Below, in pieces: positions 1 to 64,000 of a stretch of DNA of 64,000 nucleotides. The translations under genes were made by a program, and so were the position numbers. Below the pieces are notes generated by a model. It had not been told where the DNA came from. It saw only the letters and a program-made list of their open reading frames with translations, and searched no databases. The stretch is taken from IMG/VR virus record IMGVR_UViG_3300009091_000012, positions 1 through 64,000 of that record; one strand, 5' to 3'. Position 1 is the first letter of the stretch; every line of letters starts with the position of its first letter. This stretch comes from a virus.

Positions 1-2015
1 CCAGTGAACTGATCCCCGAAACTGTCAGCCAGATGGTGAACTTGAGCAAGGCCACGGGGATGAGCGTGGAGGAAACGGTGGCCTTGCAGCATGCTTACAC
101 GCGCTTAGGGGGAGTAAAGCTCCCGGATTACGAAGAGATCATGAGTGGTGCCCTGTCAGCGGCACAAGAATCAGCCGCTACTTGGGACGACATGTCGGCA
201 ACCATTCAAGAAGCCTCTCTTCACATGCTCAATTACTCAGAGGCGCAACGGAAGACCTTTGTCAATAATCAAATCGCCGCCACTGCGGCTGCGAAAGATT
301 TAGGGCTGCAAGCGGACGCCTTCGAAACTTTGCGAGATAACATTCTTGACAATTCAGATGCCTATGCTCGTTTTGCGGGGATGTTAGCTAGTGCCGGGTC
401 AGCGTTTGCCCCCGATGAAGCGTTGAGAGATGCTAATACATTAATCGATGCAATGCAGGATATTATCAATACTTCCGGGGCTAAAAGCTTAGATATGGAA
501 ACCTTCCAAGGGCGACAGGTTTACCAGCAAGTTTTTGCTCCGTTAGGTATTGGCGAGGATATGTTCCGGCGTATGGTTAAAGGGATGCCCGAAGGAGAAG
601 GGGTGCTCGGGCAAACCGCCGCAGAACGTTTAGCGAAAGTTGAAGCAGGTGCGCCTACGGCAGTTGAAGAAACGTCTAAAGCTATCCGTGGCACCGTAGC
701 AGAACAGTATGAACAAATCCAAGGGACATGGGACTCTGGAATCATTACTCCAGGAACAAAACTTATTGAAGGATTTGGGGTAGTTGTTGATAAGTTTGGT
801 AATTTCCTTGAACAAGGAGTTACGGCTTTTCAGCGGTTCGATGAGAGCGTAGGAGGAAAAGCGAGCACGGGTGTTGCTGCGGCTGGAGCAGCAGCCGGTG
901 TTTACGGGGCGGGACAAGGTTTAGGCGCTTTGATGGGGTTCAAAGAGGGCGGTATTGCGAGTACGGTAATTGGCCTTTCTGCACTTACAGGAGGCGCTAT
1001 TGTCGGGACAGGAGGCGCTGTTCTTACAAAAGATTTTTGGAAGGATCCTCTTGGCAATCTTTTCGGAGGAAAAACAACCCCAGAGGGGCAAAGTAATCTT
1101 TTTGGAGAAAAAACAACTCCAGAAGAGCAAGCTAAATTAGCGGCGGTTGGGCTTGGTCCACAAGCGATGCCTCAAGAACAAGCCCCCCTTTGGGCTAAAG
1201 AAGGCATCCCCGAGCAAAAAACAAGTATTTGGACGAAGGTTAAAGAAGCCGTACACCCGAAGTCAGCATTAGATGATCCAGAATTTTTTGCGCGTATCCA
1301 AGCTACTTTAGCCCAACAAGGAGTGGCTACAACTATTCCTACGGACTTATCTACTGCTGAAAAAGTAGATATGGCTAGTGCTATCCAAGATATTTTAGAC
1401 CAAACCAATATTTCACGTGACTCTTTTGAAGGACGTAAATTTGAGGAAGCGTACTTTAAGCCTATGGGGCTTAGCCCAGATATGTTTGAGCGAGCAAGGA
1501 TACATGATGAGACGATGACTGCCCCTGTTAACATTGCAAAAAAGACACTTATTGGTGGTCTCGGAGATCCTCTTGGAACTGCTTGGGCTGGCCTCAAAGA
1601 ACTCCACTCTGTGTGGAAAGGGCAAAAAGACCTGGAAGAGATTCAGAAACGACAAACAATGGCTGATACTATCAACGCTTTACCCCAAGCAATTGAAGTT
1701 ACAGCAGCAAATATTCGAGAGACTGGGGTACCGACTGTCTGGGACGGCTTGGGGGATGGGGAACTCATGAGCCAGACTCTCCAGATGGCTCCAGAGCTTA
1801 CTACAACCGGTGAAGTAGAAATCCCAGCCATGAACGAGGTGGCACGTAATACTTCACAGCAAACGAGTATTCTGAAGTCCATCTTAGATGCAATTCGTAA
1901 TCTGAACGGCCCGGATACCCCGCAGAATCCTCGGATCATTCCGGGTATGGCTAATGTAGAAACACCGGGTGTCCTTCGAGATTACGAGTACTTTGCAGCG
2001 GAGTTAGGGAGATAA
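1..2015 (+). CDS. tail tape-measure-like protein, 5'-truncated (C-terminal part)
   Basis: The reading frame is open from base 3 with no stop, so the first ATG at 33 is probably internal and the true start lies upstream of the window. About 670 residues are visible. The protein is Ala/Gly-rich with long helical stretches. A hydrophobic Gly/Ala segment (about residues 280-335 counted from the ATG at 33) could be membrane-active, as in tape-measure proteins that cross the inner membrane. A short near-repeat (GNLFGGKTTPEGQ, then SNLFGEKTTPEEQ) lies near residue 345. It sits directly upstream of baseplate genes, the usual tape-measure position. No lytic domain was recognised. The middle (about 700-1700) is clearly AT-richer than the ends. 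The name rests on position and composition and is moderately sure. Confidence 0.65.
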   Translation, partial: SELIPETVSQMVNLSKATGMSVEETVALQHAYTRLGGVKLPDYEEIMSGALSAAQESAATWDDMSATIQEASLHMLNYSEAQRKTFVNNQIAATAAAKDLGLQADAFETLRDNILDNSDAYARFAGMLASAGSAFAPDEALRDANTLIDAMQDIINTSGAKSLDMETFQGRQVYQQVFAPLGIGEDMFRRMVKGMPEGEGVLGQTAAERLAKVEAGAPTAVEETSKAIRGTVAEQYEQIQGTWDSGIITPGTKLIEGFGVVVDKFGNFLEQGVTAFQRFDESVGGKASTGVAAAGAAAGVYGAGQGLGALMGFKEGGIASTVIGLSALTGGAIVGTGGAVLTKDFWKDPLGNLFGGKTTPEGQSNLFGEKTTPEEQAKLAAVGLGPQAMPQEQAPLWAKEGIPEQKTSIWTKVKEAVHPKSALDDPEFFARIQATLAQQGVATTIPTDLSTAEKVDMASAIQDILDQTNISRDSFEGRKFEEAYFKPMGLSPDMFERARIHDETMTAPVNIAKKTLIGGLGDPLGTAWAGLKELHSVWKGQKDLEEIQKRQTMADTINALPQAIEVTAANIRETGVPTVWDGLGDGELMSQTLQMAPELTTTGEVEIPAMNEVARNTSQQTSILKSILDAIRNLNGPDTPQNPRIIPGMANVETPGVLRDYEYFAAELGR

Positions 2016-2018
2016 GTC

Positions 2019-2639
2019 ATGTCTTCTGGTTATGGTGGAGATCGTTCAGCCGCCCGAGTGTTGAGTCCTGAAGCATATTGCTTCATTCTCGATTTAGACA
2101 GTGACGATCAAGATCGGCTGGAGTTCCAGCTCATGCCGGAAGCATTTGTCGATACGAAATCGGCAGTCTATAACGAGACACCGATTATCGGACGTAGCTT
2201 GCCGCTTCTTGGGTACTCGCACTCTACCTCTCGTACTATCGGGCTTTCTCTTCAGTTTGCGTCATTGAACCCTACCGGGTCATACTCACCTTCTTGGGTA
2301 AGAGAGAAGATAAGCTGGCTGGAGTCGAAGATCTACCCGGTGTATGAGGAGGGGTTCGTGTACCCCCCACATCGGCTGCTGCTGTCTATCGCTGAATCAG
2401 TGGGCATGCAGGTAGTTATGACGAGTTGTTCAACTACTTGGATGGGGCCATGGGCTGTTAATGAGTATGGTGCTCAAGCTTTTCGGGCACAAGCTGACTG
2501 TCAGTTCCAAGAGTATGGCGCAAACGATGGTACACGCCCCTATAGCTTCGCTGACGCTATTGAGGGTAAGCACAATACGTTTGGGGCAAAAGGTACGACG
2601 ATCTATTTTGACATTCCTCTGAGTGTCGGGAGTGGATGA
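2019..2639 (+). CDS. baseplate/tube-initiator-like protein (CIS tube/LysM-type)
   Basis: 206-residue protein with an AGGGAGA ribosome site a few bases before its ATG. Its first half reads like the contractile-injection-system tube-capping family: a line of the form 'LEFQLMPE' followed by 'SAVYNETPIIGRS' and a predicted beta-rich 'RTIGLSLQF' strand. Proteins of this type lie between the tape measure and the hub and join tail tube to baseplate. The next gene starts inside its stop codon (ATGA), so the two are translationally coupled. The family assignment comes from motif resemblance and position only. It could instead be another small baseplate protein. Confidence 0.6.
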   Translation: MSSGYGGDRSAARVLSPEAYCFILDLDSDDQDRLEFQLMPEAFVDTKSAVYNETPIIGRSLPLLGYSHSTSRTIGLSLQFASLNPTGSYSPSWVREKISWLESKIYPVYEEGFVYPPHRLLLSIAESVGMQVVMTSCSTTWMGPWAVNEYGAQAFRAQADCQFQEYGANDGTRPYSFADAIEGKHNTFGAKGTTIYFDIPLSVGSG

Positions 2640-3001
2640 TGCCTATCGTAGAGACCCTTCTGACGCCTTTAAACCAGGGGCAAATCCCACGGGGGTGGAG
2701 ACACATCCCCGGTCGTTACCAGAAGTCCTGGGCCTATCAGGACGCGGAAGAACGGTATTTCCTGGGGACGTTCAGCGTTCCGACTATTTCGGCACATAGT
2801 TCCGATCTGCTGTATGCGCTGGAAGTCGGGGATGTGGCTCGCCCTGATCTCATTTCCTATAAGGTTTACAAGCACCCTGGTTACTATTGGGTCATTTTGT
2901 GGCTCAACAATATCAGTGACCCATTCGAGGGTATGTATCCGGGCATGATGTTACGGCTTCCTACGCTTCAAAGGTTGGCTGAATACGGTATCCGAGCATA
3001 G
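2636..3001 (+). CDS. baseplate wedge protein, T4 gp53-like
   Basis: 121 residues (ATGA overlap with the upstream gene; a second ATG follows at once). The C-terminal half has the pattern of T4 gp53-type wedge proteins: an 'ISYKVYKHPGYYWVILWLNN' strand pair, then 'ISDPFEGMYPGMMLRLP'. In T4, gp53 links neighbouring wedges during hub-wedge assembly. The length is shorter than T4 gp53 but normal for this family in other myoviruses. Neighbours are a tube initiator and a hub protein, which agrees with the assignment. Confidence 0.75.
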   Translation: MMPIVETLLTPLNQGQIPRGWRHIPGRYQKSWAYQDAEERYFLGTFSVPTISAHSSDLLYALEVGDVARPDLISYKVYKHPGYYWVILWLNNISDPFEGMYPGMMLRLPTLQRLAEYGIRA

Positions 3002-3006
3002 GGGGA

Positions 3007-4587
3007 ATGATGGTAGACACAATTATCCCCCGCCCCGAGATGTACCAGACGTATGCTCCTTTTTTGGAAGTCTACGTTCGGGGGCAGGATCTATTACGTT
3101 CTTCAGATGGGAAACCACGTAATCTGATCTCCTTTACGCACACCCGTTATCAAATGGGCGGTGGTCTGTGGGAGTTGGAAATCTTTGACCCTGACTATGT
3201 AAATGCTGAAGAACTGCTATTAGGCGTGTCTGCAAAAGAAGGGACAACGAGTGGGGAAGAAGGTGGTGACCCAGAAAGCTATGAAGTCACTCAACCCGCT
3301 ATGTTTCGGTATGGTTACGTTTCGCAAGATGGAAAAGTTATCACAGTTAGTCCTCTTGGAGAAGAGTACTTTTTTGCGACTATAAATCAGTATAGAGCTA
3401 CGTATCAACCAAATGGTACATTACTCAGTATCACGGGACAAACTCTCGGATACGTTCATGCTCGATCTATTAAAGAAAAACGTTCATTTTATGCAAAAAA
3501 TATCTATACTATTCTCAAAGAAATTTGTGAATTATTAGAATGGGAGTTTGTTCCTCTGGGAGAAACTGAGCCAGGAGAGTTAGCCCCAGAAAAACAACCC
3601 ACGTTTCTATCAGTCACGAATGCTGCTATTGACTCTACTGAAGAGCAAGAGCCAACTGTTACAATGGAAGAGAATGAAACATATTATCAATTTATTCAAC
3701 GGATTTGCAATATGGCCCGCTCTAATGACCCAAAGTTTGGGGATTACGTTTGCTATTTACAAACTAGGACCAAAGGAAAAACAAGTGAGGGGGGTAACCC
3801 TACCCCAGAGAAGCCAGTTACCTATTTATATTTCGGCCCTTATGATGCTTTCAAAGGGCCAGTTCGTAAATATGTATACATGCGTGACCCAACTTCTGAT
3901 GTTATCAGTTTTACTCCAAATGTTGCTATTACTGTTGCAGCTATAGCGGGGGCCTCAAGCGGTGTAGTAATTAAAGGGGATGACCCACAACGTGGGGAAC
4001 CATTTGTACATCAAACTGATCATGCTAATCTCGACATGAAAACACACCGTACACGTCGTCCTCCAGTTGGAGTAACTGCGAGTTTTGCCGAAATGCGGCA
4101 ATTCCAAGAGGGTCTTCCTGAACAAGGTGAAGACACTTTGAAACGACCAGAAGGTGGTGTTGCAGGGCCTACAGTATTAGCTGCTCCAAAAGCAGCGGAT
4201 ATTGACGCTCCTGTAGTGGAGATGTCCACGGCAATAACTAACCCGATCAAGTTAGACCATGCTGCCATGAATTGGTGGCTTGGTTTGAACCGAATGGTGA
4301 ACAGTGCCACATTAGAGATTTTTGGTGACCCTTCACCTGAGTTAGATATTGGAAATAATGTTATTGTCGTGTATTTCGTCCCTACGGATAACAAGGAGTT
4401 TCGTGTTCATTGGATTACAAAAATTTGGGGAATCATTGGCATCACTCATTCGATCCAAGGCGGGACTTACATCACACAGCTTGAGTTAGGGACAAATGGT
4501 GGTGGGCTGGATATGGGCACCCGTCAAGCCTGGAACGCCATGACTAGTGGTATGGACCCAGGCGCAATGGGACGGGCAGGGGGTTAA
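3007..4587 (+). CDS. baseplate hub protein (gpD/VgrG N-terminal-type)
   Basis: 526 residues starting at one of two adjacent ATGs behind GGGGGA. The N-terminus ('FLEVYVRGQDLL...', 'MGGGLWELEIFDPDY') and the segment 'TYYQFIQRICNMA' resemble tail-hub proteins of the gpD/gp27 class, which form the trimeric ring on which the spike sits. The C-terminus is Gly/Met-rich and ends one base before the ATG of the spike-like gene. Bases about 3220-4010 are much AT-richer than the flanks and code for a variable-looking insertion with a Thr/Gly/Glu-rich linker, perhaps acquired separately. The hub call is likely; the domain limits are not certain. Confidence 0.65.
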   Translation: MMVDTIIPRPEMYQTYAPFLEVYVRGQDLLRSSDGKPRNLISFTHTRYQMGGGLWELEIFDPDYVNAEELLLGVSAKEGTTSGEEGGDPESYEVTQPAMFRYGYVSQDGKVITVSPLGEEYFFATINQYRATYQPNGTLLSITGQTLGYVHARSIKEKRSFYAKNIYTILKEICELLEWEFVPLGETEPGELAPEKQPTFLSVTNAAIDSTEEQEPTVTMEENETYYQFIQRICNMARSNDPKFGDYVCYLQTRTKGKTSEGGNPTPEKPVTYLYFGPYDAFKGPVRKYVYMRDPTSDVISFTPNVAITVAAIAGASSGVVIKGDDPQRGEPFVHQTDHANLDMKTHRTRRPPVGVTASFAEMRQFQEGLPEQGEDTLKRPEGGVAGPTVLAAPKAADIDAPVVEMSTAITNPIKLDHAAMNWWLGLNRMVNSATLEIFGDPSPELDIGNNVIVVYFVPTDNKEFRVHWITKIWGIIGITHSIQGGTYITQLELGTNGGGLDMGTRQAWNAMTSGMDPGAMGRAGG

Positions 4588-4588
4588 G

Positions 4589-5872
4589 ATGACAACGCCC
4601 CAAATGACTGCTGAACGTGATGGATTTGCTCACCTGCTAGATTGGAAGTTTGGCCGGGGGATCCATAAGCGAGATAATTACGCTATTGTCAGAGGTATCG
4701 TAGAGTACAACCGTGACCCTGAGCATCGTGGACGGATCATGGTCCGGGTACTTGAAGATGGCCCAGAGATGAAGCTCGGTAAGGCGGAGCAACCTCGGGT
4801 AGCTAGCTTAGAGCTAGGCTGGTGTGATGCCCTCTTTGGCCATGGTTCTGGCATGGGATTTGGAGCGTTCACGGTTCCTCCTGTTGGTGCCAGGGTGTTC
4901 GTCATGTACGAACGGGGAGCCAGTGAGAATGGCCTTTACTTTGGTGGATGGTTTGCGAATGCACCTCGGCAACGGCGCTATGGTGTAACGAGAACAACTC
5001 TAAAACCTCCAGTTAACGATCTCCCGGACAAGCCTGGGTTCACGGAAGAGGGTCATACGGGTGGAGATTACATTTACCCCCCGAAGCCCACACCGTATGG
5101 TGGCTATTGGATGGAGCCACCTCGCCCGGAGATTCCACTCGAACTTGTCGAGATGGAAGATCATACCCCTGACATCCAAATGTTTTTCAAGACCCTCAAA
5201 GGGGCTACATTAATTGCTAAAGAGCGCGATACTGTCGAAGAGTTAATGCTTATTGACCGATTAGGAGCCGAGCTTCGTTTTGAGTCAAATCTCATTTGGC
5301 AAGAGAACGGGGTGATTCGCCGGGGGATGAACTCAGCGACTCAGCTAGAGCCTATGGGGCTGGATAACCTGAACCATGCCTCCCATAAGGTCTCGCTTCT
5401 TACCGCTACCCAAGCGGGCTTGGTCATGGAGAACAACATATATGGAGACGATGCCGTTCTACTCCAGTCACACGCCACTCCCAGCACAGTTGTACGTAAC
5501 GCAGAACTATCCCCTACCCGCATGGCCGTTGAACTCGATGAGGGGCAGGGCCGACTCCGAATCATATACATGGACGCCGGAGTTGAAATTGGGTCTATCA
5601 CAATCGATATCGTATCCCGACGACTGGACATCCACGGCATTGAACATTTTCACCTGACCTCTTCCGAGGAGATCCTGTTAGAGGCTCCGAGGGTCCGGGT
5701 ATGTGGGGACTTAGATGTAGAGGGCGAGATCCGGCACCTGGGCGGGAAGAAGCTGACCTTTATCGACAACGATACCGACCCGTACGATTCACAAGCTCGT
5801 AACTTCTGGGACATCACACCTGCTAAGGGGTGGGAGGGGTTCCGCAAAGACGAAGATGTGGATAGGTGGTAG
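4589..5872 (+). CDS. baseplate spike protein (gp5/VgrG-like, OB-fold)
   Basis: The frame is open from 4547, but the ATG at 4589 follows a GGGCAGGGGG ribosome site and lies one base after the hub stop, so it is the probable start (427 residues). Residues about 30-120 look like the OB-fold of gp5/VgrG spikes: 'IVEYNRDPEHRGRIMVRVLE', then 'AFTVPPVGARVFVMYERG' and 'GLYFGGWF'. The C-terminal third is beta-rich and ends in an acidic, Asp/Trp-rich tail, fitting a beta-helical needle. No lysozyme domain was seen. It directly follows the hub gene, as is usual for the spike. Confidence 0.75.
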   Translation: MTTPQMTAERDGFAHLLDWKFGRGIHKRDNYAIVRGIVEYNRDPEHRGRIMVRVLEDGPEMKLGKAEQPRVASLELGWCDALFGHGSGMGFGAFTVPPVGARVFVMYERGASENGLYFGGWFANAPRQRRYGVTRTTLKPPVNDLPDKPGFTEEGHTGGDYIYPPKPTPYGGYWMEPPRPEIPLELVEMEDHTPDIQMFFKTLKGATLIAKERDTVEELMLIDRLGAELRFESNLIWQENGVIRRGMNSATQLEPMGLDNLNHASHKVSLLTATQAGLVMENNIYGDDAVLLQSHATPSTVVRNAELSPTRMAVELDEGQGRLRIIYMDAGVEIGSITIDIVSRRLDIHGIEHFHLTSSEEILLEAPRVRVCGDLDVEGEIRHLGGKKLTFIDNDTDPYDSQARNFWDITPAKGWEGFRKDEDVDRW

Positions 5873-5874
5873 TA

Positions 5875-8800
5875 ATGGCTGACCCAGTTAACCCGCACGA
5901 TACAACAACCTACGGGCAGCAGCAGGAAGAGAAGCTCCAGCACAATAAGGCTGAGGGTGAAATTCGGGATCTGTACGGTTACTACAGGTTCTCAGATCAC
6001 CGGCTTACGAATATCGCCTTGAAGGAGAAGATCTATAAACGGCAGGAAGTGTGGTTTGAAGGCTACATGGACTGGTCGTTCAAAGAGTGTTTGTTCAAGG
6101 CACCTTTTCACTTTGGAGTCGAAGGAGAACGGCTAGAGGAAGATACTCGGGGGACCGAAAAGAACCCCGAGCCTTTCCCAGGGTATGGGTTCAACGGATT
6201 GAATTTCGAGACTTGCAAGTTCAAAATTGATGATCCTGAGTTATCACCACTATTTGAAATTAGGAATAACTGTAACGTCGTGTTTAAAGGGTGTTCGTTT
6301 GAGAAAGGTTCCGGTGACATATATCCTACCCTCAGCACCGGGGACAATTGCCGAGTTGAGTTTATCAACTGCAAGTTTGAATGTTCCCTTGTTTTCGATA
6401 CCTTCTGTGATGTGAAGTTTCGAGATTGTGAGTTTGCCGAAAATCTAACATCTTATGTTTCTGCTAGTGATCATTGTAAGCTACACTTTACCAATTGCGA
6501 TATGAACCACTCCCCAGAGAACGGGAACTGGATGAGTTTAGCTAATGACTGTTCGGTAGTAATTCATGGTGGAGCTAACCTTCCAAGTTTATTGGGTAAA
6601 ACAGGTACAATATCTTTAGCTAATAATTGTCATGTAAAAATATACAAAATGAAGAAAGTTTGTTGTACCGAAGGAATTATTTTCTCTTTAACGAATGGTA
6701 GTAAGCTCGAAACATTTGATGTTGAAGAGATGTCTTGTGGTGCTGGGGTCTGTTTTGATATTGCAAATAGTGAAGTTTATGTACGCAATACAGAATTAAT
6801 TAAAGCTGGGTTTGCGGCTATTTGTTTAAACGATGGTGTTTTTCGTAGCGATAATGTTAAAGAGATACGTGCTGGTCAAGGTAGTGCTATTGATGCTAGT
6901 AATGGCTCAAAGGCACAAATTAAGAACACTGAATCCATTATTTCCGGGAAGGGTAGTGCCGTTGTACTTATAGCGAGCACAGCAGATTTAGCAGATATTA
7001 CTCTCGTTCAAGGGCTGCTTAGTGGGGTTAATGCTAGTGGGGCAGGGCGCTCCTACCTTCGTCGTGTAGAAACTGTAACCGGGGCGACCGAGTCAGGCAT
7101 TGACCTGTCAGATGGTGTGGAGCTGTATGGTTACACAGTATCAACTATAAACGGGGGGCTGCTTGCGGGTGTTACGCTAGACAGCGCACGTTTTGAAATC
7201 ACTGACGGCACCACTATTCATGGGCCAAAAGGCGGAATTGTAGGCACCCAGGCCCATATTCGAGTAGAACAGGTGACAACGATTTCCGGAGATGATGAAG
7301 CCGGAATCTCTCTTGCTGACTCAGCATATGACATCCGAAATGTGCAAACTATGTCCGGAAAGTCCGGACTTACTATGTCAAATTGTAGGGGAGTACTTCT
7401 TGACATCGGGACAATAAGTGGAGAGCAAGAGCCAGGAGCCATAATTGAGGATTGCTCCGGTCCTACCGAGTGGGACACTATTACCACTATCTCTAGTAAT
7501 AGCGGTGATGGTCTGGTCGTAGAAGGTAACCTTAAGCAGCTTCGTATCATCAACGTAGACACGATTACCAGTACATCTGCTAACGGTGTGTCCTGGACCC
7601 AAGCGTCTGGTACGGCCTTCCTCGGGCATGTACTTTCGATTACCTCGACTTCTGAAGTAGGAATGACTGCCACAGTCACCATCGGTAGCTTAACGCTGGA
7701 AGAAGTTGACACCATCACCGCTAAGATGGATGCGCTGAACATCGCGGGTACTGGGGAAGTCTATGGGAACATCCTTGGTACGTTAACGTCACAGGAAGGA
7801 ACCGCTTTTTCGGTTTCGATGTCTTCGAGCGGTAAGGCACGTTTTCGTGACCTTGGTACCCTCACCTCGCAGGAAGGGACTGCGGCCTCTTTGACGGCTC
7901 AAGGAAGCGCCGAAGTTGCCCTGTGGGCAGTGACTGCTCCTATGTCCTCGCAAGAGGGAGACGCGGCGGTGCTCACTGCGTCGGGAGACAGCTACATCAC
8001 GCTCAGAGATATTGCCGGGATGACGAGCGAGGAGGGACGCCCACTGGTTGTTACGACTAGTGGAACGTCAGAAACGTACATCTATAGCATCACGTCGGAA
8101 TGTACCGCTGTAGAGGTGGCTGCTTGGACTCTTACTCTGAGCGGGCAATCCCAGGTGACGGTGCGTGAAACCGCAGGAGCTAGCTCCGAGAAGGGGCAGG
8201 CGGTAGTTGTGAATGTCGGTGCTGGTTCCATCTTGACGATGGACGACAACACGAAGTTTTCCAGTGTGGAGGAAACTGCTTTTTCGGGTACGGTTCAGGG
8301 TACGCTCAAGGTCAACAACATGGACGAGATCAGCACCGAGGAAGGGCGCATGATCGTCCTGAGCGGTGGCACGGACTCTTGGATCGAGTTTACGAATATT
8401 CCCACTATCAAAGGGACGAATCCTTCAGAAGATGCGGTTGAGATCACAGGTTCTGGAACTACTCGGTTAGTGAACATCGATGAAATCGACGGTGGCAATC
8501 TCTCTAGGTACATTGTTGAGTTAACGAGTCTCGGGGCAGAGCTGGGGAAGATCGAAGTCATCGATGTACTTTCGATCAAGGCTACGAACTGCCGAGGGGG
8601 GTTACTTGTCCAAAACTGTGGTGATATCGAGATCTACTGTACGACTTCGAAGGGGTCTATCGTTTGTGACACGGGGTCTACGCACTGTCTGAGCATCTTC
8701 TCCGGTAACGCTGTTGTCCGAAACTTCTCCGAGATCAAAAACAGCGATGGCTCGATGAACGGAGTTTACACGTATGGGACTGGGCGTGTAACTCTTGAAA

Positions 8801-11028
8801 ACATCGATCTTATGCAGGGGGAGCATGGTCTCTATGCGTATAATGTTAATCGAGAGTTACTGGTTTCGAACTGCCCCAGTATCAAAGCACCAGAAAGTGG
8901 TCAGTCTGCGTTGGAGATTTCTGGTCCGGGGCGAGTTGTTATCCAAGGGGTATCTCCTACAGTTGTTGAAGCTAAGGATGCGAACACCGTAGCCTTGAAG
9001 CTAACTGGAAATGGGGAAATTCGTAACGACTTCAGACTTTTAAATGTCGAAGTTACTGCAAGTAAAGGACAGATTCAGTGTGAAAGTCTATCCGCGTACT
9101 TCTATGGTTGTCAGTTCGATGGGTCCACTTCTTTCACTCAGTGTACCGGAGAGCTTCAAACAACGGAGATGACAGTTGGGCTAGCGGTTAGCCAGTCAAC
9201 TCTGGCTTTCTATGACACCAAGATCCAGCTCGGTACAAACGATGGCCCGGATCAAAATTTGACTGTTACTGATAGTACATTAACTGCTTATCGTTCTGAG
9301 GTTACTGGAGATAAGGAAGTCACGATTAGCGGGTCAGTGGTGGACTTCACTTGGACTACGACTGCCTTAGCTGGTGGCACTTGGACGACTACTGATAGTG
9401 TGCTTCGAGGGGTAAAGGCTGACTGGGACAAGGATATTGACGCTAGCGCTTCATCCGTGCTTCAATTTACGAAGACCGACGCTGCAAATATCACCTTAAG
9501 TGGTGCTGACCAAGTTATCGAAGGGCATCTTCTGACTGCGGATAACCTTTCAATCGGGGCGACGTGTGCGGGGTTCATGTCCCATTTGACTGCGACTGCT
9601 CCTGTTTCTACGGGAGCTGATACAGCTTTGTTCGTGAACTACGGTGCTCTGGATGGCGTACAGCTTGGGCAGGCAAACGGAGTAGTTCTGAATCGGGTGA
9701 CTTCGGGGCAGACAACTCTAGCAACTGATATGGCTTTGTTTGTGAATTACGGTGCTCTGGGTGCTTTACAGTTCGGGCAGGCTACTGGTGTAGTTTTGAA
9801 CCGAGTGACTTCGGGGCAAACAACTCTAGCAACTGATATCGGGTTGGTAATGAATTGGGTGGACTCTGGGGCGTTTACGGCTAGTAGTGATGACGCTATC
9901 ATTGCAAACAACTATAGGACTTCATCGAACGTTACAACTAGTAGTGGTTGTGGCATCGTTGGTGCCAGGATGCGAACGACTGCTGCATGGAATATTGGAC
10001 AAGATAACGGTATCATTTCAGCTAAAGGTTCTGGTAGTTGGAGTACTAGTGCTTCGGGTATTGGTGCTCTCTTTGCTAAACATGACACAGCAATTTCGGC
10101 AGGTGGGTCAAATGTAGGTATTATCGGCGCTTCAATGGCTTATGATTTAACGCTTAGTGGGAGTACTACTGGTATCGTTGTTGCTTCTCAGGCAGGAGCA
10201 TCAGAAGCAAAAGGTGTAGTCGCCGCTTATTCAGCCGAGGTTACTGGGTATGGAACAATTATGGCTGCTGGTGGGGATATCACTGCCGATAATGGGCTTG
10301 TAGCCGCAGGATGTACTGGTATTGGATCCGGTGGTTATGGGTGTGTTGCTTCCGGTGGGGCAGGTTCTCCAGATGGGAAAGGATGTGTTGCCATTGGGGG
10401 GGAGTACACGGCAGTATCTGGTAGTAAGGGGGTTGCTGCTGTTGGACCAGAAAGCTGTGGTTCTTTAACCGCAGGAGAAAATGCTGGGATGTTGGCGTTA
10501 GGAAAACATTTTTCAGCTATTTCTACCCCAACAAGTGGGGGGGCTATGTTAGCTGGTACCGAGGTTGACTTAACTTTGGGGGGTTCCTCCGGTACTATTT
10601 TAGCCGGTTGTTCAGTCCCAAGTGGACTTACTGTGACTACTACTGGTGCAGTAATTGGGGCGGCTGTTTCTTCTTCAGCGGCGCATAGTGTAACAGGGGA
10701 TGCAGTTTTACTCGGTAACCAACACTCAACTGGTACTGGGCGAGCAATTACTATGACAAGCCAGACAGATTGTTTAAATCTTGGGTCAACACAACAAACA
10801 GCTATAAAATTTAATACTAATTCAATCGGATTATATAATGCTTCTGGTGGTTCATTTGTGGAAGAAAGTGGTGATGGTGGTGAGAGTCCTGGAACGGCTA
10901 TAGTACTCGGGGCTAATGATCCCTATAGGGGGGCAAGTATTAAACAGCAAGTACGAATTGCTGGAGTTGGAATTACAGATTTATCCCCAATTATTCATCA
11001 TAATTATCCTTATTATGACCCACAATAG
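5875..11028 (+). CDS. giant beta-helix tail spike/fibre protein
   Basis: 1717 residues from ATG 5875 (a GTG at 5866 is in frame but overlaps the upstream gene). Residues about 80-260 are a Cys-rich coil series with recurring 'CxVxFxNCxF' units (e.g. 'CRVEFINCKF', 'CDVKFRDCEF', 'CKLHFTNCDM') typical of a right-handed beta-helix. The middle carries many 20-35-residue Thr/Ser/Gly repeats, among them a 'TSQEGTA/SSQEGDA/TSEEGRP' series near residues 635-730. Residues 1250-1321 contain a tandem 36-residue duplication. The last 350 residues are Gly/Ala/Ser-rich ('GCVASGG', 'GAMLAG'). It probably binds the host surface, perhaps as a depolymerase, but no catalytic residues are evident. Stretches near 6240-7040 and 10080-11030 are AT-rich. 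Confidence 0.75.
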   Translation: MADPVNPHDTTTYGQQQEEKLQHNKAEGEIRDLYGYYRFSDHRLTNIALKEKIYKRQEVWFEGYMDWSFKECLFKAPFHFGVEGERLEEDTRGTEKNPEPFPGYGFNGLNFETCKFKIDDPELSPLFEIRNNCNVVFKGCSFEKGSGDIYPTLSTGDNCRVEFINCKFECSLVFDTFCDVKFRDCEFAENLTSYVSASDHCKLHFTNCDMNHSPENGNWMSLANDCSVVIHGGANLPSLLGKTGTISLANNCHVKIYKMKKVCCTEGIIFSLTNGSKLETFDVEEMSCGAGVCFDIANSEVYVRNTELIKAGFAAICLNDGVFRSDNVKEIRAGQGSAIDASNGSKAQIKNTESIISGKGSAVVLIASTADLADITLVQGLLSGVNASGAGRSYLRRVETVTGATESGIDLSDGVELYGYTVSTINGGLLAGVTLDSARFEITDGTTIHGPKGGIVGTQAHIRVEQVTTISGDDEAGISLADSAYDIRNVQTMSGKSGLTMSNCRGVLLDIGTISGEQEPGAIIEDCSGPTEWDTITTISSNSGDGLVVEGNLKQLRIINVDTITSTSANGVSWTQASGTAFLGHVLSITSTSEVGMTATVTIGSLTLEEVDTITAKMDALNIAGTGEVYGNILGTLTSQEGTAFSVSMSSSGKARFRDLGTLTSQEGTAASLTAQGSAEVALWAVTAPMSSQEGDAAVLTASGDSYITLRDIAGMTSEEGRPLVVTTSGTSETYIYSITSECTAVEVAAWTLTLSGQSQVTVRETAGASSEKGQAVVVNVGAGSILTMDDNTKFSSVEETAFSGTVQGTLKVNNMDEISTEEGRMIVLSGGTDSWIEFTNIPTIKGTNPSEDAVEITGSGTTRLVNIDEIDGGNLSRYIVELTSLGAELGKIEVIDVLSIKATNCRGGLLVQNCGDIEIYCTTSKGSIVCDTGSTHCLSIFSGNAVVRNFSEIKNSDGSMNGVYTYGTGRVTLENIDLMQGEHGLYAYNVNRELLVSNCPSIKAPESGQSALEISGPGRVVIQGVSPTVVEAKDANTVALKLTGNGEIRNDFRLLNVEVTASKGQIQCESLSAYFYGCQFDGSTSFTQCTGELQTTEMTVGLAVSQSTLAFYDTKIQLGTNDGPDQNLTVTDSTLTAYRSEVTGDKEVTISGSVVDFTWTTTALAGGTWTTTDSVLRGVKADWDKDIDASASSVLQFTKTDAANITLSGADQVIEGHLLTADNLSIGATCAGFMSHLTATAPVSTGADTALFVNYGALDGVQLGQANGVVLNRVTSGQTTLATDMALFVNYGALGALQFGQATGVVLNRVTSGQTTLATDIGLVMNWVDSGAFTASSDDAIIANNYRTSSNVTTSSGCGIVGARMRTTAAWNIGQDNGIISAKGSGSWSTSASGIGALFAKHDTAISAGGSNVGIIGASMAYDLTLSGSTTGIVVASQAGASEAKGVVAAYSAEVTGYGTIMAAGGDITADNGLVAAGCTGIGSGGYGCVASGGAGSPDGKGCVAIGGEYTAVSGSKGVAAVGPESCGSLTAGENAGMLALGKHFSAISTPTSGGAMLAGTEVDLTLGGSSGTILAGCSVPSGLTVTTTGAVIGAAVSSSAAHSVTGDAVLLGNQHSTGTGRAITMTSQTDCLNLGSTQQTAIKFNTNSIGLYNASGGSFVEESGDGGESPGTAIVLGANDPYRGASIKQQVRIAGVGITDLSPIIHHNYPYYDPQ
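9622..9837 (+). repeat. tandem 108-bp duplication inside the giant fibre gene
   Basis: Two adjacent 108-bp units (9622-9729 and 9730-9837) code for 36-residue copies that share 'ALFVNYGAL' and 'VVLNRVTSGQTTLATD'. The units differ at scattered, often silent, positions, so the duplication is not brand new. They lie in the frame of the fibre and add two coils. Confidence 0.85.
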
Positions 11029-11043
11029 TGTATAGGAGAGTAT

Positions 11044-11394
11044 ATGAACATCCAGCGGCGGATTGCATACCGTTATTTAAATGTTGTAGGTAATACAGGT
11101 TACATAGCTTTAGATTGTATTGAAGATGTTCGTTTATCCGATTTTGCGCATAATTATTCAAAATGGTGGACTACTGCGTTTGCAGTTCGTAAAACAGCAG
11201 AATATGATGGTTCTAAAGTAAGTAATTATTATGTTCCTGGTGTCTACTCATTAATCTTGGAAGGTTCTACTAAAACTTTTGCTCGTGGCTGGCCTGTTGC
11301 TATTTCAGGCGCGCTTTTATCCGATGGTCGGCGTTTAGTAAAATACAAAACTACGTATCTTCCCTCTGATAAAGGTATTTTTGTGAGCCAATAA
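11044..11394 (+). CDS. hypothetical virion protein
   Basis: 116 residues behind a good AGGAGAG site. No family recognised. The protein is rich in Tyr, Ser and Val with predicted beta-strands ('IAYRYLNVVGNTGYIALDC'), without a signal peptide or membrane segment. The DNA is AT-rich like the 3' end of the fibre gene. It lies between the giant fibre and the papain-fold protein and probably belongs to the tail, perhaps as a fibre accessory or chaperone; this is position-based inference. Confidence 0.7.
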   Translation: MNIQRRIAYRYLNVVGNTGYIALDCIEDVRLSDFAHNYSKWWTTAFAVRKTAEYDGSKVSNYYVPGVYSLILEGSTKTFARGWPVAISGALLSDGRRLVKYKTTYLPSDKGIFVSQ

Positions 11395-11396
11395 TA

Positions 11397-12098
11397 ATGT
11401 TCAACTATACGATTCAATATCCTAACTTAAACTACTCGGCAAAATACACGCCGAGATCAGTGCGTAAAAGTAAGCTCACAACCGCAGAGCAGATCATGGT
11501 GGACATCACCCCCTTAGACCGAGGGGACCGGGTGAACTATATCCCCGGTGATATCACCCAAAACGTTTTAGCTGGTGCGGTTTGGGTGGCGGCGACCTTG
11601 AACCTCTATACAGCTAAAATAGTTGCAACTACACCTGTCCCAGTCATTCTTGGGGATACCGAGTTGGGGTTGGCAATAAGCTGTCGAGAAGTACCAACTT
11701 CTCTTTACGCAACGGTGGAGCAGCTAAACAAGATGGTTGCTTCTTTCTTGCTTCGGTTCGATTTGTACCGAGCAGCGACTTGGGACGAACTGCTTCTCGG
11801 CATGATGGAAGGATACAGCCCGTTGATCGGGGGCACGGTGTACTCAAGTTTCCTTTCTGCTAAAGATACCGGTGTCGTGCCCATGCCTAAGCCGGGGGAA
11901 GATTTATTGGGTGGTCATATTGTGAATCTGGTCTCGTTTGACCGAACTCAGGAGACAGGAATGGCGATCGGAAACTTGGGGATGAGCTTCGGGAACTACG
12001 GAATGTTGACTTTCCGTGGCTCCTATCTCAGAAACCTGGGTATTTGTCGCGATTTCTTTTTGCTGATTCCAAGGAAGGTTGAGCATGCCGTTCACTGA
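11397..12098 (+). CDS. papain-fold (C1A-like) tail protein lacking the catalytic cysteine
   Basis: 233 residues. The C-terminal half has the papain layout: 'GGHIVNLVSFD' (His174), then 'IGNLGMSFGNYGMLTF' where papains have the Asn-Ser-Trp-Gly..Trp-Gly..Gly-Tyr run (Asn193), then a final 'CRDFFLLIP' strand. The N-terminal 'VDITPL...' and 'AGAVWVAATLNLY' match the lead-in and active-site helix of C1A peptidases, but the Cys position is Val62 (G-A-V-W for G-S-C-W). The protein should therefore be an inactive structural relative. It sits between the fibre and gp25 genes and overlaps gp25 by 14 nt. The fold call is by motif pattern only. Confidence 0.6.
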   Translation: MFNYTIQYPNLNYSAKYTPRSVRKSKLTTAEQIMVDITPLDRGDRVNYIPGDITQNVLAGAVWVAATLNLYTAKIVATTPVPVILGDTELGLAISCREVPTSLYATVEQLNKMVASFLLRFDLYRAATWDELLLGMMEGYSPLIGGTVYSSFLSAKDTGVVPMPKPGEDLLGGHIVNLVSFDRTQETGMAIGNLGMSFGNYGMLTFRGSYLRNLGICRDFFLLIPRKVEHAVH

Positions 12099-12606
12099 TG
12101 AGGAACAGCGGATCGCCCAGCAGACGGTCGCCACTAACCTGTTGGAGATCATCGGGCAGGGCATTGCGTTCCCGTTTCAGTTTACTGTGGCGAAACAGAT
12201 TGGCACGATTCGGCAGTCGAATGCCGGTGAGCGGATCAACGACTCGATTCACATCATCCTCTCAACCAGGATCGGTGAACGGCCTTTCAACCCCGAGTTT
12301 GGTAGTCGGCTTCCCGAGTTAGTGTTCGAGCCGAATGACGAGATTCTGAAGCGGTTACTGGTCTTCTACACTGCGGATGCTTTGAAACGGTGGGAGCGCC
12401 GTATCGAAGTCCTTCGTGTAGTCCTGTTAGAAGGATATAACGATGACTGGAACCAAGTTGGGGTTCAGGTCGAGTACACGATTCGGAATTCGCATATCCG
12501 AGGGAGCTATGTGTATCCCTTCGTTCGCGAGGGCATGCCCACTAGCGAGCTGTATACCGGAGTTGAAGCACGTCGGATGAGCACCTCCGGAATGGTGGTG
12601 GAGTAG
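12085..12606 (+). CDS. baseplate wedge protein, gp25/gpW-like
   Basis: 173 residues from ATG 12085, which follows AAGGAAGG (a TTG six bases upstream is in frame but less likely). The core 'SIHIILSTRIGERPFNPEFGSRL' is the hallmark of the gp25 family of phage wedges and type VI TssE proteins; the Arg-Pro and Glu-Phe-Gly positions are conserved in that family. In T4, gp25 sits in the core wedge bundle with gp6 and gp7 and starts sheath polymerisation. It is followed at once by a gpJ/gp6-type gene. Confidence 0.85.
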   Translation: MPFTDEEQRIAQQTVATNLLEIIGQGIAFPFQFTVAKQIGTIRQSNAGERINDSIHIILSTRIGERPFNPEFGSRLPELVFEPNDEILKRLLVFYTADALKRWERRIEVLRVVLLEGYNDDWNQVGVQVEYTIRNSHIRGSYVYPFVREGMPTSELYTGVEARRMSTSGMVVE

Positions 12607-12609
12607 CCC

Positions 12610-14130
12610 ATGGCAACCAAGTACAAAGCTGACTACTTTCTGAAAGACTACGCGACGATCCGTACCGAGATGATTTCGCGCCTTCCGATCCTTTCGGATG
12701 GCAAGCTCACTGATCTTAACGAGTCGTCGATCAGTGTTACGTTGGTAGAAGTCTTTGCTGCTATCGCGGATATGCTTGGTTTTTATCTGGACTCCAATGC
12801 TCTGGAAGCCTTTCTTCCTACTGTTCGCCAGCCGGAAAACGTGTATCGGTTAGTTGACCTTATCGGTTATCGTATTCGGGAAGTCACGGCAGCTCGGGTG
12901 CATGTACGTTTCTCTTTGCCAGCTATTTTGGTTGAGGAAGTGTTTATCCCGAAGGGTACTCAGATTGGGACTACGAGTGGTGGTGGGCCAGGGAGCGAGG
13001 GGCTATTTCTGACCCTGGAAAACACTACGGTTCCAATTGGGCAAACTGAGAGTGAATTGGTCGAAGCTGTCCAAGGATACCGATATATCGAAACCTTCTT
13101 GAGCGACGGCACAGCGAATCAGTATTGTGTGTTAACGAGAGATAGTATCGACATCAGCACAATTGAAGTGACTACAGGAACCGTCAAGTGGACTCAGGAA
13201 GAGTCCTTTCTGTACAGCGAGGATATTGATTTTGTCTACACAGTAAAGACCGATTACCTCGGTATTACTAGGATTTACTTTGGTGATGGGAAATTTGGGC
13301 GAGTTCCTTCGGTGGGAGAGAACATCGGCGTGTCCTACATCCGTTCCTCGGGAGCCGCAGGGAACGTTGGAGCCAATTCGATTACGTTGGTGTTCTCTGA
13401 TATCCGAACAGTGAGCACCAACTCGAAGGTCGAAGGAATCGCGGTGATCAACCCGGCTGCTGCCGCAGGTGGTAGCGACCGACAGTTGCTAGAAAGCGTG
13501 AAAACCAACGCTCCCGGCTCTCTGTCTGCGTTGTACCGACCTATGACTAAGTATGACTATACCACCCTCATTGCCCGTCTGGGGGGCATCCAGCACGTAA
13601 ATGTGTGGGGTGAGCAGGAAGAGGATCCACCGTCTTACGAGAACATGAACTGGGCGAATGTGTGTCTTGTCCCGGTTGGGGGTGGGTTGCCATCTATCAA
13701 TCTGCAATCGATCGTGCGGGATTACCTTGTGGAGTATCAGCCAATTACGGTGAGAGTTAGGTTTATTGACCCTGAGTACGTCTATCTTAATGTTTCGATG
13801 GATGTGTATACGCTTCCCGGTTACTCGTTAGAAGACATTCGTATCCAAATCACTGATGCTGTCAGGGTGTTTTTTGACTTAGAGAACGTCCAATTCGGTC
13901 AAGATATCCGAGCTTCTACCTTCTACAAGATCGCTATGAATATTGATGGGGTTGACCACGTGACCGTAGACGATTTTGTAAAGGTAGTAGGCGATACGGA
14001 AACTGATTTAGGGCAAGAAGCCATTTTGCAAAAGTGGGAGATCCCGGTGTTGAACACCTTTACCATTTCGATTCAGGAAGCCACTGAGCTGCCGGTTCCT
14101 GACCTGTACCCAGACGAAGAGATCGAGTAG
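12610..14130 (+). CDS. baseplate J-like (gp6-like) wedge protein
   Basis: 506 residues. The N-terminus ('YATIRTEMISRL', 'LVEVFAAIADMLGFYLDSNALEAFLPTV', 'DLIGYR') is the classic helical start of baseplate J/gp6 proteins. The middle holds 'IYFGDGKFGRVPSVGENIGVSYIRSSGAAGNVGANS', split here by function: a beta domain followed by the Gly-rich turn common to gpJ. The C-terminal 'YQPITVRVRFIDPEYVYLNVSMDVY' domain is also typical. It forms the wedge dimer that makes the inner baseplate ring. It lies between the gp25 gene and a gene carrying an Ig-like domain. Confidence 0.85.
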   Translation: MATKYKADYFLKDYATIRTEMISRLPILSDGKLTDLNESSISVTLVEVFAAIADMLGFYLDSNALEAFLPTVRQPENVYRLVDLIGYRIREVTAARVHVRFSLPAILVEEVFIPKGTQIGTTSGGGPGSEGLFLTLENTTVPIGQTESELVEAVQGYRYIETFLSDGTANQYCVLTRDSIDISTIEVTTGTVKWTQEESFLYSEDIDFVYTVKTDYLGITRIYFGDGKFGRVPSVGENIGVSYIRSSGAAGNVGANSITLVFSDIRTVSTNSKVEGIAVINPAAAAGGSDRQLLESVKTNAPGSLSALYRPMTKYDYTTLIARLGGIQHVNVWGEQEEDPPSYENMNWANVCLVPVGGGLPSINLQSIVRDYLVEYQPITVRVRFIDPEYVYLNVSMDVYTLPGYSLEDIRIQITDAVRVFFDLENVQFGQDIRASTFYKIAMNIDGVDHVTVDDFVKVVGDTETDLGQEAILQKWEIPVLNTFTISIQEATELPVPDLYPDEEIE

Positions 14131-14140
14131 GGAGTAAGCA

Positions 14141-15391
14141 ATGACATTTCCCATTATTGGTACTACAAGTGTTTGGGAGAACTGGAACGGGTCAGGACTC
14201 GGCTCCTGGCGTATGTGGTTCATGGCCCCATATGGATCATGGATATACGCCGGATTTGTACGTGACAATGAGGTCACTTACGAGAAGATCGATATTGGGC
14301 CGGTGGATACAAACTATGAACGTTACAGTTGGGATTTTGGACTAGCGGCGAATACTCCCGAGGATATCTTTACCCATGAGCAGCATGAGGGGAATCCAGA
14401 TGGTGCGATTGGGTGTGGTTGCATTCGAGGAGCAACTCCTAAGTTGTATCTGATTGGGCGAGGAGATGCCGCTCCAGCCACTAATGCCGTTCTGCATCGA
14501 TTTACGGTAGGAACGGGGTTTGTCCAACAAGCGCCAGGAACGATTCCGTTTGATGATTCTCTGACAGATACTCCGGTCAACATCAACCATGTTGCTGGGA
14601 TTGAAGTTATTCAAGGGACCGCTTTCTTTCTTGTGCTCAATAACCGTGACACGAACGAGTTCCGGTTGTTTCGTTACCCCTATACGTGGACTGGTGGAGG
14701 GCAGAATCCTACCCATCATATCGAGCTTTCAACCAATTACATGGAGAATAACCTTGGCGCTCGGGTACGGGGGATTGCTCGGGCCAGTGATGGCAACATT
14801 TTGGTTTTTGTGAACACAGGTGTTACAAATGCTTCCTGTAAGGTGTTGAAGTTCTCTAGTACCGATTTGAGCTACTTGGGGCAGACTACCTGGACCCCGA
14901 ATATCGCATCTGCAACTTGGGGCTATATTGTCCAAGTAGCCGAAGTGTTCATGCTTTTCCAGGGGCTGACCAGCAACTCTCTATATGATTGGAAGACTGC
15001 GATCTATTATGACAGAGCGACTGGGATCCCGGACGGGACGAAGAGCACCTTTATCATTGCTGATAACCTGACGACTTTCGGGTCCAACGAGCCTATTACC
15101 TTGCAGTATGAAGCACGGGATGCGTTCAACATTGCGGTGACAGGAGTGAGCTGCAAGTTCACGATTAACGGTGAAGATGAGGATGACCCCACGACTTGGA
15201 CTGACCGACTTGGCAGTATCCAAGGGAGTACAGGGGTTGATTTCTTCACGACAGATGATGTGCCAACTGCGATTTCGGCAATCGTGACTACTAACGGAAG
15301 CGGTGTTGCGACTGCCTATTATAAACCGATGCGCTCCGGCAGTGGCACGGAGATCGATGCGATTGATGTGTTCTGCCCCTCGGATACCTAA
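14141..15391 (+). CDS. virion protein with propeller-like N-terminus and Ig-like C-terminal domain
   Basis: 416 residues behind GGGAG. The N-terminal 300 residues are Trp/Tyr/Thr-rich with repeating strand-turn units and may form a beta-propeller. The last ~100 residues ('PITLQYEARDAFNIAVTGV', 'NGSGVATAYYKP') look like a Big/invasin-type Ig domain, common in phage surface proteins that bind glycans or cells. Its stop overlaps the next ATG (TAATG). Position between gpJ- and gpI-like genes points to a peripheral baseplate or fibre protein. The function is not known. Confidence 0.65.
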   Translation: MTFPIIGTTSVWENWNGSGLGSWRMWFMAPYGSWIYAGFVRDNEVTYEKIDIGPVDTNYERYSWDFGLAANTPEDIFTHEQHEGNPDGAIGCGCIRGATPKLYLIGRGDAAPATNAVLHRFTVGTGFVQQAPGTIPFDDSLTDTPVNINHVAGIEVIQGTAFFLVLNNRDTNEFRLFRYPYTWTGGGQNPTHHIELSTNYMENNLGARVRGIARASDGNILVFVNTGVTNASCKVLKFSSTDLSYLGQTTWTPNIASATWGYIVQVAEVFMLFQGLTSNSLYDWKTAIYYDRATGIPDGTKSTFIIADNLTTFGSNEPITLQYEARDAFNIAVTGVSCKFTINGEDEDDPTTWTDRLGSIQGSTGVDFFTTDDVPTAISAIVTTNGSGVATAYYKPMRSGSGTEIDAIDVFCPSDT

Positions 15392-17847
15392 TGCCGATAC
15401 CGACTCCTCCGACTGCCCCACCGGTTGAGGCGCATAACCGGGTCTTCATCATTGAACCCATTTTCGTGGGTCAATCGAAGATCTTCATCTATGCGCCGAC
15501 AGCAAGTGCAGGGAAAATTATGGTTATCCCCGTGTCCGATATTTCTCGGGCACAGGGGAACATTATTGTCGAGTCAATCACACAGACCTATTTCCGTGAC
15601 AATATCAAGACGTTCATCCCTTATGAATTTTGGAAGATGGATGCACGGACTATCGAAGAGGGTGGGGGCGAAGGAGCTTTAGCAGCTTACACGGAAGTCT
15701 TCGCTATCACGCTTGACGAAATCAAGCAAGCTATCGACGAATTCCCCCTGTTATTTGATATTGATCATTGTCCACCTAACTACTTACGAGTTATCGCGGA
15801 GCTGTTGAACTACCCCTTGGAAGATACAGACACTACAGCTAAACAGCGAAAGCAGCTTAAGTCTGCTATCCAGTGGTATCAGTCAAAGGGTAGCCAACGG
15901 GCATTCGTGGCAATCTTGTATGCTTTCGGGTTCTATGCCAAGGTCATTCCACTGTGGACGGAAGACTATGAAATTTTCACCGATACGATCCCTGGTGTCG
16001 CAAAAGGCAATGACCCCCCTAACGATTTTCCTCTGCTGATTGAAAACGGGGGGACGTGGTATCGCTCACCCCACTTTGGTATCCGACTTGTTGGCATCGT
16101 CAATGACCAACACGTTTTTGTAGAGTGGGGGAATGCTACTCAGCAGCAGATAGATGCTTTTGAGGCCATAGCAGCTACGTCTAACGCCCATACAGCGTGG
16201 TATCAGATGGTGGATGAACTGAGTGCCGCAGGCGCATTTCTCCGCTATCACTTTTCCGCCGAGGATTTCCGATACATTTGGCGTAGGTTGGAGTTTCTGC
16301 GCCCTGTGTTCGCGGTGCTTGAGTGGTTGGAATTCCTGTTCGAGATGCAAGAGCAAGTAGACGATGCCGTCGAGCCAACCTGTATCATGACAGCGAACCC
16401 AACCCGAAGCGAAAAAGGTTGGTACCTTGGCTATTGCGACCAGGATGACATCCAATACACGCGGTTAGATGATCGTTTGCTTGGCCCGGATTATTTGACT
16501 CTTACTTCCCCGTTGGGCGGTGGGTTACCCGGTTCTACTCCTGTGGTAGATGAGATTGCTGCGACAATATCAGGCTCTCCTAGCCATATCAGTGGCACGT
16601 TGGACAATGCTTGGATGTGGCCGGGTGTTACGTTTACTGTTACGATTGATACGAATCCGGTAAACGTAACAGACGGCATCAATCAGGGGGTGTTCTATTA
16701 CCTGAATGTCCCTGTCACCCATGAGGTAATTGGGGTAGGGGATGGAGTAGAAACCGATTTCCATACTGTACTTGCAAACCACCCGATCATGTATGGCAGC
16801 CCGGATCGGGTGTGGCTTACTCTTCAGATAATGGAAGGAGGCATTCCGTTATCTGTTGATGAGGATGGTGTTATCACAGGTTCTAGTGGTGCCCAAACAA
16901 TTACGGGAGCCATTATCGAAGACACTGGAGAGTTGTGGTTATCCTTTTCGATACCTCCTTCAGCCGGAGACATCGAGATCGATTATGAGTACTGGACCTT
17001 TGAGGAAGGGGAGATCATTGTCCAGTCGGACGAAACTGATGGTGTTACCGAAACTTTCACAGGTACGCTTGAACAATCTCCTTTAACCGAAGGCAGTCTC
17101 GACTGGGTGAAGTTCAATATTGGGCCAGGAACCAAAGCCACTCTCATTACAGATGCAGCAGGAGTTATCTCAGGTGGGGGTGTTACCGGTACCATCAACT
17201 ACACCACGGGAGCGTGGAGTATCACTTTACCTGCTGCCCCAATTGCAGGGTCAGAGGTAATTCTACAGTACTCGTTCCCTCGGTATGAGGGTGTGTTACG
17301 GGCTGAAGGCATCTTAGGAGTCATTGATTACAGCACTGGGTTCTGGTGGTTGGACTTTGCTACCGGCTATGAACCAGATGATGCTACCGATGTTTTAGCC
17401 GACTATACCTATACCTCAGAGGTGCCTCCTACCGATCGTTCAGGAGTGTGGCCTCGTGGGTCAACAGAGCTACCGTTCCCGCATGTGCGTGACCCGCAAG
17501 AAGGTTACTGTCACCCACCGGAAGAGTTGGATATCGATTGGTACTGGATTCCCGAGGAGCAGTACACCTTAGCGTTAACACGAGATGGGATGAACCTTTA
17601 CCCACCGTCTGGCCCGATTCCTTATATCGATCATGCCGATTTCCCGTCTCGTGGGTTTGACTACAACACCCCACTTGAGCCGGGGCACGCTAATACGTTC
17701 ACCCGTCAATACGGGTACTCTACACGTCCACTTTGCCTACTTCGAGTTGAAGCGAACCCTGCTCCTGAAGAGGAAAATTGGGAGAACCAATTTACAGAGT
17801 GGGAGTCGTGGACTGGATTCTGGGAAACTCACGGCGACGGAACTTAG
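15391..17847 (+). CDS. tail protein I-like baseplate protein with long C-terminal extension
   Basis: 818 residues. Residues about 60-200 resemble phage tail protein I: 'PYEFWKMDARTIEEGG', 'IDHCPPNYLRVIAELLNYPL', then 'RKQLKSAIQWYQSKGSQRAF' and 'LYAFGF', the usual helical pattern. gpI-type proteins attach fibres to the wedge. From about residue 350 onward come beta-rich repeats with 'IDYEYWTFEEGEI', 'INYTTGAWSITLPAAP' and 'IDYSTGFWWLDFATG', each about 90 residues apart; these suggest stacked modules. The family's usual length is about 180-250 residues, so this is a large fusion of a gpI head and extra domains. Confidence 0.7.
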   Translation: MPIPTPPTAPPVEAHNRVFIIEPIFVGQSKIFIYAPTASAGKIMVIPVSDISRAQGNIIVESITQTYFRDNIKTFIPYEFWKMDARTIEEGGGEGALAAYTEVFAITLDEIKQAIDEFPLLFDIDHCPPNYLRVIAELLNYPLEDTDTTAKQRKQLKSAIQWYQSKGSQRAFVAILYAFGFYAKVIPLWTEDYEIFTDTIPGVAKGNDPPNDFPLLIENGGTWYRSPHFGIRLVGIVNDQHVFVEWGNATQQQIDAFEAIAATSNAHTAWYQMVDELSAAGAFLRYHFSAEDFRYIWRRLEFLRPVFAVLEWLEFLFEMQEQVDDAVEPTCIMTANPTRSEKGWYLGYCDQDDIQYTRLDDRLLGPDYLTLTSPLGGGLPGSTPVVDEIAATISGSPSHISGTLDNAWMWPGVTFTVTIDTNPVNVTDGINQGVFYYLNVPVTHEVIGVGDGVETDFHTVLANHPIMYGSPDRVWLTLQIMEGGIPLSVDEDGVITGSSGAQTITGAIIEDTGELWLSFSIPPSAGDIEIDYEYWTFEEGEIIVQSDETDGVTETFTGTLEQSPLTEGSLDWVKFNIGPGTKATLITDAAGVISGGGVTGTINYTTGAWSITLPAAPIAGSEVILQYSFPRYEGVLRAEGILGVIDYSTGFWWLDFATGYEPDDATDVLADYTYTSEVPPTDRSGVWPRGSTELPFPHVRDPQEGYCHPPEELDIDWYWIPEEQYTLALTRDGMNLYPPSGPIPYIDHADFPSRGFDYNTPLEPGHANTFTRQYGYSTRPLCLLRVEANPAPEEENWENQFTEWESWTGFWETHGDGT

Positions 17848-17856
17848 GAGGCCACT

Positions 17857-20010
17857 ATGGCTATGACTGGACAAGACCCGAAGGATACCTATCTGGATAT
17901 CCTGTGGGTTGATAACACGAATCTTGGCATTCCTCCGGCCTCTACGGTCACCGTAAAGAGTGGTGGGGGTAACGCCTCTCTCTTAGCTTTGAGTCAAGCT
18001 GAGATCGAGTTCCTCGGTATCCTGAGTGCCACTGTAGCAAGTGGTGTTGTGCTAGAAACCGGGGTGGGTCTGGTTGCTGACGCTGTGACTGTGGACAGCG
18101 TGCTGGATAAGGGTGACCCAACGGTGGGAGTGTTCTTTACCACTGGAGACCCGGAAGGGGCGTTAACCGCAGGAATCGGCTCTTTGGCGTTGCGTGAAGA
18201 TGGTGGGGCTGGGACTACGGTCTACATCAAAGAGAGTGGAACGGGTAACACAGGATGGAAAGCCTTCAACGTTATCGCCAGTTTCACTGATTTAGATGAT
18301 GCTCCTGGCGCTCTTGTTGCTGACCAGTGGGTAAAAGCTAACGCAGGTGGTACTGCCCTAGAGTTTTCTACGGTCCCAGCTCCCAGCTTCTTAGACCTCA
18401 CAGATACTGACCCAACGACATATGCTGGTGCAAGTGGGCAGTATGTTGCGGTTAATGGAACGGTAGACGGGTTGACGTTTGCCGATCCTCCTGTTGGTAC
18501 CTTCATCGCTTTAACTGACACAGACCCGGCTGACTATACCAATGCTGACGGCAATCTTGTTCGGGTGAACTCCACCCCAGATGGGCTGGAATTTCTTGAT
18601 GGCACACAGGGAGATATCCTTTACCACAACGGTACAGCTTGGGTTGCACTTACAGCCGGAACAAGTGGGCACTTTTTACAAACACAGGGAGTTGCGGCCA
18701 ACCCAATATGGGTAAATGCTGGTTCTGGAATTACCTTTATAGATTTAGCTGATACAGATCCAACTGATTACACTGATGATGGTGGCAGTCTTGTTCGGGT
18801 GAACTCGACTCCAGATGGGCTGGAATTTCTTGGTGGGGCCGAAGGCGAAATTCTCTATCACACTGGGACCGCTTGGGCGGCACTAGGTGTCGGCACTAAC
18901 GGTTATGTGTTGACAACTCATAGCACTGGTGAAGTACCGACGTGGGAAGCACTCCCTGCTGCTGAGCTACCTTCAGGAGTGCAAGGGGAAATCCTCTACC
19001 ACTCTGATACTGCATGGGCCGCATTAGGGGTTGGTACTGAGGGGTATGTATTAACTACACATAGCACTGGGCAAAACCCCACTTGGACGGCAATACCTAC
19101 TGAACTTCCATCTGGTGTTCAAGGCAATATTCTTTACCACAATGGTTCTGGTTGGGTTGCCTTAGCTCCTGGTACGACTGGGTTACAACTCACAAGTTCG
19201 GGAGCAGGTGCGAACCCTGTATGGGGGGAGAGTGGTATTCAACATTTTGATACCACAGATGAGGTCAATACTCGGGAGTCATGGCTCGGAGCAGAGATTT
19301 TCGCTAAGATGATTGATTTCGGCACTGGCCCGGATGGTACTTCTACTCCTACTACTAAGAGTGTTGAGTCTGGGTTAGCCATCAATGGGGTATACACTGT
19401 TGTTGACATGCAAGTAACTGCGAATACTCCAGCGGCAGGGTGGCTTGCTAGTACTTATGATGTTGGGGGAAATACCGCGTCATTTACTTATAACAAAATT
19501 GACCAAAAAATTTATTGTACTGCAAACACTGGAACTGATTTATCGGGCACAAATTACTACGTGTTACTGAAGTACATTAAGGAACCGGGGACTTTAGCTG
19601 GGTCTGGGCCACACGTGATTGCCACTATTGTAGGTGAAACTTGGGGTGGACTTGACCAGGGAGTTCATATTCTCTCTCCGGATTTGTACAACTTTGCTTA
19701 TACTGGGAATTACAACGCACCGGGTGCTCTGTCTTTTACGTGGTCAGTGGCTCCGACTACTGATGCTCTCTTCAAGTTTAAGGCTACTGCGGATGTTAAT
19801 CATCGTGAATCATATGGGTTGCTTCAAAATGGGACTGGTACAGGTAATACAGATAAGATAAGCCAGTCGTTTACAGGAACAGAGTGGGTAAACCCGTATA
19901 CCAAAGGTATTGGCCCTGGCAATAATCTCTTTGCGGCATACACTGTGGGAGCATTAACACTGACAATATCCAGACTTTCAGACTTCCCGTTGAAGCCTGC
20001 ACTGGCTTAG
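17857..20010 (+). CDS. repeat-containing tail fibre protein
   Basis: 717 residues after an AGGAGG site. The centre has two interleaved repeat types: 'DLTDTDPxxY...LVRVNSTPDGLEFL' and 'GEILYHxGTAWAALGVGTxGYVLTT'. Both are typical of long phage fibres where each unit adds a short shaft module. The last 250 residues lack repeats and may be the receptor-binding tip; they contain 'GVYTVVDMQVTANTP' and a Gly/Thr-rich beta region. A sulfotransferase gene follows 7 nt later. Receptor and sugar specificity cannot be read from the sequence. Confidence 0.75.
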   Translation: MAMTGQDPKDTYLDILWVDNTNLGIPPASTVTVKSGGGNASLLALSQAEIEFLGILSATVASGVVLETGVGLVADAVTVDSVLDKGDPTVGVFFTTGDPEGALTAGIGSLALREDGGAGTTVYIKESGTGNTGWKAFNVIASFTDLDDAPGALVADQWVKANAGGTALEFSTVPAPSFLDLTDTDPTTYAGASGQYVAVNGTVDGLTFADPPVGTFIALTDTDPADYTNADGNLVRVNSTPDGLEFLDGTQGDILYHNGTAWVALTAGTSGHFLQTQGVAANPIWVNAGSGITFIDLADTDPTDYTDDGGSLVRVNSTPDGLEFLGGAEGEILYHTGTAWAALGVGTNGYVLTTHSTGEVPTWEALPAAELPSGVQGEILYHSDTAWAALGVGTEGYVLTTHSTGQNPTWTAIPTELPSGVQGNILYHNGSGWVALAPGTTGLQLTSSGAGANPVWGESGIQHFDTTDEVNTRESWLGAEIFAKMIDFGTGPDGTSTPTTKSVESGLAINGVYTVVDMQVTANTPAAGWLASTYDVGGNTASFTYNKIDQKIYCTANTGTDLSGTNYYVLLKYIKEPGTLAGSGPHVIATIVGETWGGLDQGVHILSPDLYNFAYTGNYNAPGALSFTWSVAPTTDALFKFKATADVNHRESYGLLQNGTGTGNTDKISQSFTGTEWVNPYTKGIGPGNNLFAAYTVGALTLTISRLSDFPLKPALA
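18283..19230 (+). repeat. coding repeats in the tail fibre gene
   Basis: At least four units related to 'FxDLTDTDPxxY...DGLEF' begin near 18283, 18388, 18502 and 18736. Four units related to 'GxILYHxGxAWxALxxGT' begin near 18607, 18843, 18984 and 19122. The 18502 and 18736 copies are 234 bp apart and nearly identical over 'LVRVNSTPDGLEFL'. Such units are prone to recombination-driven length change. Confidence 0.8.
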
Positions 20011-20017
20011 GTAGTTA

Positions 20018-21169
20018 ATGGGGTTATACGTCGTTTCAGGTTGCCCGCGCTCTGGTACTTCCTTGATGATGGATTGTCTTCGCCATGCATTGGGAGAGGA
20101 GCGGCTGCTCGGGAAACAGTTTGTCCACGAAGAGCCGTCTGAACCAGAGACTCCCATTGAACGATGGCATCAGTATCTTCGGGAGTTAAACCCGCCTACA
20201 AAAAACGATGCGTCTGATGATCTTAACCCTAATGGATTCTGGGAGGATGGTCGATTCACGGTTAAGGGATTACGGTACCGAGCTTCGTTACAGCAACTTC
20301 TAAAGGATATTATCCGGGCGGATAAGCCTTACTTTGCGAAAATTGTTTCACAGGGGCTAGGGAAGACTGACCCGATGTATATCGATCAGGTCATCTGTAT
20401 GTTGCGCCATCCTCGGGCTGTCGCGAAATCTCAAGAGCGGCTTTCCCATCAGAAGTTCAGAACAGCAGATGGTACGCTCTTCGATATCGATAGCAAGGTC
20501 ATTCATACCCCAAAGATGTTCATCAACGTCTCTCTGGTAGCAGCCAAGTGGTTACTGGAGAACCCCGAAATTCCTTATATCATCGTCGAGTATGATGACT
20601 TGATCGAGCAGCCTGCTGAAACCTTAGCTCGTGTTCAGGAGTTTCTTGGAGAAGGAGACTTTGAACGGGCAGCGGCAGTCGTGAACCCGAAGCTGCGTCG
20701 TAGCTACCCCCAGGAAGTGGAGAACTCGCTGTGGGGCGAGGCGGAAAAGACCTACGAGCTGTTTAAACAGCAGAAGCTACAAGAGCTTTTGGACTTCTTT
20801 GCCGATCCCAAACGACTTATTCATCGAGAGACACGAGGTTGGACTTGTGTCCGCTTCGGTGGGGGAGTGAATGAGGCGCAATGTCGAGTCTGTAAAGGCA
20901 GCGAGGAGTTTCGCGCCTCCCTTCGCGGGTTCGCGAACGAACACAGTGTTCCTTGGCGAGAACGCCCTTGTGCCTTCGAAGTCGCTTTTGACTTTGACCA
21001 TCCATTGATTTCGATCGAGGAGAGCATCCAGAACAATTTCTGGGAGGACCAGCATGAATCTGTTCGACAGCATCAAAGTTCCAGAGGGCGTACTCGACCT
21101 GAGAGCATACGAGGTTCCGTCCGGTCGCCTTATCGCACACGTTACTGGCGAAAATATTGTCGTCAATGA
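20018..21169 (+). CDS. PAPS-dependent sulfotransferase-like protein
   Basis: 383 residues. The N-terminal 'SGCPRSGTS' (residues 7-15) is the 5'-phosphosulfate loop of sulfotransferases. 'QVICMLRHPRAVAKSQ' (residues 124-139) matches the 3'-phosphate motif, with Arg130 and Ser138 as the expected binding residues. 'YIIVEYDDLIEQP' resembles the third conserved block. This family moves sulfate from PAPS to sugars or proteins. A 'CRVC' pair sits near residue 290. It lies between a tail fibre and structural genes, so it may modify virion proteins or host surface glycans. Its 3' end overlaps the next gene by 116 nt; the last ~39 residues are basic and look unconserved, so a lost stop or frameshift is possible. 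Confidence 0.7.
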   Translation: MGLYVVSGCPRSGTSLMMDCLRHALGEERLLGKQFVHEEPSEPETPIERWHQYLRELNPPTKNDASDDLNPNGFWEDGRFTVKGLRYRASLQQLLKDIIRADKPYFAKIVSQGLGKTDPMYIDQVICMLRHPRAVAKSQERLSHQKFRTADGTLFDIDSKVIHTPKMFINVSLVAAKWLLENPEIPYIIVEYDDLIEQPAETLARVQEFLGEGDFERAAAVVNPKLRRSYPQEVENSLWGEAEKTYELFKQQKLQELLDFFADPKRLIHRETRGWTCVRFGGGVNEAQCRVCKGSEEFRASLRGFANEHSVPWRERPCAFEVAFDFDHPLISIEESIQNNFWEDQHESVRQHQSSRGRTRPESIRGSVRSPYRTRYWRKYCRQ

Positions 21170-21554
21170 TGGACGACAGGCTCTTGCCCGGTTACTCGGG
21201 CATGACACCACCCAGACGTGGTACGTGGACACCATGAAGTTCGGTGACGGTGGGCATACTGCAACTGTGCCTCCGGGGATGGTTGCTGTTGATGTCACTG
21301 ACACTGACCTCTATGGTGCTATCCACATTTCCAAGGATGTAACTGGTGCAGGGACCACGTTCCCGGCTACTCGGAAGGTGACGTTCACTGCTACGGTGGA
21401 AGCGGCTGAAGGGAATGGAACCGGGGTTCTAGAGTACTCCGAAGCGGGGCTGTACTACAACGCTGGCACCCAGATGTTCTCGCACAAGTCGTTTGGGTAC
21501 ATCGTAAAGAACGATACGATTCGGCTAGTGGCCACGTGGACTTTCACTTTCTAA
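21054..21554 (+). CDS. hypothetical beta-rich virion protein
   Basis: 166 residues from ATG 21054, with GGGAGGA about 6 nt upstream. Beta-rich, with 'NIVVNDGRQALARLLGHD' and 'MKFGDGGHT'; this layout is seen in small phage structural proteins of the tail-fibre region. No membrane segment or enzyme motif. It starts inside the sulfotransferase gene, and its codon use fits its neighbours better than the overlapped sulfotransferase tail does. The following gene begins right after its stop. Confidence 0.75.
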   Translation: MNLFDSIKVPEGVLDLRAYEVPSGRLIAHVTGENIVVNDGRQALARLLGHDTTQTWYVDTMKFGDGGHTATVPPGMVAVDVTDTDLYGAIHISKDVTGAGTTFPATRKVTFTATVEAAEGNGTGVLEYSEAGLYYNAGTQMFSHKSFGYIVKNDTIRLVATWTFTF

Positions 21555-23867
21555 ATGAAACTGTTCACCCTTACTGAAGCGCGGAAGCCCCGCTCGGCAT
21601 ACAAGCAGGAGCTGAAGCAGCAGGTTCTCGGCCCGGTAAAGGGGGAGAAGTGGGATATGGCTTGGCGGGAGAAAGTCCGTCAAGCTTTCATCGATTTCAA
21701 GATCTCCCATAGTTACCAGCGCCGGATCATAGAGCTATTTGAACTACTGGCAAAGCAGAAGGGGGAAGACTACTTTCAACGGATCAACGTTGTCGTTATC
21801 CGGGATCTGGTGAAGGCACTTAACCAGAAGTATGAGTTGGAAGCGGTTGGGCCGAAGAAATCAGGGGCGTCATCCGCGTATACTCGTGCATTAGGGGTGA
21901 CTTACCGTCATTCTCCAGCCGCAGAGCTGCAAAAGCACATGGCGGATGTGGATGTTGTTGCGTTGAAGAAGGAAGAGCTTCCGACGCATGACCACCCCCT
22001 TGTCCGTCGCCTCTACAATGCAATCTCCCCGATCAAAGATCGCCACCTTCAAGATCAAGCTGTTGTTTGGGATTTGGAAGGGCACCCGTTCTATCTATTC
22101 ACTCGGTTGCATATGACCCATCCCGGTGCAGAAAAACCAGATGCATCGGGGAAACGGTGGTTTGAAGCGATAATTCCTCGGGTACTGGATTACCGTGGTG
22201 GGCGGAAACTGTCTGAACACGATTTCGAGATGTACACCAAGGACACCGATTGGCGCAAGCAAATGCGCAGCACTTCGGAAATGGCGGTGCTCCATAAGTT
22301 TCAGACCACGAATCTCGATGCCAGCATAGAACGGTTGCAGACTCAAGCTTGGGAGAAGGCACGTCCGTGGTATGCCGTATGGCACGCTTATTTGGAAGCC
22401 AAATTCCAGCGTGACCTTCTCGACAAAGAGTGGTACGAAAAGCACACTAGTGGCTTTCCGGTGGAGAAGCAGAGACAGCTTTATGAGCTGAATCAACTTG
22501 TTGATAAGTACTATGCTGCCCTAACTGAGGGGGGCAAAGCACCAGAAAGTTACACATGGTATCTGTGGCTGCTGATCGCGGAAGATGAGTATGGGATTCG
22601 GGTTCCAGAACGACAGGAGATGTATCCGGCGTACCCACGTACTCCGACTGCGGTTAAAGGGTTGGAACCGCATTGGCCTGTTCGTCCTGCACAAGCTGAG
22701 GGTGGAGAGCCACGTTGGGACGGAGAGCTGTTAACCGGGATTGGCTTTGGCCGAAACGAGTGGGAGCGTTTTGTTAGAGAGCTGAAAGCTTCTCGGTACA
22801 AGTTCTACTCCAGTCCTAAAGAGATTCAGCGGCTCATGGTCCCCCTTGTCGGAAAAGTTCGAGAGCGCTTTGGTGTGCAGCTTCACCCTGCCAATATCAC
22901 TGAGTACATGGATGTAGCCCGTCAGGCTAAAAAGATTTGGCACAAAACTGGACCTGTGCTTGGCCGGGAAGGGAACGTATTAACAGTCCACGAGGGTATG
23001 CCTTTCCCCCAGTATCGGTTCCTTGGTGCGGGAGGACGGGAGATTTCCCTTATCCCTGCGCTTGGTTATCTCCAATATTTTGATTCGCCGACACATGGTG
23101 GGGAACGATTGATCCATGGTCGGTTGGATCTTGAGCCGCCTATTTCGAAGAGTATTCACTATCCAGCAAAGAGTCGTGCTGGCAAGCCTATCTTAAGAGG
23201 GCAAGCCACTACCCGTGACGCCACGGATCTGCACTTTAACCCGGAGCAGGCACGGCAGCGACGGTTACGGATAGAGATCGCTGCCGCTGAACGGATCATC
23301 AACCTTCGAAATAAGCGGTACAAGGAAGAAGTGGCACGGATGGCTCGGATCAATCAGCGGTTGAATGATCCGCACTGGCGGGCACCCGGTCCTTCGTCCG
23401 CTTCACGGCAGCAGTTTATCCATAGGCAACGCGGCGTGTGGGAGAAGGATCCTGCCAAGGCTGGGCGACGGTTCACCATTCGGGATTCAGGGACTACGTA
23501 TCAACATCCTAAGCATGCGCCTAAAGGTGAAACCACAACTGGGATTCATCCTAAGAAGCTTTATCGTGAGAGGAAGTTCACGTACCAGATTCGGCGGCAA
23601 CCTCTCCCGCCTCGGCAGATCGTGCGGCCTGAGTTTAACCCGTCCAGAAGCTATGTCCCACCGCCTTTAGGCTGGGAGGAGTACTGGAAACAGGATCAAG
23701 CAGCGTGGTCGAAGGAAACCAAACAACGTGCTCAGAAAGATCCGAAGTACTTGGCAGAGCTGAAAGCTTTTGCACAACAGCAACATGACCAATTAGTAAA
23801 AGACTTCCATGACGCTCATCGCAAAGGCTTTATTGTGATGACGGATGAACCGAAGGAGCGGGGGTAA
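21555..23867 (+). CDS. large basic protein of unknown function, structural region
   Basis: 770 residues. No family recognised. The ATG follows the upstream TAA with no base between and no clear ribosome site, so translation probably depends on coupling. The protein is rich in Lys, Arg, Trp and Tyr; the C-terminal 200 residues are strongly basic with Pro-rich stretches ('RRQPLPPRQIVRPEFNPSR') and many Lys/Arg/Gln. A helical N-terminus ('YQRRIIELFELLAKQKGEDYF') is clear. It could be an internal or injected virion protein that binds DNA; that is inference from charge and location. Confidence 0.75.
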   Translation: MKLFTLTEARKPRSAYKQELKQQVLGPVKGEKWDMAWREKVRQAFIDFKISHSYQRRIIELFELLAKQKGEDYFQRINVVVIRDLVKALNQKYELEAVGPKKSGASSAYTRALGVTYRHSPAAELQKHMADVDVVALKKEELPTHDHPLVRRLYNAISPIKDRHLQDQAVVWDLEGHPFYLFTRLHMTHPGAEKPDASGKRWFEAIIPRVLDYRGGRKLSEHDFEMYTKDTDWRKQMRSTSEMAVLHKFQTTNLDASIERLQTQAWEKARPWYAVWHAYLEAKFQRDLLDKEWYEKHTSGFPVEKQRQLYELNQLVDKYYAALTEGGKAPESYTWYLWLLIAEDEYGIRVPERQEMYPAYPRTPTAVKGLEPHWPVRPAQAEGGEPRWDGELLTGIGFGRNEWERFVRELKASRYKFYSSPKEIQRLMVPLVGKVRERFGVQLHPANITEYMDVARQAKKIWHKTGPVLGREGNVLTVHEGMPFPQYRFLGAGGREISLIPALGYLQYFDSPTHGGERLIHGRLDLEPPISKSIHYPAKSRAGKPILRGQATTRDATDLHFNPEQARQRRLRIEIAAAERIINLRNKRYKEEVARMARINQRLNDPHWRAPGPSSASRQQFIHRQRGVWEKDPAKAGRRFTIRDSGTTYQHPKHAPKGETTTGIHPKKLYRERKFTYQIRRQPLPPRQIVRPEFNPSRSYVPPPLGWEEYWKQDQAAWSKETKQRAQKDPKYLAELKAFAQQQHDQLVKDFHDAHRKGFIVMTDEPKERG

Positions 23868-23870
23868 TAA

Positions 23871-26800
23871 ATGGCTGACATCTTCAAACCAGTAATCACC
23901 TCGATCGGGTATGGGCCAGGAAATGGTCTGGAATTGTTTGTCAGCACCGATATCTATCGGTATGACGTAGACAACCGTCCACTGGAGAACCTTGCTGCCA
24001 ACGATGTTGCGCTCAAGGATGCCATTGATGAGATCGTAGACGAGATCGAGGATGCCTATGACGGTAAACTTTGGCCAGATGGGACAGACTATACATGGCC
24101 TAACTTAGACCCTCGCTTGGACAACATGGATAATGTGTTACAGAACTTTACCGAAGTTCGTAACGTCCAGTACTCGGCTTTCGTGCAGATGGCTAACTAC
24201 CTGCGCGAGCGGTACACCAGCGGGTTCATGAACGGTCCTTACCCGGACAAATTTGTTCGCTCCAACTACGCGATGGAGAATAACGAGTTCATGCCTGCTC
24301 CCTTCGGCGGGATGTACGTGCCCGAACGAGGATGGTCAGTCAAGAATCAGAATGTTCCTGATAAGATTGGGCGAGATCAGATCGCGATTGAAACTCGTAT
24401 TGAGCCTGATGGTTCATCCCGAGAGTATGATTCTGGTAAGCACTACGCTTCACGGAAACCGTTATACGCCATCATGAATGGTTATGTCGTACCGATTTTC
24501 AATGCCCATGGCGGTACGATGACGGAAGATCAAAGTATTGATAACAAATGCACGAGTGGTAACTGGGGACCGATTGATATCAACTTCCCGCCAGCTCCCA
24601 CTACTGGGCATCGGTTTGATTTTGCCTTCTTGGAGATGTGGTTAAAGGAGATTGACCCGGACAACGGGGTGTTCTACCCCTATGGAGCAGTCGATTGGGG
24701 TGGCTGGGATTTCCCGACCTTGGATCAAACGGCTGGTTCGGCAAGCGATTATTCAGGGACAGTTGACAACCGTGAGATTGTCAAATTTACTGAAAGCAAT
24801 ACTCAACCGGGGTGGCGATGGGGATTCCGGGTCTATGTTCGAGATACTGATTATGACACTAACCCTATCGTCTGGGCTACTGAAGACCCCGTGACGATGG
24901 TCTGTGAGGATAATGGGTCAGGGGCGTTAATTGAAGTTAACAGCTCCGGCTGCACGGGAACAATTGACTATGAAACTGGAGAATGGACTCTCCATTTCAC
25001 TACTCCTCCACCAAATGGCAAATACATCGTTGGTATCTATGCTTGGAACGCAGTTACTAGCGCGAATCACTGGTCACTTCGTGGGTCATTAACCTTTTTG
25101 CCGAATGGGCATTATCTCCAGATTCAGTATCGGATTCGTGTCGTCCCTGGTGTAGATTATGCGTCCTACCCGGATTGGTTTAGTGATCCTATTGTGGAAG
25201 CTCGGGGGCCGAAAAATACCCCAGTAGCGAACTACACTTTCACTAACATGTTGAATGTCCTGCATGATGGGACATTGTGGCGGGCAGGAACTGGTACTTC
25301 AGGTTCTGTAACAGATTTAGGTACCTATGACGGGTATATCTATGCTCTGCCTCTGTGCGTGTGGTCTCGCTTTAACCAGCAGCCATGGGACTATGATGAG
25401 CAGAATGGCGGGCTTAGTGATCGACTTGATGATTGTATCCATTACGCTCCTGATGATCGGCATGTGATCGATCTTCGCCCGGTCATCTTCTCTGAGCGGT
25501 ATGGCATGAATGAAGCGGCAGAGAACACCCTGGATAGGATCATCCGGGGCGATCACCGTTCAGTGTTTGGGCAAGCGGTTGTTGACGCTGCGGATGATGG
25601 TACTCCGACCAGTATTAATGTCTGGGGTGTGGAAGTCCCCGAGCTGTGGCGGGTGTATCAGTATTCTGGAATGGCGATCGACACCAACATCAACACTGTT
25701 CGGGACATTGGGTTGGCAACGACTAATGACCCGTTAGAGGGAGATGGTGGTGAATTCACGGCACCTCGGGCACACCATGACGGTATCCGGCGTATCTTCT
25801 CCCCGCAGGAGGAGGTTCAGGAAGTTCCGATCAGTATCCCTGATGTGTCTTTAAGTCCTGCTAGCCCCTCTCCTCTTGTTACGTACAACCCCGCTACGGA
25901 CGTTATTACGTTAAGTACGAATGTCACTACTCTTTCTGGGTATTCATCGACTTCAGGTAAGGGGCTTCTTATCAATGATTCTTACCCCCGCCTGTGGTGG
26001 CGTGGTTCTCGTCAACCGGTAGTCTATTCGACGCGGTGGTCAGGGTTGGGTACTAACACAGCCACAGCCACTATCAAGACTGACGCAGATACGTATGAAC
26101 CGAATGGTGCTATTGACGGTATTGTCGAGCTGATCTACCCAGAATGCACGGGTATTGGTCGCCCGGTCAAGACTATTGATGGTGTTTTAGCTTACGATGG
26201 ACTCAACAACTACGCGACTGTTATTGTGGGGAATGAAGATGGCTCCCCCGATGACATGGAAATGGTTGAGTGGAAGATCAATGCTGGGCTTCAACCGGGG
26301 ATGAATCTTCCTGCCGGTATGTGCTTTAGCCCAGGGCCAAGTCCTACTTCCATATATGTGTGTGACAGTGCCAATAACCGAGTGGTTAAACTTAACGCTT
26401 CCACTCTTGCCTATCAAGCACAATGGCCGACGTTAGCGAATTACCCGGTACCATCAGACGGAACTTTCGATTTGAGTGTCCATCTCCGGTACCCAGTAGA
26501 CGTAGCTTGTGATTCGTCTGGAAATGTCTACGTAGCTGATCGGGACACACATCGAGTCGTTAAGCTGAATTCGACATTAACGACGCGGATTAGTGCTTTT
26601 GGGAATGGTTTGCCAGCTACTGTCTACAACGATGATGACCAATTACGCTATCCCGAAGGTGTCACAGTAGACAGCGCGAATAACGTTTATGTGGCTGACA
26701 CCGAGTTGTTCCGGGTGGTGAAGCTCACTAACTCGTTGACCTATGTGAGCCAAATCGGCAACGGGTATAGTGGCCCCGGCAAGAATCAGTTCATCCAACC

Positions 26801-28922
26801 GGCTGGGCTTGACTGTGGCACTGTGGACGGCGACGAGTTTATCTATGTGGCCGATGAAAGCCGCATTGTGTTGGTGGACCCCACCAACATGACCACTGAG
26901 ACCATCCTCGGCTCCCTGATGGGAGCGCAGATGCAGCGGTTCTTCCGCAACCAAGGATGGGTGACTGTGGCCGAAGATGCAGCGGGGAACAAGTACGCCG
27001 TCTCTTGTGAGCGGAAGCAGGTGATGAAGTTTGACTCCGGCTACCAGCTCGTGGCGGTTTTCGGTGAAGACGGTGTCGCCGGGTGGGATGACGAGCACCT
27101 GACTCACCCTCGTGATCTGATTTATGACGCAAATGCCTCTCTCTTGTACGTGGCCGATAACGATACGGAGGGAGATGATGGGCGTGTTGTTGTCCTAAGC
27201 TCGTTGGATCTTACTTATCAGGGGCAAAGAGATACGGATAAGGGGTTAGTTGGTCTAGCCTTCTATCAAGATGCGGGTACTGCCGGGAAACTGTATGCAG
27301 GTGGGCAAAATACGGTTTACAGGTTCGCTTTACCTGTTCCAGGTTCTCGGTTAGATCCGGATAATTGGACGCAAGATTGGGCAGTAACAGCATTTTCAGG
27401 GACTGATATCGCTTTTGTTCATGACTTGTCGTTAAACCAAGCGAGTGGTAACTATCTTTACGTCGGTGATTTGTTGGCTTCGAAGGTATACAAGGTAGAT
27501 ATTTCAGGCGGTACACCTACGTTAGCTGATACTTGTGACTTGATCTCTGAGGGTAAAGCTCCGCAGTGGCCTCCGGCTGTAGGTGTAGGTTGCCCCTTTG
27601 GAATGGAGCTGAATGCGGATGCATCCAAGCTGTACCTTTGTGGTGGCTCCCTTAATGGGGAAACTACTGGTGGTGTTATCCGGGTGGTTAACACTTCCAC
27701 TATGGAGATCACTGACGATGATCTCTTTGACAATCAGCACTGGCCAACAGAATCGTTCCCATTCAACATCCGGTTCAACAAGGACGGGGATGCATATGTG
27801 CTCCTGTCCAACCGGGTGCTGCTCTATAATCAACCGTTTGTTCCGTCGAGCGGTAGCATCGCTGGGGATTTCCTCTATGACGTAGCCGATGTCCCACTCA
27901 ACATCGACCTTGACCTCGCGGTTGAGTGGGAAAACGTTCGTGCCGTCCACATTAAGGACGATGTCCTATATGTGGCAGACATGACGACCAATACCCTCAC
28001 TTCGATTGATGCGGTGAGTCTCACAGTCTTAGGGCAGATCGGGTCACCGGCAGTGGTTGGTCGTGGAAAAGCTTCAACGGCTGGCCCTGGTGGGGTGATA
28101 GTTCATAACACGGAGATCTATTTCTCTGATACGCTCAACAACCGGGTTGTGAAGGGTTATCGATTCTTCCCGAATGTCGAGCGAGGTACTGGTCGGCTTA
28201 CGTATCTGATCGCACCTCCGGCAACGCATACTGTCACTTATCAGGTGCGATATGCTCCGTACCAGGGCTACTGGAAGTTTTTGAATGAGCCGAGTCTGCA
28301 TGGGCGACACTACATCACTGACAACAACACCATGTACTTAACTACGTTAGGCCGGGGTACTCCGAGTATCGTAACTCAGGATGGGGGCATGGGTTTCTAC
28401 GCTAATATGATTGCCCATCTTCCGACGCCTACGGATACGCCGACCAAGGCTCCTCGGGTGACCGATGAGTACCTGTTTGCCCCAGAACCGCTACCGATCA
28501 CGGGAGAGACTGGCGGGACGCCTTTTGCCCGGTTGCCGGTCATCAATCGGTATCCGGCGACTGCCCAAGAGGTCAACCCCATGTATGGTGGTGGGTCTCG
28601 GTATGACTTCACTCGAATGTTGTTCATGCAGGGGTTAGGACCGAATTGGCCGTCTGAAACTCCAGTGGACTATGTGCAGCGTGGATTTGAATGCACCGGT
28701 ACTTTCCCTGGTTATGACACGCTGGAAACCTTCCCGCTGCAAACGATTTCGGTGCCGCGTCTTCTGTTTGCCACAGCTATCGTGGAAATCGAGGGACAGG
28801 GATTCTTGGTCATTTTTACCTGCTATCGTGCCGAGCAGCGTAACCGGTTGAATGACGGCACCCCGATTGTGGCAGATGTGTTCAAGCTGTTCGGCAACCC
28901 CGGTGTCAAGGCTAGGTATTAA
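23871..28922 (+). CDS. giant virion protein with NHL-repeat beta-propeller
   Basis: 1683 residues. The N-terminal 130 residues hold a helical acidic segment ('VALKDAIDEIVDEIEDAYDG'). Residues about 800-1440 carry NHL-type repeats: 'IYVCDSANNRVVKLN', 'VYVADRDTHRVVKLN', 'VYVADTELFRVVKLT', 'LYVADNDTEGDDGRVVVL' and others, each preceded by 'L.YP.GV..D'. NHL repeats fold into propellers that bind proteins, RNA or sugars. Earlier parts are Trp/Tyr-rich beta domains. Placement in the tail module suggests a large fibre or baseplate-peripheral protein. Propellers with NHL repeats are uncommon in phage virions. Confidence 0.7.
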   Translation: MADIFKPVITSIGYGPGNGLELFVSTDIYRYDVDNRPLENLAANDVALKDAIDEIVDEIEDAYDGKLWPDGTDYTWPNLDPRLDNMDNVLQNFTEVRNVQYSAFVQMANYLRERYTSGFMNGPYPDKFVRSNYAMENNEFMPAPFGGMYVPERGWSVKNQNVPDKIGRDQIAIETRIEPDGSSREYDSGKHYASRKPLYAIMNGYVVPIFNAHGGTMTEDQSIDNKCTSGNWGPIDINFPPAPTTGHRFDFAFLEMWLKEIDPDNGVFYPYGAVDWGGWDFPTLDQTAGSASDYSGTVDNREIVKFTESNTQPGWRWGFRVYVRDTDYDTNPIVWATEDPVTMVCEDNGSGALIEVNSSGCTGTIDYETGEWTLHFTTPPPNGKYIVGIYAWNAVTSANHWSLRGSLTFLPNGHYLQIQYRIRVVPGVDYASYPDWFSDPIVEARGPKNTPVANYTFTNMLNVLHDGTLWRAGTGTSGSVTDLGTYDGYIYALPLCVWSRFNQQPWDYDEQNGGLSDRLDDCIHYAPDDRHVIDLRPVIFSERYGMNEAAENTLDRIIRGDHRSVFGQAVVDAADDGTPTSINVWGVEVPELWRVYQYSGMAIDTNINTVRDIGLATTNDPLEGDGGEFTAPRAHHDGIRRIFSPQEEVQEVPISIPDVSLSPASPSPLVTYNPATDVITLSTNVTTLSGYSSTSGKGLLINDSYPRLWWRGSRQPVVYSTRWSGLGTNTATATIKTDADTYEPNGAIDGIVELIYPECTGIGRPVKTIDGVLAYDGLNNYATVIVGNEDGSPDDMEMVEWKINAGLQPGMNLPAGMCFSPGPSPTSIYVCDSANNRVVKLNASTLAYQAQWPTLANYPVPSDGTFDLSVHLRYPVDVACDSSGNVYVADRDTHRVVKLNSTLTTRISAFGNGLPATVYNDDDQLRYPEGVTVDSANNVYVADTELFRVVKLTNSLTYVSQIGNGYSGPGKNQFIQPAGLDCGTVDGDEFIYVADESRIVLVDPTNMTTETILGSLMGAQMQRFFRNQGWVTVAEDAAGNKYAVSCERKQVMKFDSGYQLVAVFGEDGVAGWDDEHLTHPRDLIYDANASLLYVADNDTEGDDGRVVVLSSLDLTYQGQRDTDKGLVGLAFYQDAGTAGKLYAGGQNTVYRFALPVPGSRLDPDNWTQDWAVTAFSGTDIAFVHDLSLNQASGNYLYVGDLLASKVYKVDISGGTPTLADTCDLISEGKAPQWPPAVGVGCPFGMELNADASKLYLCGGSLNGETTGGVIRVVNTSTMEITDDDLFDNQHWPTESFPFNIRFNKDGDAYVLLSNRVLLYNQPFVPSSGSIAGDFLYDVADVPLNIDLDLAVEWENVRAVHIKDDVLYVADMTTNTLTSIDAVSLTVLGQIGSPAVVGRGKASTAGPGGVIVHNTEIYFSDTLNNRVVKGYRFFPNVERGTGRLTYLIAPPATHTVTYQVRYAPYQGYWKFLNEPSLHGRHYITDNNTMYLTTLGRGTPSIVTQDGGMGFYANMIAHLPTPTDTPTKAPRVTDEYLFAPEPLPITGETGGTPFARLPVINRYPATAQEVNPMYGGGSRYDFTRMLFMQGLGPNWPSETPVDYVQRGFECTGTFPGYDTLETFPLQTISVPRLLFATAIVEIEGQGFLVIFTCYRAEQRNRLNDGTPIVADVFKLFGNPGVKARY

Positions 28923-28932
28923 GGAGTAGCTA

Positions 28933-29805
28933 ATGCCCTATGCAGTATTTTCCAAGCGCACTAAGATCGTGTCGCGGATCATCCACGATCTGACGAGCCT
29001 GTTGCCTAGTGAATCGGCCATCGAAGTGGACGATGATATCGCTTATCCGCGTAGGCAGAAGGCTATTCCTATCGGACAGCAGGTGAACACAAAACGGTTC
29101 AAGCTGTTTGAAGCTGCTGACCTTTCGCCTACGATCAAGCCGTATGCGCGTGTGTATGACCCGGTAACAGATATCGCTGGAAAGGTGAAGCACACACCGT
29201 TGCTTATCCGGGCAGCTAGGCTGTCTGGGGGTGATGTTCAAGATCCTGATGAGTTTATCGATCTTCCGATCTATGCCAACCCATTTGCCTGGAAGGCGCA
29301 AGAGGTTGCCCAGATCAAGTACGAGTCGATGCTGGCCGAGAATTACCCTTATCAAGTAGTGATTGGTGAAGAGTTCATTGACACGAAACACATCGATGCT
29401 TCTTCTTCCAATTACATCCTGAGTGAGGGGCATTGCATGCTCTCCCCCGGTGGGGTGCTCGTCACCAAGGAGTTTAGTTTCCGGTTGCCGAAGCGAATTA
29501 CCTTCTCCACTGCTAACTATGAGAAGGCGTTTAGGTACGCTTTTGATACGTACTTCTTCTCCACCAACCCGGAATTCCCCGAAGGTGTCCAGATGGCTTG
29601 GCGTGGGGATAAGTATGTAGACGGGTCTGACACTGACTATCAAGACCTAGTTGTTGACGAGGAGATGCCTACGCTAGTGGGTTTAGAGACAGCTTCCACG
29701 TTACTTACTACTTTCCAACTCAAGTTCACGAATCTCACTCCGGAAATGTTCGAGATCGAAAATTACGTCCTCTTCCTCCGTCTGCGGAATGTGCCTGGGT
29801 CGTAA
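28933..29805 (+). CDS. hypothetical virion protein
   Basis: 290 residues behind AAGGAGT. No family recognised. It begins with a basic helix ('SKRTKIVSRIIHDL') and continues as a mixed alpha/beta protein, with a C-terminal 'FQLKFTNLTPEMFEIENYVLFLRLRN' strand region. It follows the NHL-repeat giant at 10 nt and ends just before the Arg/Pro-rich gene, so all three are likely co-transcribed late genes. Confidence 0.75.
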   Translation: MPYAVFSKRTKIVSRIIHDLTSLLPSESAIEVDDDIAYPRRQKAIPIGQQVNTKRFKLFEAADLSPTIKPYARVYDPVTDIAGKVKHTPLLIRAARLSGGDVQDPDEFIDLPIYANPFAWKAQEVAQIKYESMLAENYPYQVVIGEEFIDTKHIDASSSNYILSEGHCMLSPGGVLVTKEFSFRLPKRITFSTANYEKAFRYAFDTYFFSTNPEFPEGVQMAWRGDKYVDGSDTDYQDLVVDEEMPTLVGLETASTLLTTFQLKFTNLTPEMFEIENYVLFLRLRNVPGS

Positions 29806-29815
29806 GGAGATACCA

Positions 29816-30208
29816 ATGGCTTTTATCGCGACTGTCGTTAACATGCCGCAGCTTAGGCGGTCAAACTGGCGTGGCCCTGGTAACCCTAGACCGCCGTCAC
29901 CGCCAATTATCGAGCCTCCGGGTCGGCCTCCGATCAAGCCCCGGTGCAGTGGGGGCTATCAGTACATGAATGTTCGATGCATCCCGGTTGGCCCTCGGGG
30001 CGTTGGGGACCATCGCCTCATGTACAGATTCGGTTGTCGGCGTACGACTGCTCGTAGTGTTCGAGCATCTCGTTACACTCGAAACGGTGTGGTGTGGCGT
30101 GGAGTGCCGATGCAATATCTTCCGTTGTACCGGAATGACCGTCGCGTGATCGGTGGACGACGTATTCCACGTCGTGCGGTGACCCGTCATACGGTTCAAG
30201 AGGGCTAA
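29816..30208 (+). CDS. small Arg/Pro-rich basic protein
   Basis: 130 residues from ATG 29816, after AAGGAGA (the frame is open from 29789, inside the previous gene). The first part is Pro-rich ('GPGNPRPPSPPIIEPPGRPP'); the rest has over 20 arginines and two Cys pairs spaced widely. No known domain. The very high charge suggests nucleic-acid binding, packing with virion DNA, or a structural glue role. It lies at the end of the structural block, next to the lysis genes. Confidence 0.7.
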   Translation: MAFIATVVNMPQLRRSNWRGPGNPRPPSPPIIEPPGRPPIKPRCSGGYQYMNVRCIPVGPRGVGDHRLMYRFGCRRTTARSVRASRYTRNGVVWRGVPMQYLPLYRNDRRVIGGRRIPRRAVTRHTVQEG

Positions 30209-30358
30209 ATGAACGCTCGTGAACTCGTGCTCGAAGAGGTATTGGCCCGTATCGTGGACGAGCATGGAGTGGAGACCATGGCTCTGAATTGGGCCATTTT
30301 GAATGAGCTTATGAAGGAAGAGGCTCCACCGGAAAAGTCGGAAGAGCCTGCTGAATAA
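30209..30358 (+). CDS. 49-residue acidic helical protein
   Basis: A 49-codon frame starts at the base after the previous stop (TAA then ATG) and ends TAA at 30356-30358. The product is helical and acidic ('ELVLEEVLARIVDEHGVETMALNWAILNELMKEEAPPEKSEEPAE', given here only to show charge in parts: N-terminal 'ELVLEEVLARIVDE', C-terminal 'KSEEPAE'). No family recognised. Tight coupling and codon use like the neighbours support a real gene. Confidence 0.6.
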   Translation: MNARELVLEEVLARIVDEHGVETMALNWAILNELMKEEAPPEKSEEPAE

Positions 30359-30367
30359 GATCTTTTA

Positions 30368-30381
30368 GTTGTAATTACAAC
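30368..30381. promoter_or_regulatory. 14-bp palindrome upstream of the endolysin
   Basis: A perfect AT-rich palindrome (GTTGTAA/TTACAAC) lies seven bases before the AGGAGGGG ribosome site of the amidase gene, in the only gap between the structural genes and the lysis cassette. It could be an operator or part of a late promoter. No role is proven. Confidence 0.4.
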
Positions 30382-30394
30382 AATAGGAGGGGTA

Positions 30395-30928
30395 ATGCCT
30401 CGTTGGACACATATCGTAATGCACCACTCGTTTACCGGAGATACTACGCTACCTGATGCAGTCGCGATTCGACGTTTCCACACTAGCTATAGACATGGTG
30501 GGGACATCATCACCGAAGCTCAGTATCAGCAGCTTAAGAGTGAAGGTGCTTCAGGGTTAGAACTTCCGTGGCAAGACATCGGTTACCATTGGATCTTTGA
30601 ACGTTTGTCGGATGGGCGGCCCTGGTTGCTCAAAGGTCGTTCTATGATGAAGACCGGAGCGCACTGTAAGGAAGCCGGAATGAACCGACGAGGTATCGGA
30701 GTCTGTATCGTTGGCAATTTTGACCCGGCACCTCCTCCCGAGGATATGCTGGAGATGGTAGCCGATGATGTCGCATGGCTCTGCCGCATGTATCGGATTC
30801 CGGTAGAAAACGTGGTTGCTCACAGGGATTTCGCTACGTATAAAACTTGTCCTGGGGCGAAGTTCGATATGAACTATTTTCGAGAACGGGTAGCTGAATA
30901 TCTGGCAATCTGGATTCCTCACACCTAA
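30395..30928 (+). CDS. endolysin: N-acetylmuramoyl-L-alanine amidase (Amidase_2/PGRP fold)
   Basis: 177 residues behind AGGAGGGG. It cuts the amide bond between MurNAc and L-Ala in peptidoglycan. The zinc site of this family is visible: 'VMHHSFT' (His10/His11), 'VVAHRDF' (His143) and 'KTCPG' (Cys152). 'DIGYHWIF' supplies the conserved Tyr64. Lys150 precedes the zinc Cys by two, as Lys128 does in T7 lysozyme. 'GIGVCIVGNFD' is the usual core strand. There is no signal peptide, so release needs a holin. A single-domain length of about 150-180 is normal. It is followed by holin-like and spanin genes. Confidence 0.9.
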   Translation: MPRWTHIVMHHSFTGDTTLPDAVAIRRFHTSYRHGGDIITEAQYQQLKSEGASGLELPWQDIGYHWIFERLSDGRPWLLKGRSMMKTGAHCKEAGMNRRGIGVCIVGNFDPAPPPEDMLEMVADDVAWLCRMYRIPVENVVAHRDFATYKTCPGAKFDMNYFRERVAEYLAIWIPHT

Positions 30929-30954
30929 TCCGAGGAATAGAAAGACATACGATC

Positions 30955-31239
30955 ATGGGGAGATATCTCGTGAACGCCGTAAAACTCATCAGTGAAAGCA
31001 CCGGAGTTCTTGCCACGCTGTTTGCCATGACGGGCATGACGGCATCATCGATTTTCCTGTGGTTCCGCCCTGAGCGGTTTACTGCCGATAACTGGCTCTC
31101 TGCGTTGTTAACGTGTGCTGGGCTGGTTGGAGGAGTGGTAGCTAAACGAACGATCGAAAATACCAAACTCGGTAAAACCGGAGTCGGTGATATCGACGGC
31201 GCGGGGAACAATCGAAAAGACGATAACAATGGGGGGTAA
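30955..31239 (+). CDS. holin-like protein, two membrane segments
   Basis: 94 residues from ATG 30955; a GTG at 30970 (89 residues) has a better placed GGGGAGA site. Two hydrophobic helices are seen: about residues 16-37 ('GVLATLFAMTGMTASSIFLWF') and about 47-63 ('LSALLTCAGLVGGVVAK'). The C-terminal tail is charged and disordered (Asn/Asp/Lys). Position between endolysin and spanins fits a class II holin that opens the inner membrane. The longer form adds one Arg at the N-terminus, as in dual-start holin/antiholin pairs. Confidence 0.7.
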   Translation: MGRYLVNAVKLISESTGVLATLFAMTGMTASSIFLWFRPERFTADNWLSALLTCAGLVGGVVAKRTIENTKLGKTGVGDIDGAGNNRKDDNNGG

Positions 31240-31242
31240 ACA

Positions 31243-31680
31243 ATGTTCGGGTTAGCTTGGCTAACAGGTCCAATGCTCTATGCTGGTGTTGGTGGGTTGG
31301 TAGTTATCATTGCTCTTTCCGGCGCACTTTGGGTCCAGACAGATAGAGTTGCTTCTAGGGACGACACCATCAAAGCTATGGAAATCGTTGCTGCCTCCTG
31401 GGAGCAGAAGGTTGGCGAAAAAGAAGCTAAGATTGAAAGCCTACAGTTCACGATCGACGAGCAGAACAAGCTCATTGAAGACAATGCCGCTCAGGGTGAG
31501 CTTGCTAAAGCCAAGCAACGCGAGGTTGACGCCCTTCAGCAAGAGCTAGCCCAGGCTAAGGGCGATCTTAAGCTGATCTCCGATATGTACAGCCGTATGC
31601 GAGATCAGGCGGTCGGGTTGAACACCTGTCAGACTTACGAGATGGTTCTACGCTCCATTGCGAAGAGGGTAGCGCCATGA
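31243..31680 (+). CDS. i-spanin (Rz-like)
   Basis: 145 residues. One N-terminal membrane helix (about residues 11-31, 'MLYAGVGGLVVIIALSGALW') is followed by a long periplasmic coiled coil (about 40-120, Glu/Lys/Gln-rich heptads such as 'KEAKIESLQFTIDEQNKLIED'). This is the Rz design: it joins the outer-membrane o-spanin to fuse the two membranes in the last step of lysis. The o-spanin gene starts in its stop codon (ATGA). Confidence 0.85.
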   Translation: MFGLAWLTGPMLYAGVGGLVVIIALSGALWVQTDRVASRDDTIKAMEIVAASWEQKVGEKEAKIESLQFTIDEQNKLIEDNAAQGELAKAKQREVDALQQELAQAKGDLKLISDMYSRMRDQAVGLNTCQTYEMVLRSIAKRVAP

Positions 31681-32066
31681 ACCGCAGTCGAAATATCTTA
31701 GGCGCTATCTGTGCTGGTGTCATGATCGTTGTGTCAGTTGTGCTACTCTTGTCCTTGTGTGGGTGTAACCATAAGCCCAAGTTGCCGTGCCCTGAGTCAG
31801 AGCTACAGATTGTCAAAGTGGATAAGCCCATCCCCTGTATCGTTGAAATTGCTCCATTGGAGCCAGCCCCCAAGCCGACGCCCCTCCCGTTCCCCGAGGA
31901 TGTTCTAGATGAAGAGGTCAAGAAGGCGTGGGCGTTGAAGGTGGGTGAAGCTGTTGAGAGCCAACATGCGCTTCAGCTTGCTCGTGACGCAGCGTGGCTG
32001 GTGAAGATCACGGAGCATAACAAAGCGCTTCCAAAGTGCTCGGAAATCCCCACTCCGGTTCCATAG
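31677..32066 (+). CDS. o-spanin (Rz1-like lipoprotein)
   Basis: 129 residues. The signal is 'MNRSRNILGAICAGVMIVV' plus 'LLLSLCGC'; the lipobox Leu-Cys-Gly-Cys gives a lipidated Cys near residue 30. Past it the mature chain is Pro-rich ('EPAPKPTPLPFPED'), as in Rz1-type proteins. It overlaps the i-spanin by 4 nt at the stop/start. Together with that gene it disrupts the outer membrane, which shows a Gram-negative host. A terminator follows 25 nt after the stop. Confidence 0.85.
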   Translation: MNRSRNILGAICAGVMIVVSVVLLLSLCGCNHKPKLPCPESELQIVKVDKPIPCIVEIAPLEPAPKPTPLPFPEDVLDEEVKKAWALKVGEAVESQHALQLARDAAWLVKITEHNKALPKCSEIPTPVP

Positions 32067-32091
32067 CCCCCTTACACCCTTGTAAATTCAG

Positions 32092-32118
32092 CCCCGATCT
32101 TTGAGATCGGGGTTTTTT
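32092..32118 (+). terminator. intrinsic terminator after the lysis cassette
   Basis: CCCCGATCT/AGATCGGGG stem (9 bp, loop TTG) followed by six T. This is a strong factor-independent terminator that closes the late/lysis transcript. Confidence 0.9.
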
Positions 32119-32198
32119 GCTTTATTAGGTAATCGCGCAAAGGCATGCGCGAGGGGTGTTGAGGCGCGAAGAGAAAGAGTCACATAGGAGGTAAATCT

Positions 32199-32240
32199 AT
32201 GTTGATCTATAGGGTAGCTGTCCAAGGAAAGAGTGCATGA
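32199..32240 (+). CDS. 13-residue leader minicistron before the metallophosphoesterase
   Basis: ATG 32199 follows a near-perfect ATAGGAGGTAAATCT site. The frame codes MLIYRVAVQGKSA and stops at TGA 32238-32240, which overlaps the ATG (32237) of the next gene. The strong ribosome site belongs to this minicistron, not to the larger gene, whose own upstream signal (AAGGAAAG) is weaker. It probably feeds ribosomes into the downstream gene by coupling. Confidence 0.5.
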   Translation: MLIYRVAVQGKSA

Positions 32241-33469
32241 GCACACCGAAAGCAACACAAGAAATACAACATTTTGTTCACGATGATGGCACAATTGAAG
32301 TCACCGTCATCCCAATTGTAAAAGGAAATGTCAAAGCCTTTTTTACCGACAACGAAGATGTACGCCATTACGGGTACACGACAGAACAAGAACTCCGCGC
32401 TATTGCTAACATCCCCGATAATTACCACACCAAAGCCTTCAATCCGAACAACTGGGCAGCTCAAGATAGCGACGGCCCCTTCATTTGTCATCAGGTAAAG
32501 GGCATCTTCTCCCCGCCTGTCCCGGAGGAGAACGCGATCGGGGCGTTGCTCAAGCACATGGAGAGCAAATCACGGATCGTACCGAGGCTATACCCCAAGA
32601 TAAGGTTTGGCTCGAAGGTCCGTCGTCGCCTGTTGGAGATCAGCGTCATGGATCCCCACCTCGGGCTTCAGTGCTTCAGGCCGGGGGCAGACGCCGACTA
32701 CAACTTAGAACAAGCGGAAAAGACCTATCTGTGGGCGGTGAACAACTTACTTGCCCTTGGTGAGCATTATGGCCCCTTCGAAGAGATCCTGTTCCCGTTC
32801 GGTAACGACTACCTGCACGCGGAAATGATGCCGATGGGCAAGGGTGCGGGGCACACCACCTCGGCAGGCACCGCTCAGCCCGAGATGATGGCATGGCACC
32901 ATGTGTACCTGCGTGGGGAGAAGCTCCTGATCCAGGCCATCGAGATGATGAAAGACAAGGCTCCGGTTATCTTACTGGAGGTTCCGGGGAACCATGATCG
33001 GTATTCGGCCTTCACCATGGGCCGGGTAATGAACGCATGGTTCCACAACGACGAGAATATCGTCGTAGACGCCTCTCCCAGCCCCTACAAGTTCAAGCAC
33101 TATGGGGTGAACCTCATAGGGTTCGAGCACGGGCACAGCGTGACTCCGATCCGGCTAGCGGCCTTAATGGCCAATGAGTGCAGAGACATTTGGGCGGGCA
33201 TCAAGTACGCTGAGTGGCATCTGGGTGACCAGCACCGAAAAGGATCGTCAAAACCGTCTGTGTTCGAGGAGCAGGGCGTTTCGGTGGAGTTCCTGCCGAG
33301 TATCGTGGCTCCGAACGAGTGGCATAGGCTGAAGTCGTTCAACCACCAGAAGCGGGGAGCCATGGCATGGGTCTGGGACTACGAGACCGGCCCTGTAGCT
33401 CGTCTTCAGGTGAACCTCGATAATCTGACCGGTGGACCTATGGGAGGAGGCACCTGTGACCTGGAGTGA
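32237..33469 (+). CDS. calcineurin-like metallophosphoesterase
   Basis: 410 residues. Metal-binding motifs of the family are in order: 'DPHLG' (Asp139, His141), 'FPFGNDYLH' (Asn190/Asp191), 'VPGNHDRY' (251-256), 'GFEHGHS' (His298/His300) and 'WHLGDQHRKG' (His328, His333). It should cleave phosphoesters in a cytoplasmic nucleotide or nucleic acid substrate that cannot be named. Residues 1-130 precede the catalytic domain and include a helical 'TTEQELRAIANI' segment. It follows the minicistron and overlaps a membrane protein gene by 14 nt. Confidence 0.85.
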   Translation: MSTPKATQEIQHFVHDDGTIEVTVIPIVKGNVKAFFTDNEDVRHYGYTTEQELRAIANIPDNYHTKAFNPNNWAAQDSDGPFICHQVKGIFSPPVPEENAIGALLKHMESKSRIVPRLYPKIRFGSKVRRRLLEISVMDPHLGLQCFRPGADADYNLEQAEKTYLWAVNNLLALGEHYGPFEEILFPFGNDYLHAEMMPMGKGAGHTTSAGTAQPEMMAWHHVYLRGEKLLIQAIEMMKDKAPVILLEVPGNHDRYSAFTMGRVMNAWFHNDENIVVDASPSPYKFKHYGVNLIGFEHGHSVTPIRLAALMANECRDIWAGIKYAEWHLGDQHRKGSSKPSVFEEQGVSVEFLPSIVAPNEWHRLKSFNHQKRGAMAWVWDYETGPVARLQVNLDNLTGGPMGGGTCDLE

Positions 33470-33860
33470 CGTTTTATGGATTCTGGCCCTGATCCCGGTA
33501 GCGTTCATCCAGAACATGGTCTTTACGGCAGTCAGTCGTTCCCGTAACAGCGGTGACCCGCAGTACCACAGATGGTGGGCATATGGTAGCAATAGTGTTT
33601 GGCTGCTGTGCCAAGTGTTCATCTGGAAGGGTTTCTGGGGGGCGTTCAATGATGCCGACTACCTGACCATGGTGGTTATGGCATTCGTCTACATCGTCAG
33701 CACGACTGAAGGTTCAGTCGTTATGATGCGACGGATGCTCAAGACGGAGACCGGGGCACGTAAGGTCGGAGCCAATCCGAATGAAGTCAAAGTTCAACAG
33801 ATAGAAGTGGATATGGCTACCTTGAAAAAACGGATCACTGAACTTGAAGAGTGCTGGTAG
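33456..33860 (+). CDS. membrane protein with C-terminal coiled coil
   Basis: 134 residues from GTG 33456, which follows GGGAGGAGG at 5 nt (the frame is open from 33432). Three hydrophobic stretches ('VLWILALIPVAFIQNMVF', 'VWLLCQVFIWKGFWGAF', 'LTMVVMAFVYIVSTT') suggest two or three membrane helices. A basic segment and a short coiled coil ('VDMATLKKRITELEE') follow. The function is unknown. A second holin-like or superinfection protein is possible given the closeness of the lysis genes. Confidence 0.7.
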   Translation: MTWSDVLWILALIPVAFIQNMVFTAVSRSRNSGDPQYHRWWAYGSNSVWLLCQVFIWKGFWGAFNDADYLTMVVMAFVYIVSTTEGSVVMMRRMLKTETGARKVGANPNEVKVQQIEVDMATLKKRITELEECW

Positions 33861-33879
33861 GAAAACCCGGATGGGGTGG

Positions 33880-33908
33880 TTGCCTTCTGAAAAATAGTCG
33901 TGTATATT
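33880..33908 (+). promoter_or_regulatory. sigma70-like promoter for the HU-like gene
   Basis: TTGCCT (33880-33885), 17-nt spacer, TATATT (33903-33908). The start would fall near 33915, at the base of the hairpin that precedes the ribosome site. Confidence 0.6.
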
Positions 33909-33912
33909 TGTT

Positions 33913-33933
33913 CCTGTGAGGTTCACAGGAGGT
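33913..33933 (+). promoter_or_regulatory. hairpin/operator overlapping the HU-gene ribosome site
   Basis: CCTGTGA-GGT-TCACAGG (33913-33929) is a 7-bp inverted repeat whose right arm shares AGG with the AGGAGGT ribosome site (33927-33933). It lies where transcription should start, so it could be a repressor operator or an RNA hairpin that limits translation. Confidence 0.5.
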
Positions 33934-33938
33934 ACGTA

Positions 33939-34301
33939 ATGAACACGACGACACTTAGGGATTACATCTACTCCGAGTCTGCCAAAGTGTTCGATCCCCC
34001 AATGACGCGGCAGGACGTGTCATCGTTGATCGACATTTTCCTTGATGGATTGGCGGCGGGTCTCTCGGGAAAGATCACGGATGCTGAAGGTGAGGAAGAC
34101 GGTATCAACAAGGTGCTGCTTCGTAGCTTCGGCACCTTCAAGGTGGTCAAGCGCCGTGGGCGCACGTATAGCGTCCGGGGCAAGGAAGTCAAGGTCGGTG
34201 ATCGTTTCACGGTTGTCTTCAAGCCGGGAGCGGACCTCGTCCGGATGCTTGAAACCATGACCCCGGAGAGCGAACCGGCACCTCCTATTCAGCAGCCGTA
34301 G
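33939..34301 (+). CDS. HU/IHF-like DNA-binding protein
   Basis: 120 residues from ATG 33939, behind AGGAGGT (the frame is open from 33900). The helical N-terminus 'TRQDVSSLIDIFLDGLAAGL' is followed by the HU signature 'LRSFGTFKVVKRRGRTYSVRG', then 'GDRFTVVFKPGADLVRML' as the beta-arm return and C-terminal helix. HU proteins bend and coat DNA. Extra residues (acidic insert 'DAEGEEDG' and a C-terminal Pro-rich tail) make it longer than the usual 90. It stands alone between a promoter and a strong terminator, so it is a single-gene unit, perhaps self-regulated through the hairpin. Confidence 0.85.
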   Translation: MNTTTLRDYIYSESAKVFDPPMTRQDVSSLIDIFLDGLAAGLSGKITDAEGEEDGINKVLLRSFGTFKVVKRRGRTYSVRGKEVKVGDRFTVVFKPGADLVRMLETMTPESEPAPPIQQP

Positions 34302-34317
34302 TGTATATCGCTCTCCC

Positions 34318-34350
34318 GGCACCCTTTCTCCCAAGGGTGCCAAATTTTTT
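34318..34350 (+). terminator. intrinsic terminator after the HU-like gene
   Basis: GGCACCCTT/AAGGGTGCC, 9-bp stem with a TCTCCC loop, followed by AAA and six T. A strong terminator 17 nt after the stop. Confidence 0.9.
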
Positions 34351-34371
34351 CCTTATCCTTGGAACAGGGGG

Positions 34372-34400
34372 TTGACATCCGAGGTAGAGGGTAATATATT
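34372..34400 (+). promoter_or_regulatory. sigma70-like promoter of the small RNA
   Basis: TTGACA (34372-34377), 17-nt spacer, TATATT (34395-34400). A perfect -35 and near-perfect -10. The start would be about 34407. No gene follows before the next hairpin terminator. Confidence 0.8.
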
Positions 34401-34406
34401 GCCTCT

Positions 34407-34493
34407 TGTCGAGAGCGAGTCTGGTACACCCGGTTCTCGGCACGAGGCTCGGAGGCCACAGGTAGTCCCCTTCCTGTGGCCTTCACTCTTTTT
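34407..34493 (+). ncRNA. candidate small structured RNA (about 87 nt)
   Basis: Between a strong promoter and a terminator there is no credible reading frame. Bases 34401-34415 pair with 34434-34448 in a stem of up to 15 bp with one mismatch and two G-U pairs. A second hairpin, AGGCCACAGG/CCTGTGGCCT (34453-34482), precedes CACTCTTTTT and should end the transcript. The result is a two-hairpin RNA of about 87 nt. It does not fold as a tRNA and matches no family known to me by eye. Confidence 0.6.
34453..34493 (+). terminator. intrinsic terminator of the small RNA
   Basis: 10-bp stem AGGCCACAGG/CCTGTGGCCT with a 10-nt loop, then a T-rich run (five T at 34489-34493). Confidence 0.75.
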
Positions 34494-34499
34494 AGGGGC

Positions 34500-34528
34500 T
34501 TGACACAAGGGTAACCAAGGTATATCCT
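34500..34528 (+). promoter_or_regulatory. sigma70-like promoter for a leaderless gene
   Basis: TTGACA (34500-34505), 17-nt spacer, TATCCT (34523-34528). The start would be about 34535, three bases before the ATG at 34538, so the mRNA has almost no leader and no ribosome site. Confidence 0.65.
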
Positions 34529-34537
34529 GATAGTGTC

Positions 34538-35119
34538 ATGAAGTTCACACGTACCCCCGATGGTTCACTCGTCCAAGTCCCCTCGGCAGTCCTGCCCAGG
34601 CACCACGGGTACACACCGGACATGACGGTAGAGATCAGGTTCGGCAAGAGCAAGTGCCAGTTCCTGACCCCGTATCCCTCCCAATTGGACAAGGCACTCA
34701 CCGCACCCCACCCAGGGTACATCTTCACGCCGCAGTACAAGAGCGGCAACTGGGACGGGCAACACCACTTCATCACACGGGCTGGCCAATTTCCTACAGG
34801 GTTATTGCCAGTGGTATTTCACATCTTAAAGACAGGGATAAATCCGTTGATAAAGGAAGGGAAAAAGGAACGGAAAGTCCTGTCTATTCTACCGGCTAAT
34901 GTGAAGGTCACGGTACCCGAGGAGGAGATTTTCCACTTCTATCCGGGGATGGTCACCTTCTACCAGGACCACGTCAACGCAGTCGAGTATCTCTCTGAAG
35001 ATGGAACCTTTGCCTACTCGGTTCCGTCGCTGAAGCAGTGGAAGAAAGTTGAGACGCACAACGCTTTCGCAAGATCCGTACTCGATTTAGCTAAAGCTTT
35101 GAAAACAAAAGACTTATAA
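34538..35119 (+). CDS. UvsW N-terminal-domain-like protein (split helicase, part 1)
   Basis: 193 residues. The segment 'PHPGYIFTPQYKSGNWDGQHH' (seen as 'GYIFTPQYKSGNWDG' plus 'FPTGLLP') matches the N-terminal domain of T4 UvsW ('GY.F.P.F..GNWDG....', '..PFGL'), a small DNA-binding fold placed before the helicase core. Here the domain stops at residue 193 and the core is a separate gene 372 nt downstream. There is no ribosome site and the promoter lies at the ATG, so translation may be leaderless. It probably works with the core in trans on branched DNA; that is inference. Confidence 0.65.
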   Translation: MKFTRTPDGSLVQVPSAVLPRHHGYTPDMTVEIRFGKSKCQFLTPYPSQLDKALTAPHPGYIFTPQYKSGNWDGQHHFITRAGQFPTGLLPVVFHILKTGINPLIKEGKKERKVLSILPANVKVTVPEEEIFHFYPGMVTFYQDHVNAVEYLSEDGTFAYSVPSLKQWKKVETHNAFARSVLDLAKALKTKDL

Positions 35120-35386
35120 AAATGCAGAGGACGATAACCACAATATCAAACGTTTCCTCGCAAAAAACATGCAGGGAACCCGGAGATGCGAGGTGTAAAC
35201 CGAGCATAAACGGGTCTATTTGGATGAGGTACTTTAGTACCGAATCCGAATAGGAAGGTTGAAAGGAAGGGGGGGTATATATATGTACTATATAAGGGAC
35301 CGGGGGGGAAACCATAAGGAAACCATCGATAGCGTCTACCAGTCCTTTCCGGAGAGTTGTTGAGATTCCCAGTTCGGGTAGGTTCG

Positions 35387-35409
35387 TTCCCAGGTCGGGA
35401 ATATTTTTT
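35387..35409 (+). terminator. weak intrinsic terminator after UvsW part 1
   Basis: TTCCC/GGGAA stem (5 bp; an alternative ATTCCC arm lies at 35365) followed by TA and six T. Short but well placed before the next promoter. Confidence 0.5.
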
Positions 35410-35418
35410 CCAGGGGGC

Positions 35419-35447
35419 TTGACGAGTGACGAAGTGGGGTTTACATT
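35419..35447 (+). promoter_or_regulatory. sigma70-like promoter for the helicase core gene
   Basis: TTGACG (35419-35424), 17-nt spacer, TACATT (35442-35447). The start would be about 35454, giving a 38-nt leader to ATG 35492. Confidence 0.7.
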
Positions 35448-35491
35448 AGCTGATCTGAGCCTCCGGAGACTCGGCAAAGGAGCCAACGCTA

Positions 35492-36796
35492 ATGCCAGTC
35501 GGGTGTACCAACTTCCAAATCAACTCATGGCAGACTGTCGCAGATCACTTCCCAGGTGTTCAACCTCTAGCAAACCTTGAAGATAACCAGGAGATCGAGT
35601 TCCGGAGCTATCAAGCTCTGGCAGTCGCTTCGGTTATCTTTTCCGGTTTCAGGGGGGTGGTTCGAGCGGCTACCGGTAGCGGGAAAACTTTAATCGCAGC
35701 CGGTATCTGTGGTGCATTTTTGCCAAAGCGTTCACTCGTGATGATCCACGGGAGGGAGTTGCTTCGCCAGAATCACGAAGAGTTCGTACGTTACCTTGGT
35801 AAAGAAAACGTTGGTGTTATCGATACTTCCAAGTTCAATCCGAAACTGATCACGTTGGCGTCAATCGACACGTTCGCGTTTTACATGGGTAGCCTTCCGT
35901 GTAAGAGTACCGGTGTCCCGATCATGAACCCGACTGCGTTTTACGAGCAGAAGAAGCGTTTCCTCGACTACCTTCAAAATGACGTTGATATGCTGGTTTT
36001 CGATGAAGTTCACCATGGTTCAGCCGATACGTGGCAGGATGTGGGAAAGCAAACTGAAGCGTATTACCGTGTTGGTCTCTCGGGTACACCGTTGAAGCAT
36101 GACGAATTGTCCGACATGCTCATGATGAGCCTTGTCGGTCCAGTGGTCTACGACCTTAACGCTTCGTGGCTTCAGAAGAAGGGTTATCTCGCACAGGCGC
36201 GACTCGAAATACGTAAGCTCGATTACACGTCACCAAAAACTCGCGGGTTGAATTACCAGCAAGCTAGAAAAGTTTTATTGATCAACAATCATCAACGTCA
36301 TGTTCGTATTGCAAGTGATATTTTAGATGCAATTGAAAATACGAACACTCGACTTCTCGTACTCACGGGGAACTCAGTCGAGATTGCGGAACAAGTCGCT
36401 GCTGAACTCGAAGTCCTGGCCAGACCGTTGACTCGTAAACTGGGGTTCGAACCGTTCACCATGGTTACGGGTCAGATGCACCCGAAGAAGGTAGCGAAAG
36501 CCTTCAGTGACCTCCGTAAGGGAAACATCCGGTGTGTCATCACCACGAAGCTGGCTGATGAAGGCATCGATGTGCCCGACGTGAATCTCCTTTTCCTTGT
36601 CGGTGGTGGGAAGGCATATGTGTCCACCGTCCAGCGTATCGGTCGGGGTCTCCGTAAGAAGGACGGGGAGCGAGAGCTGTTGGTGGTGGATTACTTTACG
36701 TTGGGGAATAAGTACATGGAAAAGCATGATAAGCAACGGCTTAAGACCTACGAAGCGGAGGATTTCTTTTACCAGATCGACATCATCGATGCCTAA
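35492..36796 (+). CDS. uvsW: SF2 DNA helicase core, UvsW-like (split helicase, part 2)
   Basis: 434 residues behind AAAGGAG. Helicase motifs in order: Q-like 'EFRSYQALAV' (36-45), Walker A 'ATGSGKT' (60-66), Walker B 'DEVHH' (171-175), motif III 'GLSGTP' (195-200), motif V 'TTKLADEGIDVPD' and motif VI 'QRIGRGLR'. UvsW-type enzymes remodel replication forks and remove R-loops. The usual N-terminal GNWDG domain is missing here and is found in the upstream gene. The next gene starts in its stop (TAATG), and helicase and primase follow, so it heads a replication operon with its own promoter. Confidence 0.85.
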   Translation: MPVGCTNFQINSWQTVADHFPGVQPLANLEDNQEIEFRSYQALAVASVIFSGFRGVVRAATGSGKTLIAAGICGAFLPKRSLVMIHGRELLRQNHEEFVRYLGKENVGVIDTSKFNPKLITLASIDTFAFYMGSLPCKSTGVPIMNPTAFYEQKKRFLDYLQNDVDMLVFDEVHHGSADTWQDVGKQTEAYYRVGLSGTPLKHDELSDMLMMSLVGPVVYDLNASWLQKKGYLAQARLEIRKLDYTSPKTRGLNYQQARKVLLINNHQRHVRIASDILDAIENTNTRLLVLTGNSVEIAEQVAAELEVLARPLTRKLGFEPFTMVTGQMHPKKVAKAFSDLRKGNIRCVITTKLADEGIDVPDVNLLFLVGGGKAYVSTVQRIGRGLRKKDGERELLVVDYFTLGNKYMEKHDKQRLKTYEAEDFFYQIDIIDA

Positions 36797-37782
36797 TGTA
36801 CACCGATGATCTTCCTCCGTACGCAGATAAGGATCCTGATTACGCTGTCCTCAAGGATCCTGATGAGATCGTGGTGCTCCGCATGCTCAAGACCTACGAG
36901 GATCTGATCCTCCGGTACACGAGCAAATCCCCCCTTGTCTACAATAACTTCAATGGCACTGATAACTTCCGTAAGTCTAGGGCATACAAACCCATGTGCC
37001 GTTTGGCGGGGAAAATTCGCACCGCCAAGATAGCGGACCCGGCCCACTTCATTGCGTTCATCTTCGAGCTTTGGGCGACTCAGCCGAAGCAGCATGAGCG
37101 TAAGTTTCAAATGCGGAAGAAAGGGATGGGACAGTTTCAAGGCTCGGGGGTGGACTACCCTTCGCTGAAGTACATCGTTGACTGCGGGGATGCGCTGCTG
37201 CAAGAGTTTGCCGCCATCACTAACTATAAGCCGACGCACTTCATGCCGAGGGACGACTATGCCAACCGTGACCGGCAGATGATCCGGAACATGGTGGATC
37301 GATGGTGCGAGATGGAGGGTAAGACACCTGCGGACTACTGGACGACGCCTCAGCATCTGCGGGACTTGGAGTGGAAGTACATCGATTACGCGGACTCGTT
37401 GTGGGAGTGTGATGCCCTGATCCAGGAGAAATTCGGATTTAGTGTACAGGAGATGAAGGAGTACCTCATCGAGAGGGAAAGGGTCACTAGGGAGTACTTC
37501 GAAACCCACCCTCCGATCCCGTTCAAGCACATCACCGTGTTGGATTGGGAGGAAGAGAACGAGGTCGATCAGGAGCGGATCGACCGGTACCAGCAGGCCA
37601 TCGAACAGGGTATCGACGTTACGACCGAAGAATTTCAGAAAGGCGTAGAAGATACTGTAAACCCCATTGACATAGATCATCCGGATACGCTCGCTTGGTA
37701 TTTCTTTGGTATCGGCCAGCCACGTCGTCGGGATGGGGAGGAGATAGACGTTGCCGAAGATTTTGGAACTTCTGACGGATGA
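36796..37782 (+). CDS. unknown replication-operon protein
   Basis: 328 residues; the ATG overlaps the helicase TAA (TAATG). No family recognised. Mostly helical, rich in Asp, Tyr, Trp and Arg, with an acidic C-terminal 60 residues ('EEENEVDQERIDRYQQAIE'). It sits between the UvsW-like and DnaB-like genes, where some phages carry helicase loaders or mediator proteins. That role is possible but not shown by any motif. The next gene begins 32 nt before its end. Confidence 0.75.
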   Translation: MYTDDLPPYADKDPDYAVLKDPDEIVVLRMLKTYEDLILRYTSKSPLVYNNFNGTDNFRKSRAYKPMCRLAGKIRTAKIADPAHFIAFIFELWATQPKQHERKFQMRKKGMGQFQGSGVDYPSLKYIVDCGDALLQEFAAITNYKPTHFMPRDDYANRDRQMIRNMVDRWCEMEGKTPADYWTTPQHLRDLEWKYIDYADSLWECDALIQEKFGFSVQEMKEYLIERERVTREYFETHPPIPFKHITVLDWEEENEVDQERIDRYQQAIEQGIDVTTEEFQKGVEDTVNPIDIDHPDTLAWYFFGIGQPRRRDGEEIDVAEDFGTSDG

Positions 37783-39160
37783 CTTTCGATACGATACGTT
37801 AGCCTACATCATCAGGGATCAACTTGTTGCGAAGTCACTCATACACGGAATACCCGATGACTTCTACGCTTACAACCCACGGTTGAACGCGATCTTCTTA
37901 GGGTTCCGGGAGTTTCTGAGTAAGTATGGGTGCCGCCCGAGAGAGCATGAGCTGGAAGATTATCTTCAGGACTATGTCCAGAAGAACAAGCTGGATGTCC
38001 ACCAGCAGCAGGCGTTGTTCTCCCAGTTGCATGATGTTTGGCGGTGGAGCAACTATTCGTCGTATCGAGTAAAAGAGAAGTTCTCGAAGGCTATCAAGTG
38101 GCATAACCTGTTACGTGTCGGCCTCCAGATGCCGGATCTGGCTGATAACGATGACTTCGACAGTTTGTTGAAGGCGTGGAAGGATGCCGTGTCATTGGGG
38201 GTGGAAGACACTCCGGTCACCGAGTACTGGAAAGACATCAGTGACCGTATGGAGCGGCGTAAGAACCAGAAGAAACGGTTGATTCCGACAGGATTTACGC
38301 CTCTTGATGAGATGGTCAGCGGGGGGCTTCCCCGAGGGGCGCTGGCGTTGTTGCTGGGAGGCACGGGGTTCGGGAAGAGCGCCTTCCTTTCACAGATCGC
38401 GATGCAGGGGTCACGGCAGGGATACCGGACGGCCTTCATTACCCTGGAGTTGGATGCTGATTCGGTGATGGCGAGGATGGATGCATTCAACACCAACTTG
38501 CCGGTGGAGACCTTGCCGCATAAAGGCCCCACATGTGCCAAAAAGCTGTATGAAGTTTTCGAGGGTGACCCAACGCAACTCCCGGCTGAGATGTTTGTGA
38601 AGTATTACCCCACCAAGAGCATCGACCTGACCCACATCGAGTCTTTCTTGGAGCGGCTCCGGATGGAGCAGGGGGTCACTCTCGATCTGCTGGTGGTGGA
38701 TTACTTCGACCTGTTGAAGATGGTCGGCGTGTACAAGGACAAGTGGGCGGCGCTGGAGGAGAACTGCGAGATCCTGCGAGGCATGGCGGGCAAGTACGAC
38801 ATGGCGATCTGGACCGCAGGGCAGACCCGGCGTGACGGCATCAGCAAGGAGCTGGTCGGGATGGATGACATCTCGGCCTCGTTCGGCAAGGTGTTCCCGC
38901 TGGACCTGATGCTGACCATGAGCCAGACCCCGGAGGAGCGGATCAAGAAGGCGATGCGGGTGCGAGCGGCCAAGAACCGTTTCGGCCCCACGGACGGCAT
39001 CATGTTCGTTGAGCATGACTTTACCAGGATGCGCTTTACCGCCTTCTCAGAGGATGAGGCGAAGAAGAAGGGTCTCTACACTCCCAAGGGGAAGAAGAAG
39101 CGCAATGCTAGCGCCTCTACAGGGACGCTGTACCAGGGCTTTGGCACCCAGGGGCCATGA
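37751..39160 (+). CDS. replicative DNA helicase, DnaB/gp41-like
   Basis: 469 residues from TTG 37751, with GGGGAGGAG 7 nt upstream. The helical N-terminal domain (1-150) is followed by the RecA-fold motor: Walker A 'GGTGFGKS' (203-210), Walker B 'LDLLVVDYFD' (311-320) and 'WTAGQTRRDG' (354-363). The last 20 residues are Lys/Ser-rich. It should form the hexamer that unwinds DNA ahead of the fork, paired with the primase whose gene starts in its stop (ATGA). Confidence 0.9.
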   Translation: MPKILELLTDDFRYDTLAYIIRDQLVAKSLIHGIPDDFYAYNPRLNAIFLGFREFLSKYGCRPREHELEDYLQDYVQKNKLDVHQQQALFSQLHDVWRWSNYSSYRVKEKFSKAIKWHNLLRVGLQMPDLADNDDFDSLLKAWKDAVSLGVEDTPVTEYWKDISDRMERRKNQKKRLIPTGFTPLDEMVSGGLPRGALALLLGGTGFGKSAFLSQIAMQGSRQGYRTAFITLELDADSVMARMDAFNTNLPVETLPHKGPTCAKKLYEVFEGDPTQLPAEMFVKYYPTKSIDLTHIESFLERLRMEQGVTLDLLVVDYFDLLKMVGVYKDKWAALEENCEILRGMAGKYDMAIWTAGQTRRDGISKELVGMDDISASFGKVFPLDLMLTMSQTPEERIKKAMRVRAAKNRFGPTDGIMFVEHDFTRMRFTAFSEDEAKKKGLYTPKGKKKRNASASTGTLYQGFGTQGP

Positions 39161-40203
39161 TGGGTAGGGCCATCCGTCCAAACGTGCTGGAGAGGCTCCT
39201 GGACAAGGTGTGGCCCGATCACAGGGTGGAGAAGGATGGCACCGAGCACATGGTCGAGTGCCCCTTCTGTGACACGGATAAAGCCAAGTGCGCTGTGAAC
39301 CCCGGAAAGGGCGTGTTCCAGTGCTGGGTGTGTACGGAGAAGGGACCGGTTCAGAAGCTGCTGTTCCATCTCCGTGACCTGAAGATCATCACCCAAGCGG
39401 ACATAGATGCCGTGATGGTGGGCAAGGGTATCCCGGCACTTTCTGACGCCATCCAGGTATTGAAGCCAAAAGCAGCTAAGAAGAAAGAGCAGTATTGGAG
39501 TAACATCATCCCCTGCGTGTACCCGCCCCACACCCAGGAGCTGATGACTATGATGGCGCATAACACCCTGGAGGGTAGACTCCGTAGGGCAGCCATCGAG
39601 TACCTGAACAATCGAGGGGTAACGGACGAAAATATCAAGGAGTTCCGGCTGGCTCTCTGCACTGAGCTGGGGTCACCGTACTATGGGCACATATTCTTCC
39701 CGGCATTGGGGAAGTGGGGTAGGCAGCTTACCTTCTGGACCACGAGGAGCATCCTTCCGAACCCGGAGCCGAAAAGCCTTCATGCAAGTGGCAAGTACTC
39801 GCGGTTTTCGGCGAAGCAGATCCTAATGAACGAGCATTTGGTTGTAGGTACAACGGTGGTTCTATGTGAAGGCCCGTTTGATGCTATCAGCATTATGAAT
39901 GCCACCGGTTATCCTGCATGCCCGCTTCTGGGGAAGATCTTTCACGAGTATCAGTTCAACCTGTTGAAGGACGAGAAGAAGATCGAGCGGGTGTACGTTT
40001 GTTTGGACCCGGATGCCAGGGAATTCCAGGATAATATCACGCATAAGTTCACTAAACCGATCAAGACGTACGTGGTGTTGTTGGAAGGTGGAGACCCGAA
40101 CGAGGTATCCCCGGAGACGTTGAGAGCCGCCTTTCAAGCGGCGGCTCCCTCAGCGAATGATCAGGTCTATCGTCAGTTTTCGAAGCTTCGTGAACGGGTT
40201 TAG
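39157..40203 (+). CDS. DNA primase (zinc-binding and TOPRIM domains)
   Basis: 348 residues. The N-terminal zinc ribbon has 'ECPFC' (Cys35, Cys38) and 'QCWVC' (Cys56, Cys59). A TOPRIM domain follows with 'VVLCEGPFDAISI' (catalytic Glu) and 'RVYVCLDPDAREF' (Asp-x-Asp). It is shorter than DnaG and closer in size to phage primases. It makes RNA primers for lagging-strand synthesis with the helicase encoded just upstream. Its stop meets the stop of the opposite-strand gene (4-nt overlap). Confidence 0.9.
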   Translation: MMGRAIRPNVLERLLDKVWPDHRVEKDGTEHMVECPFCDTDKAKCAVNPGKGVFQCWVCTEKGPVQKLLFHLRDLKIITQADIDAVMVGKGIPALSDAIQVLKPKAAKKKEQYWSNIIPCVYPPHTQELMTMMAHNTLEGRLRRAAIEYLNNRGVTDENIKEFRLALCTELGSPYYGHIFFPALGKWGRQLTFWTTRSILPNPEPKSLHASGKYSRFSAKQILMNEHLVVGTTVVLCEGPFDAISIMNATGYPACPLLGKIFHEYQFNLLKDEKKIERVYVCLDPDAREFQDNITHKFTKPIKTYVVLLEGGDPNEVSPETLRAAFQAAAPSANDQVYRQFSKLRERV

Positions 40204-41660
40204 ACGTTAATGCCGCCCTTGAGCGCTGCTTGAGCGAGCTTTCGCTCTCTGGCTTTTTTGATCGCTTGGCTGGCTTTGTTGATTCCTTTGTCTGCGGCAG
40301 TCCAGGCTGCGGTATCGATGACTGTGCTGCGGACAAAAGGACTGCGGACGAACTTGCTGGCAGCGGCAATAACCGGGCGTCCGAATCGGGCAAGAATCCC
40401 TACTGCGGGTCCGATCTCGGTAAGGTTGGCCCTACGCTCGAAGGCAGAGGCATGCATGCGCCTCTTTCTGGTGAGGGCATTGACACCGGCATTGAGTGCC
40501 ATACTTGTCCCGACTTCCTTAGCAACAGTTCGCACGATGGGTTTTGCTGCGAATCTGGTAGCAGCAGCGCGAAGTCCAGCTCCCAGGGCGACACGACCAG
40601 CAGCAGCAACAACTGGAGCGGCTACTAGGGGGTTTTCGGTGATGTCATCGGTGGCATCGATGTCGGCCATCAGTCCCATGCCTTGTGCTGCCCTTTTTGC
40701 CCCACTCCTACCCATGATGATCGGATTCCCTGTTGCTGCCCCTAAAGCCATCCGGATTTTACCCGCTTCATAGATTCGGGCAGCGGCATTGATCACTGGA
40801 TCCTCGATGTCATCACCAACAACGGTTTTTTTGGTGTTGGTCTTAGTCTTCTGGTTTAGCTTGATGGGACCGGCAGCTTTTGCGTTTTGCGTTCGGATTT
40901 TCCCCCCATCCTGACTCAGCATGAGAGCGGTGTGGGCCGTGTGTTGAGGGTGGAGTTTGGTATAGGCAGACCCAGCTTGGGGTTTCGCTTTTGCAGCTTC
41001 CATGATGTCCTCGTGAGTGGGCTTAGGTTTATGCGGTGTCTTAGCCCGGAAATGCCCGGTGCCAAGCTCTTGCTCCTGACCGAGTTGCTTTAACTTGGCG
41101 GCATATTCGGGGTCACGGCGAATCTTGGCTCGCATGGTCAGTTCGTGGGAGCCAACGTCAACGGCGGTTCTCTGGGCAGTCTGTGAGAGTGTTTCACCTG
41201 TCCATCTAAGTAAAGGGTGCCGAGAGAGCAGTCGCTTGGTTGCCCCTTTCAGGACACGGTATTTATGCCCACCGGGGAGGCTTTTGGCCCCAACACGGAT
41301 ATGTTGCAAAGCTCGCTTGGGCCACTTTTTCCATCGTTTGATCACGCCCGACCTGAGCATGACATCTTTCGGCCCCATCGGCCTTTCGTCTTCCTCAACT
41401 CGCCTACGATAAATCAAGGGAGCTTCCTCTTTAAAGCGCTTTTTGGCATAGCGCTTTTCCCGCCAGTCTACGTACTTGTTGACACCCTTTTGACGGGTGT
41501 CTTCACCTTTTTGGATACCGATCATTTGGGCGGCTTGGACCGCAACACCCCCTGGATACGTGTTTTTGAAGGCTTCGGCTTGCCGTCTGAAGCCCCAATA
41601 TAGCCCGTATGAGTCAGGTGTTTCGGAACCTTGGTGTTTTGGGCGTCCAGATGCAGGCAT
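40200..41660 (-). CDS. large basic protein, the only minus-strand gene
   Basis: 486 residues, read right to left, with ATAGGAGA about 7 nt before its ATG. No family recognised. The first 250 residues are Lys/Arg/His-rich. From about residue 290 the chain is Ala/Gly-rich with hydrophobic helical stretches ('NPLVAAPVVAAAGRVALGAGL'), then basic helices to the end. Such a mix occurs in internal virion proteins that enter the cell with DNA. It converges on the primase gene, so it must have its own promoter in the 41.66-41.9 kb gap. Confidence 0.75.
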   Translation of the reverse strand: MPASGRPKHQGSETPDSYGLYWGFRRQAEAFKNTYPGGVAVQAAQMIGIQKGEDTRQKGVNKYVDWREKRYAKKRFKEEAPLIYRRRVEEDERPMGPKDVMLRSGVIKRWKKWPKRALQHIRVGAKSLPGGHKYRVLKGATKRLLSRHPLLRWTGETLSQTAQRTAVDVGSHELTMRAKIRRDPEYAAKLKQLGQEQELGTGHFRAKTPHKPKPTHEDIMEAAKAKPQAGSAYTKLHPQHTAHTALMLSQDGGKIRTQNAKAAGPIKLNQKTKTNTKKTVVGDDIEDPVINAAARIYEAGKIRMALGAATGNPIIMGRSGAKRAAQGMGLMADIDATDDITENPLVAAPVVAAAGRVALGAGLRAAATRFAAKPIVRTVAKEVGTSMALNAGVNALTRKRRMHASAFERRANLTEIGPAVGILARFGRPVIAAASKFVRSPFVRSTVIDTAAWTAADKGINKASQAIKKARERKLAQAALKGGINV

Positions 41661-41741
41661 ATCTGTCTCCTATCACGTGTAATAAAGCGATTTTACCAAT
41701 TGGGCTTCCGGGAGAGGTTTTTTGCGTCATACCGGAGCTGA

Positions 41742-41804
41742 TTCTGGGAGTCCCAGAACCCGTTCTGGGACAGTTAAGTGCTTGAAAACACATCGTTTCT
41801 GGGA
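41742..41804. repeat. TTCTGGGA boxes (iteron/operator-like)
   Basis: TTCTGGGA occurs at 41742, 41763 and 41797, and inverted (TCCCAGAA) at 41751. The first two direct copies are 21 bp apart, two helical turns. The 41742/41751 pair forms a 17-bp palindrome with a single-base centre. Confidence 0.6.
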
Positions 41805-41836
41805 ATCTAGGAGCCATTATTTTGAAAAGCGTTTTA

Positions 41837-41872
41837 GGGGGGGTCGGGGCGGGGGGGTCGGGTAGGGTTGGG
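41837..41872 (+). other. G-run tract able to form a G-quadruplex
   Basis: Runs of 7, 4, 7, 3, 3 and 3 G separated by one to two bases. It fits the pattern of four or more G3 runs with short loops. Confidence 0.6.
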
Positions 41873-42146
41873 CACTCGCGGAGAATCATTCAACACGCCT
41901 GAAAAGCCTATCGTGGCTTATGCTTTCTCAGGACGGGCGAGATGGTAGAGAATGGGCATAGGCACGGGAGCGCCCGCTCCCGCGTGTCAGAGAGATCCTC
42001 GGCTCTCTCTGCGTCTCTGCGTCGCATTTCCCCCGACTGCCACAACTGTGGGTGGTTCTGCTCCAAGCGCCGGGAATTCACTCCGGCCTGGGGGTGGGGT
42101 ACGCCCACGCAACCGGCAACCTCGTTGCCAGAAGGAAAGGTCCGCT

Positions 42147-42569
42147 ATGACCAAGCGCCAGTCGTCCAAGTCCACGAAGTCCAACGCGAACACCGCCGAC
42201 CCCATCGTCCCGATCTACATGTACGTGACCCTGCTCGTGCTCACCCAGGGTGGTGAGTGGAAGCGGCACCAGGACACCGTCAGCGACCTCAAGGCGATCC
42301 GCAACGCCTACCTGCCCACCGACCGCATCGACTGCTCGAAGGTGAAGGCGATGCTCGACGAGTCGCCCGGTGTGAAGATCGAGATGCCGCTGTCCCGTGA
42401 GGGTGTGGCCAACCTCGTCGCGAAGCTCGACGCCGTCCCGGTCACGTCGCTCGACGAGGCGGCGCGGCTGCTCAAGGCCAAGGCCCGCATCGAGCGGATG
42501 GTGGCCTACAAGTCGGCGGTGCCCGCCGTGTCGAAGGTCGTGCTCCGTGCCGGTTACGCCATCAAGTAG
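42147..42569 (+). CDS. hypothetical early protein
   Basis: 140 residues from ATG 42147, after AAGGAAAGG (the frame is open from 41952, but that part has odd composition). Helical; a disordered Ser/Lys/Thr start is followed by 'DTVSDLKAIRNAYL' and two further amphipathic helices. No family recognised. The DNA is much GC-richer than the genes to the left, with G/C in nearly all third positions. First gene of the rightward small-gene cluster; a strong hairpin follows the stop. Confidence 0.75.
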   Translation: MTKRQSSKSTKSNANTADPIVPIYMYVTLLVLTQGGEWKRHQDTVSDLKAIRNAYLPTDRIDCSKVKAMLDESPGVKIEMPLSREGVANLVAKLDAVPVTSLDEAARLLKAKARIERMVAYKSAVPAVSKVVLRAGYAIK

Positions 42570-42577
42570 ATACTCTC

Positions 42578-42601
42578 GAACCCCCCGCCGAGGGGGGGTT
42601 C
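42578..42601 (+). terminator. strong hairpin after the first early gene
   Basis: GAACCCCCC/GGGGGGGTTC stem with GCCGA loop, 8 nt after the stop. The tail is TTCTTCG, not a clean T-run, so it may attenuate or stabilise mRNA rather than fully terminate. Confidence 0.5.
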
Positions 42602-42635
42602 TTCGAAGCCACTCAGCCCTGGGGTGGTTTCGGAG
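42601..42635 (+). promoter_or_regulatory. leader hairpin upstream of the GTG-start gene
   Basis: CTTCGAAGCCAC pairs with GTGGTTTCGGAG (12 bp with two G-U pairs). It lies directly after the previous hairpin and 30 nt before the GAAAGGGG ribosome site. Confidence 0.45.
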
Positions 42636-42677
42636 AACCCGCAACATCAACGCTCGGCTCAACGAAAGGGGTTGCCT

Positions 42678-43049
42678 GTGGCACAGAAATTCTATCAACG
42701 CATCGACTGGAACGGCGGAGGCGTGACGCACGTCTTCAAGCTGTTCCTCTGGACCATCGCCTTCGGGTGGTTCGGCAACTGCACCCCCCGGACGCTTCAA
42801 TTCCAGCGCACGGGTCGCGTCCTGGAGATCGCCTACGTTCACAAGAACCTGCGGGACACCGTGCTGTGGTTCAACCTCGGTCGGCACCGGTACGACGAGA
42901 ATGGTAGGCGGCTCACGTACCGGTTCGCCTGGAACTCGGAGTGGATCGCCGGTCGGTGGGGGAAGTCTCTCGAAGATGAGGGGCCGTGCCCTCGTCACCC
43001 TGACGCCGTCATCTACGATGGGTGGCTCGGCTACCACCTGTGGGTTTGA
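42678..43049 (+). CDS. hypothetical early protein
   Basis: 123 residues from GTG 42678, with GAAAGGGG 7 nt upstream. Rich in Trp, Tyr and Arg, with one moderately hydrophobic stretch ('VFKLFLWTIAFGWFGN') that could be a membrane or core helix. No family recognised. It shares codon bias and its type of ribosome site with the next three genes. Two adjacent perfect hairpins follow its stop. Confidence 0.75.
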   Translation: MAQKFYQRIDWNGGGVTHVFKLFLWTIAFGWFGNCTPRTLQFQRTGRVLEIAYVHKNLRDTVLWFNLGRHRYDENGRRLTYRFAWNSEWIAGRWGKSLEDEGPCPRHPDAVIYDGWLGYHLWV

Positions 43050-43055
43050 AGGCGA

Positions 43056-43096
43056 AACGGGGCGAAAGCCCCGTTGTACCGGGTGGTTCCCGGTAC
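43056..43096 (+). terminator. double hairpin between early genes
   Basis: AACGGGGC-GAAA-GCCCCGTT (43056-43075, GNRA loop) is followed without a gap by GTACCGGG-TGGTT-CCCGGTAC (43076-43096). There is no T-run. These may be RNA-processing or stability elements rather than a terminator. Confidence 0.45.
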
Positions 43097-43141
43097 CTGA
43101 TGAGCCAGCCGCTCGACTTCGTCTTTGAAAGGGGTATGCCT

Positions 43142-43528
43142 ATGTCCGTTCCAGGGTATCCGGTCGTGTACTCGACCGAAGAGGACAGCGACAAGGGCGT
43201 CAAAGTCCATTGCGCTGTCTGCGGTCGAGACTACAAGGGGGATTCCCCCCACCAAGCGTACGGTTGCGCGTCGTCCATCGACAACGGTCAGATCTCCGGG
43301 GGCTACGGTTCCGTCGTCGCCGATTTCACCATCTTCAATATCGTGCAGGACTTCGGAGTCACCCAAGGCGACATCTGCGACGAGTGCATCCTCAACCTCT
43401 TCGACGCGGGCAAGATCATCCACGTCAAGAACGAGTTGCCCGAGGACAGCGAGCGCCCGTTCAACTCGAAGTACTATCGCCAGTATCTCGACAGCGTCAA
43501 GCACGAGATCGAGTTCTACGGGAACTAG
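43142..43528 (+). CDS. zinc-binding early protein
   Basis: 128 residues from ATG 43142 (an ATG at 43136 is too close to the GAAAGGGG site). Cys pairs 'CAVCGRDY' near residue 23 and 'DICDECILNLF' near residue 83 look like two halves of a zinc site. The C-terminus is acidic/Tyr-rich ('KYYRQYLDSVKHEIEFYGN'). No family recognised. One of a dozen Cys-pair proteins in this cluster. Confidence 0.75.
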   Translation: MSVPGYPVVYSTEEDSDKGVKVHCAVCGRDYKGDSPHQAYGCASSIDNGQISGGYGSVVADFTIFNIVQDFGVTQGDICDECILNLFDAGKIIHVKNELPEDSERPFNSKYYRQYLDSVKHEIEFYGN

Positions 43529-43539
43529 GGAGCTGCATC

Positions 43540-43824
43540 ATGGCACTCCCTCTGACCGAGGAACTTGGTGACCTGAAGCTGCGCGAGTTGTACGAGGCGC
43601 TGAAAGCGCTCGTGTATCGCGACGAGTACTGCACCGACAACGAGCATGGTATCGCGAACTACGTCCTCGAACACGGCCCGACGCGCATCCACCTGTACCG
43701 CTACTTGGGGGGCGTGACCTTCGTCCTCACCTTGACGTACACCCCGATCGGCGGGCCGCAGCGCGTCTTAGAATTCGTTGACCAAGTGGAGGACGGCCAG
43801 TTCTTCATGCTCACTTCGCTGTAA
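43540..43824 (+). CDS. hypothetical early protein
   Basis: 94 residues from ATG 43540, behind GGGAG. Alpha/beta; a helical start 'LGDLKLRELYEALKAL' is followed by strands 'RIHLYRYLGGVTFVLTLTY'. No family recognised. It lies 11 nt after the previous stop and is likely co-transcribed with it. Confidence 0.7.
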   Translation: MALPLTEELGDLKLRELYEALKALVYRDEYCTDNEHGIANYVLEHGPTRIHLYRYLGGVTFVLTLTYTPIGGPQRVLEFVDQVEDGQFFMLTSL

Positions 43825-43898
43825 ACCCTCGATAGCGTCGAGTACCGCGTATCTTGTTGATCTATCAGCAGTTTCCAACTCAGGAAAGGGGACATACT

Positions 43899-44708
43899 GT
43901 GTCCAATCTGACTCCCAGTCGCATCGCCTGCTTCGACCGCTTCGCGGAGCGAGTCGAAGACTTCCTCAACGCGAACTCCAAGCCCTCGAAGAACGGTCAC
44001 CGCTCCCTCATCGCGGCGATCTTCGAGGTCATCGTGACCATCTGCTTCCGACCCACCGCCCTCGCGCCGGTCATGCACAACGGCGTGTCGCTCCAGGCCA
44101 CGGGCATGACCAAGCGGCGCTTCCAGCTCCGCGCCCCCAAGACGCTGCCGAACGGCAAGCCCAACCCGAAGGCCGACATGCTGATCTTCGATCGGGCGAC
44201 CGGCAACCCGGTGTACTCGAAGGCCCACGCCCAGATGTACACCGCCAAGGCGTTCCGGGAGTGGCGGGCAACGCAGACTGGTCTCAAGACCCCCGAGACC
44301 GTGTACGTCGTCAACTGGGACAAGGTCTCCCAGGCCAAGCAGCAGGGTCTCGCCAAGTCCTTCCCGCCCAAGCGCGACGGCAAGCCCGAGTTCGTGCCCC
44401 AGGTCGTCGGCATCCTGCTCCGGAAGGGCAACAAGCCCGCCAAGGGCGAGAAGCGCCACTCGTGGCAGCGGCTCATGCTCGTCGTGGTCGGCAAGTACGG
44501 CGAGTTCGGCACCTGCGTGATCCCGAACGCCGCCGTCTGGCAGTCGGGCTGCGTCAAGGCGCTGGGTGAGGCGATCGGTTGCCCCGAGGCCGACATCCCG
44601 GTCTGGGACGACGAGAACGAGGCCCAGTTCGCCGCCCAGTTCTCCAAGGCCGCCAACGCGGTGATGGAGGCGCAGCGGCACGGCATCGACCTCGACTTCG
44701 ACTTCTAG
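43899..44708 (+). CDS. early protein with an SSB-like acidic C-terminal tip
   Basis: 269 residues from GTG 43899, after GGAAAGGGG. No family recognised for the body, which is mixed alpha/beta with Lys-rich loops ('RKGNKPAKGEKRHSW'). The C-terminus is acidic and ends 'GIDLDFDF', much like the Asp-rich tips ending in Phe of bacterial SSB proteins that recruit partner enzymes. It could be a ssDNA-binding protein or an SSB mimic. This is inference from the last ten residues. A very strong terminator follows, so it ends a transcript. Confidence 0.7.
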   Translation: MSNLTPSRIACFDRFAERVEDFLNANSKPSKNGHRSLIAAIFEVIVTICFRPTALAPVMHNGVSLQATGMTKRRFQLRAPKTLPNGKPNPKADMLIFDRATGNPVYSKAHAQMYTAKAFREWRATQTGLKTPETVYVVNWDKVSQAKQQGLAKSFPPKRDGKPEFVPQVVGILLRKGNKPAKGEKRHSWQRLMLVVVGKYGEFGTCVIPNAAVWQSGCVKALGEAIGCPEADIPVWDDENEAQFAAQFSKAANAVMEAQRHGIDLDFDF

Positions 44709-44718
44709 TCGAGCTAAC

Positions 44719-44747
44719 GAGGGGGCCTCGTGGCCCCCTCACTTTTT
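44719..44747 (+). terminator. intrinsic terminator
   Basis: GAGGGGGCC-TCGT-GGCCCCCTC (9-bp stem) followed by AC and five T. Confidence 0.9.
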
Positions 44748-44781
44748 CGAAAGCTCTTGGCAATGGAGCCGAGCGCTTTCG
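44748..44781 (+). promoter_or_regulatory. leader hairpin before the next early gene
   Basis: CGAAAGC (44748) pairs with GCTTTCG (44775), with an inner CTTGGC/GCCGAG stem. It lies one base before the GAAAGGGG site of the gene at 44796. Confidence 0.45.
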
Positions 44782-44795
44782 AGAAAGGGGATCTT

Positions 44796-45098
44796 ATGGC
44801 CTTGACCAAGGACTTCGACAACGTGCCCAGGAAGTTCTTCGGGGGGAGCCGCACCCCGAAGGCGGTCAGTGTGGACCTCTGTGTCCACCCCGAGGACCGC
44901 AACCGCCCGCTCCAGGTCAGCAGCATTCTCTGCCGCACCTACAAGGGGCGGGTCACCAAGGACGAGCTGCGACGGATCAAGTTCGCCCTGGACGAGGTCC
45001 AGGCGGTGCTCGTCATGAACAAGCTTCAGGGCCAGAGGCTGACCGCTATGGCGTGGTTCCCCCGCTACGGGTGGCACGTCGTGGCGAGGAAGGACTAG
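44796..45098 (+). CDS. hypothetical early protein
   Basis: 100 residues from ATG 44796, after GAAAGGGG. A basic start is followed by 'TKDELRRIKFALDEVQAVLVMN' (helix) and 'LTAMAWFPRYGWHVVARKD' (strands). No family recognised. The next gene starts 2 nt after its stop. Codon use is GC-rich like its neighbours. Confidence 0.75.
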   Translation: MALTKDFDNVPRKFFGGSRTPKAVSVDLCVHPEDRNRPLQVSSILCRTYKGRVTKDELRRIKFALDEVQAVLVMNKLQGQRLTAMAWFPRYGWHVVARKD

Positions 45099-45100
45099 CC

Positions 45101-45298
45101 ATGCCCGAGCCGGAGCTGACCGTCGAGAAGCTGCTCGACTTCTTGGAGGACGTGCTCTTCACGTTGATCGTAGACGAGCACCTGCACCCCGATCACGATC
45201 CGGATTGCGGGTGCGTCTACGGGCACATCAAGAAGGTGCTCGGCCCCGAGCGCACGGTGAGGATCGTGGCCGATGCCAAGCGCTGCATGAGCGAGTAG
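45101..45298 (+). CDS. small acidic His/Cys protein
   Basis: 65 residues from ATG 45101, with GAGGAAGG upstream. A helical acidic start ('VEKLLDFLEDVLFTLIVDEHL') is followed by 'HPDHDPDCGCVYGHIKK', a His/Asp/Cys cluster that could bind a metal. No family recognised. A 10-bp hairpin follows the stop. Confidence 0.7.
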   Translation: MPEPELTVEKLLDFLEDVLFTLIVDEHLHPDHDPDCGCVYGHIKKVLGPERTVRIVADAKRCMSE

Positions 45299-45308
45299 GA
45301 CTGTTCAT

Positions 45309-45333
45309 ACAACGCCCCTACATGGGGCGTTGT
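45309..45333 (+). terminator. strong hairpin without T-run
   Basis: ACAACGCCCC-TACAT-GGGGCGTTGT, a perfect 10-bp stem. The following bases (CTGGATCAGC) lack T-runs. Confidence 0.5.
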
Positions 45334-45379
45334 CTGGATCAGCTCCCCCTGGTCCAAATACAATCTTGGAGGTGCCGAT

Positions 45380-45586
45380 ATGGCATTCAAGGGGACCGTC
45401 AGCGTTCGCATGGGCCGGAACTGGATCGAGACCACCGAGCAGGTGCGCCCGGTGACCAGCCAGGACCGGGTCAAGTTGGGCTACGCCAACTTGGCGCTGC
45501 ACCAGTTCAACGCGGTGCGCGAGGTGTCCAGCACGGAGAAGGACATCCTCACCCCCTGCAACACCAACCCTGAGTCCCTCAAGTAG
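45380..45586 (+). CDS. small hypothetical early protein
   Basis: 68 residues after TTGGAGG. Basic/neutral with short strands ('GTVSVRMGRNWIETTEQV') and a helix ('LGYANLALHQFNAVREV'). No family recognised. Its stop codon lies inside a 9-bp hairpin. A 164-nt gap follows. Confidence 0.7.
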   Translation: MAFKGTVSVRMGRNWIETTEQVRPVTSQDRVKLGYANLALHQFNAVREVSSTEKDILTPCNTNPESLK

Positions 45587-45593
45587 GGACTCA
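45571..45593 (+). promoter_or_regulatory. hairpin spanning a stop codon
   Basis: TGAGTCCCT-CAAGT-AGGGACTCA; the TAG stop of the upstream gene lies at the loop/stem border. No T-run follows. The rest of the gap to 45750 shows only a small CTATCC/GGATAG hairpin. Confidence 0.45.
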
Positions 45594-45750
45594 TGTTAGC
45601 GCCTATCCGCCTGGATAGCTCTCGCTTCGGGTTCTATCTGATCTGGGCACAGCCTGTCACGGCGTGGGGCGGTCGGGGGAATCCCCATCCACATCCACGT
45701 GATCGCGTGGTAGACTGTGCCTGTCCGACTCTTCACCTCGGGAGGTGATT

Positions 45751-46491
45751 ATGCCTGCGATCGAGGAACCGGACCCCCAGAAGGTCTACGCCAGCGGAGG
45801 ACTCACGTCCTACGGCGTAGTCCAACTCATCATCAACCAGCTTCTGGGGGGGCTGCGAAAGCCCGACCTGGAAATCCTCGCCAGCTTCGTCAACCACCGC
45901 CTCGCCAACTTCCCCTGTCACTGGAAGAAGGACTTCGCGACCATCGAGGATGTCTTCACCCTGTGGGAGAAGGTCGCCTTGGAGCAGGGGAACACCGTTT
46001 CGGTCATCAAGAAGTTGCGTGACCGCACCGGCTGGGGGCTGCGGGAAGCCAAGGAAGCCACCGACGCCTACAAGGCGGCACTGGCGAAGAAGGAGATCGA
46101 TCCTCTGACAAGGGAGATCCCCTTGTGGATGGACGAGGACGAAGACCCCAACGACTGTATCACCGCGAAAGAGCGGCGGCTGATCTTCGAACAGATGCTG
46201 AAGGGTGACAGCACATGGGCGCTGATGAACCCCGAAGGCATCGACCAGATCGCCCAATGCGAGTGCCTCAACAGCATTCGGGAGCGGCACCAGAGTTCGT
46301 CATGGTCTCTGATCGACGCCAAGATGCTGTTCGACGCGGTCGCCAGGGACATTCGCGCCGGGAAGATCTCGAAACCCGCCGTGCAACTGGTCGAAGAACC
46401 CGAGCCGGAAGACCTCGACGCTGCCATCCGGAGCGGAGAGATCGAAGGCGTGATCGAGTTCAAGGAACTCGACGGACAACTACTGGAGTAG
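45751..46491 (+). CDS. early protein with ribosomal L7/L12 C-terminal-like motif
   Basis: 246 residues from ATG 45751, behind GGGAGGTG. Residues 80-108 ('NTVSVIKKLRDRTGWGLREA' then 'KEATDAY') follow the L7/L12 C-terminal pattern of strand, 'VIK.(V/L)R..TG.GL.EAK' helix-turn and helix. In ribosomes this domain contacts translation factors. The flanks are helical, and the C-terminal 60 residues are acidic. It may compete for or modulate host translation factors; only the motif is seen. Genes after it follow without gaps. Confidence 0.65.
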   Translation: MPAIEEPDPQKVYASGGLTSYGVVQLIINQLLGGLRKPDLEILASFVNHRLANFPCHWKKDFATIEDVFTLWEKVALEQGNTVSVIKKLRDRTGWGLREAKEATDAYKAALAKKEIDPLTREIPLWMDEDEDPNDCITAKERRLIFEQMLKGDSTWALMNPEGIDQIAQCECLNSIRERHQSSSWSLIDAKMLFDAVARDIRAGKISKPAVQLVEEPEPEDLDAAIRSGEIEGVIEFKELDGQLLE

Positions 46492-46493
46492 CC

Positions 46494-46754
46494 ATGAGCA
46501 CCTTTCGGATCGAGCAACTGGAACCTCTCCCCCCGGACGAGAACCCGTTCCTGCACGACCGGTTCCACATGGGCAACTCCCTGGGGAGCAACGTCATGCT
46601 CATGTACCGGGGTTCCGGGGAAGACCAGCCTGCGGACTACCTTATCGTCGTTCATATCCCGACCGGCCAGCGGCTGAAGATCACCTTCCCGGAGGCCAGA
46701 CCGGACATTCTCGACGGTGGGGTCATGAGCAGGCTGTTGGGAGGTGTGTCGTGA
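46494..46754 (+). CDS. hypothetical early protein
   Basis: 86 residues from ATG 46494, two nt after the previous stop. Beta-rich, with 'GNSLGSNVMLMYRG' and 'DYLIVVHIPTGQRLKITFPE'. No family recognised. Its stop overlaps the next GTG (GTGA). Confidence 0.7.
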   Translation: MSTFRIEQLEPLPPDENPFLHDRFHMGNSLGSNVMLMYRGSGEDQPADYLIVVHIPTGQRLKITFPEARPDILDGGVMSRLLGGVS

Positions 46755-47062
46755 GAGCGATCAGGAACCCGAAGCTCGTCACTCAGGCGATTCAGGAGGC
46801 GATGCTCATTGTCTCCGATCTGCGGGTGGGGCAGCTTCTGGCCAACGCCATGCAGTGGTACAACGAGCGGGAGGGCAAGCACTCCCGATTCATGGACAAG
46901 CATGGCTCACCGGACCTGTACTACGTTGAAGACATCGAACTTGCCAACATCATCCAGATGTACGTGATGTCCCTTGACTGCCCCAAGTGCGCGGGCAAGG
47001 GTGGCAAGCACTTTCTCGATTGCCCCGTGTGGGAGCACAACCAGAAGAAGGAGGCAGAGTGA
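46751..47062 (+). CDS. small zinc-binding-type protein
   Basis: 103 residues from GTG 46751, coupled to the upstream stop. A helical body is followed by C-terminal 'LDCPKCAGKGGKHFLDCPVW', with a CxxC pair and a His/Cys that could complete a zinc site. No family recognised. Confidence 0.7.
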   Translation: MRAIRNPKLVTQAIQEAMLIVSDLRVGQLLANAMQWYNEREGKHSRFMDKHGSPDLYYVEDIELANIIQMYVMSLDCPKCAGKGGKHFLDCPVWEHNQKKEAE

Positions 47063-47063
47063 T

Positions 47064-47318
47064 ATGAAGACCAAGCAAGAGCGTCAGGACGCGGCGAAGC
47101 AGTTCATCGTGGAGCGCAGCAAGCGTTCCCCGAAGGAGCAGTGGCAGCGGCTGGACGCGAAGTTCGGTGTCTACGAGGGTGCCCGCAAGGAGCGGAAGCG
47201 TCTGCTGAAGCAGATGGGTGCTCCGGTGTGCGAGTACTGCGAGGGCAAGGGGTGCAGTCGCTGTCATTACTCCGGGTACTTCGTCAATTTCGCGTACGGG
47301 GAGGCCCCAAATGGCTGA
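47064..47318 (+). CDS. small basic zinc-binding protein
   Basis: 84 residues. Long basic helix (Lys/Arg/Glu-rich, about 1-50), then 'VCEYCEGKGCSRCHYSGYF', a DnaJ-like CxxC..CxxC cluster. It could bind RNA or protein. It overlaps the next gene by 8 nt. Confidence 0.7.
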   Translation: MKTKQERQDAAKQFIVERSKRSPKEQWQRLDAKFGVYEGARKERKRLLKQMGAPVCEYCEGKGCSRCHYSGYFVNFAYGEAPNG

Positions 47319-47595
47319 GTACATCAACACCTACGAGGCGTGCTCCGTCCACAAAAATGGTCATTCGGGCCATTGTGAGAAGTGCGAGACGGAGAACGTG
47401 CGTGGCTTGCTGCGCGAGGTGGTCAACTCCGAGATGATGGAGCCGGATGAGTTCGGCAACATCACGCTTTTCGTCAAGCCGGAGCTGTGGGGCAAGATCG
47501 TGGTGCTCCGCACTGTCCCGGTTCCTGTCCGCACCGCCTACGAGATGACGGATGCGGCCACGGCCACCGGGATGTATGACCACGACACGGAGTGA
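47311..47595 (+). CDS. small early protein with Cys/His cluster
   Basis: 94 residues from ATG 47311, behind GGGGAGG. The N-terminal 'CSVHKNGHSGHCEKCETENV' resembles a short zinc knuckle. The rest is acidic with a beta segment ('GNITLFVKPELWGKIVVLRT'). No family recognised. Confidence 0.7.
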   Translation: MAEYINTYEACSVHKNGHSGHCEKCETENVRGLLREVVNSEMMEPDEFGNITLFVKPELWGKIVVLRTVPVPVRTAYEMTDAATATGMYDHDTE

Positions 47596-47599
47596 GACC

Positions 47600-47680
47600 A
47601 TGAAGTGGATACTCATTCTGTTGCTGTTGACGTTCTTCGGCATGAAGTGGCTCGACCGGCTGTCCCACCCAAGAAGGTGA
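47600..47680 (+). CDS. 26-residue single-pass membrane peptide
   Basis: ATG 47600 to TGA 47680. One hydrophobic helix ('WILILLLLTFFGMKWL') with a basic tail ('DRLSHPRR'). It lies between coupled genes at 4-nt gaps. Too short for family recognition; plausible as a phage membrane micropeptide. Confidence 0.5.
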   Translation: MKWILILLLLTFFGMKWLDRLSHPRR

Positions 47681-47684
47681 AGCC

Positions 47685-48059
47685 ATGAGTCGGGAACCAT
47701 TTATCGACCTGTCTGACAAAGATGAAGTCATGGCCTCAATCGGGTGGAGAGACAAGGAGATTGCCCGCCTGCAAGCAGAGGTGATCGCGTTTCGGGTTCT
47801 CTATGGAGAGGAGCAGACCAAGACAAAGCGCCTGCAAGCGTTGGTGGACGCGGCGCGACCCGCTGCTCAGTTCTGCCTGTGGTGCTGCGAGTACTTTTTC
47901 GAGGGCAACGACATCTGCGGTGGAGATGCTCAGGACAAGATGGTCGAGCTGGGGCTGCTCGAACAGAGACCGACGCCGGAGGATTCCGAGTGGTATGGCG
48001 AGTGTGACTTTCTGTACTTCCCCACCAAGGCTTTCGAGGCTCTGGGGGGTGAGTCGTGA
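47685..48059 (+). CDS. early protein with coiled-coil start and Cys cluster
   Basis: 124 residues, with GAAGGTGA before the ATG. Residues about 15-55 are helical ('DKEIARLQAEVIAFRVLYG', 'KTKRLQALVDAA'), then 'FCLWCCEYF' and 'DICGGDA' give four Cys. The C-terminus is acidic/aromatic. The next gene starts at a GTG inside its stop. Confidence 0.75.
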   Translation: MSREPFIDLSDKDEVMASIGWRDKEIARLQAEVIAFRVLYGEEQTKTKRLQALVDAARPAAQFCLWCCEYFFEGNDICGGDAQDKMVELGLLEQRPTPEDSEWYGECDFLYFPTKAFEALGGES

Positions 48060-48220
48060 GTCAACGTTCTGCGTTAGAGAACGATGCACTCATTCGAAAA
48101 TTGATCGCCTATGCCAAGGGGGATTGCTACAGGCTTACGGCGATCATTCGCAGGTTGGGTGCAACCGGGAAGACTCCCAAGTGGAAGGAAGTTGTCCGCG
48201 CCCTGGGAGGTGGGTTATGA
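48056..48220 (+). CDS. 54-residue basic protein
   Basis: GTG 48056 overlaps the upstream TGA (GTGA); the frame ends TGA 48218-48220, which overlaps the next ATG (ATGA). The product is basic and helical ('DALIRKLIAYAKGDCYRL', 'WKEVVRALGGGL'). No family recognised. Coupling on both sides makes it credible. Confidence 0.65.
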   Translation: MSQRSALENDALIRKLIAYAKGDCYRLTAIIRRLGATGKTPKWKEVVRALGGGL

Positions 48221-48747
48221 GCCATCCGTTGCTCACCATGTGCCAGGAACTCATCGACGAGAACCTGCGTCTCAAGAGCGACCTCAACATGATGTTCTTC
48301 GAGAAGGAGGCGCTCCAGCAGGCGCTGGAAGCGAGTGAGGCGTTGCTCCATCAAGAGCAACTTCGGAACGAGAAGGTGGTGCTTGACCTCAGTGGTATGC
48401 TTGGCCATACCTTGCAAAAGATCGAGCAGTTGCAGGAAGAACTGCATCAGGCACAGCTTCGAGCGGACTCGATGAAGTTCAGGATCATCGACCTGGAGAA
48501 CGAGGCGCGATATCCCGAGATCCGAGCGGCCAAGGACGCCGAGTTCCTGAAGAAACGCTGCACCGAGTGTGAGGAGGAAGGCTGTCCTGGCCTTATCCAG
48601 TGCCCCAAGTGTGGGTACAAGGAGCACGGTGCGAGTGCTCTTACCCACGTTCAGGACCACGGCTACTGCCACGAGTGTCTGGTGGCATGGCAATACGGGG
48701 AGGATAAATGGCAACACAACGGGGAGGATGAAGATGACTCTGTTTGA
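48217..48747 (+). CDS. coiled-coil protein with C-terminal zinc ribbon
   Basis: 176 residues from ATG 48217. Residues about 10-110 form a long leucine-rich coiled coil ('ALQQALEASEALLHQEQLRN', 'LGHTLQKIEQLQEELHQAQL'). The end carries 'CTECEEEGC' and 'CPKCGYKEH' with a later 'CHEC', a ribbon-like set of Cys pairs. It could be a dimeric nucleic-acid or protein adaptor. It overlaps the next gene by 14 nt. Confidence 0.75.
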   Translation: MSHPLLTMCQELIDENLRLKSDLNMMFFEKEALQQALEASEALLHQEQLRNEKVVLDLSGMLGHTLQKIEQLQEELHQAQLRADSMKFRIIDLENEARYPEIRAAKDAEFLKKRCTECEEEGCPGLIQCPKCGYKEHGASALTHVQDHGYCHECLVAWQYGEDKWQHNGEDEDDSV

Positions 48748-49126
48748 GCGGGCGATGAATGACTTGGCCGAGAACCTCAACCACGTCATCAACTACAACT
48801 GGGAGCAGGAAATCGAGGATTTCGAGCAGCAGCTTTTCGAGGAAAATGCGGATAGCAACCACGTTTTCGTCAAGCTCGTCAAGCTGGAAAACGCACGGCG
48901 CGTTCTGGTAGGGGGACCGATGCCCGAGGAACCGCCTCGCAGGTTGGGTGAGTACCTGTGGAACGAGCTGCTGAACACGTCGCAGTACTTCGAGTGCGAC
49001 AACTGCCACCACATCGACTCGAAGCTCGATCCGATCCCCCCGACCTACTGGCAGTACGTGGAAGGCGGGGAGATCGCTCCAGCCGGATTCTGCGTCAGGT
49101 GCGGCTGTGCCGCATTTCCGGTGTAG
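48734..49126 (+). CDS. helical protein with C-terminal zinc site
   Basis: 130 residues from ATG 48734 (an ATG at 48728 abuts the GGGGAGG site). An acidic helical first half is followed by 'FECDNCHHID' and 'FCVRCGCAAF', two CxxC pairs about 37 residues apart, typical of a split zinc ribbon. No family recognised. Confidence 0.75.
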   Translation: MTLFERAMNDLAENLNHVINYNWEQEIEDFEQQLFEENADSNHVFVKLVKLENARRVLVGGPMPEEPPRRLGEYLWNELLNTSQYFECDNCHHIDSKLDPIPPTYWQYVEGGEIAPAGFCVRCGCAAFPV

Positions 49127-49137
49127 CAGGAGGTGTT

Positions 49138-49350
49138 ATGGCCCGGTATACGCAACCACGTAGCGACACCCCGAACGAGGGCACCGGCCCGAACGAGCGG
49201 AAGTACGTTCCGAGGACGCTGACGAACTACGAGAAGTTCGCTCGGAACGGGGAGTTGCTTTGGCACTGTTCGCATTGCGATGCGCTCAACCAGACCAACG
49301 CGAGAGCGTGCGCTCAATGCGGTGCTGACAGACGGCAGAACAAGCGGTGA
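49138..49350 (+). CDS. RanBP2-type zinc finger protein
   Basis: 70 residues behind GCAGGAGG. The C-terminal 'WHCSHCDALNQTNARACAQC' fits the RanBP2 finger pattern exactly: W-x-C-x2-C-x3-N-x6-C-x2-C. The N-terminal 40 residues are basic and likely disordered. RanBP2 fingers bind single-stranded RNA or ubiquitin in eukaryotes and are widespread but little studied in prokaryotes and phages. It is coupled to the next gene (GTGA). Confidence 0.75.
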   Translation: MARYTQPRSDTPNEGTGPNERKYVPRTLTNYEKFARNGELLWHCSHCDALNQTNARACAQCGADRRQNKR

Positions 49351-49613
49351 CCACCATGAGCATGATGGATTCGAGACTGGCTCAGCATGAGCGGGATCTT
49401 GAGTACCTGAAGCATGACGGGAAGAAGTGCCCGTTTTGCGGAGTGGTGGACTGCATCGTCATGACTGGTGAACTCCAGCATGAGGGCACGGCCATCTTCC
49501 AGGAAGTCAAGTGCGAGAAGTGCGCCACTCGATGGGTGGATTGCTACGAGCTGACGGGCATTTCGGCAATGGAAGATCTGGCAGAGCAGTCTGACTTTGA
49601 CGAACAACTGTGA
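49347..49613 (+). CDS. zinc-ribbon protein
   Basis: 88 residues from GTG 49347 (ATG 49356 is an alternative). An N-terminal helix 'RLAQHERDLEYLKHDG' is followed by 'CPFCGVVDC' and 'CEKCATRWVDCYEL', a classic zinc ribbon. The C-terminus is acidic. No family recognised. Confidence 0.75.
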   Translation: MTTMSMMDSRLAQHERDLEYLKHDGKKCPFCGVVDCIVMTGELQHEGTAIFQEVKCEKCATRWVDCYELTGISAMEDLAEQSDFDEQL

Positions 49614-49631
49614 CTTGGAAAGGAGCCTCGT

Positions 49632-49940
49632 ATGAGCAAGAGTCAGGTGACCAAGGGGACGGTCGTTCTGCGTCGGCACGAAGTCGAGGTGCTTCAACAG
49701 AGGTTGAACATCATCCCGGACCACGTGAACGGGATGCCGCTTCAGACCAAGGTGCGCCGGGGTGCCATCGAGCGCCGCCGTTTGTCCTTGGTCAAGGCCG
49801 ACAAGCTCGCTCCGAACCTGCTGGCGAGCCAGGAGCTGTACCGGCTGTGCCAGTACATCAATGACGGCTTCAAGACGGTGGGCTGGGCGATCCGTTCGAC
49901 AGTCTCCGGTGACTACTTCGTCTACAGCGAGAAGTGGTGA
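49632..49940 (+). CDS. basic early protein
   Basis: 102 residues after GGAAAGGAG. Basic with helices ('LRRHEVEVLQQRLNII', 'ELYRLCQYINDGFKTVG') and a C-terminal strand pair. Such a layout would suit DNA or RNA binding, but no family was recognised. The next ATG overlaps its stop (TGATG). Confidence 0.7.
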   Translation: MSKSQVTKGTVVLRRHEVEVLQQRLNIIPDHVNGMPLQTKVRRGAIERRRLSLVKADKLAPNLLASQELYRLCQYINDGFKTVGWAIRSTVSGDYFVYSEKW

Positions 49941-50221
49941 TGCGACTCTTTCCGGCGAACATTCTCATCTGTGAGGGTGATTCACTCGTGCGGAGGGATA
50001 CGACAACCCCCATGGGCTTCAAGGGGGAGTGGATCATCGTTCCCAAGGAAGACTTCGATGCTGCCCGGAAGTTGTTCACGGATCTCCAGGACGCGATCAT
50101 CATGTTGAGCCGAAACGTGGACGCCGAGGACGACTACTATCGCCGGAAGGCGATCGTCCCGGAGGTGAATCAGCTTCGCCTTCTTGTGGGACTGCCGGTA
50201 CTCGGAACGTCAACGCTATGA
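49940..50221 (+). CDS. hypothetical early protein
   Basis: 93 residues from ATG 49940. Short strands ('ILICEGDSLVRR', 'GEWIIVPKEDF') are followed by helices ('ARKLFTDLQDAIIMLSRNV'). No family recognised. Coupled at both ends. Confidence 0.7.
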   Translation: MRLFPANILICEGDSLVRRDTTTPMGFKGEWIIVPKEDFDAARKLFTDLQDAIIMLSRNVDAEDDYYRRKAIVPEVNQLRLLVGLPVLGTSTL

Positions 50222-50478
50222 AGACGTATATCGCGATCGAAGTCGTGACTCGGGGTGGTCAGTCGTACCGAAGTGACGAGCAGGAACTCACCCCCGAGGT
50301 CGAAGAGGCCATGGCCGGGTGGAAGGAGATCACGAGTCGTTTGCGGGAGGTTTCGGACTTCAGCATCGTCGCTACCCATGTGTGGGGCGAAACGACATAC
50401 CACTTTCATCCGGACGACATTTCCGTTGTCGCCATTCTCAAAATCCGAGAAGAATGGAGCAAAGCAATGAAGCGGTAG
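50218..50478 (+). CDS. hypothetical early protein
   Basis: 86 residues (ATGA overlap with the upstream gene). Alpha/beta: 'TYIAIEVVTRGGQSY' strand, an acidic helix 'PEVEEAMAGWKEITSRL', then strands. No family recognised. A 58-nt gap with no special feature follows. Confidence 0.7.
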   Translation: MKTYIAIEVVTRGGQSYRSDEQELTPEVEEAMAGWKEITSRLREVSDFSIVATHVWGETTYHFHPDDISVVAILKIREEWSKAMKR

Positions 50479-50536
50479 CTATGTCAAGAAGTGCTTGAAC
50501 CTATCGTCAACTTCTCACTCAATAAGGAGATTTCAG

Positions 50537-51160
50537 ATGGCAACGAAGCGCACCTATCGCAAGACGGCCCCGAAGACCCAGACCAGCCAGCAGGCTGCCC
50601 CTCGGGACTATGATGTCCGGTATGTCCCGGACTTTGTGCTCGGGCAGATCTCGGGAGCGAAGAACGGCAAGTCCGGTCGCCCGGAGCTGTTCAGCCTGCG
50701 GACCTACAAGGTCCGGACCAAGGAAGGCGAGACCGTCGTCGGCAGCTACCTCGTGTTCGGTGGGGTGCCGCCCCAGAAGCTGCACGAGAAGCTCGACAGC
50801 CTGGGCTTCAAGGTCCGCCGCCGTCCCGCTTCCTGGACCGACAAGCAGAACGTCGTCCACGAGGTCGGCAGCAACGACCGGGACTGCTACGCGGTGTACT
50901 ACAACACCGAGCCGTCCATGACTGAGGAGCAGGCCGAGTACATCGGTGGGTTGCTGGCGAAGACCACGAAATACGTGGCCGACAATGGCCGCACCTTCCT
51001 GCTCCCGTCCTGGGACGCCGTCGAAGCCGACTGGGGAAGCCGGGACAACTGGCTCCAGATCTGCACCGTGGCCGAGGAGGAGCACTCCCCCGCATCGGGC
51101 GGCAACGGTGACGAAGAGACGCCGGGGGTGGACCTCAAGGCCCTCGACGAGATGTTCTAG
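50537..51160 (+). CDS. basic protein with acidic C-terminal tail
   Basis: 207 residues from ATG 50537, behind AAGGAG (the frame is open from 50495). A basic Gln/Thr/Lys-rich start is followed by an alpha/beta body ('TVVGSYLVFGGVPPQKLHEKL'). The last 40 residues are acidic and disordered and end 'LKALDEMF'. A basic body with an acidic tail ending in Phe recalls single-strand DNA-binding proteins, but no OB-fold signature was seen. The function remains open. Confidence 0.75.
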   Translation: MATKRTYRKTAPKTQTSQQAAPRDYDVRYVPDFVLGQISGAKNGKSGRPELFSLRTYKVRTKEGETVVGSYLVFGGVPPQKLHEKLDSLGFKVRRRPASWTDKQNVVHEVGSNDRDCYAVYYNTEPSMTEEQAEYIGGLLAKTTKYVADNGRTFLLPSWDAVEADWGSRDNWLQICTVAEEEHSPASGGNGDEETPGVDLKALDEMF

Positions 51161-51166
51161 GCGACC

Positions 51167-51391
51167 ATGTCCAAGTCGGTGACGCTGCTCGATTTCCTAA
51201 CCGAGGAGCAGATCACCAAGGCTGACCGTATCGTGGGGGAAACCCCCGATATGGGGCAGGCTGCGAAGCGTCTGCGAGCGGAGGTCATCGAGCCGAACAT
51301 GGCCGAGATCGACCGCAAGCTCGGGCAGGAGAACGATCCTGCGTTCATGGCGTACGCGACTCTGTACGTCTTGCTGCGGCTACGGCAGTAG
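51167..51391 (+). CDS. small helical early protein
   Basis: 74 residues, 6 nt after the previous stop. All-helical ('LDFLTEEQITKADRIVG', 'AAKRLRAEVIEPNMAEIDRK'). No family recognised. A terminator follows. Confidence 0.7.
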   Translation: MSKSVTLLDFLTEEQITKADRIVGETPDMGQAAKRLRAEVIEPNMAEIDRKLGQENDPAFMAYATLYVLLRLRQ

Positions 51392-51401
51392 CTACTCTGG
51401 G

Positions 51402-51429
51402 TGGGGGCTATCCTTCGGGGTAGCCCCCA
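51402..51429 (+). terminator. intrinsic terminator with UUCG loop
   Basis: A 12-bp stem (TGGGGGCTATCC against GGGTAGCCCCCA, one G-U) closed by a TTCG loop, then CTTTGTCTT. The T-run is imperfect but the stem is very stable. Confidence 0.75.
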
Positions 51430-51452
51430 TCTTTGTCTTGGAAGGGAGCCTT

Positions 51453-51860
51453 ATGGACGAAGCAGCAGCACGGCAGCTCATCCTCGATACGCTGGCGAAG
51501 ATGGACCAGATGGAAGAACTCCGGAAGAAACAGACGGAGACGATCGCCGAACTGCGGCGTGCGCTCTCCCACAAGTATTTCTGGCCGGAAGCATACGCGG
51601 GGCGAGCTGTCCCTAAAATCTTGTTCGTCGGAGCGGGTAAAAGCGACAAGTTCACCATGACCATGACGGATCTGGAGACGTTGGAGATGCGTAGCTTCAC
51701 GTTCCGGGTTCGGCACACGACTAAGGAACAATCACAGTTCATCCTAACGGGGCGAGTGGGCGGTTACGCTCGTATCGAGTTGGTGGAACCGCAAGGGCTG
51801 GAAATCCCGGTTGATATCATGCTTGAAGTCGTGAAACCGTGGCTCAATCAGTGCTTCTGA
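51453..51860 (+). CDS. hypothetical protein with coiled-coil start
   Basis: 135 residues from ATG 51453, after GGAAGGGAG. An N-terminal coiled coil ('LDTLAKMDQMEELRKKQTET') is followed by a beta-rich region ('PKILFVGAGKSDKFTMTM'). The Gly-x-Gly-Lys-Ser in 'VGAGKSDKF' is not a true P-loop. No family recognised. First gene after a terminator, so it probably opens a new unit. Confidence 0.75.
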   Translation: MDEAAARQLILDTLAKMDQMEELRKKQTETIAELRRALSHKYFWPEAYAGRAVPKILFVGAGKSDKFTMTMTDLETLEMRSFTFRVRHTTKEQSQFILTGRVGGYARIELVEPQGLEIPVDIMLEVVKPWLNQCF

Positions 51861-51870
51861 GGAGGCAACT

Positions 51871-53037
51871 ATGTACATGAAAGACGTGCGAGTCGGTCAG
51901 ACGTATGCGTATGCCGAGGACTACAGCCGGAAGTGCCGGTTCAACGTCAACGAGGTGACGGTGCAGCCGGTCGTCATCACGGACAAGTCCGTGCAGGAGG
52001 TCTACACGACGGACAACTGCGGGAGGTTGATCCCGACTCGCAAGACCATCCTGAAGGGGAAGCTCTATGGCATCCCGGCCACCGACATGCGGGCGCTCGA
52101 CCTGGACCTCGTGGAGAAGGACAACCAGAAGCTCATCCAGGTGGTGCAGGTTAAGCCCGAGGATATCGTGTCCCCGTGGGAACCGGAAGTCGAGCGGGCA
52201 CGGTATCGTGCGGCGATCAAGGTGAAAGCCATGAACGCCCAACGGTATCTTGGGATTCTGGCCTGTGCGGTGCTGGATCAGATGCGACTTCAGTCATCTT
52301 TCGTCGTTCAGAGCAACCCATCAGTTCTTCTCGATATCTGGCCCCTGACCCTTTCTGGCAGCTCCCCCTTCATGTACTCGAAGGATGAGGAAGTCACCCA
52401 GCTTCTGCGGCATCAACTGAAGTGGTCGCTGTTCTCGGGGCTGGTTGCCTTCAACCGTACAGAGGATGACTACCTTTCGTTTGCTGTGACGATGCAAAAG
52501 CCTTCGGAGGGATGGCCCAAGAAGGAAGCAGCTACTACTGATGTGGCCGCTTCAATGACCACGTACAACTACGTGAAGGTCTTTGGTGTCAATCTGGCGA
52601 TGCTGTTTGGAGCCACGTACTGCAAGCCGCCCGCACAGCCGCCCAAGAGCTACCGCAAGAAGAACGTAGCTCTGTGGACAGCGAAAGACAGGGCTGCGAA
52701 CGAGGTTTACTTCGACAAGAAGCTTCTCCCGTGGTTCGAGCGTGTTCGTGCCCGGTTGGCGAAGAGCACGCAGGAGGAGCGGCATCATGTCGTGGAGCTG
52801 GGGCTGAATCAGCTTCGACAGCAGGTGATGGATTTCACCGGTTTCTCCGGACGGGCTGCCAAGGATATCCCGGTGGGTAAGAACATCCCGATGTTCAACT
52901 TCACCTTCTCTTCGGATGTTTGGCAAAAGGAGTTGAAGGCACGGTCTGAGTCAACACTTGCGCTGCCGAGTGCTGCCCAACTTCAGACACTCAAGTCTTC
53001 GGAGCTGAGATACACCGCGTTCTTCCTGTCGAGGTGA
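51871..53037 (+). CDS. hypothetical protein, 388 residues
   Basis: Starts behind GAGGAGG. No family recognised. A beta-rich first quarter ('RVGQTYAYAEDYSRKCRFNV') is followed by a helical middle with a hydrophobic stretch ('YLGILACAVLDQM') and a basic third quarter ('KPPAQPPKSYRKKN'). Largest gene of the small-gene cluster. It could be an enzyme or a takeover protein; no motif decides. Confidence 0.75.
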   Translation: MYMKDVRVGQTYAYAEDYSRKCRFNVNEVTVQPVVITDKSVQEVYTTDNCGRLIPTRKTILKGKLYGIPATDMRALDLDLVEKDNQKLIQVVQVKPEDIVSPWEPEVERARYRAAIKVKAMNAQRYLGILACAVLDQMRLQSSFVVQSNPSVLLDIWPLTLSGSSPFMYSKDEEVTQLLRHQLKWSLFSGLVAFNRTEDDYLSFAVTMQKPSEGWPKKEAATTDVAASMTTYNYVKVFGVNLAMLFGATYCKPPAQPPKSYRKKNVALWTAKDRAANEVYFDKKLLPWFERVRARLAKSTQEERHHVVELGLNQLRQQVMDFTGFSGRAAKDIPVGKNIPMFNFTFSSDVWQKELKARSESTLALPSAAQLQTLKSSELRYTAFFLSR

Positions 53038-53040
53038 CGT

Positions 53041-53283
53041 ATGCCCTGGACCGAGCAGGAGATCAAGGAAATTGAGCGTACCTATCAGGCACCGGAAGGG
53101 TTCACCTGGGTGTGCCTGATGTGCGGGAAAACCGCACGGAACCGTGACCAGTTCATGGACGTTTCGTGCTTCATCCACGCGGTGGTCATCAAGAACACCG
53201 ATCTGAAACGGGATGAGACCGGGGAAGTCATTGCCGTGCAAGAGGTTGCGTTTGATCCACAAACGGATCGGATTCGGGCGTAG
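53041..53283 (+). CDS. small protein with one zinc-like Cys pair
   Basis: 80 residues. 'WVCLMCGKTARN' gives a CxxC pair; a lone Cys and His ('VSCFIHAV') follow 18 residues later and could complete a site. Acidic. No family recognised. Confidence 0.7.
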   Translation: MPWTEQEIKEIERTYQAPEGFTWVCLMCGKTARNRDQFMDVSCFIHAVVIKNTDLKRDETGEVIAVQEVAFDPQTDRIRA

Positions 53284-53291
53284 GAGGCATC

Positions 53292-53468
53292 ATGCCTGAG
53301 ACCCCTGAGCAGGAGTTGGCCCGGTTGAGGAACGCTGTCCGAGAGCTGCCGAATTTTCTTCGGTTGGAGATCCCGGACATCCTGATGGATGAGCATGGTT
53401 CTCAATGCGATTGCGACGTGTGTCGTACTTTCGGATACGCGGCTGAGCAGGCTGAGGACGAGGAGTAG
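53292..53468 (+). CDS. 58-residue acidic protein
   Basis: ATG 53292 after TAGGAGG, stop TAG 53466-53468. Helical, acidic, with 'CDCDVCRTF' near residue 40 (three Cys) and an acidic end. No family recognised. Confidence 0.65.
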   Translation: MPETPEQELARLRNAVRELPNFLRLEIPDILMDEHGSQCDCDVCRTFGYAAEQAEDEE

Positions 53469-53471
53469 GTC

Positions 53472-53645
53472 ATGCGTAACCTTCAGGGTATCCCGCGAGA
53501 GTGGTTGACTCAGGCCCACCTGACCCCCAAGGAGCAGCGTGAACTGGAGCAGCGTGAGAAGAAGCAGCTCCGGGAGCGGTTGAGCCGTGAAGAGATCTAC
53601 GCCAAGGAAGAGCCTGACTTCGATACGTGGCAAGCGGAGAAGTAG
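53472..53645 (+). CDS. 57-residue charged helical protein
   Basis: ATG 53472, stop TAG 53643-53645. Almost entirely charged helix ('LTPKEQRELEQREKKQLRER'). The ATG of the next gene follows at once. No family recognised. Confidence 0.65.
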   Translation: MRNLQGIPREWLTQAHLTPKEQRELEQREKKQLRERLSREEIYAKEEPDFDTWQAEK

Positions 53646-53888
53646 ATGACCTCTCAAGAAAATCCGCTTTGGTTGAGTGATAGCATCCAGTTCCCCCGGC
53701 TGTTGGCTGAGATCCATGCTATTGATATGCCTCAAGATATGCTGGATCAGCTTTGCCTAAACATGGATTTGGAGCCGTTCCAAATCGGAGAGATTCTCAG
53801 GCGAGCGACAGAGGCATTTGACAGGATCAAAGAGGAATTTTGTCCGTCGTCCCTAGACACTACCAAGAGGATCAACCCTGATGGCTAA
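53646..53888 (+). CDS. small acidic helical protein
   Basis: 80 residues starting right after the upstream stop. Helical with an acidic bias ('MPQDMLDQLCLNMDLEPFQI'). The DNA is AT-richer than neighbours on both sides, as is the next gene, so this pair may have been acquired separately. No family recognised. Confidence 0.65.
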   Translation: MTSQENPLWLSDSIQFPRLLAEIHAIDMPQDMLDQLCLNMDLEPFQIGEILRRATEAFDRIKEEFCPSSLDTTKRINPDG

Positions 53889-54198
53889 GTATAGCCCTCT
53901 ACAGCATGAGCATCTTGAAAAAGAGACCAAAGCACAGCTCATTCGGCGTATACAAGAGCTGAGAAAAATGGACATTGCCAAAGAGGAAACAATAGGCAGT
54001 CTCCATGATCAGCTTTGGCAGCAACATGACCAGAAGCGGGATTTTGAGTGGTTGATGCGCACAAGGGAAGATAAGATTCGTGATGTTTGTGCCATTTTCA
54101 TCCATCTGGATGTGAAACGGGTTGCCCCAACATCACTTGTACTCATTCAACGTCTACTGCAAGAAGCCCTGGACTGGCAACAGAAAAAGGCAGAGTGA
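53881..54198 (+). CDS. coiled-coil protein
   Basis: 105 residues; overlaps the upstream gene by 8 nt. Charged helices ('TKAQLIRRIQELRKMDIAKE') suggest a coiled coil, and a further helix ends in 'LLQEALDWQQKKAE'. AT-rich like the previous gene. No family recognised. Confidence 0.7.
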   Translation: MAKYSPLQHEHLEKETKAQLIRRIQELRKMDIAKEETIGSLHDQLWQQHDQKRDFEWLMRTREDKIRDVCAIFIHLDVKRVAPTSLVLIQRLLQEALDWQQKKAE

Positions 54199-54677
54199 TG
54201 GCTAACAGCTACGAGCAGACGTGCTTTGGGATCGAGAACGTGACCAATAAGGAGTATGCGTGGATCAAGGAGATGACCCGTAAACTCCAAGATGTTGAGT
54301 CACAGGAGGAGGGTATCCCTGAGCTGGATGACTTCGTCTCCCATGGGTGGACCGGGTGGAAGCTCGTCACCATGGTCACGGGCATCCAGGGAGAGGCTAT
54401 CACGGAAGATAACGTCCGAGGTGAAGTCTACTTCGACATCGAGGAAGGCTTCGACAACGACGCCCTGATTGCTCTGCTCCAGGGGTTCCTGAAGAAGTTC
54501 CGTCCCGATGGCGTGATCGGCTTCGAGATCGCCTACACCTGTTCGAAGATGCGCCCCGATGAGTTTGGTGGTTCGGCAATCGTCATCACTGCCGATGAAG
54601 TTCAGTCGTTCGGTACGGCAGCGTGGTTGCTGGATCGCCTCGGGGAGTACAGAGCACAGGGGAAGGTGCGGGCGTAG
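54198..54677 (+). CDS. hypothetical protein
   Basis: 159 residues from ATG 54198 (TGATG). An acidic alpha/beta protein with 'EVYFDIEEGFDNDALIALL' and 'GVIGFEIAYTCSKMRPDEFG' as clear strand-helix units. No family named. The following four genes are coupled or nearly so. Confidence 0.7.
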   Translation: MANSYEQTCFGIENVTNKEYAWIKEMTRKLQDVESQEEGIPELDDFVSHGWTGWKLVTMVTGIQGEAITEDNVRGEVYFDIEEGFDNDALIALLQGFLKKFRPDGVIGFEIAYTCSKMRPDEFGGSAIVITADEVQSFGTAAWLLDRLGEYRAQGKVRA

Positions 54678-54678
54678 T

Positions 54679-54924
54679 ATGCCCTTCGTGCTCATCTTCG
54701 AGCATCGTTTTGGGAAAGACGTGTACGTGGCCCACACTCGGGAAGCCATCGAGAAGCAACGAGAGTATCTTGCCCATCAATGGCGGGACGAGTACGATAT
54801 CCCGGAGGAAATCCCGGATGCTGTCCTAGCCGAGAGCTGGTGCGAGTACACGCATGGTACAGAGGGTTTCGAGATTCGTGACATCGACTTTGTCGAGGAG
54901 GCACCTGACGGGGTTACAGACTGA
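54679..54924 (+). CDS. small acidic protein
   Basis: 81 residues. Strand start ('PFVLIFEHRFGKDVYVAHT') then a helix ('REAIEKQREYLAHQWRD'). The ATG lies one base after the upstream stop. No family recognised. Confidence 0.7.
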   Translation: MPFVLIFEHRFGKDVYVAHTREAIEKQREYLAHQWRDEYDIPEEIPDAVLAESWCEYTHGTEGFEIRDIDFVEEAPDGVTD

Positions 54925-55163
54925 TGCGTATCTATCTCAAAGGCGGGGATGTCGTCGCTGCTAGCGCAGACTTCGAGATCGTCACGGATCAGGGGGAACA
55001 TACCTTGTGGAGTATGGGCGTCCCTGATGGTGAAGTGATCCGTTATTGGCACCCCCAAGAAGAGAAGTGGTACGACTGCCGGTGGGATCTTGAAACCGAC
55101 AGTCCAAACTATGGCCAGCTCTACTACGAGGGTCTGGAGCGCGGGGATGAGTCCGTTCTATAG
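54924..55163 (+). CDS. small acidic protein
   Basis: 79 residues (TGATG overlap). Beta-rich, acidic, Trp/Tyr-rich ('VIRYWHPQEEKWYDCRWDLE'). No family recognised. It overlaps the next gene by 17 nt. Confidence 0.7.
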   Translation: MRIYLKGGDVVAASADFEIVTDQGEHTLWSMGVPDGEVIRYWHPQEEKWYDCRWDLETDSPNYGQLYYEGLERGDESVL

Positions 55164-55368
55164 GACCACGATCACGTTCGAGGTTCTGAGTGAGGGGCCT
55201 ATCCCGAGCCATTGGGATCTGGCGCGGATTCACGAGGAGACGATTTCCGGGGAGTGGTCCGGGAAGTCGGAAGTCACTTCAGTGAAGGAACTGACCGAGG
55301 AGGAGCTGATCCGCGAGTGCCATGAGCATGGTACGGACCCCCACTTCTTCCTGATTGACAAACCTTGA
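55147..55368 (+). CDS. small protein ending at a promoter
   Basis: 73 residues from ATG 55147. A strand ('RTTITFEVLSEGPIP') then an acidic helix ('VKELTEEELIRECHEHGTD'). No family recognised. Its last codons contain the -35 box of the next promoter. Confidence 0.65.
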   Translation: MSPFYRTTITFEVLSEGPIPSHWDLARIHEETISGEWSGKSEVTSVKELTEEELIRECHEHGTDPHFFLIDKP

Positions 55369-55383
55369 AAACCGTGATATCAT
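55355..55383 (+). promoter_or_regulatory. sigma70-like promoter of the CobS/CobT-like operon
   Basis: TTGACA (55355-55360), 17-nt spacer, TATCAT (55378-55383). The start would be about 55390, 27 nt before ATG 55417. One of the best promoters in the window. Confidence 0.75.
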
Positions 55384-55416
55384 CAACCGTAACTGGCACT
55401 TAGACGGAGGCCAGAC

Positions 55417-56397
55417 ATGGAAGTAATCACCATCGAAGCGGGTCAGGTGTTCCCCCAGCTCAAGGGGGAGAACGCCAAGGTGAAGATTCCCTTCGGCCAG
55501 TATGACGATAACGATCCCGAGGATCAGCGGCTCAAGGCTCTGATTCCGGCAGTGGATCCGTACTATCGTTTCCCTGGTCGGCAGGTGATCTCGCTGCTGT
55601 TGGCTTTCGCCAACCGCGACAACGTCCTGCTCGTGGGATCGACCGGTGTTGGTAAGACGATGCTGGGGATGCAGCTCGCGGCAAAGGTCATGCTGCCCGC
55701 CGTCAGGTTGAACCTGCACGGTGAGCTGGGATCGCCGGAGCTGTTCGGCTACTTCGGGTTGAGCAACCCCAACATTCTGAACGATGACGGGTGGAAGTGG
55801 ACCACCTTGACCAAGGCGATCCAGCACCCGTGCGTCCTGCTGCTGGATGAGTGGGATTCCATCAGGGCTGAGCTGTCGATCGGCCTTCAGCGGCTGTTGG
55901 AAGATCACCAGCCCGGTGTGATGCTGCCGGAGCGGGATCAGTTTATCCCTCGGCATAAGGACTGCATCATCATCGCCACCGCGAACACCCGAGGGCTGGG
56001 TGACGAGACCGGCCTGTATGCCGGGACCGGTGCTCAGAACTTCGCGCAGTTGAACAGGTTCCATCTGGTGATGGAGATGGAGCCGCTGCCGCCCAAGAAT
56101 CTGGCGCAGATTCTGGAGAAGGTGGAGTTCTACAACCAGAGCTTGAAGCCGGAATTGGTGGATGCGCTCACCAAGTTCTATGCGGCAACCCTGTCCTCGT
56201 GGGAGCAGAACGGGCTGTCCACTCCGATCTCCGTGAGGATGATGCTGCACTTCGCCAAGTACTTCCTGGTGCTGAAGTACGAGGCATTGGGGATGACCAT
56301 CCTGTCCAAGCTGCCCACAGCCAGGGACAGGGAGATCATGCTGGGTATCGCTGATCGGTTCAACTTCGTTGATCCGAACCGAACTGCCGCCAAGTAG
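55417..56397 (+). CDS. cobS: CobS/MoxR-like AAA+ ATPase
   Basis: 326 residues with ACGGAGG upstream. AAA+ motifs: Walker A 'GSTGVGKT' (74-81), Walker B 'LLLDEWD' (141-147), sensor 1 'IIIATANTRG' (about 184-193). The layout around 'GELGSPELFGYFG' is typical of the CobS/MoxR group. In cobalamin synthesis CobS works with CobT in cobalt insertion; in phages such pairs stand apart from that pathway and their role is not settled. A CobT-like gene follows 9 nt later. Confidence 0.85.
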   Translation: MEVITIEAGQVFPQLKGENAKVKIPFGQYDDNDPEDQRLKALIPAVDPYYRFPGRQVISLLLAFANRDNVLLVGSTGVGKTMLGMQLAAKVMLPAVRLNLHGELGSPELFGYFGLSNPNILNDDGWKWTTLTKAIQHPCVLLLDEWDSIRAELSIGLQRLLEDHQPGVMLPERDQFIPRHKDCIIIATANTRGLGDETGLYAGTGAQNFAQLNRFHLVMEMEPLPPKNLAQILEKVEFYNQSLKPELVDALTKFYAATLSSWEQNGLSTPISVRMMLHFAKYFLVLKYEALGMTILSKLPTARDREIMLGIADRFNFVDPNRTAAK

Positions 56398-56406
56398 GAG
56401 GCAGCC

Positions 56407-59034
56407 ATGGACGAAATGGAAGAGTGGGCCACGCTAGAGCTGGCCATGGCAGAACTGGGTGTCAAACACATGCGCGACCTGTTCGGGGGGAACATCCCCG
56501 TCGCGCAGGTTCTGCAAGGAATTGCGGCTGGCTTGGCCGACTGCGATGTCACGGTCGTGGTAGACCCGAAAGTGACAGTTCCGCAGGCGATCCCGAGCCA
56601 GAGAAAGATCCTTCTTCCAGCCCACGTGAAGTCGGAGCGGGCGTTGCTGATCGTGTCCTGGTATCTCGATCATGAGACCGGGCATATCATCTTCACCCCG
56701 CCGCCCGAGAACACCGTGGAAGGCTGGAAGCAACAGTCCCGTATGCTCGATGTCTGCAAGGCAAAGGGCTATACGGAGATCCCGGAAGAGCTGATCAAGA
56801 CGGCGCACTTCTTCCTCAACTGTGTTGAGGATGCTCGCGTCGAAAACCTGATGGTACGCCGGTTTCCGGGGTGCAAGAAGCACTTCATCGGCGGGCCGAT
56901 TGCGTTGGATCTGCAAGATCCGTTCACGCCGACGCTGGAGAAAGCCAAGGAGATCCAGGCAGCGAACAACCTGCCGCATCCACCGCTGAATCCGTTCTTC
57001 GTCGGAGAGTTGCACGCGAATGCGCTTCTGAACGGTAAGCACGGCCAGTTGGACCGGGACTATATCCGGGGAATCGCGCCGCCGCATGTGAGCTGGGTGC
57101 TCGATGCAGTGGACGATACCTTCGGGGATATCCGGGATGTGTGCGCCGTGACGTTGGAAGATCTGGCAGCGCGGGTGGATAAGGTCATGGCGCTTATCCT
57201 GGAGAAAAAGCTCCCGGATATGAGTGAGGCCGAAGAGAGCGAAGGCGATCAGGAAGGCGAGGAGCAGGGTGGCGACGATCGCTTTGCCGAAGAGTTCGCC
57301 AAGCCCAAGAAGGGCAAGAAGAGCAAGAAGGGCAAGAAGGGAGACAAGGATGAGCAATCCGATAGTGACTCCGATGGAGCAGATGAAGCTGGAGAAGGAG
57401 ATTCTGACGAATCTGAGTCCGGAGACGGAAGCGATAATGATGCTGGTGCAGGAAGCGTGGGAGACGAAGATGAGTCAGATTCGGAAGGAGAATCGGACTC
57501 TGAGGGAGGAGAAGGAGACGCTGCTGGCGAACATGATGGCAGCGAGGAGGACGATGAGGATTCTGAAGACGATGATTCAGAATCTGATGGCGTATCCGGG
57601 GCCGGAGATGACGAAGACGATTCAGATGAAGGTGATTCGGCGTCTGGGGGAGACGATGAAGAGGGCGACGACGGAGATGACGAGGATGACGCCGATGAAG
57701 ATTCTGGAGACGACGGCACCGAAGGCGATGACCAAGATGATGAAGGAGATCGAGACGGAAGCGAAGAAGGCGAAGAGGACGCTGAGGGAGATGGAGAAGA
57801 CGAAGAAGAAGTCGCTGCCGAAGGCGATTCCGACGACGCGCTGACCGGAGACATCAGCAAGCAGGCGCAGTTCGATCAGTTGATTGAGTGGGCGCAGGAT
57901 GCTCAGACGGACATGGCGCAGCTCATGCGAGAGGCGCAGGAAGCGGAGGAAGCGGCCAAGCAGCAAGCGGCTGTAGAGTCGAACAGCGCCACAGCCGGTT
58001 CACCGAGTATGGAGCATGCCCCGGATGCGGAGGGGATGCCTGACGAGTATCTGGCACGGTTGGACCCCGGAGTCGGGGTGGTCGTGATCGCGGATCAGGA
58101 TCTGGACGCACTGGTTCAGGATGATGACTCCGCCTTCCAGGAGTATGACCGGTTTATCCAGGAGATTATGCCCCATGATCTGGGGCCAGCCGCTCGGCGG
58201 CTGATGGGCAAGTTCAAGAGCGCACCGGGCAAAGCGTGGCAGGGGAATCGGATCAACCCGAAGATGCTGCAACCGATCATGTCCGGACACGCTCATGGCC
58301 GACCGCTGTATCTCCGACGCCAGGAGACGGTGCAAAGCAAAAAGGGCGTGGTCGTCATGCTGTGCATCGATTGCTCAGGCTCGATGATCTCGGATGTGCC
58401 GGGGTTGAATCTCCCGAGACCGCACAACTCCAAGTTCGCGATCTCGCACGCAGCAGGCCGGGGGATCGCTCGGCTATTGCAGCGGATACAGGTGCCGTTT
58501 GCGGTGATGGGCTACACCACCGATACGACGAACAACAATCGTCGTAACTATAACGCATCGAGGCAGATGGACATCGTCAACTTCTTGTTCAAGGATTTCC
58601 ACGAGCCGTGGACGACTTGTGAGCAGAAGATGCTGGCGATGAACGCTTTCACTCGCACGACTTATAAGGGCCGGTATATCTATCCGGAAACCAATTCCGA
58701 TGGTGAGTCGCTGCTGTGGGCGGCGACACAGATCATCACCCGACCGGAGGATCGGAAGATCATGATCGTGCTGTCGGATGGGCTGCCAGCGGCAGGGGAC
58801 TACACGATGCAGTCCAAGTTCCTGAAGTGGGCAGTGCGCCGGATCGAGATCGCGGGCATTCACATTGGAGCGTTGGGTATTGGAGATCGTGGTGTGACCC
58901 ACTACTACCGGATGTATGAACTGCTGGATGTGTTCCCCCAAGGTTGGGGAGACAAGCACACGGCACCGTTCCTCATCCAGGAGAAGCTGATCACACTCAT
59001 CGATCGGTTGGCAACGGACCAGACGGGGAGCTAA
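56407..59034 (+). CDS. cobT: CobT-like protein: metalloprotease-like domain, acidic linker, VWA domain
   Basis: 875 residues. The N-terminal domain has 'LDHETGHIIF' (HExxH, 89-93) and 'NCVEDARVENLM' (138-149), the pair seen in gluzincin-type metalloproteases and in CobT. Residues about 315-480 are almost only Asp, Glu, Ser and Gly. The C-terminal VWA domain has the MIDAS 'CIDCSGSM' (Asp655, Ser657, Ser659) and a later 'VLSDGLP'. VWA proteins of this class are partners of MoxR/CobS ATPases. The linker DNA also holds a long second frame. Confidence 0.85.
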   Translation: MDEMEEWATLELAMAELGVKHMRDLFGGNIPVAQVLQGIAAGLADCDVTVVVDPKVTVPQAIPSQRKILLPAHVKSERALLIVSWYLDHETGHIIFTPPPENTVEGWKQQSRMLDVCKAKGYTEIPEELIKTAHFFLNCVEDARVENLMVRRFPGCKKHFIGGPIALDLQDPFTPTLEKAKEIQAANNLPHPPLNPFFVGELHANALLNGKHGQLDRDYIRGIAPPHVSWVLDAVDDTFGDIRDVCAVTLEDLAARVDKVMALILEKKLPDMSEAEESEGDQEGEEQGGDDRFAEEFAKPKKGKKSKKGKKGDKDEQSDSDSDGADEAGEGDSDESESGDGSDNDAGAGSVGDEDESDSEGESDSEGGEGDAAGEHDGSEEDDEDSEDDDSESDGVSGAGDDEDDSDEGDSASGGDDEEGDDGDDEDDADEDSGDDGTEGDDQDDEGDRDGSEEGEEDAEGDGEDEEEVAAEGDSDDALTGDISKQAQFDQLIEWAQDAQTDMAQLMREAQEAEEAAKQQAAVESNSATAGSPSMEHAPDAEGMPDEYLARLDPGVGVVVIADQDLDALVQDDDSAFQEYDRFIQEIMPHDLGPAARRLMGKFKSAPGKAWQGNRINPKMLQPIMSGHAHGRPLYLRRQETVQSKKGVVVMLCIDCSGSMISDVPGLNLPRPHNSKFAISHAAGRGIARLLQRIQVPFAVMGYTTDTTNNNRRNYNASRQMDIVNFLFKDFHEPWTTCEQKMLAMNAFTRTTYKGRYIYPETNSDGESLLWAATQIITRPEDRKIMIVLSDGLPAAGDYTMQSKFLKWAVRRIEIAGIHIGALGIGDRGVTHYYRMYELLDVFPQGWGDKHTAPFLIQEKLITLIDRLATDQTGS

Positions 59035-59043
59035 GGGGAACAT

Positions 59044-60903
59044 ATGCGCTCACTGTCAGTGACCCAGGGTGTTGTACTGGACCCGTTTTCGATTCTTGCC
59101 TCGGGGGTGATGCGCCAGCATGGAGGGCTGAAGATCACGGGCGATCTGGACTGCCTGCACGGAGAAGCCAGATTCAAACAAGCGTTTGTCAATGCGTGCT
59201 ACTTCGCTGAGTCGATGACCGTGGTAGGACCGATCGCTCAGCTTATCCAGGAGCATACGGACCCTGCAACGCACGCAGCGTTGGCATGGCGGGCAACTCC
59301 GACGACTGGGGATAACCGTGACTTCTTCAACCAGTTGAAGCAGTTCATGGCCCAGAATAACCTGGACAAGATCCCCTCGGATCTGATCTTCGGTTCCATG
59401 TCGGACGTGGACTATCGGCTGCATACGATGCCGGATGTGACGTTGGGGCATAAGCGCAACGACTATGGCTCGGATGACTTCCAGTCGAGGCTGTTCGAGC
59501 AGCTCTTTCAGAGCACGTGGCGGCAGTTCCGGATCGACTCTAGAGCGCGGGCTTTGAGGCCGAATCTGGACCAGTCGTTCTTCACGTATAGACCGGAATC
59601 GATCATTAAGGGCAGTCCGGTATCGGCACTGATGGCGGTGATCTTCACCTTCAAGAAGCCGGTGGGGCCTCTGGCGGTGGGAGAGCTGACCAATCTGGCA
59701 TCGTGGCCACCCGTGGTGTTCCTGCTGCCGGTGTTGGCTCCGGCGTTCGCTTCCATTGATGATGACGATGTCTACCATAGCCCAGCGGGGGCAGTGGTCC
59801 GGAATCAACCGGCGATGATGACCTATCAGCTCCGGATTCCGGAGAGCAACAAGGTGAGGAACCATACGCTGCCTTATGGTCAGCCGTATCGGTTGTCCTC
59901 GGTGCATTCGTGGGGCAAGGAGCCGGATACGCTGCGGTCGCTGTCGGACGTGTTCAAGGCTCTGTGGTCGCAGGCCGCGCAGTACTCAGCCTGGAATCTT
60001 CGGTATGAGTGGGACGCGAAGGCGACCTCGTTGCCGGTCGGAGAGCTGGCTCTGGATCCGATCGGAGCCGGTCGGCGTATCCGGAGTCATAACCGGTTCT
60101 CCGGCAGGTATCCGCTGCACGCTCCGGCGATGCTGTGGGAGACGGGGATCTATAGCGTATCGGGAGGTAGTGCTCCGAGGCTGTGGGGTTGGGAACCTGA
60201 GCGAGGTGAGAGTCAGTACATGGATTTCGTTCACCGAGCGCATCTGTTCACGAATCAGCTTCGCTCGTATCGTAGTGGTGGTGGCAAGGAGTTCCTGTTC
60301 GTCTTTCCGAGCTACTTCCAAGAGGAAGTGAGCGATCACTTCCTGCCGACTGCTATCACCTTGGCTCGTTGGATGCTGGTGAAGCACGCCGGGTTGGAGG
60401 ACTTCGTGGACGGGCATGTTGTTGCCACGAATAAGCCGGGGGATGGTGGAGCCACAGCGGAAGAGCTGGCGGCTGACCCGGAGCTGGAGCCTGGGGTTGG
60501 CGGACGGTCTCTTGCGGATCGGCTGGCCGATCACCTGGGACAACAGAATATGCAGAACGAGGGTGCGCTGCCGGTGCATCGGGTGAAAACGCCTATCGGT
60601 TTCGATAAGACCGGTGACCCGACTGTGTTCGGGCTGGCGGTTGATACGACTGCCGAAAACGTGATGCACTATCACGAAGCGCACAACGGTATCAACATTA
60701 CCGACGAGAACCTGGAGAAGATGGTCAACGGTGTCCAGGTCCAGGGTAACTTCAAGTTCCTCGATGCTTTCTGCTCCAAGAGCACGAAGGATCTGACGGA
60801 CGTGTTCGCCACCGTGAGCAAGAAAGCCGTGTCGAAGATGCGGGCTGGCGAACTCGTGGACGAGAGCATGGTGGTCGATCTGTTCGACGACATGCTGGAC
60901 TAA
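59044..60903 (+). CDS. unknown protein in the CobS/CobT operon
   Basis: 619 residues, 9 nt after the VWA gene, with AGGGGAA before the ATG. No family recognised. Mixed alpha/beta with a hydrophobic stretch ('WPPVVFLLPVLAPAFASIDDDD'), several His/Trp clusters and a C-terminal helical acidic end. It may be the substrate or a scaffold of the ATPase/VWA pair, judging by gene order only. Confidence 0.75.
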   Translation: MRSLSVTQGVVLDPFSILASGVMRQHGGLKITGDLDCLHGEARFKQAFVNACYFAESMTVVGPIAQLIQEHTDPATHAALAWRATPTTGDNRDFFNQLKQFMAQNNLDKIPSDLIFGSMSDVDYRLHTMPDVTLGHKRNDYGSDDFQSRLFEQLFQSTWRQFRIDSRARALRPNLDQSFFTYRPESIIKGSPVSALMAVIFTFKKPVGPLAVGELTNLASWPPVVFLLPVLAPAFASIDDDDVYHSPAGAVVRNQPAMMTYQLRIPESNKVRNHTLPYGQPYRLSSVHSWGKEPDTLRSLSDVFKALWSQAAQYSAWNLRYEWDAKATSLPVGELALDPIGAGRRIRSHNRFSGRYPLHAPAMLWETGIYSVSGGSAPRLWGWEPERGESQYMDFVHRAHLFTNQLRSYRSGGGKEFLFVFPSYFQEEVSDHFLPTAITLARWMLVKHAGLEDFVDGHVVATNKPGDGGATAEELAADPELEPGVGGRSLADRLADHLGQQNMQNEGALPVHRVKTPIGFDKTGDPTVFGLAVDTTAENVMHYHEAHNGINITDENLEKMVNGVQVQGNFKFLDAFCSKSTKDLTDVFATVSKKAVSKMRAGELVDESMVVDLFDDMLD

Positions 60904-60916
60904 GCAGGGGGATAAC

Positions 60917-61825
60917 ATGGACACCTCTCTGGTTCTTGGTCGAACAGGATCGTTTGACGAGGAGACAGGGCTGTTTGTCCTGACAGGCGGGTATCCCGAT
61001 TTTGGCTTAACGCCGGAAACGGTGCGTGCTATCGGTAAAAGCCGGGATGGGGTGGAGATGAACTCCACCCTTCCGTTCATGGACAATAAGCTCCAGACCA
61101 AGAACAACGTGATGTTTGTCGATCAGACGCCGGGTGCTTTCAAAGATCCGGTGAAGTTTGCAGGAGGGCTTAAGACACTCATCGACCATTGCGAGCGTGT
61201 TGCGGTTCATAAGGGAGTTTTTGCACTGGATGTTTCTTCAGACTCGATGTTTTATCGGTGGGGCATCGCGAAGATCGCAGAGCGCCGGTACGTGACTGAG
61301 TGGATGGGGTTGTTGCCCCCAGAGCATGTACTAAAGGTGATCCTCAAGCAACAGGGGGTGGCAACGAAGCGTACCATCCTCTTTGCGACTGGTGTTCCAC
61401 CGTCAGCCGGTGGCCGGATGTGGTTGGTGTCACCACACGGTTTCCCGTGGTGGGGTGAGCAGTCCAAGGTGGTCCTCGACATGGGCGGCTCGACTGATAT
61501 CGAGCAGGCTATGATGATGAATAAGTTCTTGTTCCTGCTTGTCCCACATGCCGTCCCGATGATCTCCGGTCACCGGAAGCTGCAACAGGATGAGCTAAAT
61601 CCACGAATCCTCTGCTACGACAGTTTTGACGAAGGGGCTTACCCTCTGGAGGTGGATAGCTTTTTGGCTAAGGTGATCCAGAGCAGCACGACGTTACAGC
61701 AGGGAGCCGATCGCTTGCGGTGGCTGTATGAGAATGCAGCGGCAGGGGCCGGGGTCGCCGCCCAGGCCCAGGATTTCGGGGTGGACCACGCCTTGGCCCT
61801 GCCCGAGAACGACGAGATGTGGTGA
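60917..61825 (+). CDS. unknown protein in the CobS/CobT operon
   Basis: 302 residues. No family recognised. The central part ('KRTILFATGVPPSAGGRMWL') and the 'LDVSSDSMFYRWG' segment suggest an alpha/beta enzyme-like fold; the end is Ala-rich and disordered. It follows at 13 nt and precedes the next gene by 3 nt. Confidence 0.7.
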   Translation: MDTSLVLGRTGSFDEETGLFVLTGGYPDFGLTPETVRAIGKSRDGVEMNSTLPFMDNKLQTKNNVMFVDQTPGAFKDPVKFAGGLKTLIDHCERVAVHKGVFALDVSSDSMFYRWGIAKIAERRYVTEWMGLLPPEHVLKVILKQQGVATKRTILFATGVPPSAGGRMWLVSPHGFPWWGEQSKVVLDMGGSTDIEQAMMMNKFLFLLVPHAVPMISGHRKLQQDELNPRILCYDSFDEGAYPLEVDSFLAKVIQSSTTLQQGADRLRWLYENAAAGAGVAAQAQDFGVDHALALPENDEMW

Positions 61826-61828
61826 GGT

Positions 61829-62440
61829 ATGTCCTACGCAAAGACGTATAAGGCTACGTTTCTTGAAGATATCAGTCAATTCCCCAGGGTTTGGAACTAT
61901 GGTCAGTACCGGAGCAACAACTACGGTGAGCACACTGTGGCGGTGTCGGTTGGTGGAGTAGACTTTTTCTATAGCTACAAGACGCTGGTTGCGTTTTCTG
62001 ATGATAAGACTCTTGTTGTGCATAGCAACAATTGGACCCGAACAACCGGCAAGCACCTGACCTGGATCAAGCGAGCACGTCCAGCGGGGATGCCTTGCAT
62101 TACTGCTGATCATCCTACATTCGTAGCGATGCTCTATAACCTGTTGAGAGCAACAGGGTTAGTCGCCCGCAACTACGCGAAGAAGGTGCCTTGTAGGGTT
62201 CAGGCGTTGGAGACTGGGGAGATTATCGATGGGAATATCCCGTCAGCGGTGACCCTGACCCCTGGGCGAGCGTACGTACGAGATCAGGAACGGAAGATGG
62301 CGAAGGCAAAGGAGAAGGAGGAGGAGAAGGCGCGTAAGCTGCGCCTTAAGCTCCGGAAGGAACGGCGGTTGGAGAAGAAGCGACGGGAGGAGATGTTTTC
62401 GGGGTTGATGCCCCTTGAGATAGTGGAGGAAATGCTGTGA
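61829..62440 (+). CDS. protein with basic coiled-coil C-terminus
   Basis: 203 residues. The first half is beta-rich ('HTVAVSVGGVDFFYSYKTLV'), seen in several uncharacterised phage proteins. Residues 155-192 are a Lys/Glu/Arg helix ('KAKEKEEEKARKLRLKLRKE'). The function is unknown. Its stop overlaps the methyltransferase GTG (GTGA). Confidence 0.7.
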   Translation: MSYAKTYKATFLEDISQFPRVWNYGQYRSNNYGEHTVAVSVGGVDFFYSYKTLVAFSDDKTLVVHSNNWTRTTGKHLTWIKRARPAGMPCITADHPTFVAMLYNLLRATGLVARNYAKKVPCRVQALETGEIIDGNIPSAVTLTPGRAYVRDQERKMAKAKEKEEEKARKLRLKLRKERRLEKKRREEMFSGLMPLEIVEEML

Positions 62441-63228
62441 GCCGAGTGGCGCTGGCAGAGGCAGTTGAGCAAGGGCTGGAGAATCCGTTCACGACCGAAT
62501 ATCTGGAAAAGGAAATCCAGTTTTACAACCCGGTGCCGTATGCCAAGGATGGGTTGGTCCTCAAGCTCAAATCGATCAAACACCCTGTCCGCATCGATGA
62601 GTACCTCAACAAGCAGATGGTGTGTGAGGGACCGGCTATCCCGATCCTTACGTTTGACGGTACGATCTGGATGAGCCTGACGTGGCTGGAAGTGGAGTCG
62701 CATTGGGTACCGTTCCAGACCTTTGGCGGGGATATCCTGGTTGGTGGCCTCGGGATGGGGTATGCGGCGCTTCGGTTCGCGGCGATGGAGCATGTTGATT
62801 CCGTCACCGTGTACGAGACGGACAAGAGGGTGATCGACTTCTTCCAGGCTACCCAAGGAGATCGCCCGGAGCAGGCTAAGATCCGGGTTATCCACGAGGA
62901 CATCCACAAGGCCCAGGGCCGCTACGAGTTCGCCTTTATTGATATCTATCCGACGCTATTGCCGGATGAGCTGCTGAGGGACGCGAGGTTCTTCTGTGAG
63001 AGCCGTCCTGGTCTGTCGATCATGGAGACTCCCCACTTCTGGGGGCAGGAGCTTGCGTGGCTGACCCTGATGCAGCGGCGGGTGTACAAGCCGTTTAGTC
63101 TGTCCTATGTCGAGCGTATGTTCTTTGAGTATTGGTGGAAAACAGATAAGCCTGATCTTGCCCGTGAGATCGAGGATGTTCGCTTCTGTTCATCTTTGGC
63201 GAAGGTGATGAGCAGGGTGGAGGACTAA
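62437..63228 (+). CDS. SAM-dependent methyltransferase-like protein (Rossmann fold)
   Basis: 263 residues from GTG 62437. Class I methyltransferase features: motif I 'ILVGGLGMGYAALRFA' (about 100-115), acidic end of strand 2 'VTVYETDKRVI', motif 'IRVIHEDIHKA', and 'YEFAFIDIYPTL' as strand 4. The layout is nearest to the spermidine-synthase-like branch, but the substrate is unknown. It ends the chain of genes that starts with the AAA+ ATPase. Confidence 0.7.
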   Translation: MSRVALAEAVEQGLENPFTTEYLEKEIQFYNPVPYAKDGLVLKLKSIKHPVRIDEYLNKQMVCEGPAIPILTFDGTIWMSLTWLEVESHWVPFQTFGGDILVGGLGMGYAALRFAAMEHVDSVTVYETDKRVIDFFQATQGDRPEQAKIRVIHEDIHKAQGRYEFAFIDIYPTLLPDELLRDARFFCESRPGLSIMETPHFWGQELAWLTLMQRRVYKPFSLSYVERMFFEYWWKTDKPDLAREIEDVRFCSSLAKVMSRVED

Positions 63229-63229
63229 G

Positions 63230-63430
63230 ATGCCGAATACGTCCAAGCCATGGCGCGTGCAGTATCAGCATCCTTGTCAGGGTTGTGGTAAACCAACTGA
63301 ATATGTGTGGTGCCAAGAGTGCTGTGACAAGGGTTTGGCAAAGTGTCCTCATGGGAACAAGGCCGGAGAGTGTGATGCCTGTGACCGAGAGGGCGACTTT
63401 GCCTATGACTCAGGGAGGGAAAGCCGATGA
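63230..63430 (+). CDS. Cys-rich zinc protein
   Basis: 66 residues. 'PCQGCGK', 'WCQECCDKG', 'KCPHG' and 'ECDACDRE' give nine Cys in CxxC-like pairs, enough for two zinc sites. Likely a protein- or RNA-binding adaptor. The next gene begins in its stop (ATGA). Confidence 0.7.
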   Translation: MPNTSKPWRVQYQHPCQGCGKPTEYVWCQECCDKGLAKCPHGNKAGECDACDREGDFAYDSGRESR

Positions 63431-63978
63431 GCAAACGGCAGGTGCTGGTCGAATCGATCACCGAGTGCCTGATCAAACGTGATCGAGTTGAACTAAACAT
63501 CAAGCTCTATGATGAGAACCTTGCGACTGTCAATCTTACCAGTAAGAATAATCCTGGTGGAGAAGCATGGGATTGGGCGCAGGGGAATTGGCCGGAGTTC
63601 GTGCCGGAGGAGAAGGAGTTCGAGCTGATCGCCAGTGATGGTAGCCTGGTGAAGGTTAAAGCGCCGGTTAAGTGGGTGTGCGTGACGGGGGTGGTCGATC
63701 CTAAAACTCGCAAGTCCTTGCCGATCGAAGAGTTGCGCGAGAGCCATGCCAGCAACAGAAGGTGGGGGGCGGCCAAAAGGGGACAGAAGGTCAAGCCGGT
63801 CAAGGTCAAGGAGCCAGTCCCACTTCAGGCCCAGAAGACCAAATCAAAGAATTCCCCGAAGGGGAATTCTTTGGCTAAGACCCCGAATAAGCTGGCCCCG
63901 GCGGAGGACGTGGGTGAGGTGGATTTGCAGGCGCTGATTGATGAGAGGGTGCAGGAAGTGATGGGAGAAGAAAATTAG
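63427..63978 (+). CDS. hypothetical protein with basic linker
   Basis: 183 residues. A compact N-terminal domain ('LVESITECLIKRDRVELNIK', '...VKWVCVTGVVDP') is followed by a Lys/Pro-rich linker (about 115-155) and an acidic helix at the end ('VDLQALIDERVQEVMG'). The linker DNA holds a perfect 13-bp inverted repeat. No family recognised. Confidence 0.7.
   Translation: MSKRQVLVESITECLIKRDRVELNIKLYDENLATVNLTSKNNPGGEAWDWAQGNWPEFVPEEKEFELIASDGSLVKVKAPVKWVCVTGVVDPKTRKSLPIEELRESHASNRRWGAAKRGQKVKPVKVKEPVPLQAQKTKSKNSPKGNSLAKTPNKLAPAEDVGEVDLQALIDERVQEVMGEEN
63845..63873 (+). repeat. 13-bp perfect inverted repeat inside a coding region
   Basis: CAAAGAATTCCCC-GAA-GGGGAATTCTTTG. It codes for a Lys/Ser/Asn/Pro-rich linker. 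No T-run beyond the stem. Confidence 0.7.
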
Positions 63979-64000
63979 TGACAACAAGAAGAAGGTGATG

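Follow-up and report, generated by a model that had tools for sequence, protein, structure and literature searches.

What does a sulfotransferase do in the middle of a phage tail block, and which molecule receives the sulfate? The question is raised by a gene in a viral DNA stretch of 64,000 nucleotides (hereafter the window; positions 1 to 64,000 of IMG/VR record IMGVR_UViG_3300009091_000012), which belongs to a virus record of 88,204 bases. A 168-kb IMG/VR contig (IMGVR_UViG_3300033485_000002) carries the same region with 99.97% identity over 11.1 kb. Because this near-identical contig has the same region, the genome of the virus probably measures 168 kb or more, with the 88-kb record as a fragment of it. 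A 16-kb DNA stretch had no match in the annotated phage collection.

Position of the gene in the tail block

The open reading frame at 20018-21169 on the plus strand was borne out as real and open, with exact coordinates. The first reading of the sequence had placed a sulfotransferase amid tail genes, and this was confirmed: the gene follows a tail fibre and lies downstream of the Baseplate_J and Tail_P2_I genes, in the following arrangement (positions in the window).

12610..14130, plus strand: Baseplate_J-type baseplate wedge protein, further upstream (Pfam and PHROG matches)
15391..17847, plus strand: Tail_P2_I-type tail protein, upstream (Pfam match)
17857..20010, plus strand: tail-fibre gene, 717 aa, directly upstream of the sulfotransferase (phrog_9851 tail fiber, E 2.6e-7)
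20018..21169, plus strand: sulfotransferase gene, 383 aa (Pfam Sulfotransfer_3 and Sulfotransfer_1 above cut-off; 26-sequence alignment)
21054..21554, plus strand: phrog_5417 gene with no assigned function, next after the sulfotransferase (PHROG match; same order in L103 and L104)

The stop of the fibre gene (17857-20010) is separated from the start of the sulfotransferase by 7 bp. At its other end, the sulfotransferase frame overlaps the gene at 21054-21554 by 116 bp; the last ~38 codons, lying in this overlap, are not conserved, and the conserved part stops near W342 (residue 342-345). Loci L103 and L104 have comparable overlaps with the next gene (113 and 137 bp) and an unconserved basic tail as well. 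Elsewhere in the window, a large protein is encoded at 56407-59034, with a PHROG match to phrog_1576 (no known function) and a weak one to the CobT subunit of aerobic cobaltochelatase.

Assignment to the PAPS-dependent sulfotransferases

The PAPS-dependent sulfotransferase motif set, previously recognized from the letters alone, was upheld by profile searches and alignment. In Pfam, the window protein scored 34.3 bits against Sulfotransfer_3 (cut-off 27) and 24.8 bits against Sulfotransfer_1 (cut-off 22), and both models were matched by every one of the 15 proteins in the initial family alignment. Moreover, both PAPS-binding motifs were invariant in the alignment of 26 phage proteins.

20039..20062, plus strand: 5'-phosphosulfate-binding loop, residues 8-15, GCPRSGTS (G8 and R11-S15 invariant, 26/26)
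20405..20431, plus strand: 3'-phosphate-binding motif, residues 130-138, RHPRAVAKS (R130 and S138 invariant, 26/26)

Residues R11, S12, G13, T14, S15, R130 and S138 were thus identical in every aligned protein, and R130/S138 of the window enzyme align to R130/S138 of the SULT structure 1cjm. Besides these and G8, the invariant positions of the catalytic part include N70-P71, G73-F74, E76, K108, V110, G113, V135-A136, P199 and R228-S229, among which E76 of the NPxGF.E motif is a candidate catalytic base only.

Used alone as a query, the window sequence matched no PDB chain; a profile built from 15 relatives matched many solved sulfotransferases (best E 1.3e-6). The AlphaFold2 model of the enzyme (mean pLDDT 76, pTM 0.67) was weak at residues 31-80 and in the 38 C-terminal residues, and in a Foldseek search against the PDB all matches up to E 0.001 were sulfotransferase-fold enzymes, with a tyrosylprotein sulfotransferase in first place. 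The best of these matches had E 7e-6 and a probability of 1.00, but TM-scores of only 0.3-0.4 with a model partly of low confidence; with such low TM-scores the PAPS pocket stays putative, and its residues are backed by conservation and the SULT alignment. As profiles, motifs, the fold search and the APS-kinase neighbours (see below) agree, it is well supported that the window protein is a PAPS-dependent sulfotransferase, for which we infer catalysis. It is probably soluble and belongs to a phage family of its own.

A phage family with a C-terminal four-cysteine module

Homologous proteins were encoded at 28 loci in IMG/VR, with 34-53% identity to the window protein. These loci represent 27 distinct phages if the window phage is taken together with its own 168-kb copy and a pair of near-identical jumbo contigs is likewise counted once, which leaves 26 distinct relatives beyond the window phage, several of them on contigs of 200-476 kb. 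The enzyme had no tblastn match among the 50,697 records of the annotated phage collection, at either E 1e-3 or E 1e-2. Behind the catalytic part, the family carries an additional module.

20846..21043, plus strand: C-terminal four-Cys module, residues 277-342 (C277, C289, C292, C318 ... S336, W342; Cys invariant 26/26)

The invariant residues of the C-terminal part in the 26-sequence alignment are C277, R279, C289, C292, P317, C318, S336 and W342. Four invariant cysteines in such spacing suggest, from sequence, a metal site, which would probably bind zinc. The profile of the module matched viral proteins only, among 15,362 six-frame peptides, and it was found in none of the 80 sampled cellular loci with catalytic-domain homologues. 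The module is present twice at the C-terminus of the L013 protein (9899-11245), and this duplication suggests that it is an independent folding unit. In L012, a second, diverged sulfotransferase copy with a partial Cys module (14697-15587) follows ~3.6 kb after the first, in the downstream direction. A tree was built from the catalytic domains of 26 viral and 35 cellular proteins, the latter a non-exhaustive sample drawn via pattern search; in it, a branch with 100/100 support separated the viral proteins from the rest.

A recurrent fibre domain encoded beside the enzyme

Comparison of the neighbouring genes revealed a recurrent C-terminal domain, designated FD, in the product of the gene that immediately precedes the enzyme. 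It is an all-beta domain of ~160 aa (its profile has 161 positions), located in the window as follows.

19579..19986, plus strand: FD, the C-terminal beta domain of the window tail fibre (43% identical to the FD of L103 and L104)

Over 29 whole records, the FD profile detected 43 copies in 24 records, whereby 37 of the 43 were within 10 kb of the enzyme. The nearest copy was less than 100 bp away in 16 records, and in 16 loci, the window among them, the FD gene directly precedes the enzyme; in L013 and L014, an APS kinase gene stands between the two. On some large contigs, among them G003 (341 kb), G014 (232 kb) and G019 (174 kb), there is a single FD copy, and it adjoins the enzyme. There was no detectable FD in 5 of the 29 records, G004 and G005 carry distant copies, and in L119 and L122/L123 FD occurs without a detected enzyme within the sequenced DNA. 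Since genes beside the enzyme supplied the sequences for the initial FD profile, this adjacency is partly selected for. A uniform-placement estimate for the 16 records that were not among the first seeds gave ~1e-27 for the FD-enzyme closeness, a crude figure which takes no account of how the domain was chosen among neighbours, of common descent or of genome modularity and serves as a guide only. The reverse search of IMG/VR with FD yielded 8 distinct phages, 6 of them with the enzyme.

Whether the neighbours are alike merely through kinship of the phages was checked, and most locus pairs have no other detectable protein in common. Besides the enzyme and FD, the pairs have at most 5 common proteins, the exceptions being L110/L111 and L103/L104/window. 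The window FD is itself a divergent member, with iE 0.13 against a profile built without its clade; the L103 FD, its syntenic homologue, reached iE 1.3e-7 with a profile built without the window clade, and the window fibre compared directly with L006 gave a blastp E of 2.7e-8.

The FD model is a confident all-beta structure (pLDDT 90, pTM 0.85). Its fold search against the PDB returned no convincing match (best E 0.51), and FD has no PDB sequence match, no Pfam family and no match in the annotated phage collection; the fibre-like neighbours had only weak PHROGs matches, with function unassigned. A near-invariant tyrosine of FD, considered as the sulfate acceptor, is disfavoured because phages without a detectable enzyme retain it. 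At L119:6914-8118, an FD protein is encoded with no sulfotransferase in the sequenced DNA, and the next gene looks glycosyltransferase-like by eye, with no Pfam match.

Genes for PAPS supply and glycosylation

APS kinase (CysC) makes PAPS from APS, and genes for it (PF01583) scored above cut-off in 7 of the 29 records. They directly adjoin the enzyme in G006, G010, G011 and G026 and lie elsewhere in G004, G008 and G009; the adjoining genes are at L009:2256-2816, L013:9399-10001, L014:9446-9943 and L112:11029-11652. Because of this adjacency in relatives, PAPS as the donor is independently supported. APS kinase was found neither in the 88-kb record of the window phage nor in its 168-kb copy.

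Glycosyltransferase genes are adjacent or close to the enzyme in L011, L014 and L015, the last with another such gene 2.6 kb further on. The fibres beside the enzyme are rich in Ser in L010, L015 and L017; to judge by their composition, such Ser-rich fibres would suit O-linked glycans. Very long Ser-rich tracts are present in the fibre-like proteins encoded at L010:1660-3708 and L015:6064-9903, which are possible glycan carriers.

Proposed function and alternative explanations

The explanation towards which the analysis leans is a cassette of late genes for sulfation of the virus's own tail fibre, or of a glycan attached to this fibre, a substrate that we infer from the gene neighbourhood. The enzyme, consisting of a SULT-type domain and the C-terminal four-Cys module, would be produced alongside the tail proteins and, with PAPS as donor, would sulfate the fibre of the same phage, with the C-terminal FD of the neighbouring fibre or a sugar on that fibre as the likeliest acceptor. 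Negative charge thus placed at the fibre tip might alter receptor binding, stability or shielding. PAPS would be provided by the host in the window phage and, in some relatives, partly by a phage-encoded APS kinase. Family membership, motif conservation, the Cys module, the FD linkage and the APS-kinase and glycosyltransferase neighbours are computed results. Against fibre sulfation count the partly selected adjacency, the FD copies that are distant from the enzyme or occur without it, the five records with no detectable FD, the retention of the FD tyrosine in phages without the enzyme and the moderate quality of the enzyme model. The preliminary description had named both virion proteins and host surface sugars as targets; given the link between the enzyme and a recurrent fibre-tip domain in divergent phages, a virion protein or its glycan is now favoured, host surface sugars being less probable. 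More tentatively, the enzyme and FD, sometimes with APS kinase and glycosyltransferases, might constitute a dedicated and widespread virion-sulfation system that places sulfate or sulfated glycans on the fibre.

The strongest alternative to fibre sulfation, albeit an unlikely one, is sulfation of a glycan on the host surface, whereby the receptor would be masked or altered and either re-adsorption to debris prevented or superinfecting phages excluded. The enzyme would then stand beside the fibre because both it and the receptor-binding protein would have to suit one particular glycan, and such receptor matching would also yield the linkage to a fibre domain. Bacterial carbohydrate sulfotransferases target surface or secreted glycans, and the L003/L021 protein has a weak NodProtNoeE match; the glycosyltransferase neighbours fit either substrate. 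However, the gene is located in the tail block, late-expressed in most phages, and it is linked to one fibre domain across phages with few common neighbours and presumably differing hosts and receptors, which speaks against a host glycan.

It is improbable that the gene is a general auxiliary metabolic gene, its product sulfating a small molecule or nucleic acid or using up PAPS, with the proximity to the fibre being incidental. Virome papers do class phage sulfotransferases in this way, with no known function (PMC10580990, PMC8290583, PMC13079714), and phage nucleotide sulfation systems are cited in PMC10829341. In contrast, the FD linkage in divergent phages and the family-specific Cys module point to a dedicated substrate. 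Least probable is a P-loop protein with another activity, for example a kinase-like one, or with a part in fibre assembly purely as a structural component or chaperone: the sulfotransferase fold is akin to that of nucleotide kinases, the viral fold search gave weak kinase matches and dedicated fibre-assembly proteins beside fibre genes are common in phages, but the invariant RSGTS and R...S 3'-phosphate motif, Pfam matches above threshold in 15/15, PDB fold matches solely to sulfotransferases and the APS-kinase neighbours argue against it.

Through the FD linkage, the neighbouring fibre becomes a concrete and testable candidate substrate for the subfamily, and FD becomes a marker for finding more members. 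If virions are indeed sulfated, this bears on phage-host binding and on the annotation of genes now counted as sulfur-cycle genes. Virion sulfation would then be a post-translational modification without a published report for phage particles in the open-licence literature, and the previously undescribed fibre domain FD would mark the system responsible.

Comparison with known sulfotransferases

Several papers report sulfotransferases from viromes and the genomes of phages (PMC10580990, PMC8290583, PMC12285232). The function of those from marine phages and viromes is stated as unclear (PMC10580990), or they are given only as auxiliary metabolic genes (PMC8290583, PMC12285232, PMC13079714). The earlier remark that such genes are rare in phages therefore applies to the window subfamily, which had no tblastn match in annotated phages, but not to sulfotransferases as a class. 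A full-text search of the open-licence literature found no paper on a tail-linked sulfotransferase or on sulfated virions. Phage sulfotransferases are known, and the fibre-linked subfamily appears to be undescribed.

With the Sulfotransfer_3/Sulfotransfer_1 enzymes, the window enzyme has both PAPS-binding motifs and the domain profile match in common, whereas the phage family forms a separate clade and adds the four-Cys module (0/80 sampled cellular loci). TPST1/2 and the heparan sulfate 3-O-sulfotransferases are among the closest solved folds (Foldseek) and have the same PRSGT-type 5' loop, but the sequence likeness is confined to short stretches and overall TM-scores are low. Full-length homology to TPST was not found, the profile reaching human TPST only over residues 1-19 with E 0.02 or worse. 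The sulfotransferases of cyanophages and marine phages (e.g., Synechococcus phage S-SCSM1) are likewise phage-encoded and of the same fold class, yet the window family had no tblastn match to the 50,697 phage records. CysC, the APS kinase that makes PAPS, adjoins the enzyme in four relatives and is absent from the record of the window phage and its 168-kb copy. Overall, the window enzyme belongs to a known enzyme class, but its phage subfamily is distinct, and both the module and the conserved partner of this subfamily are new.
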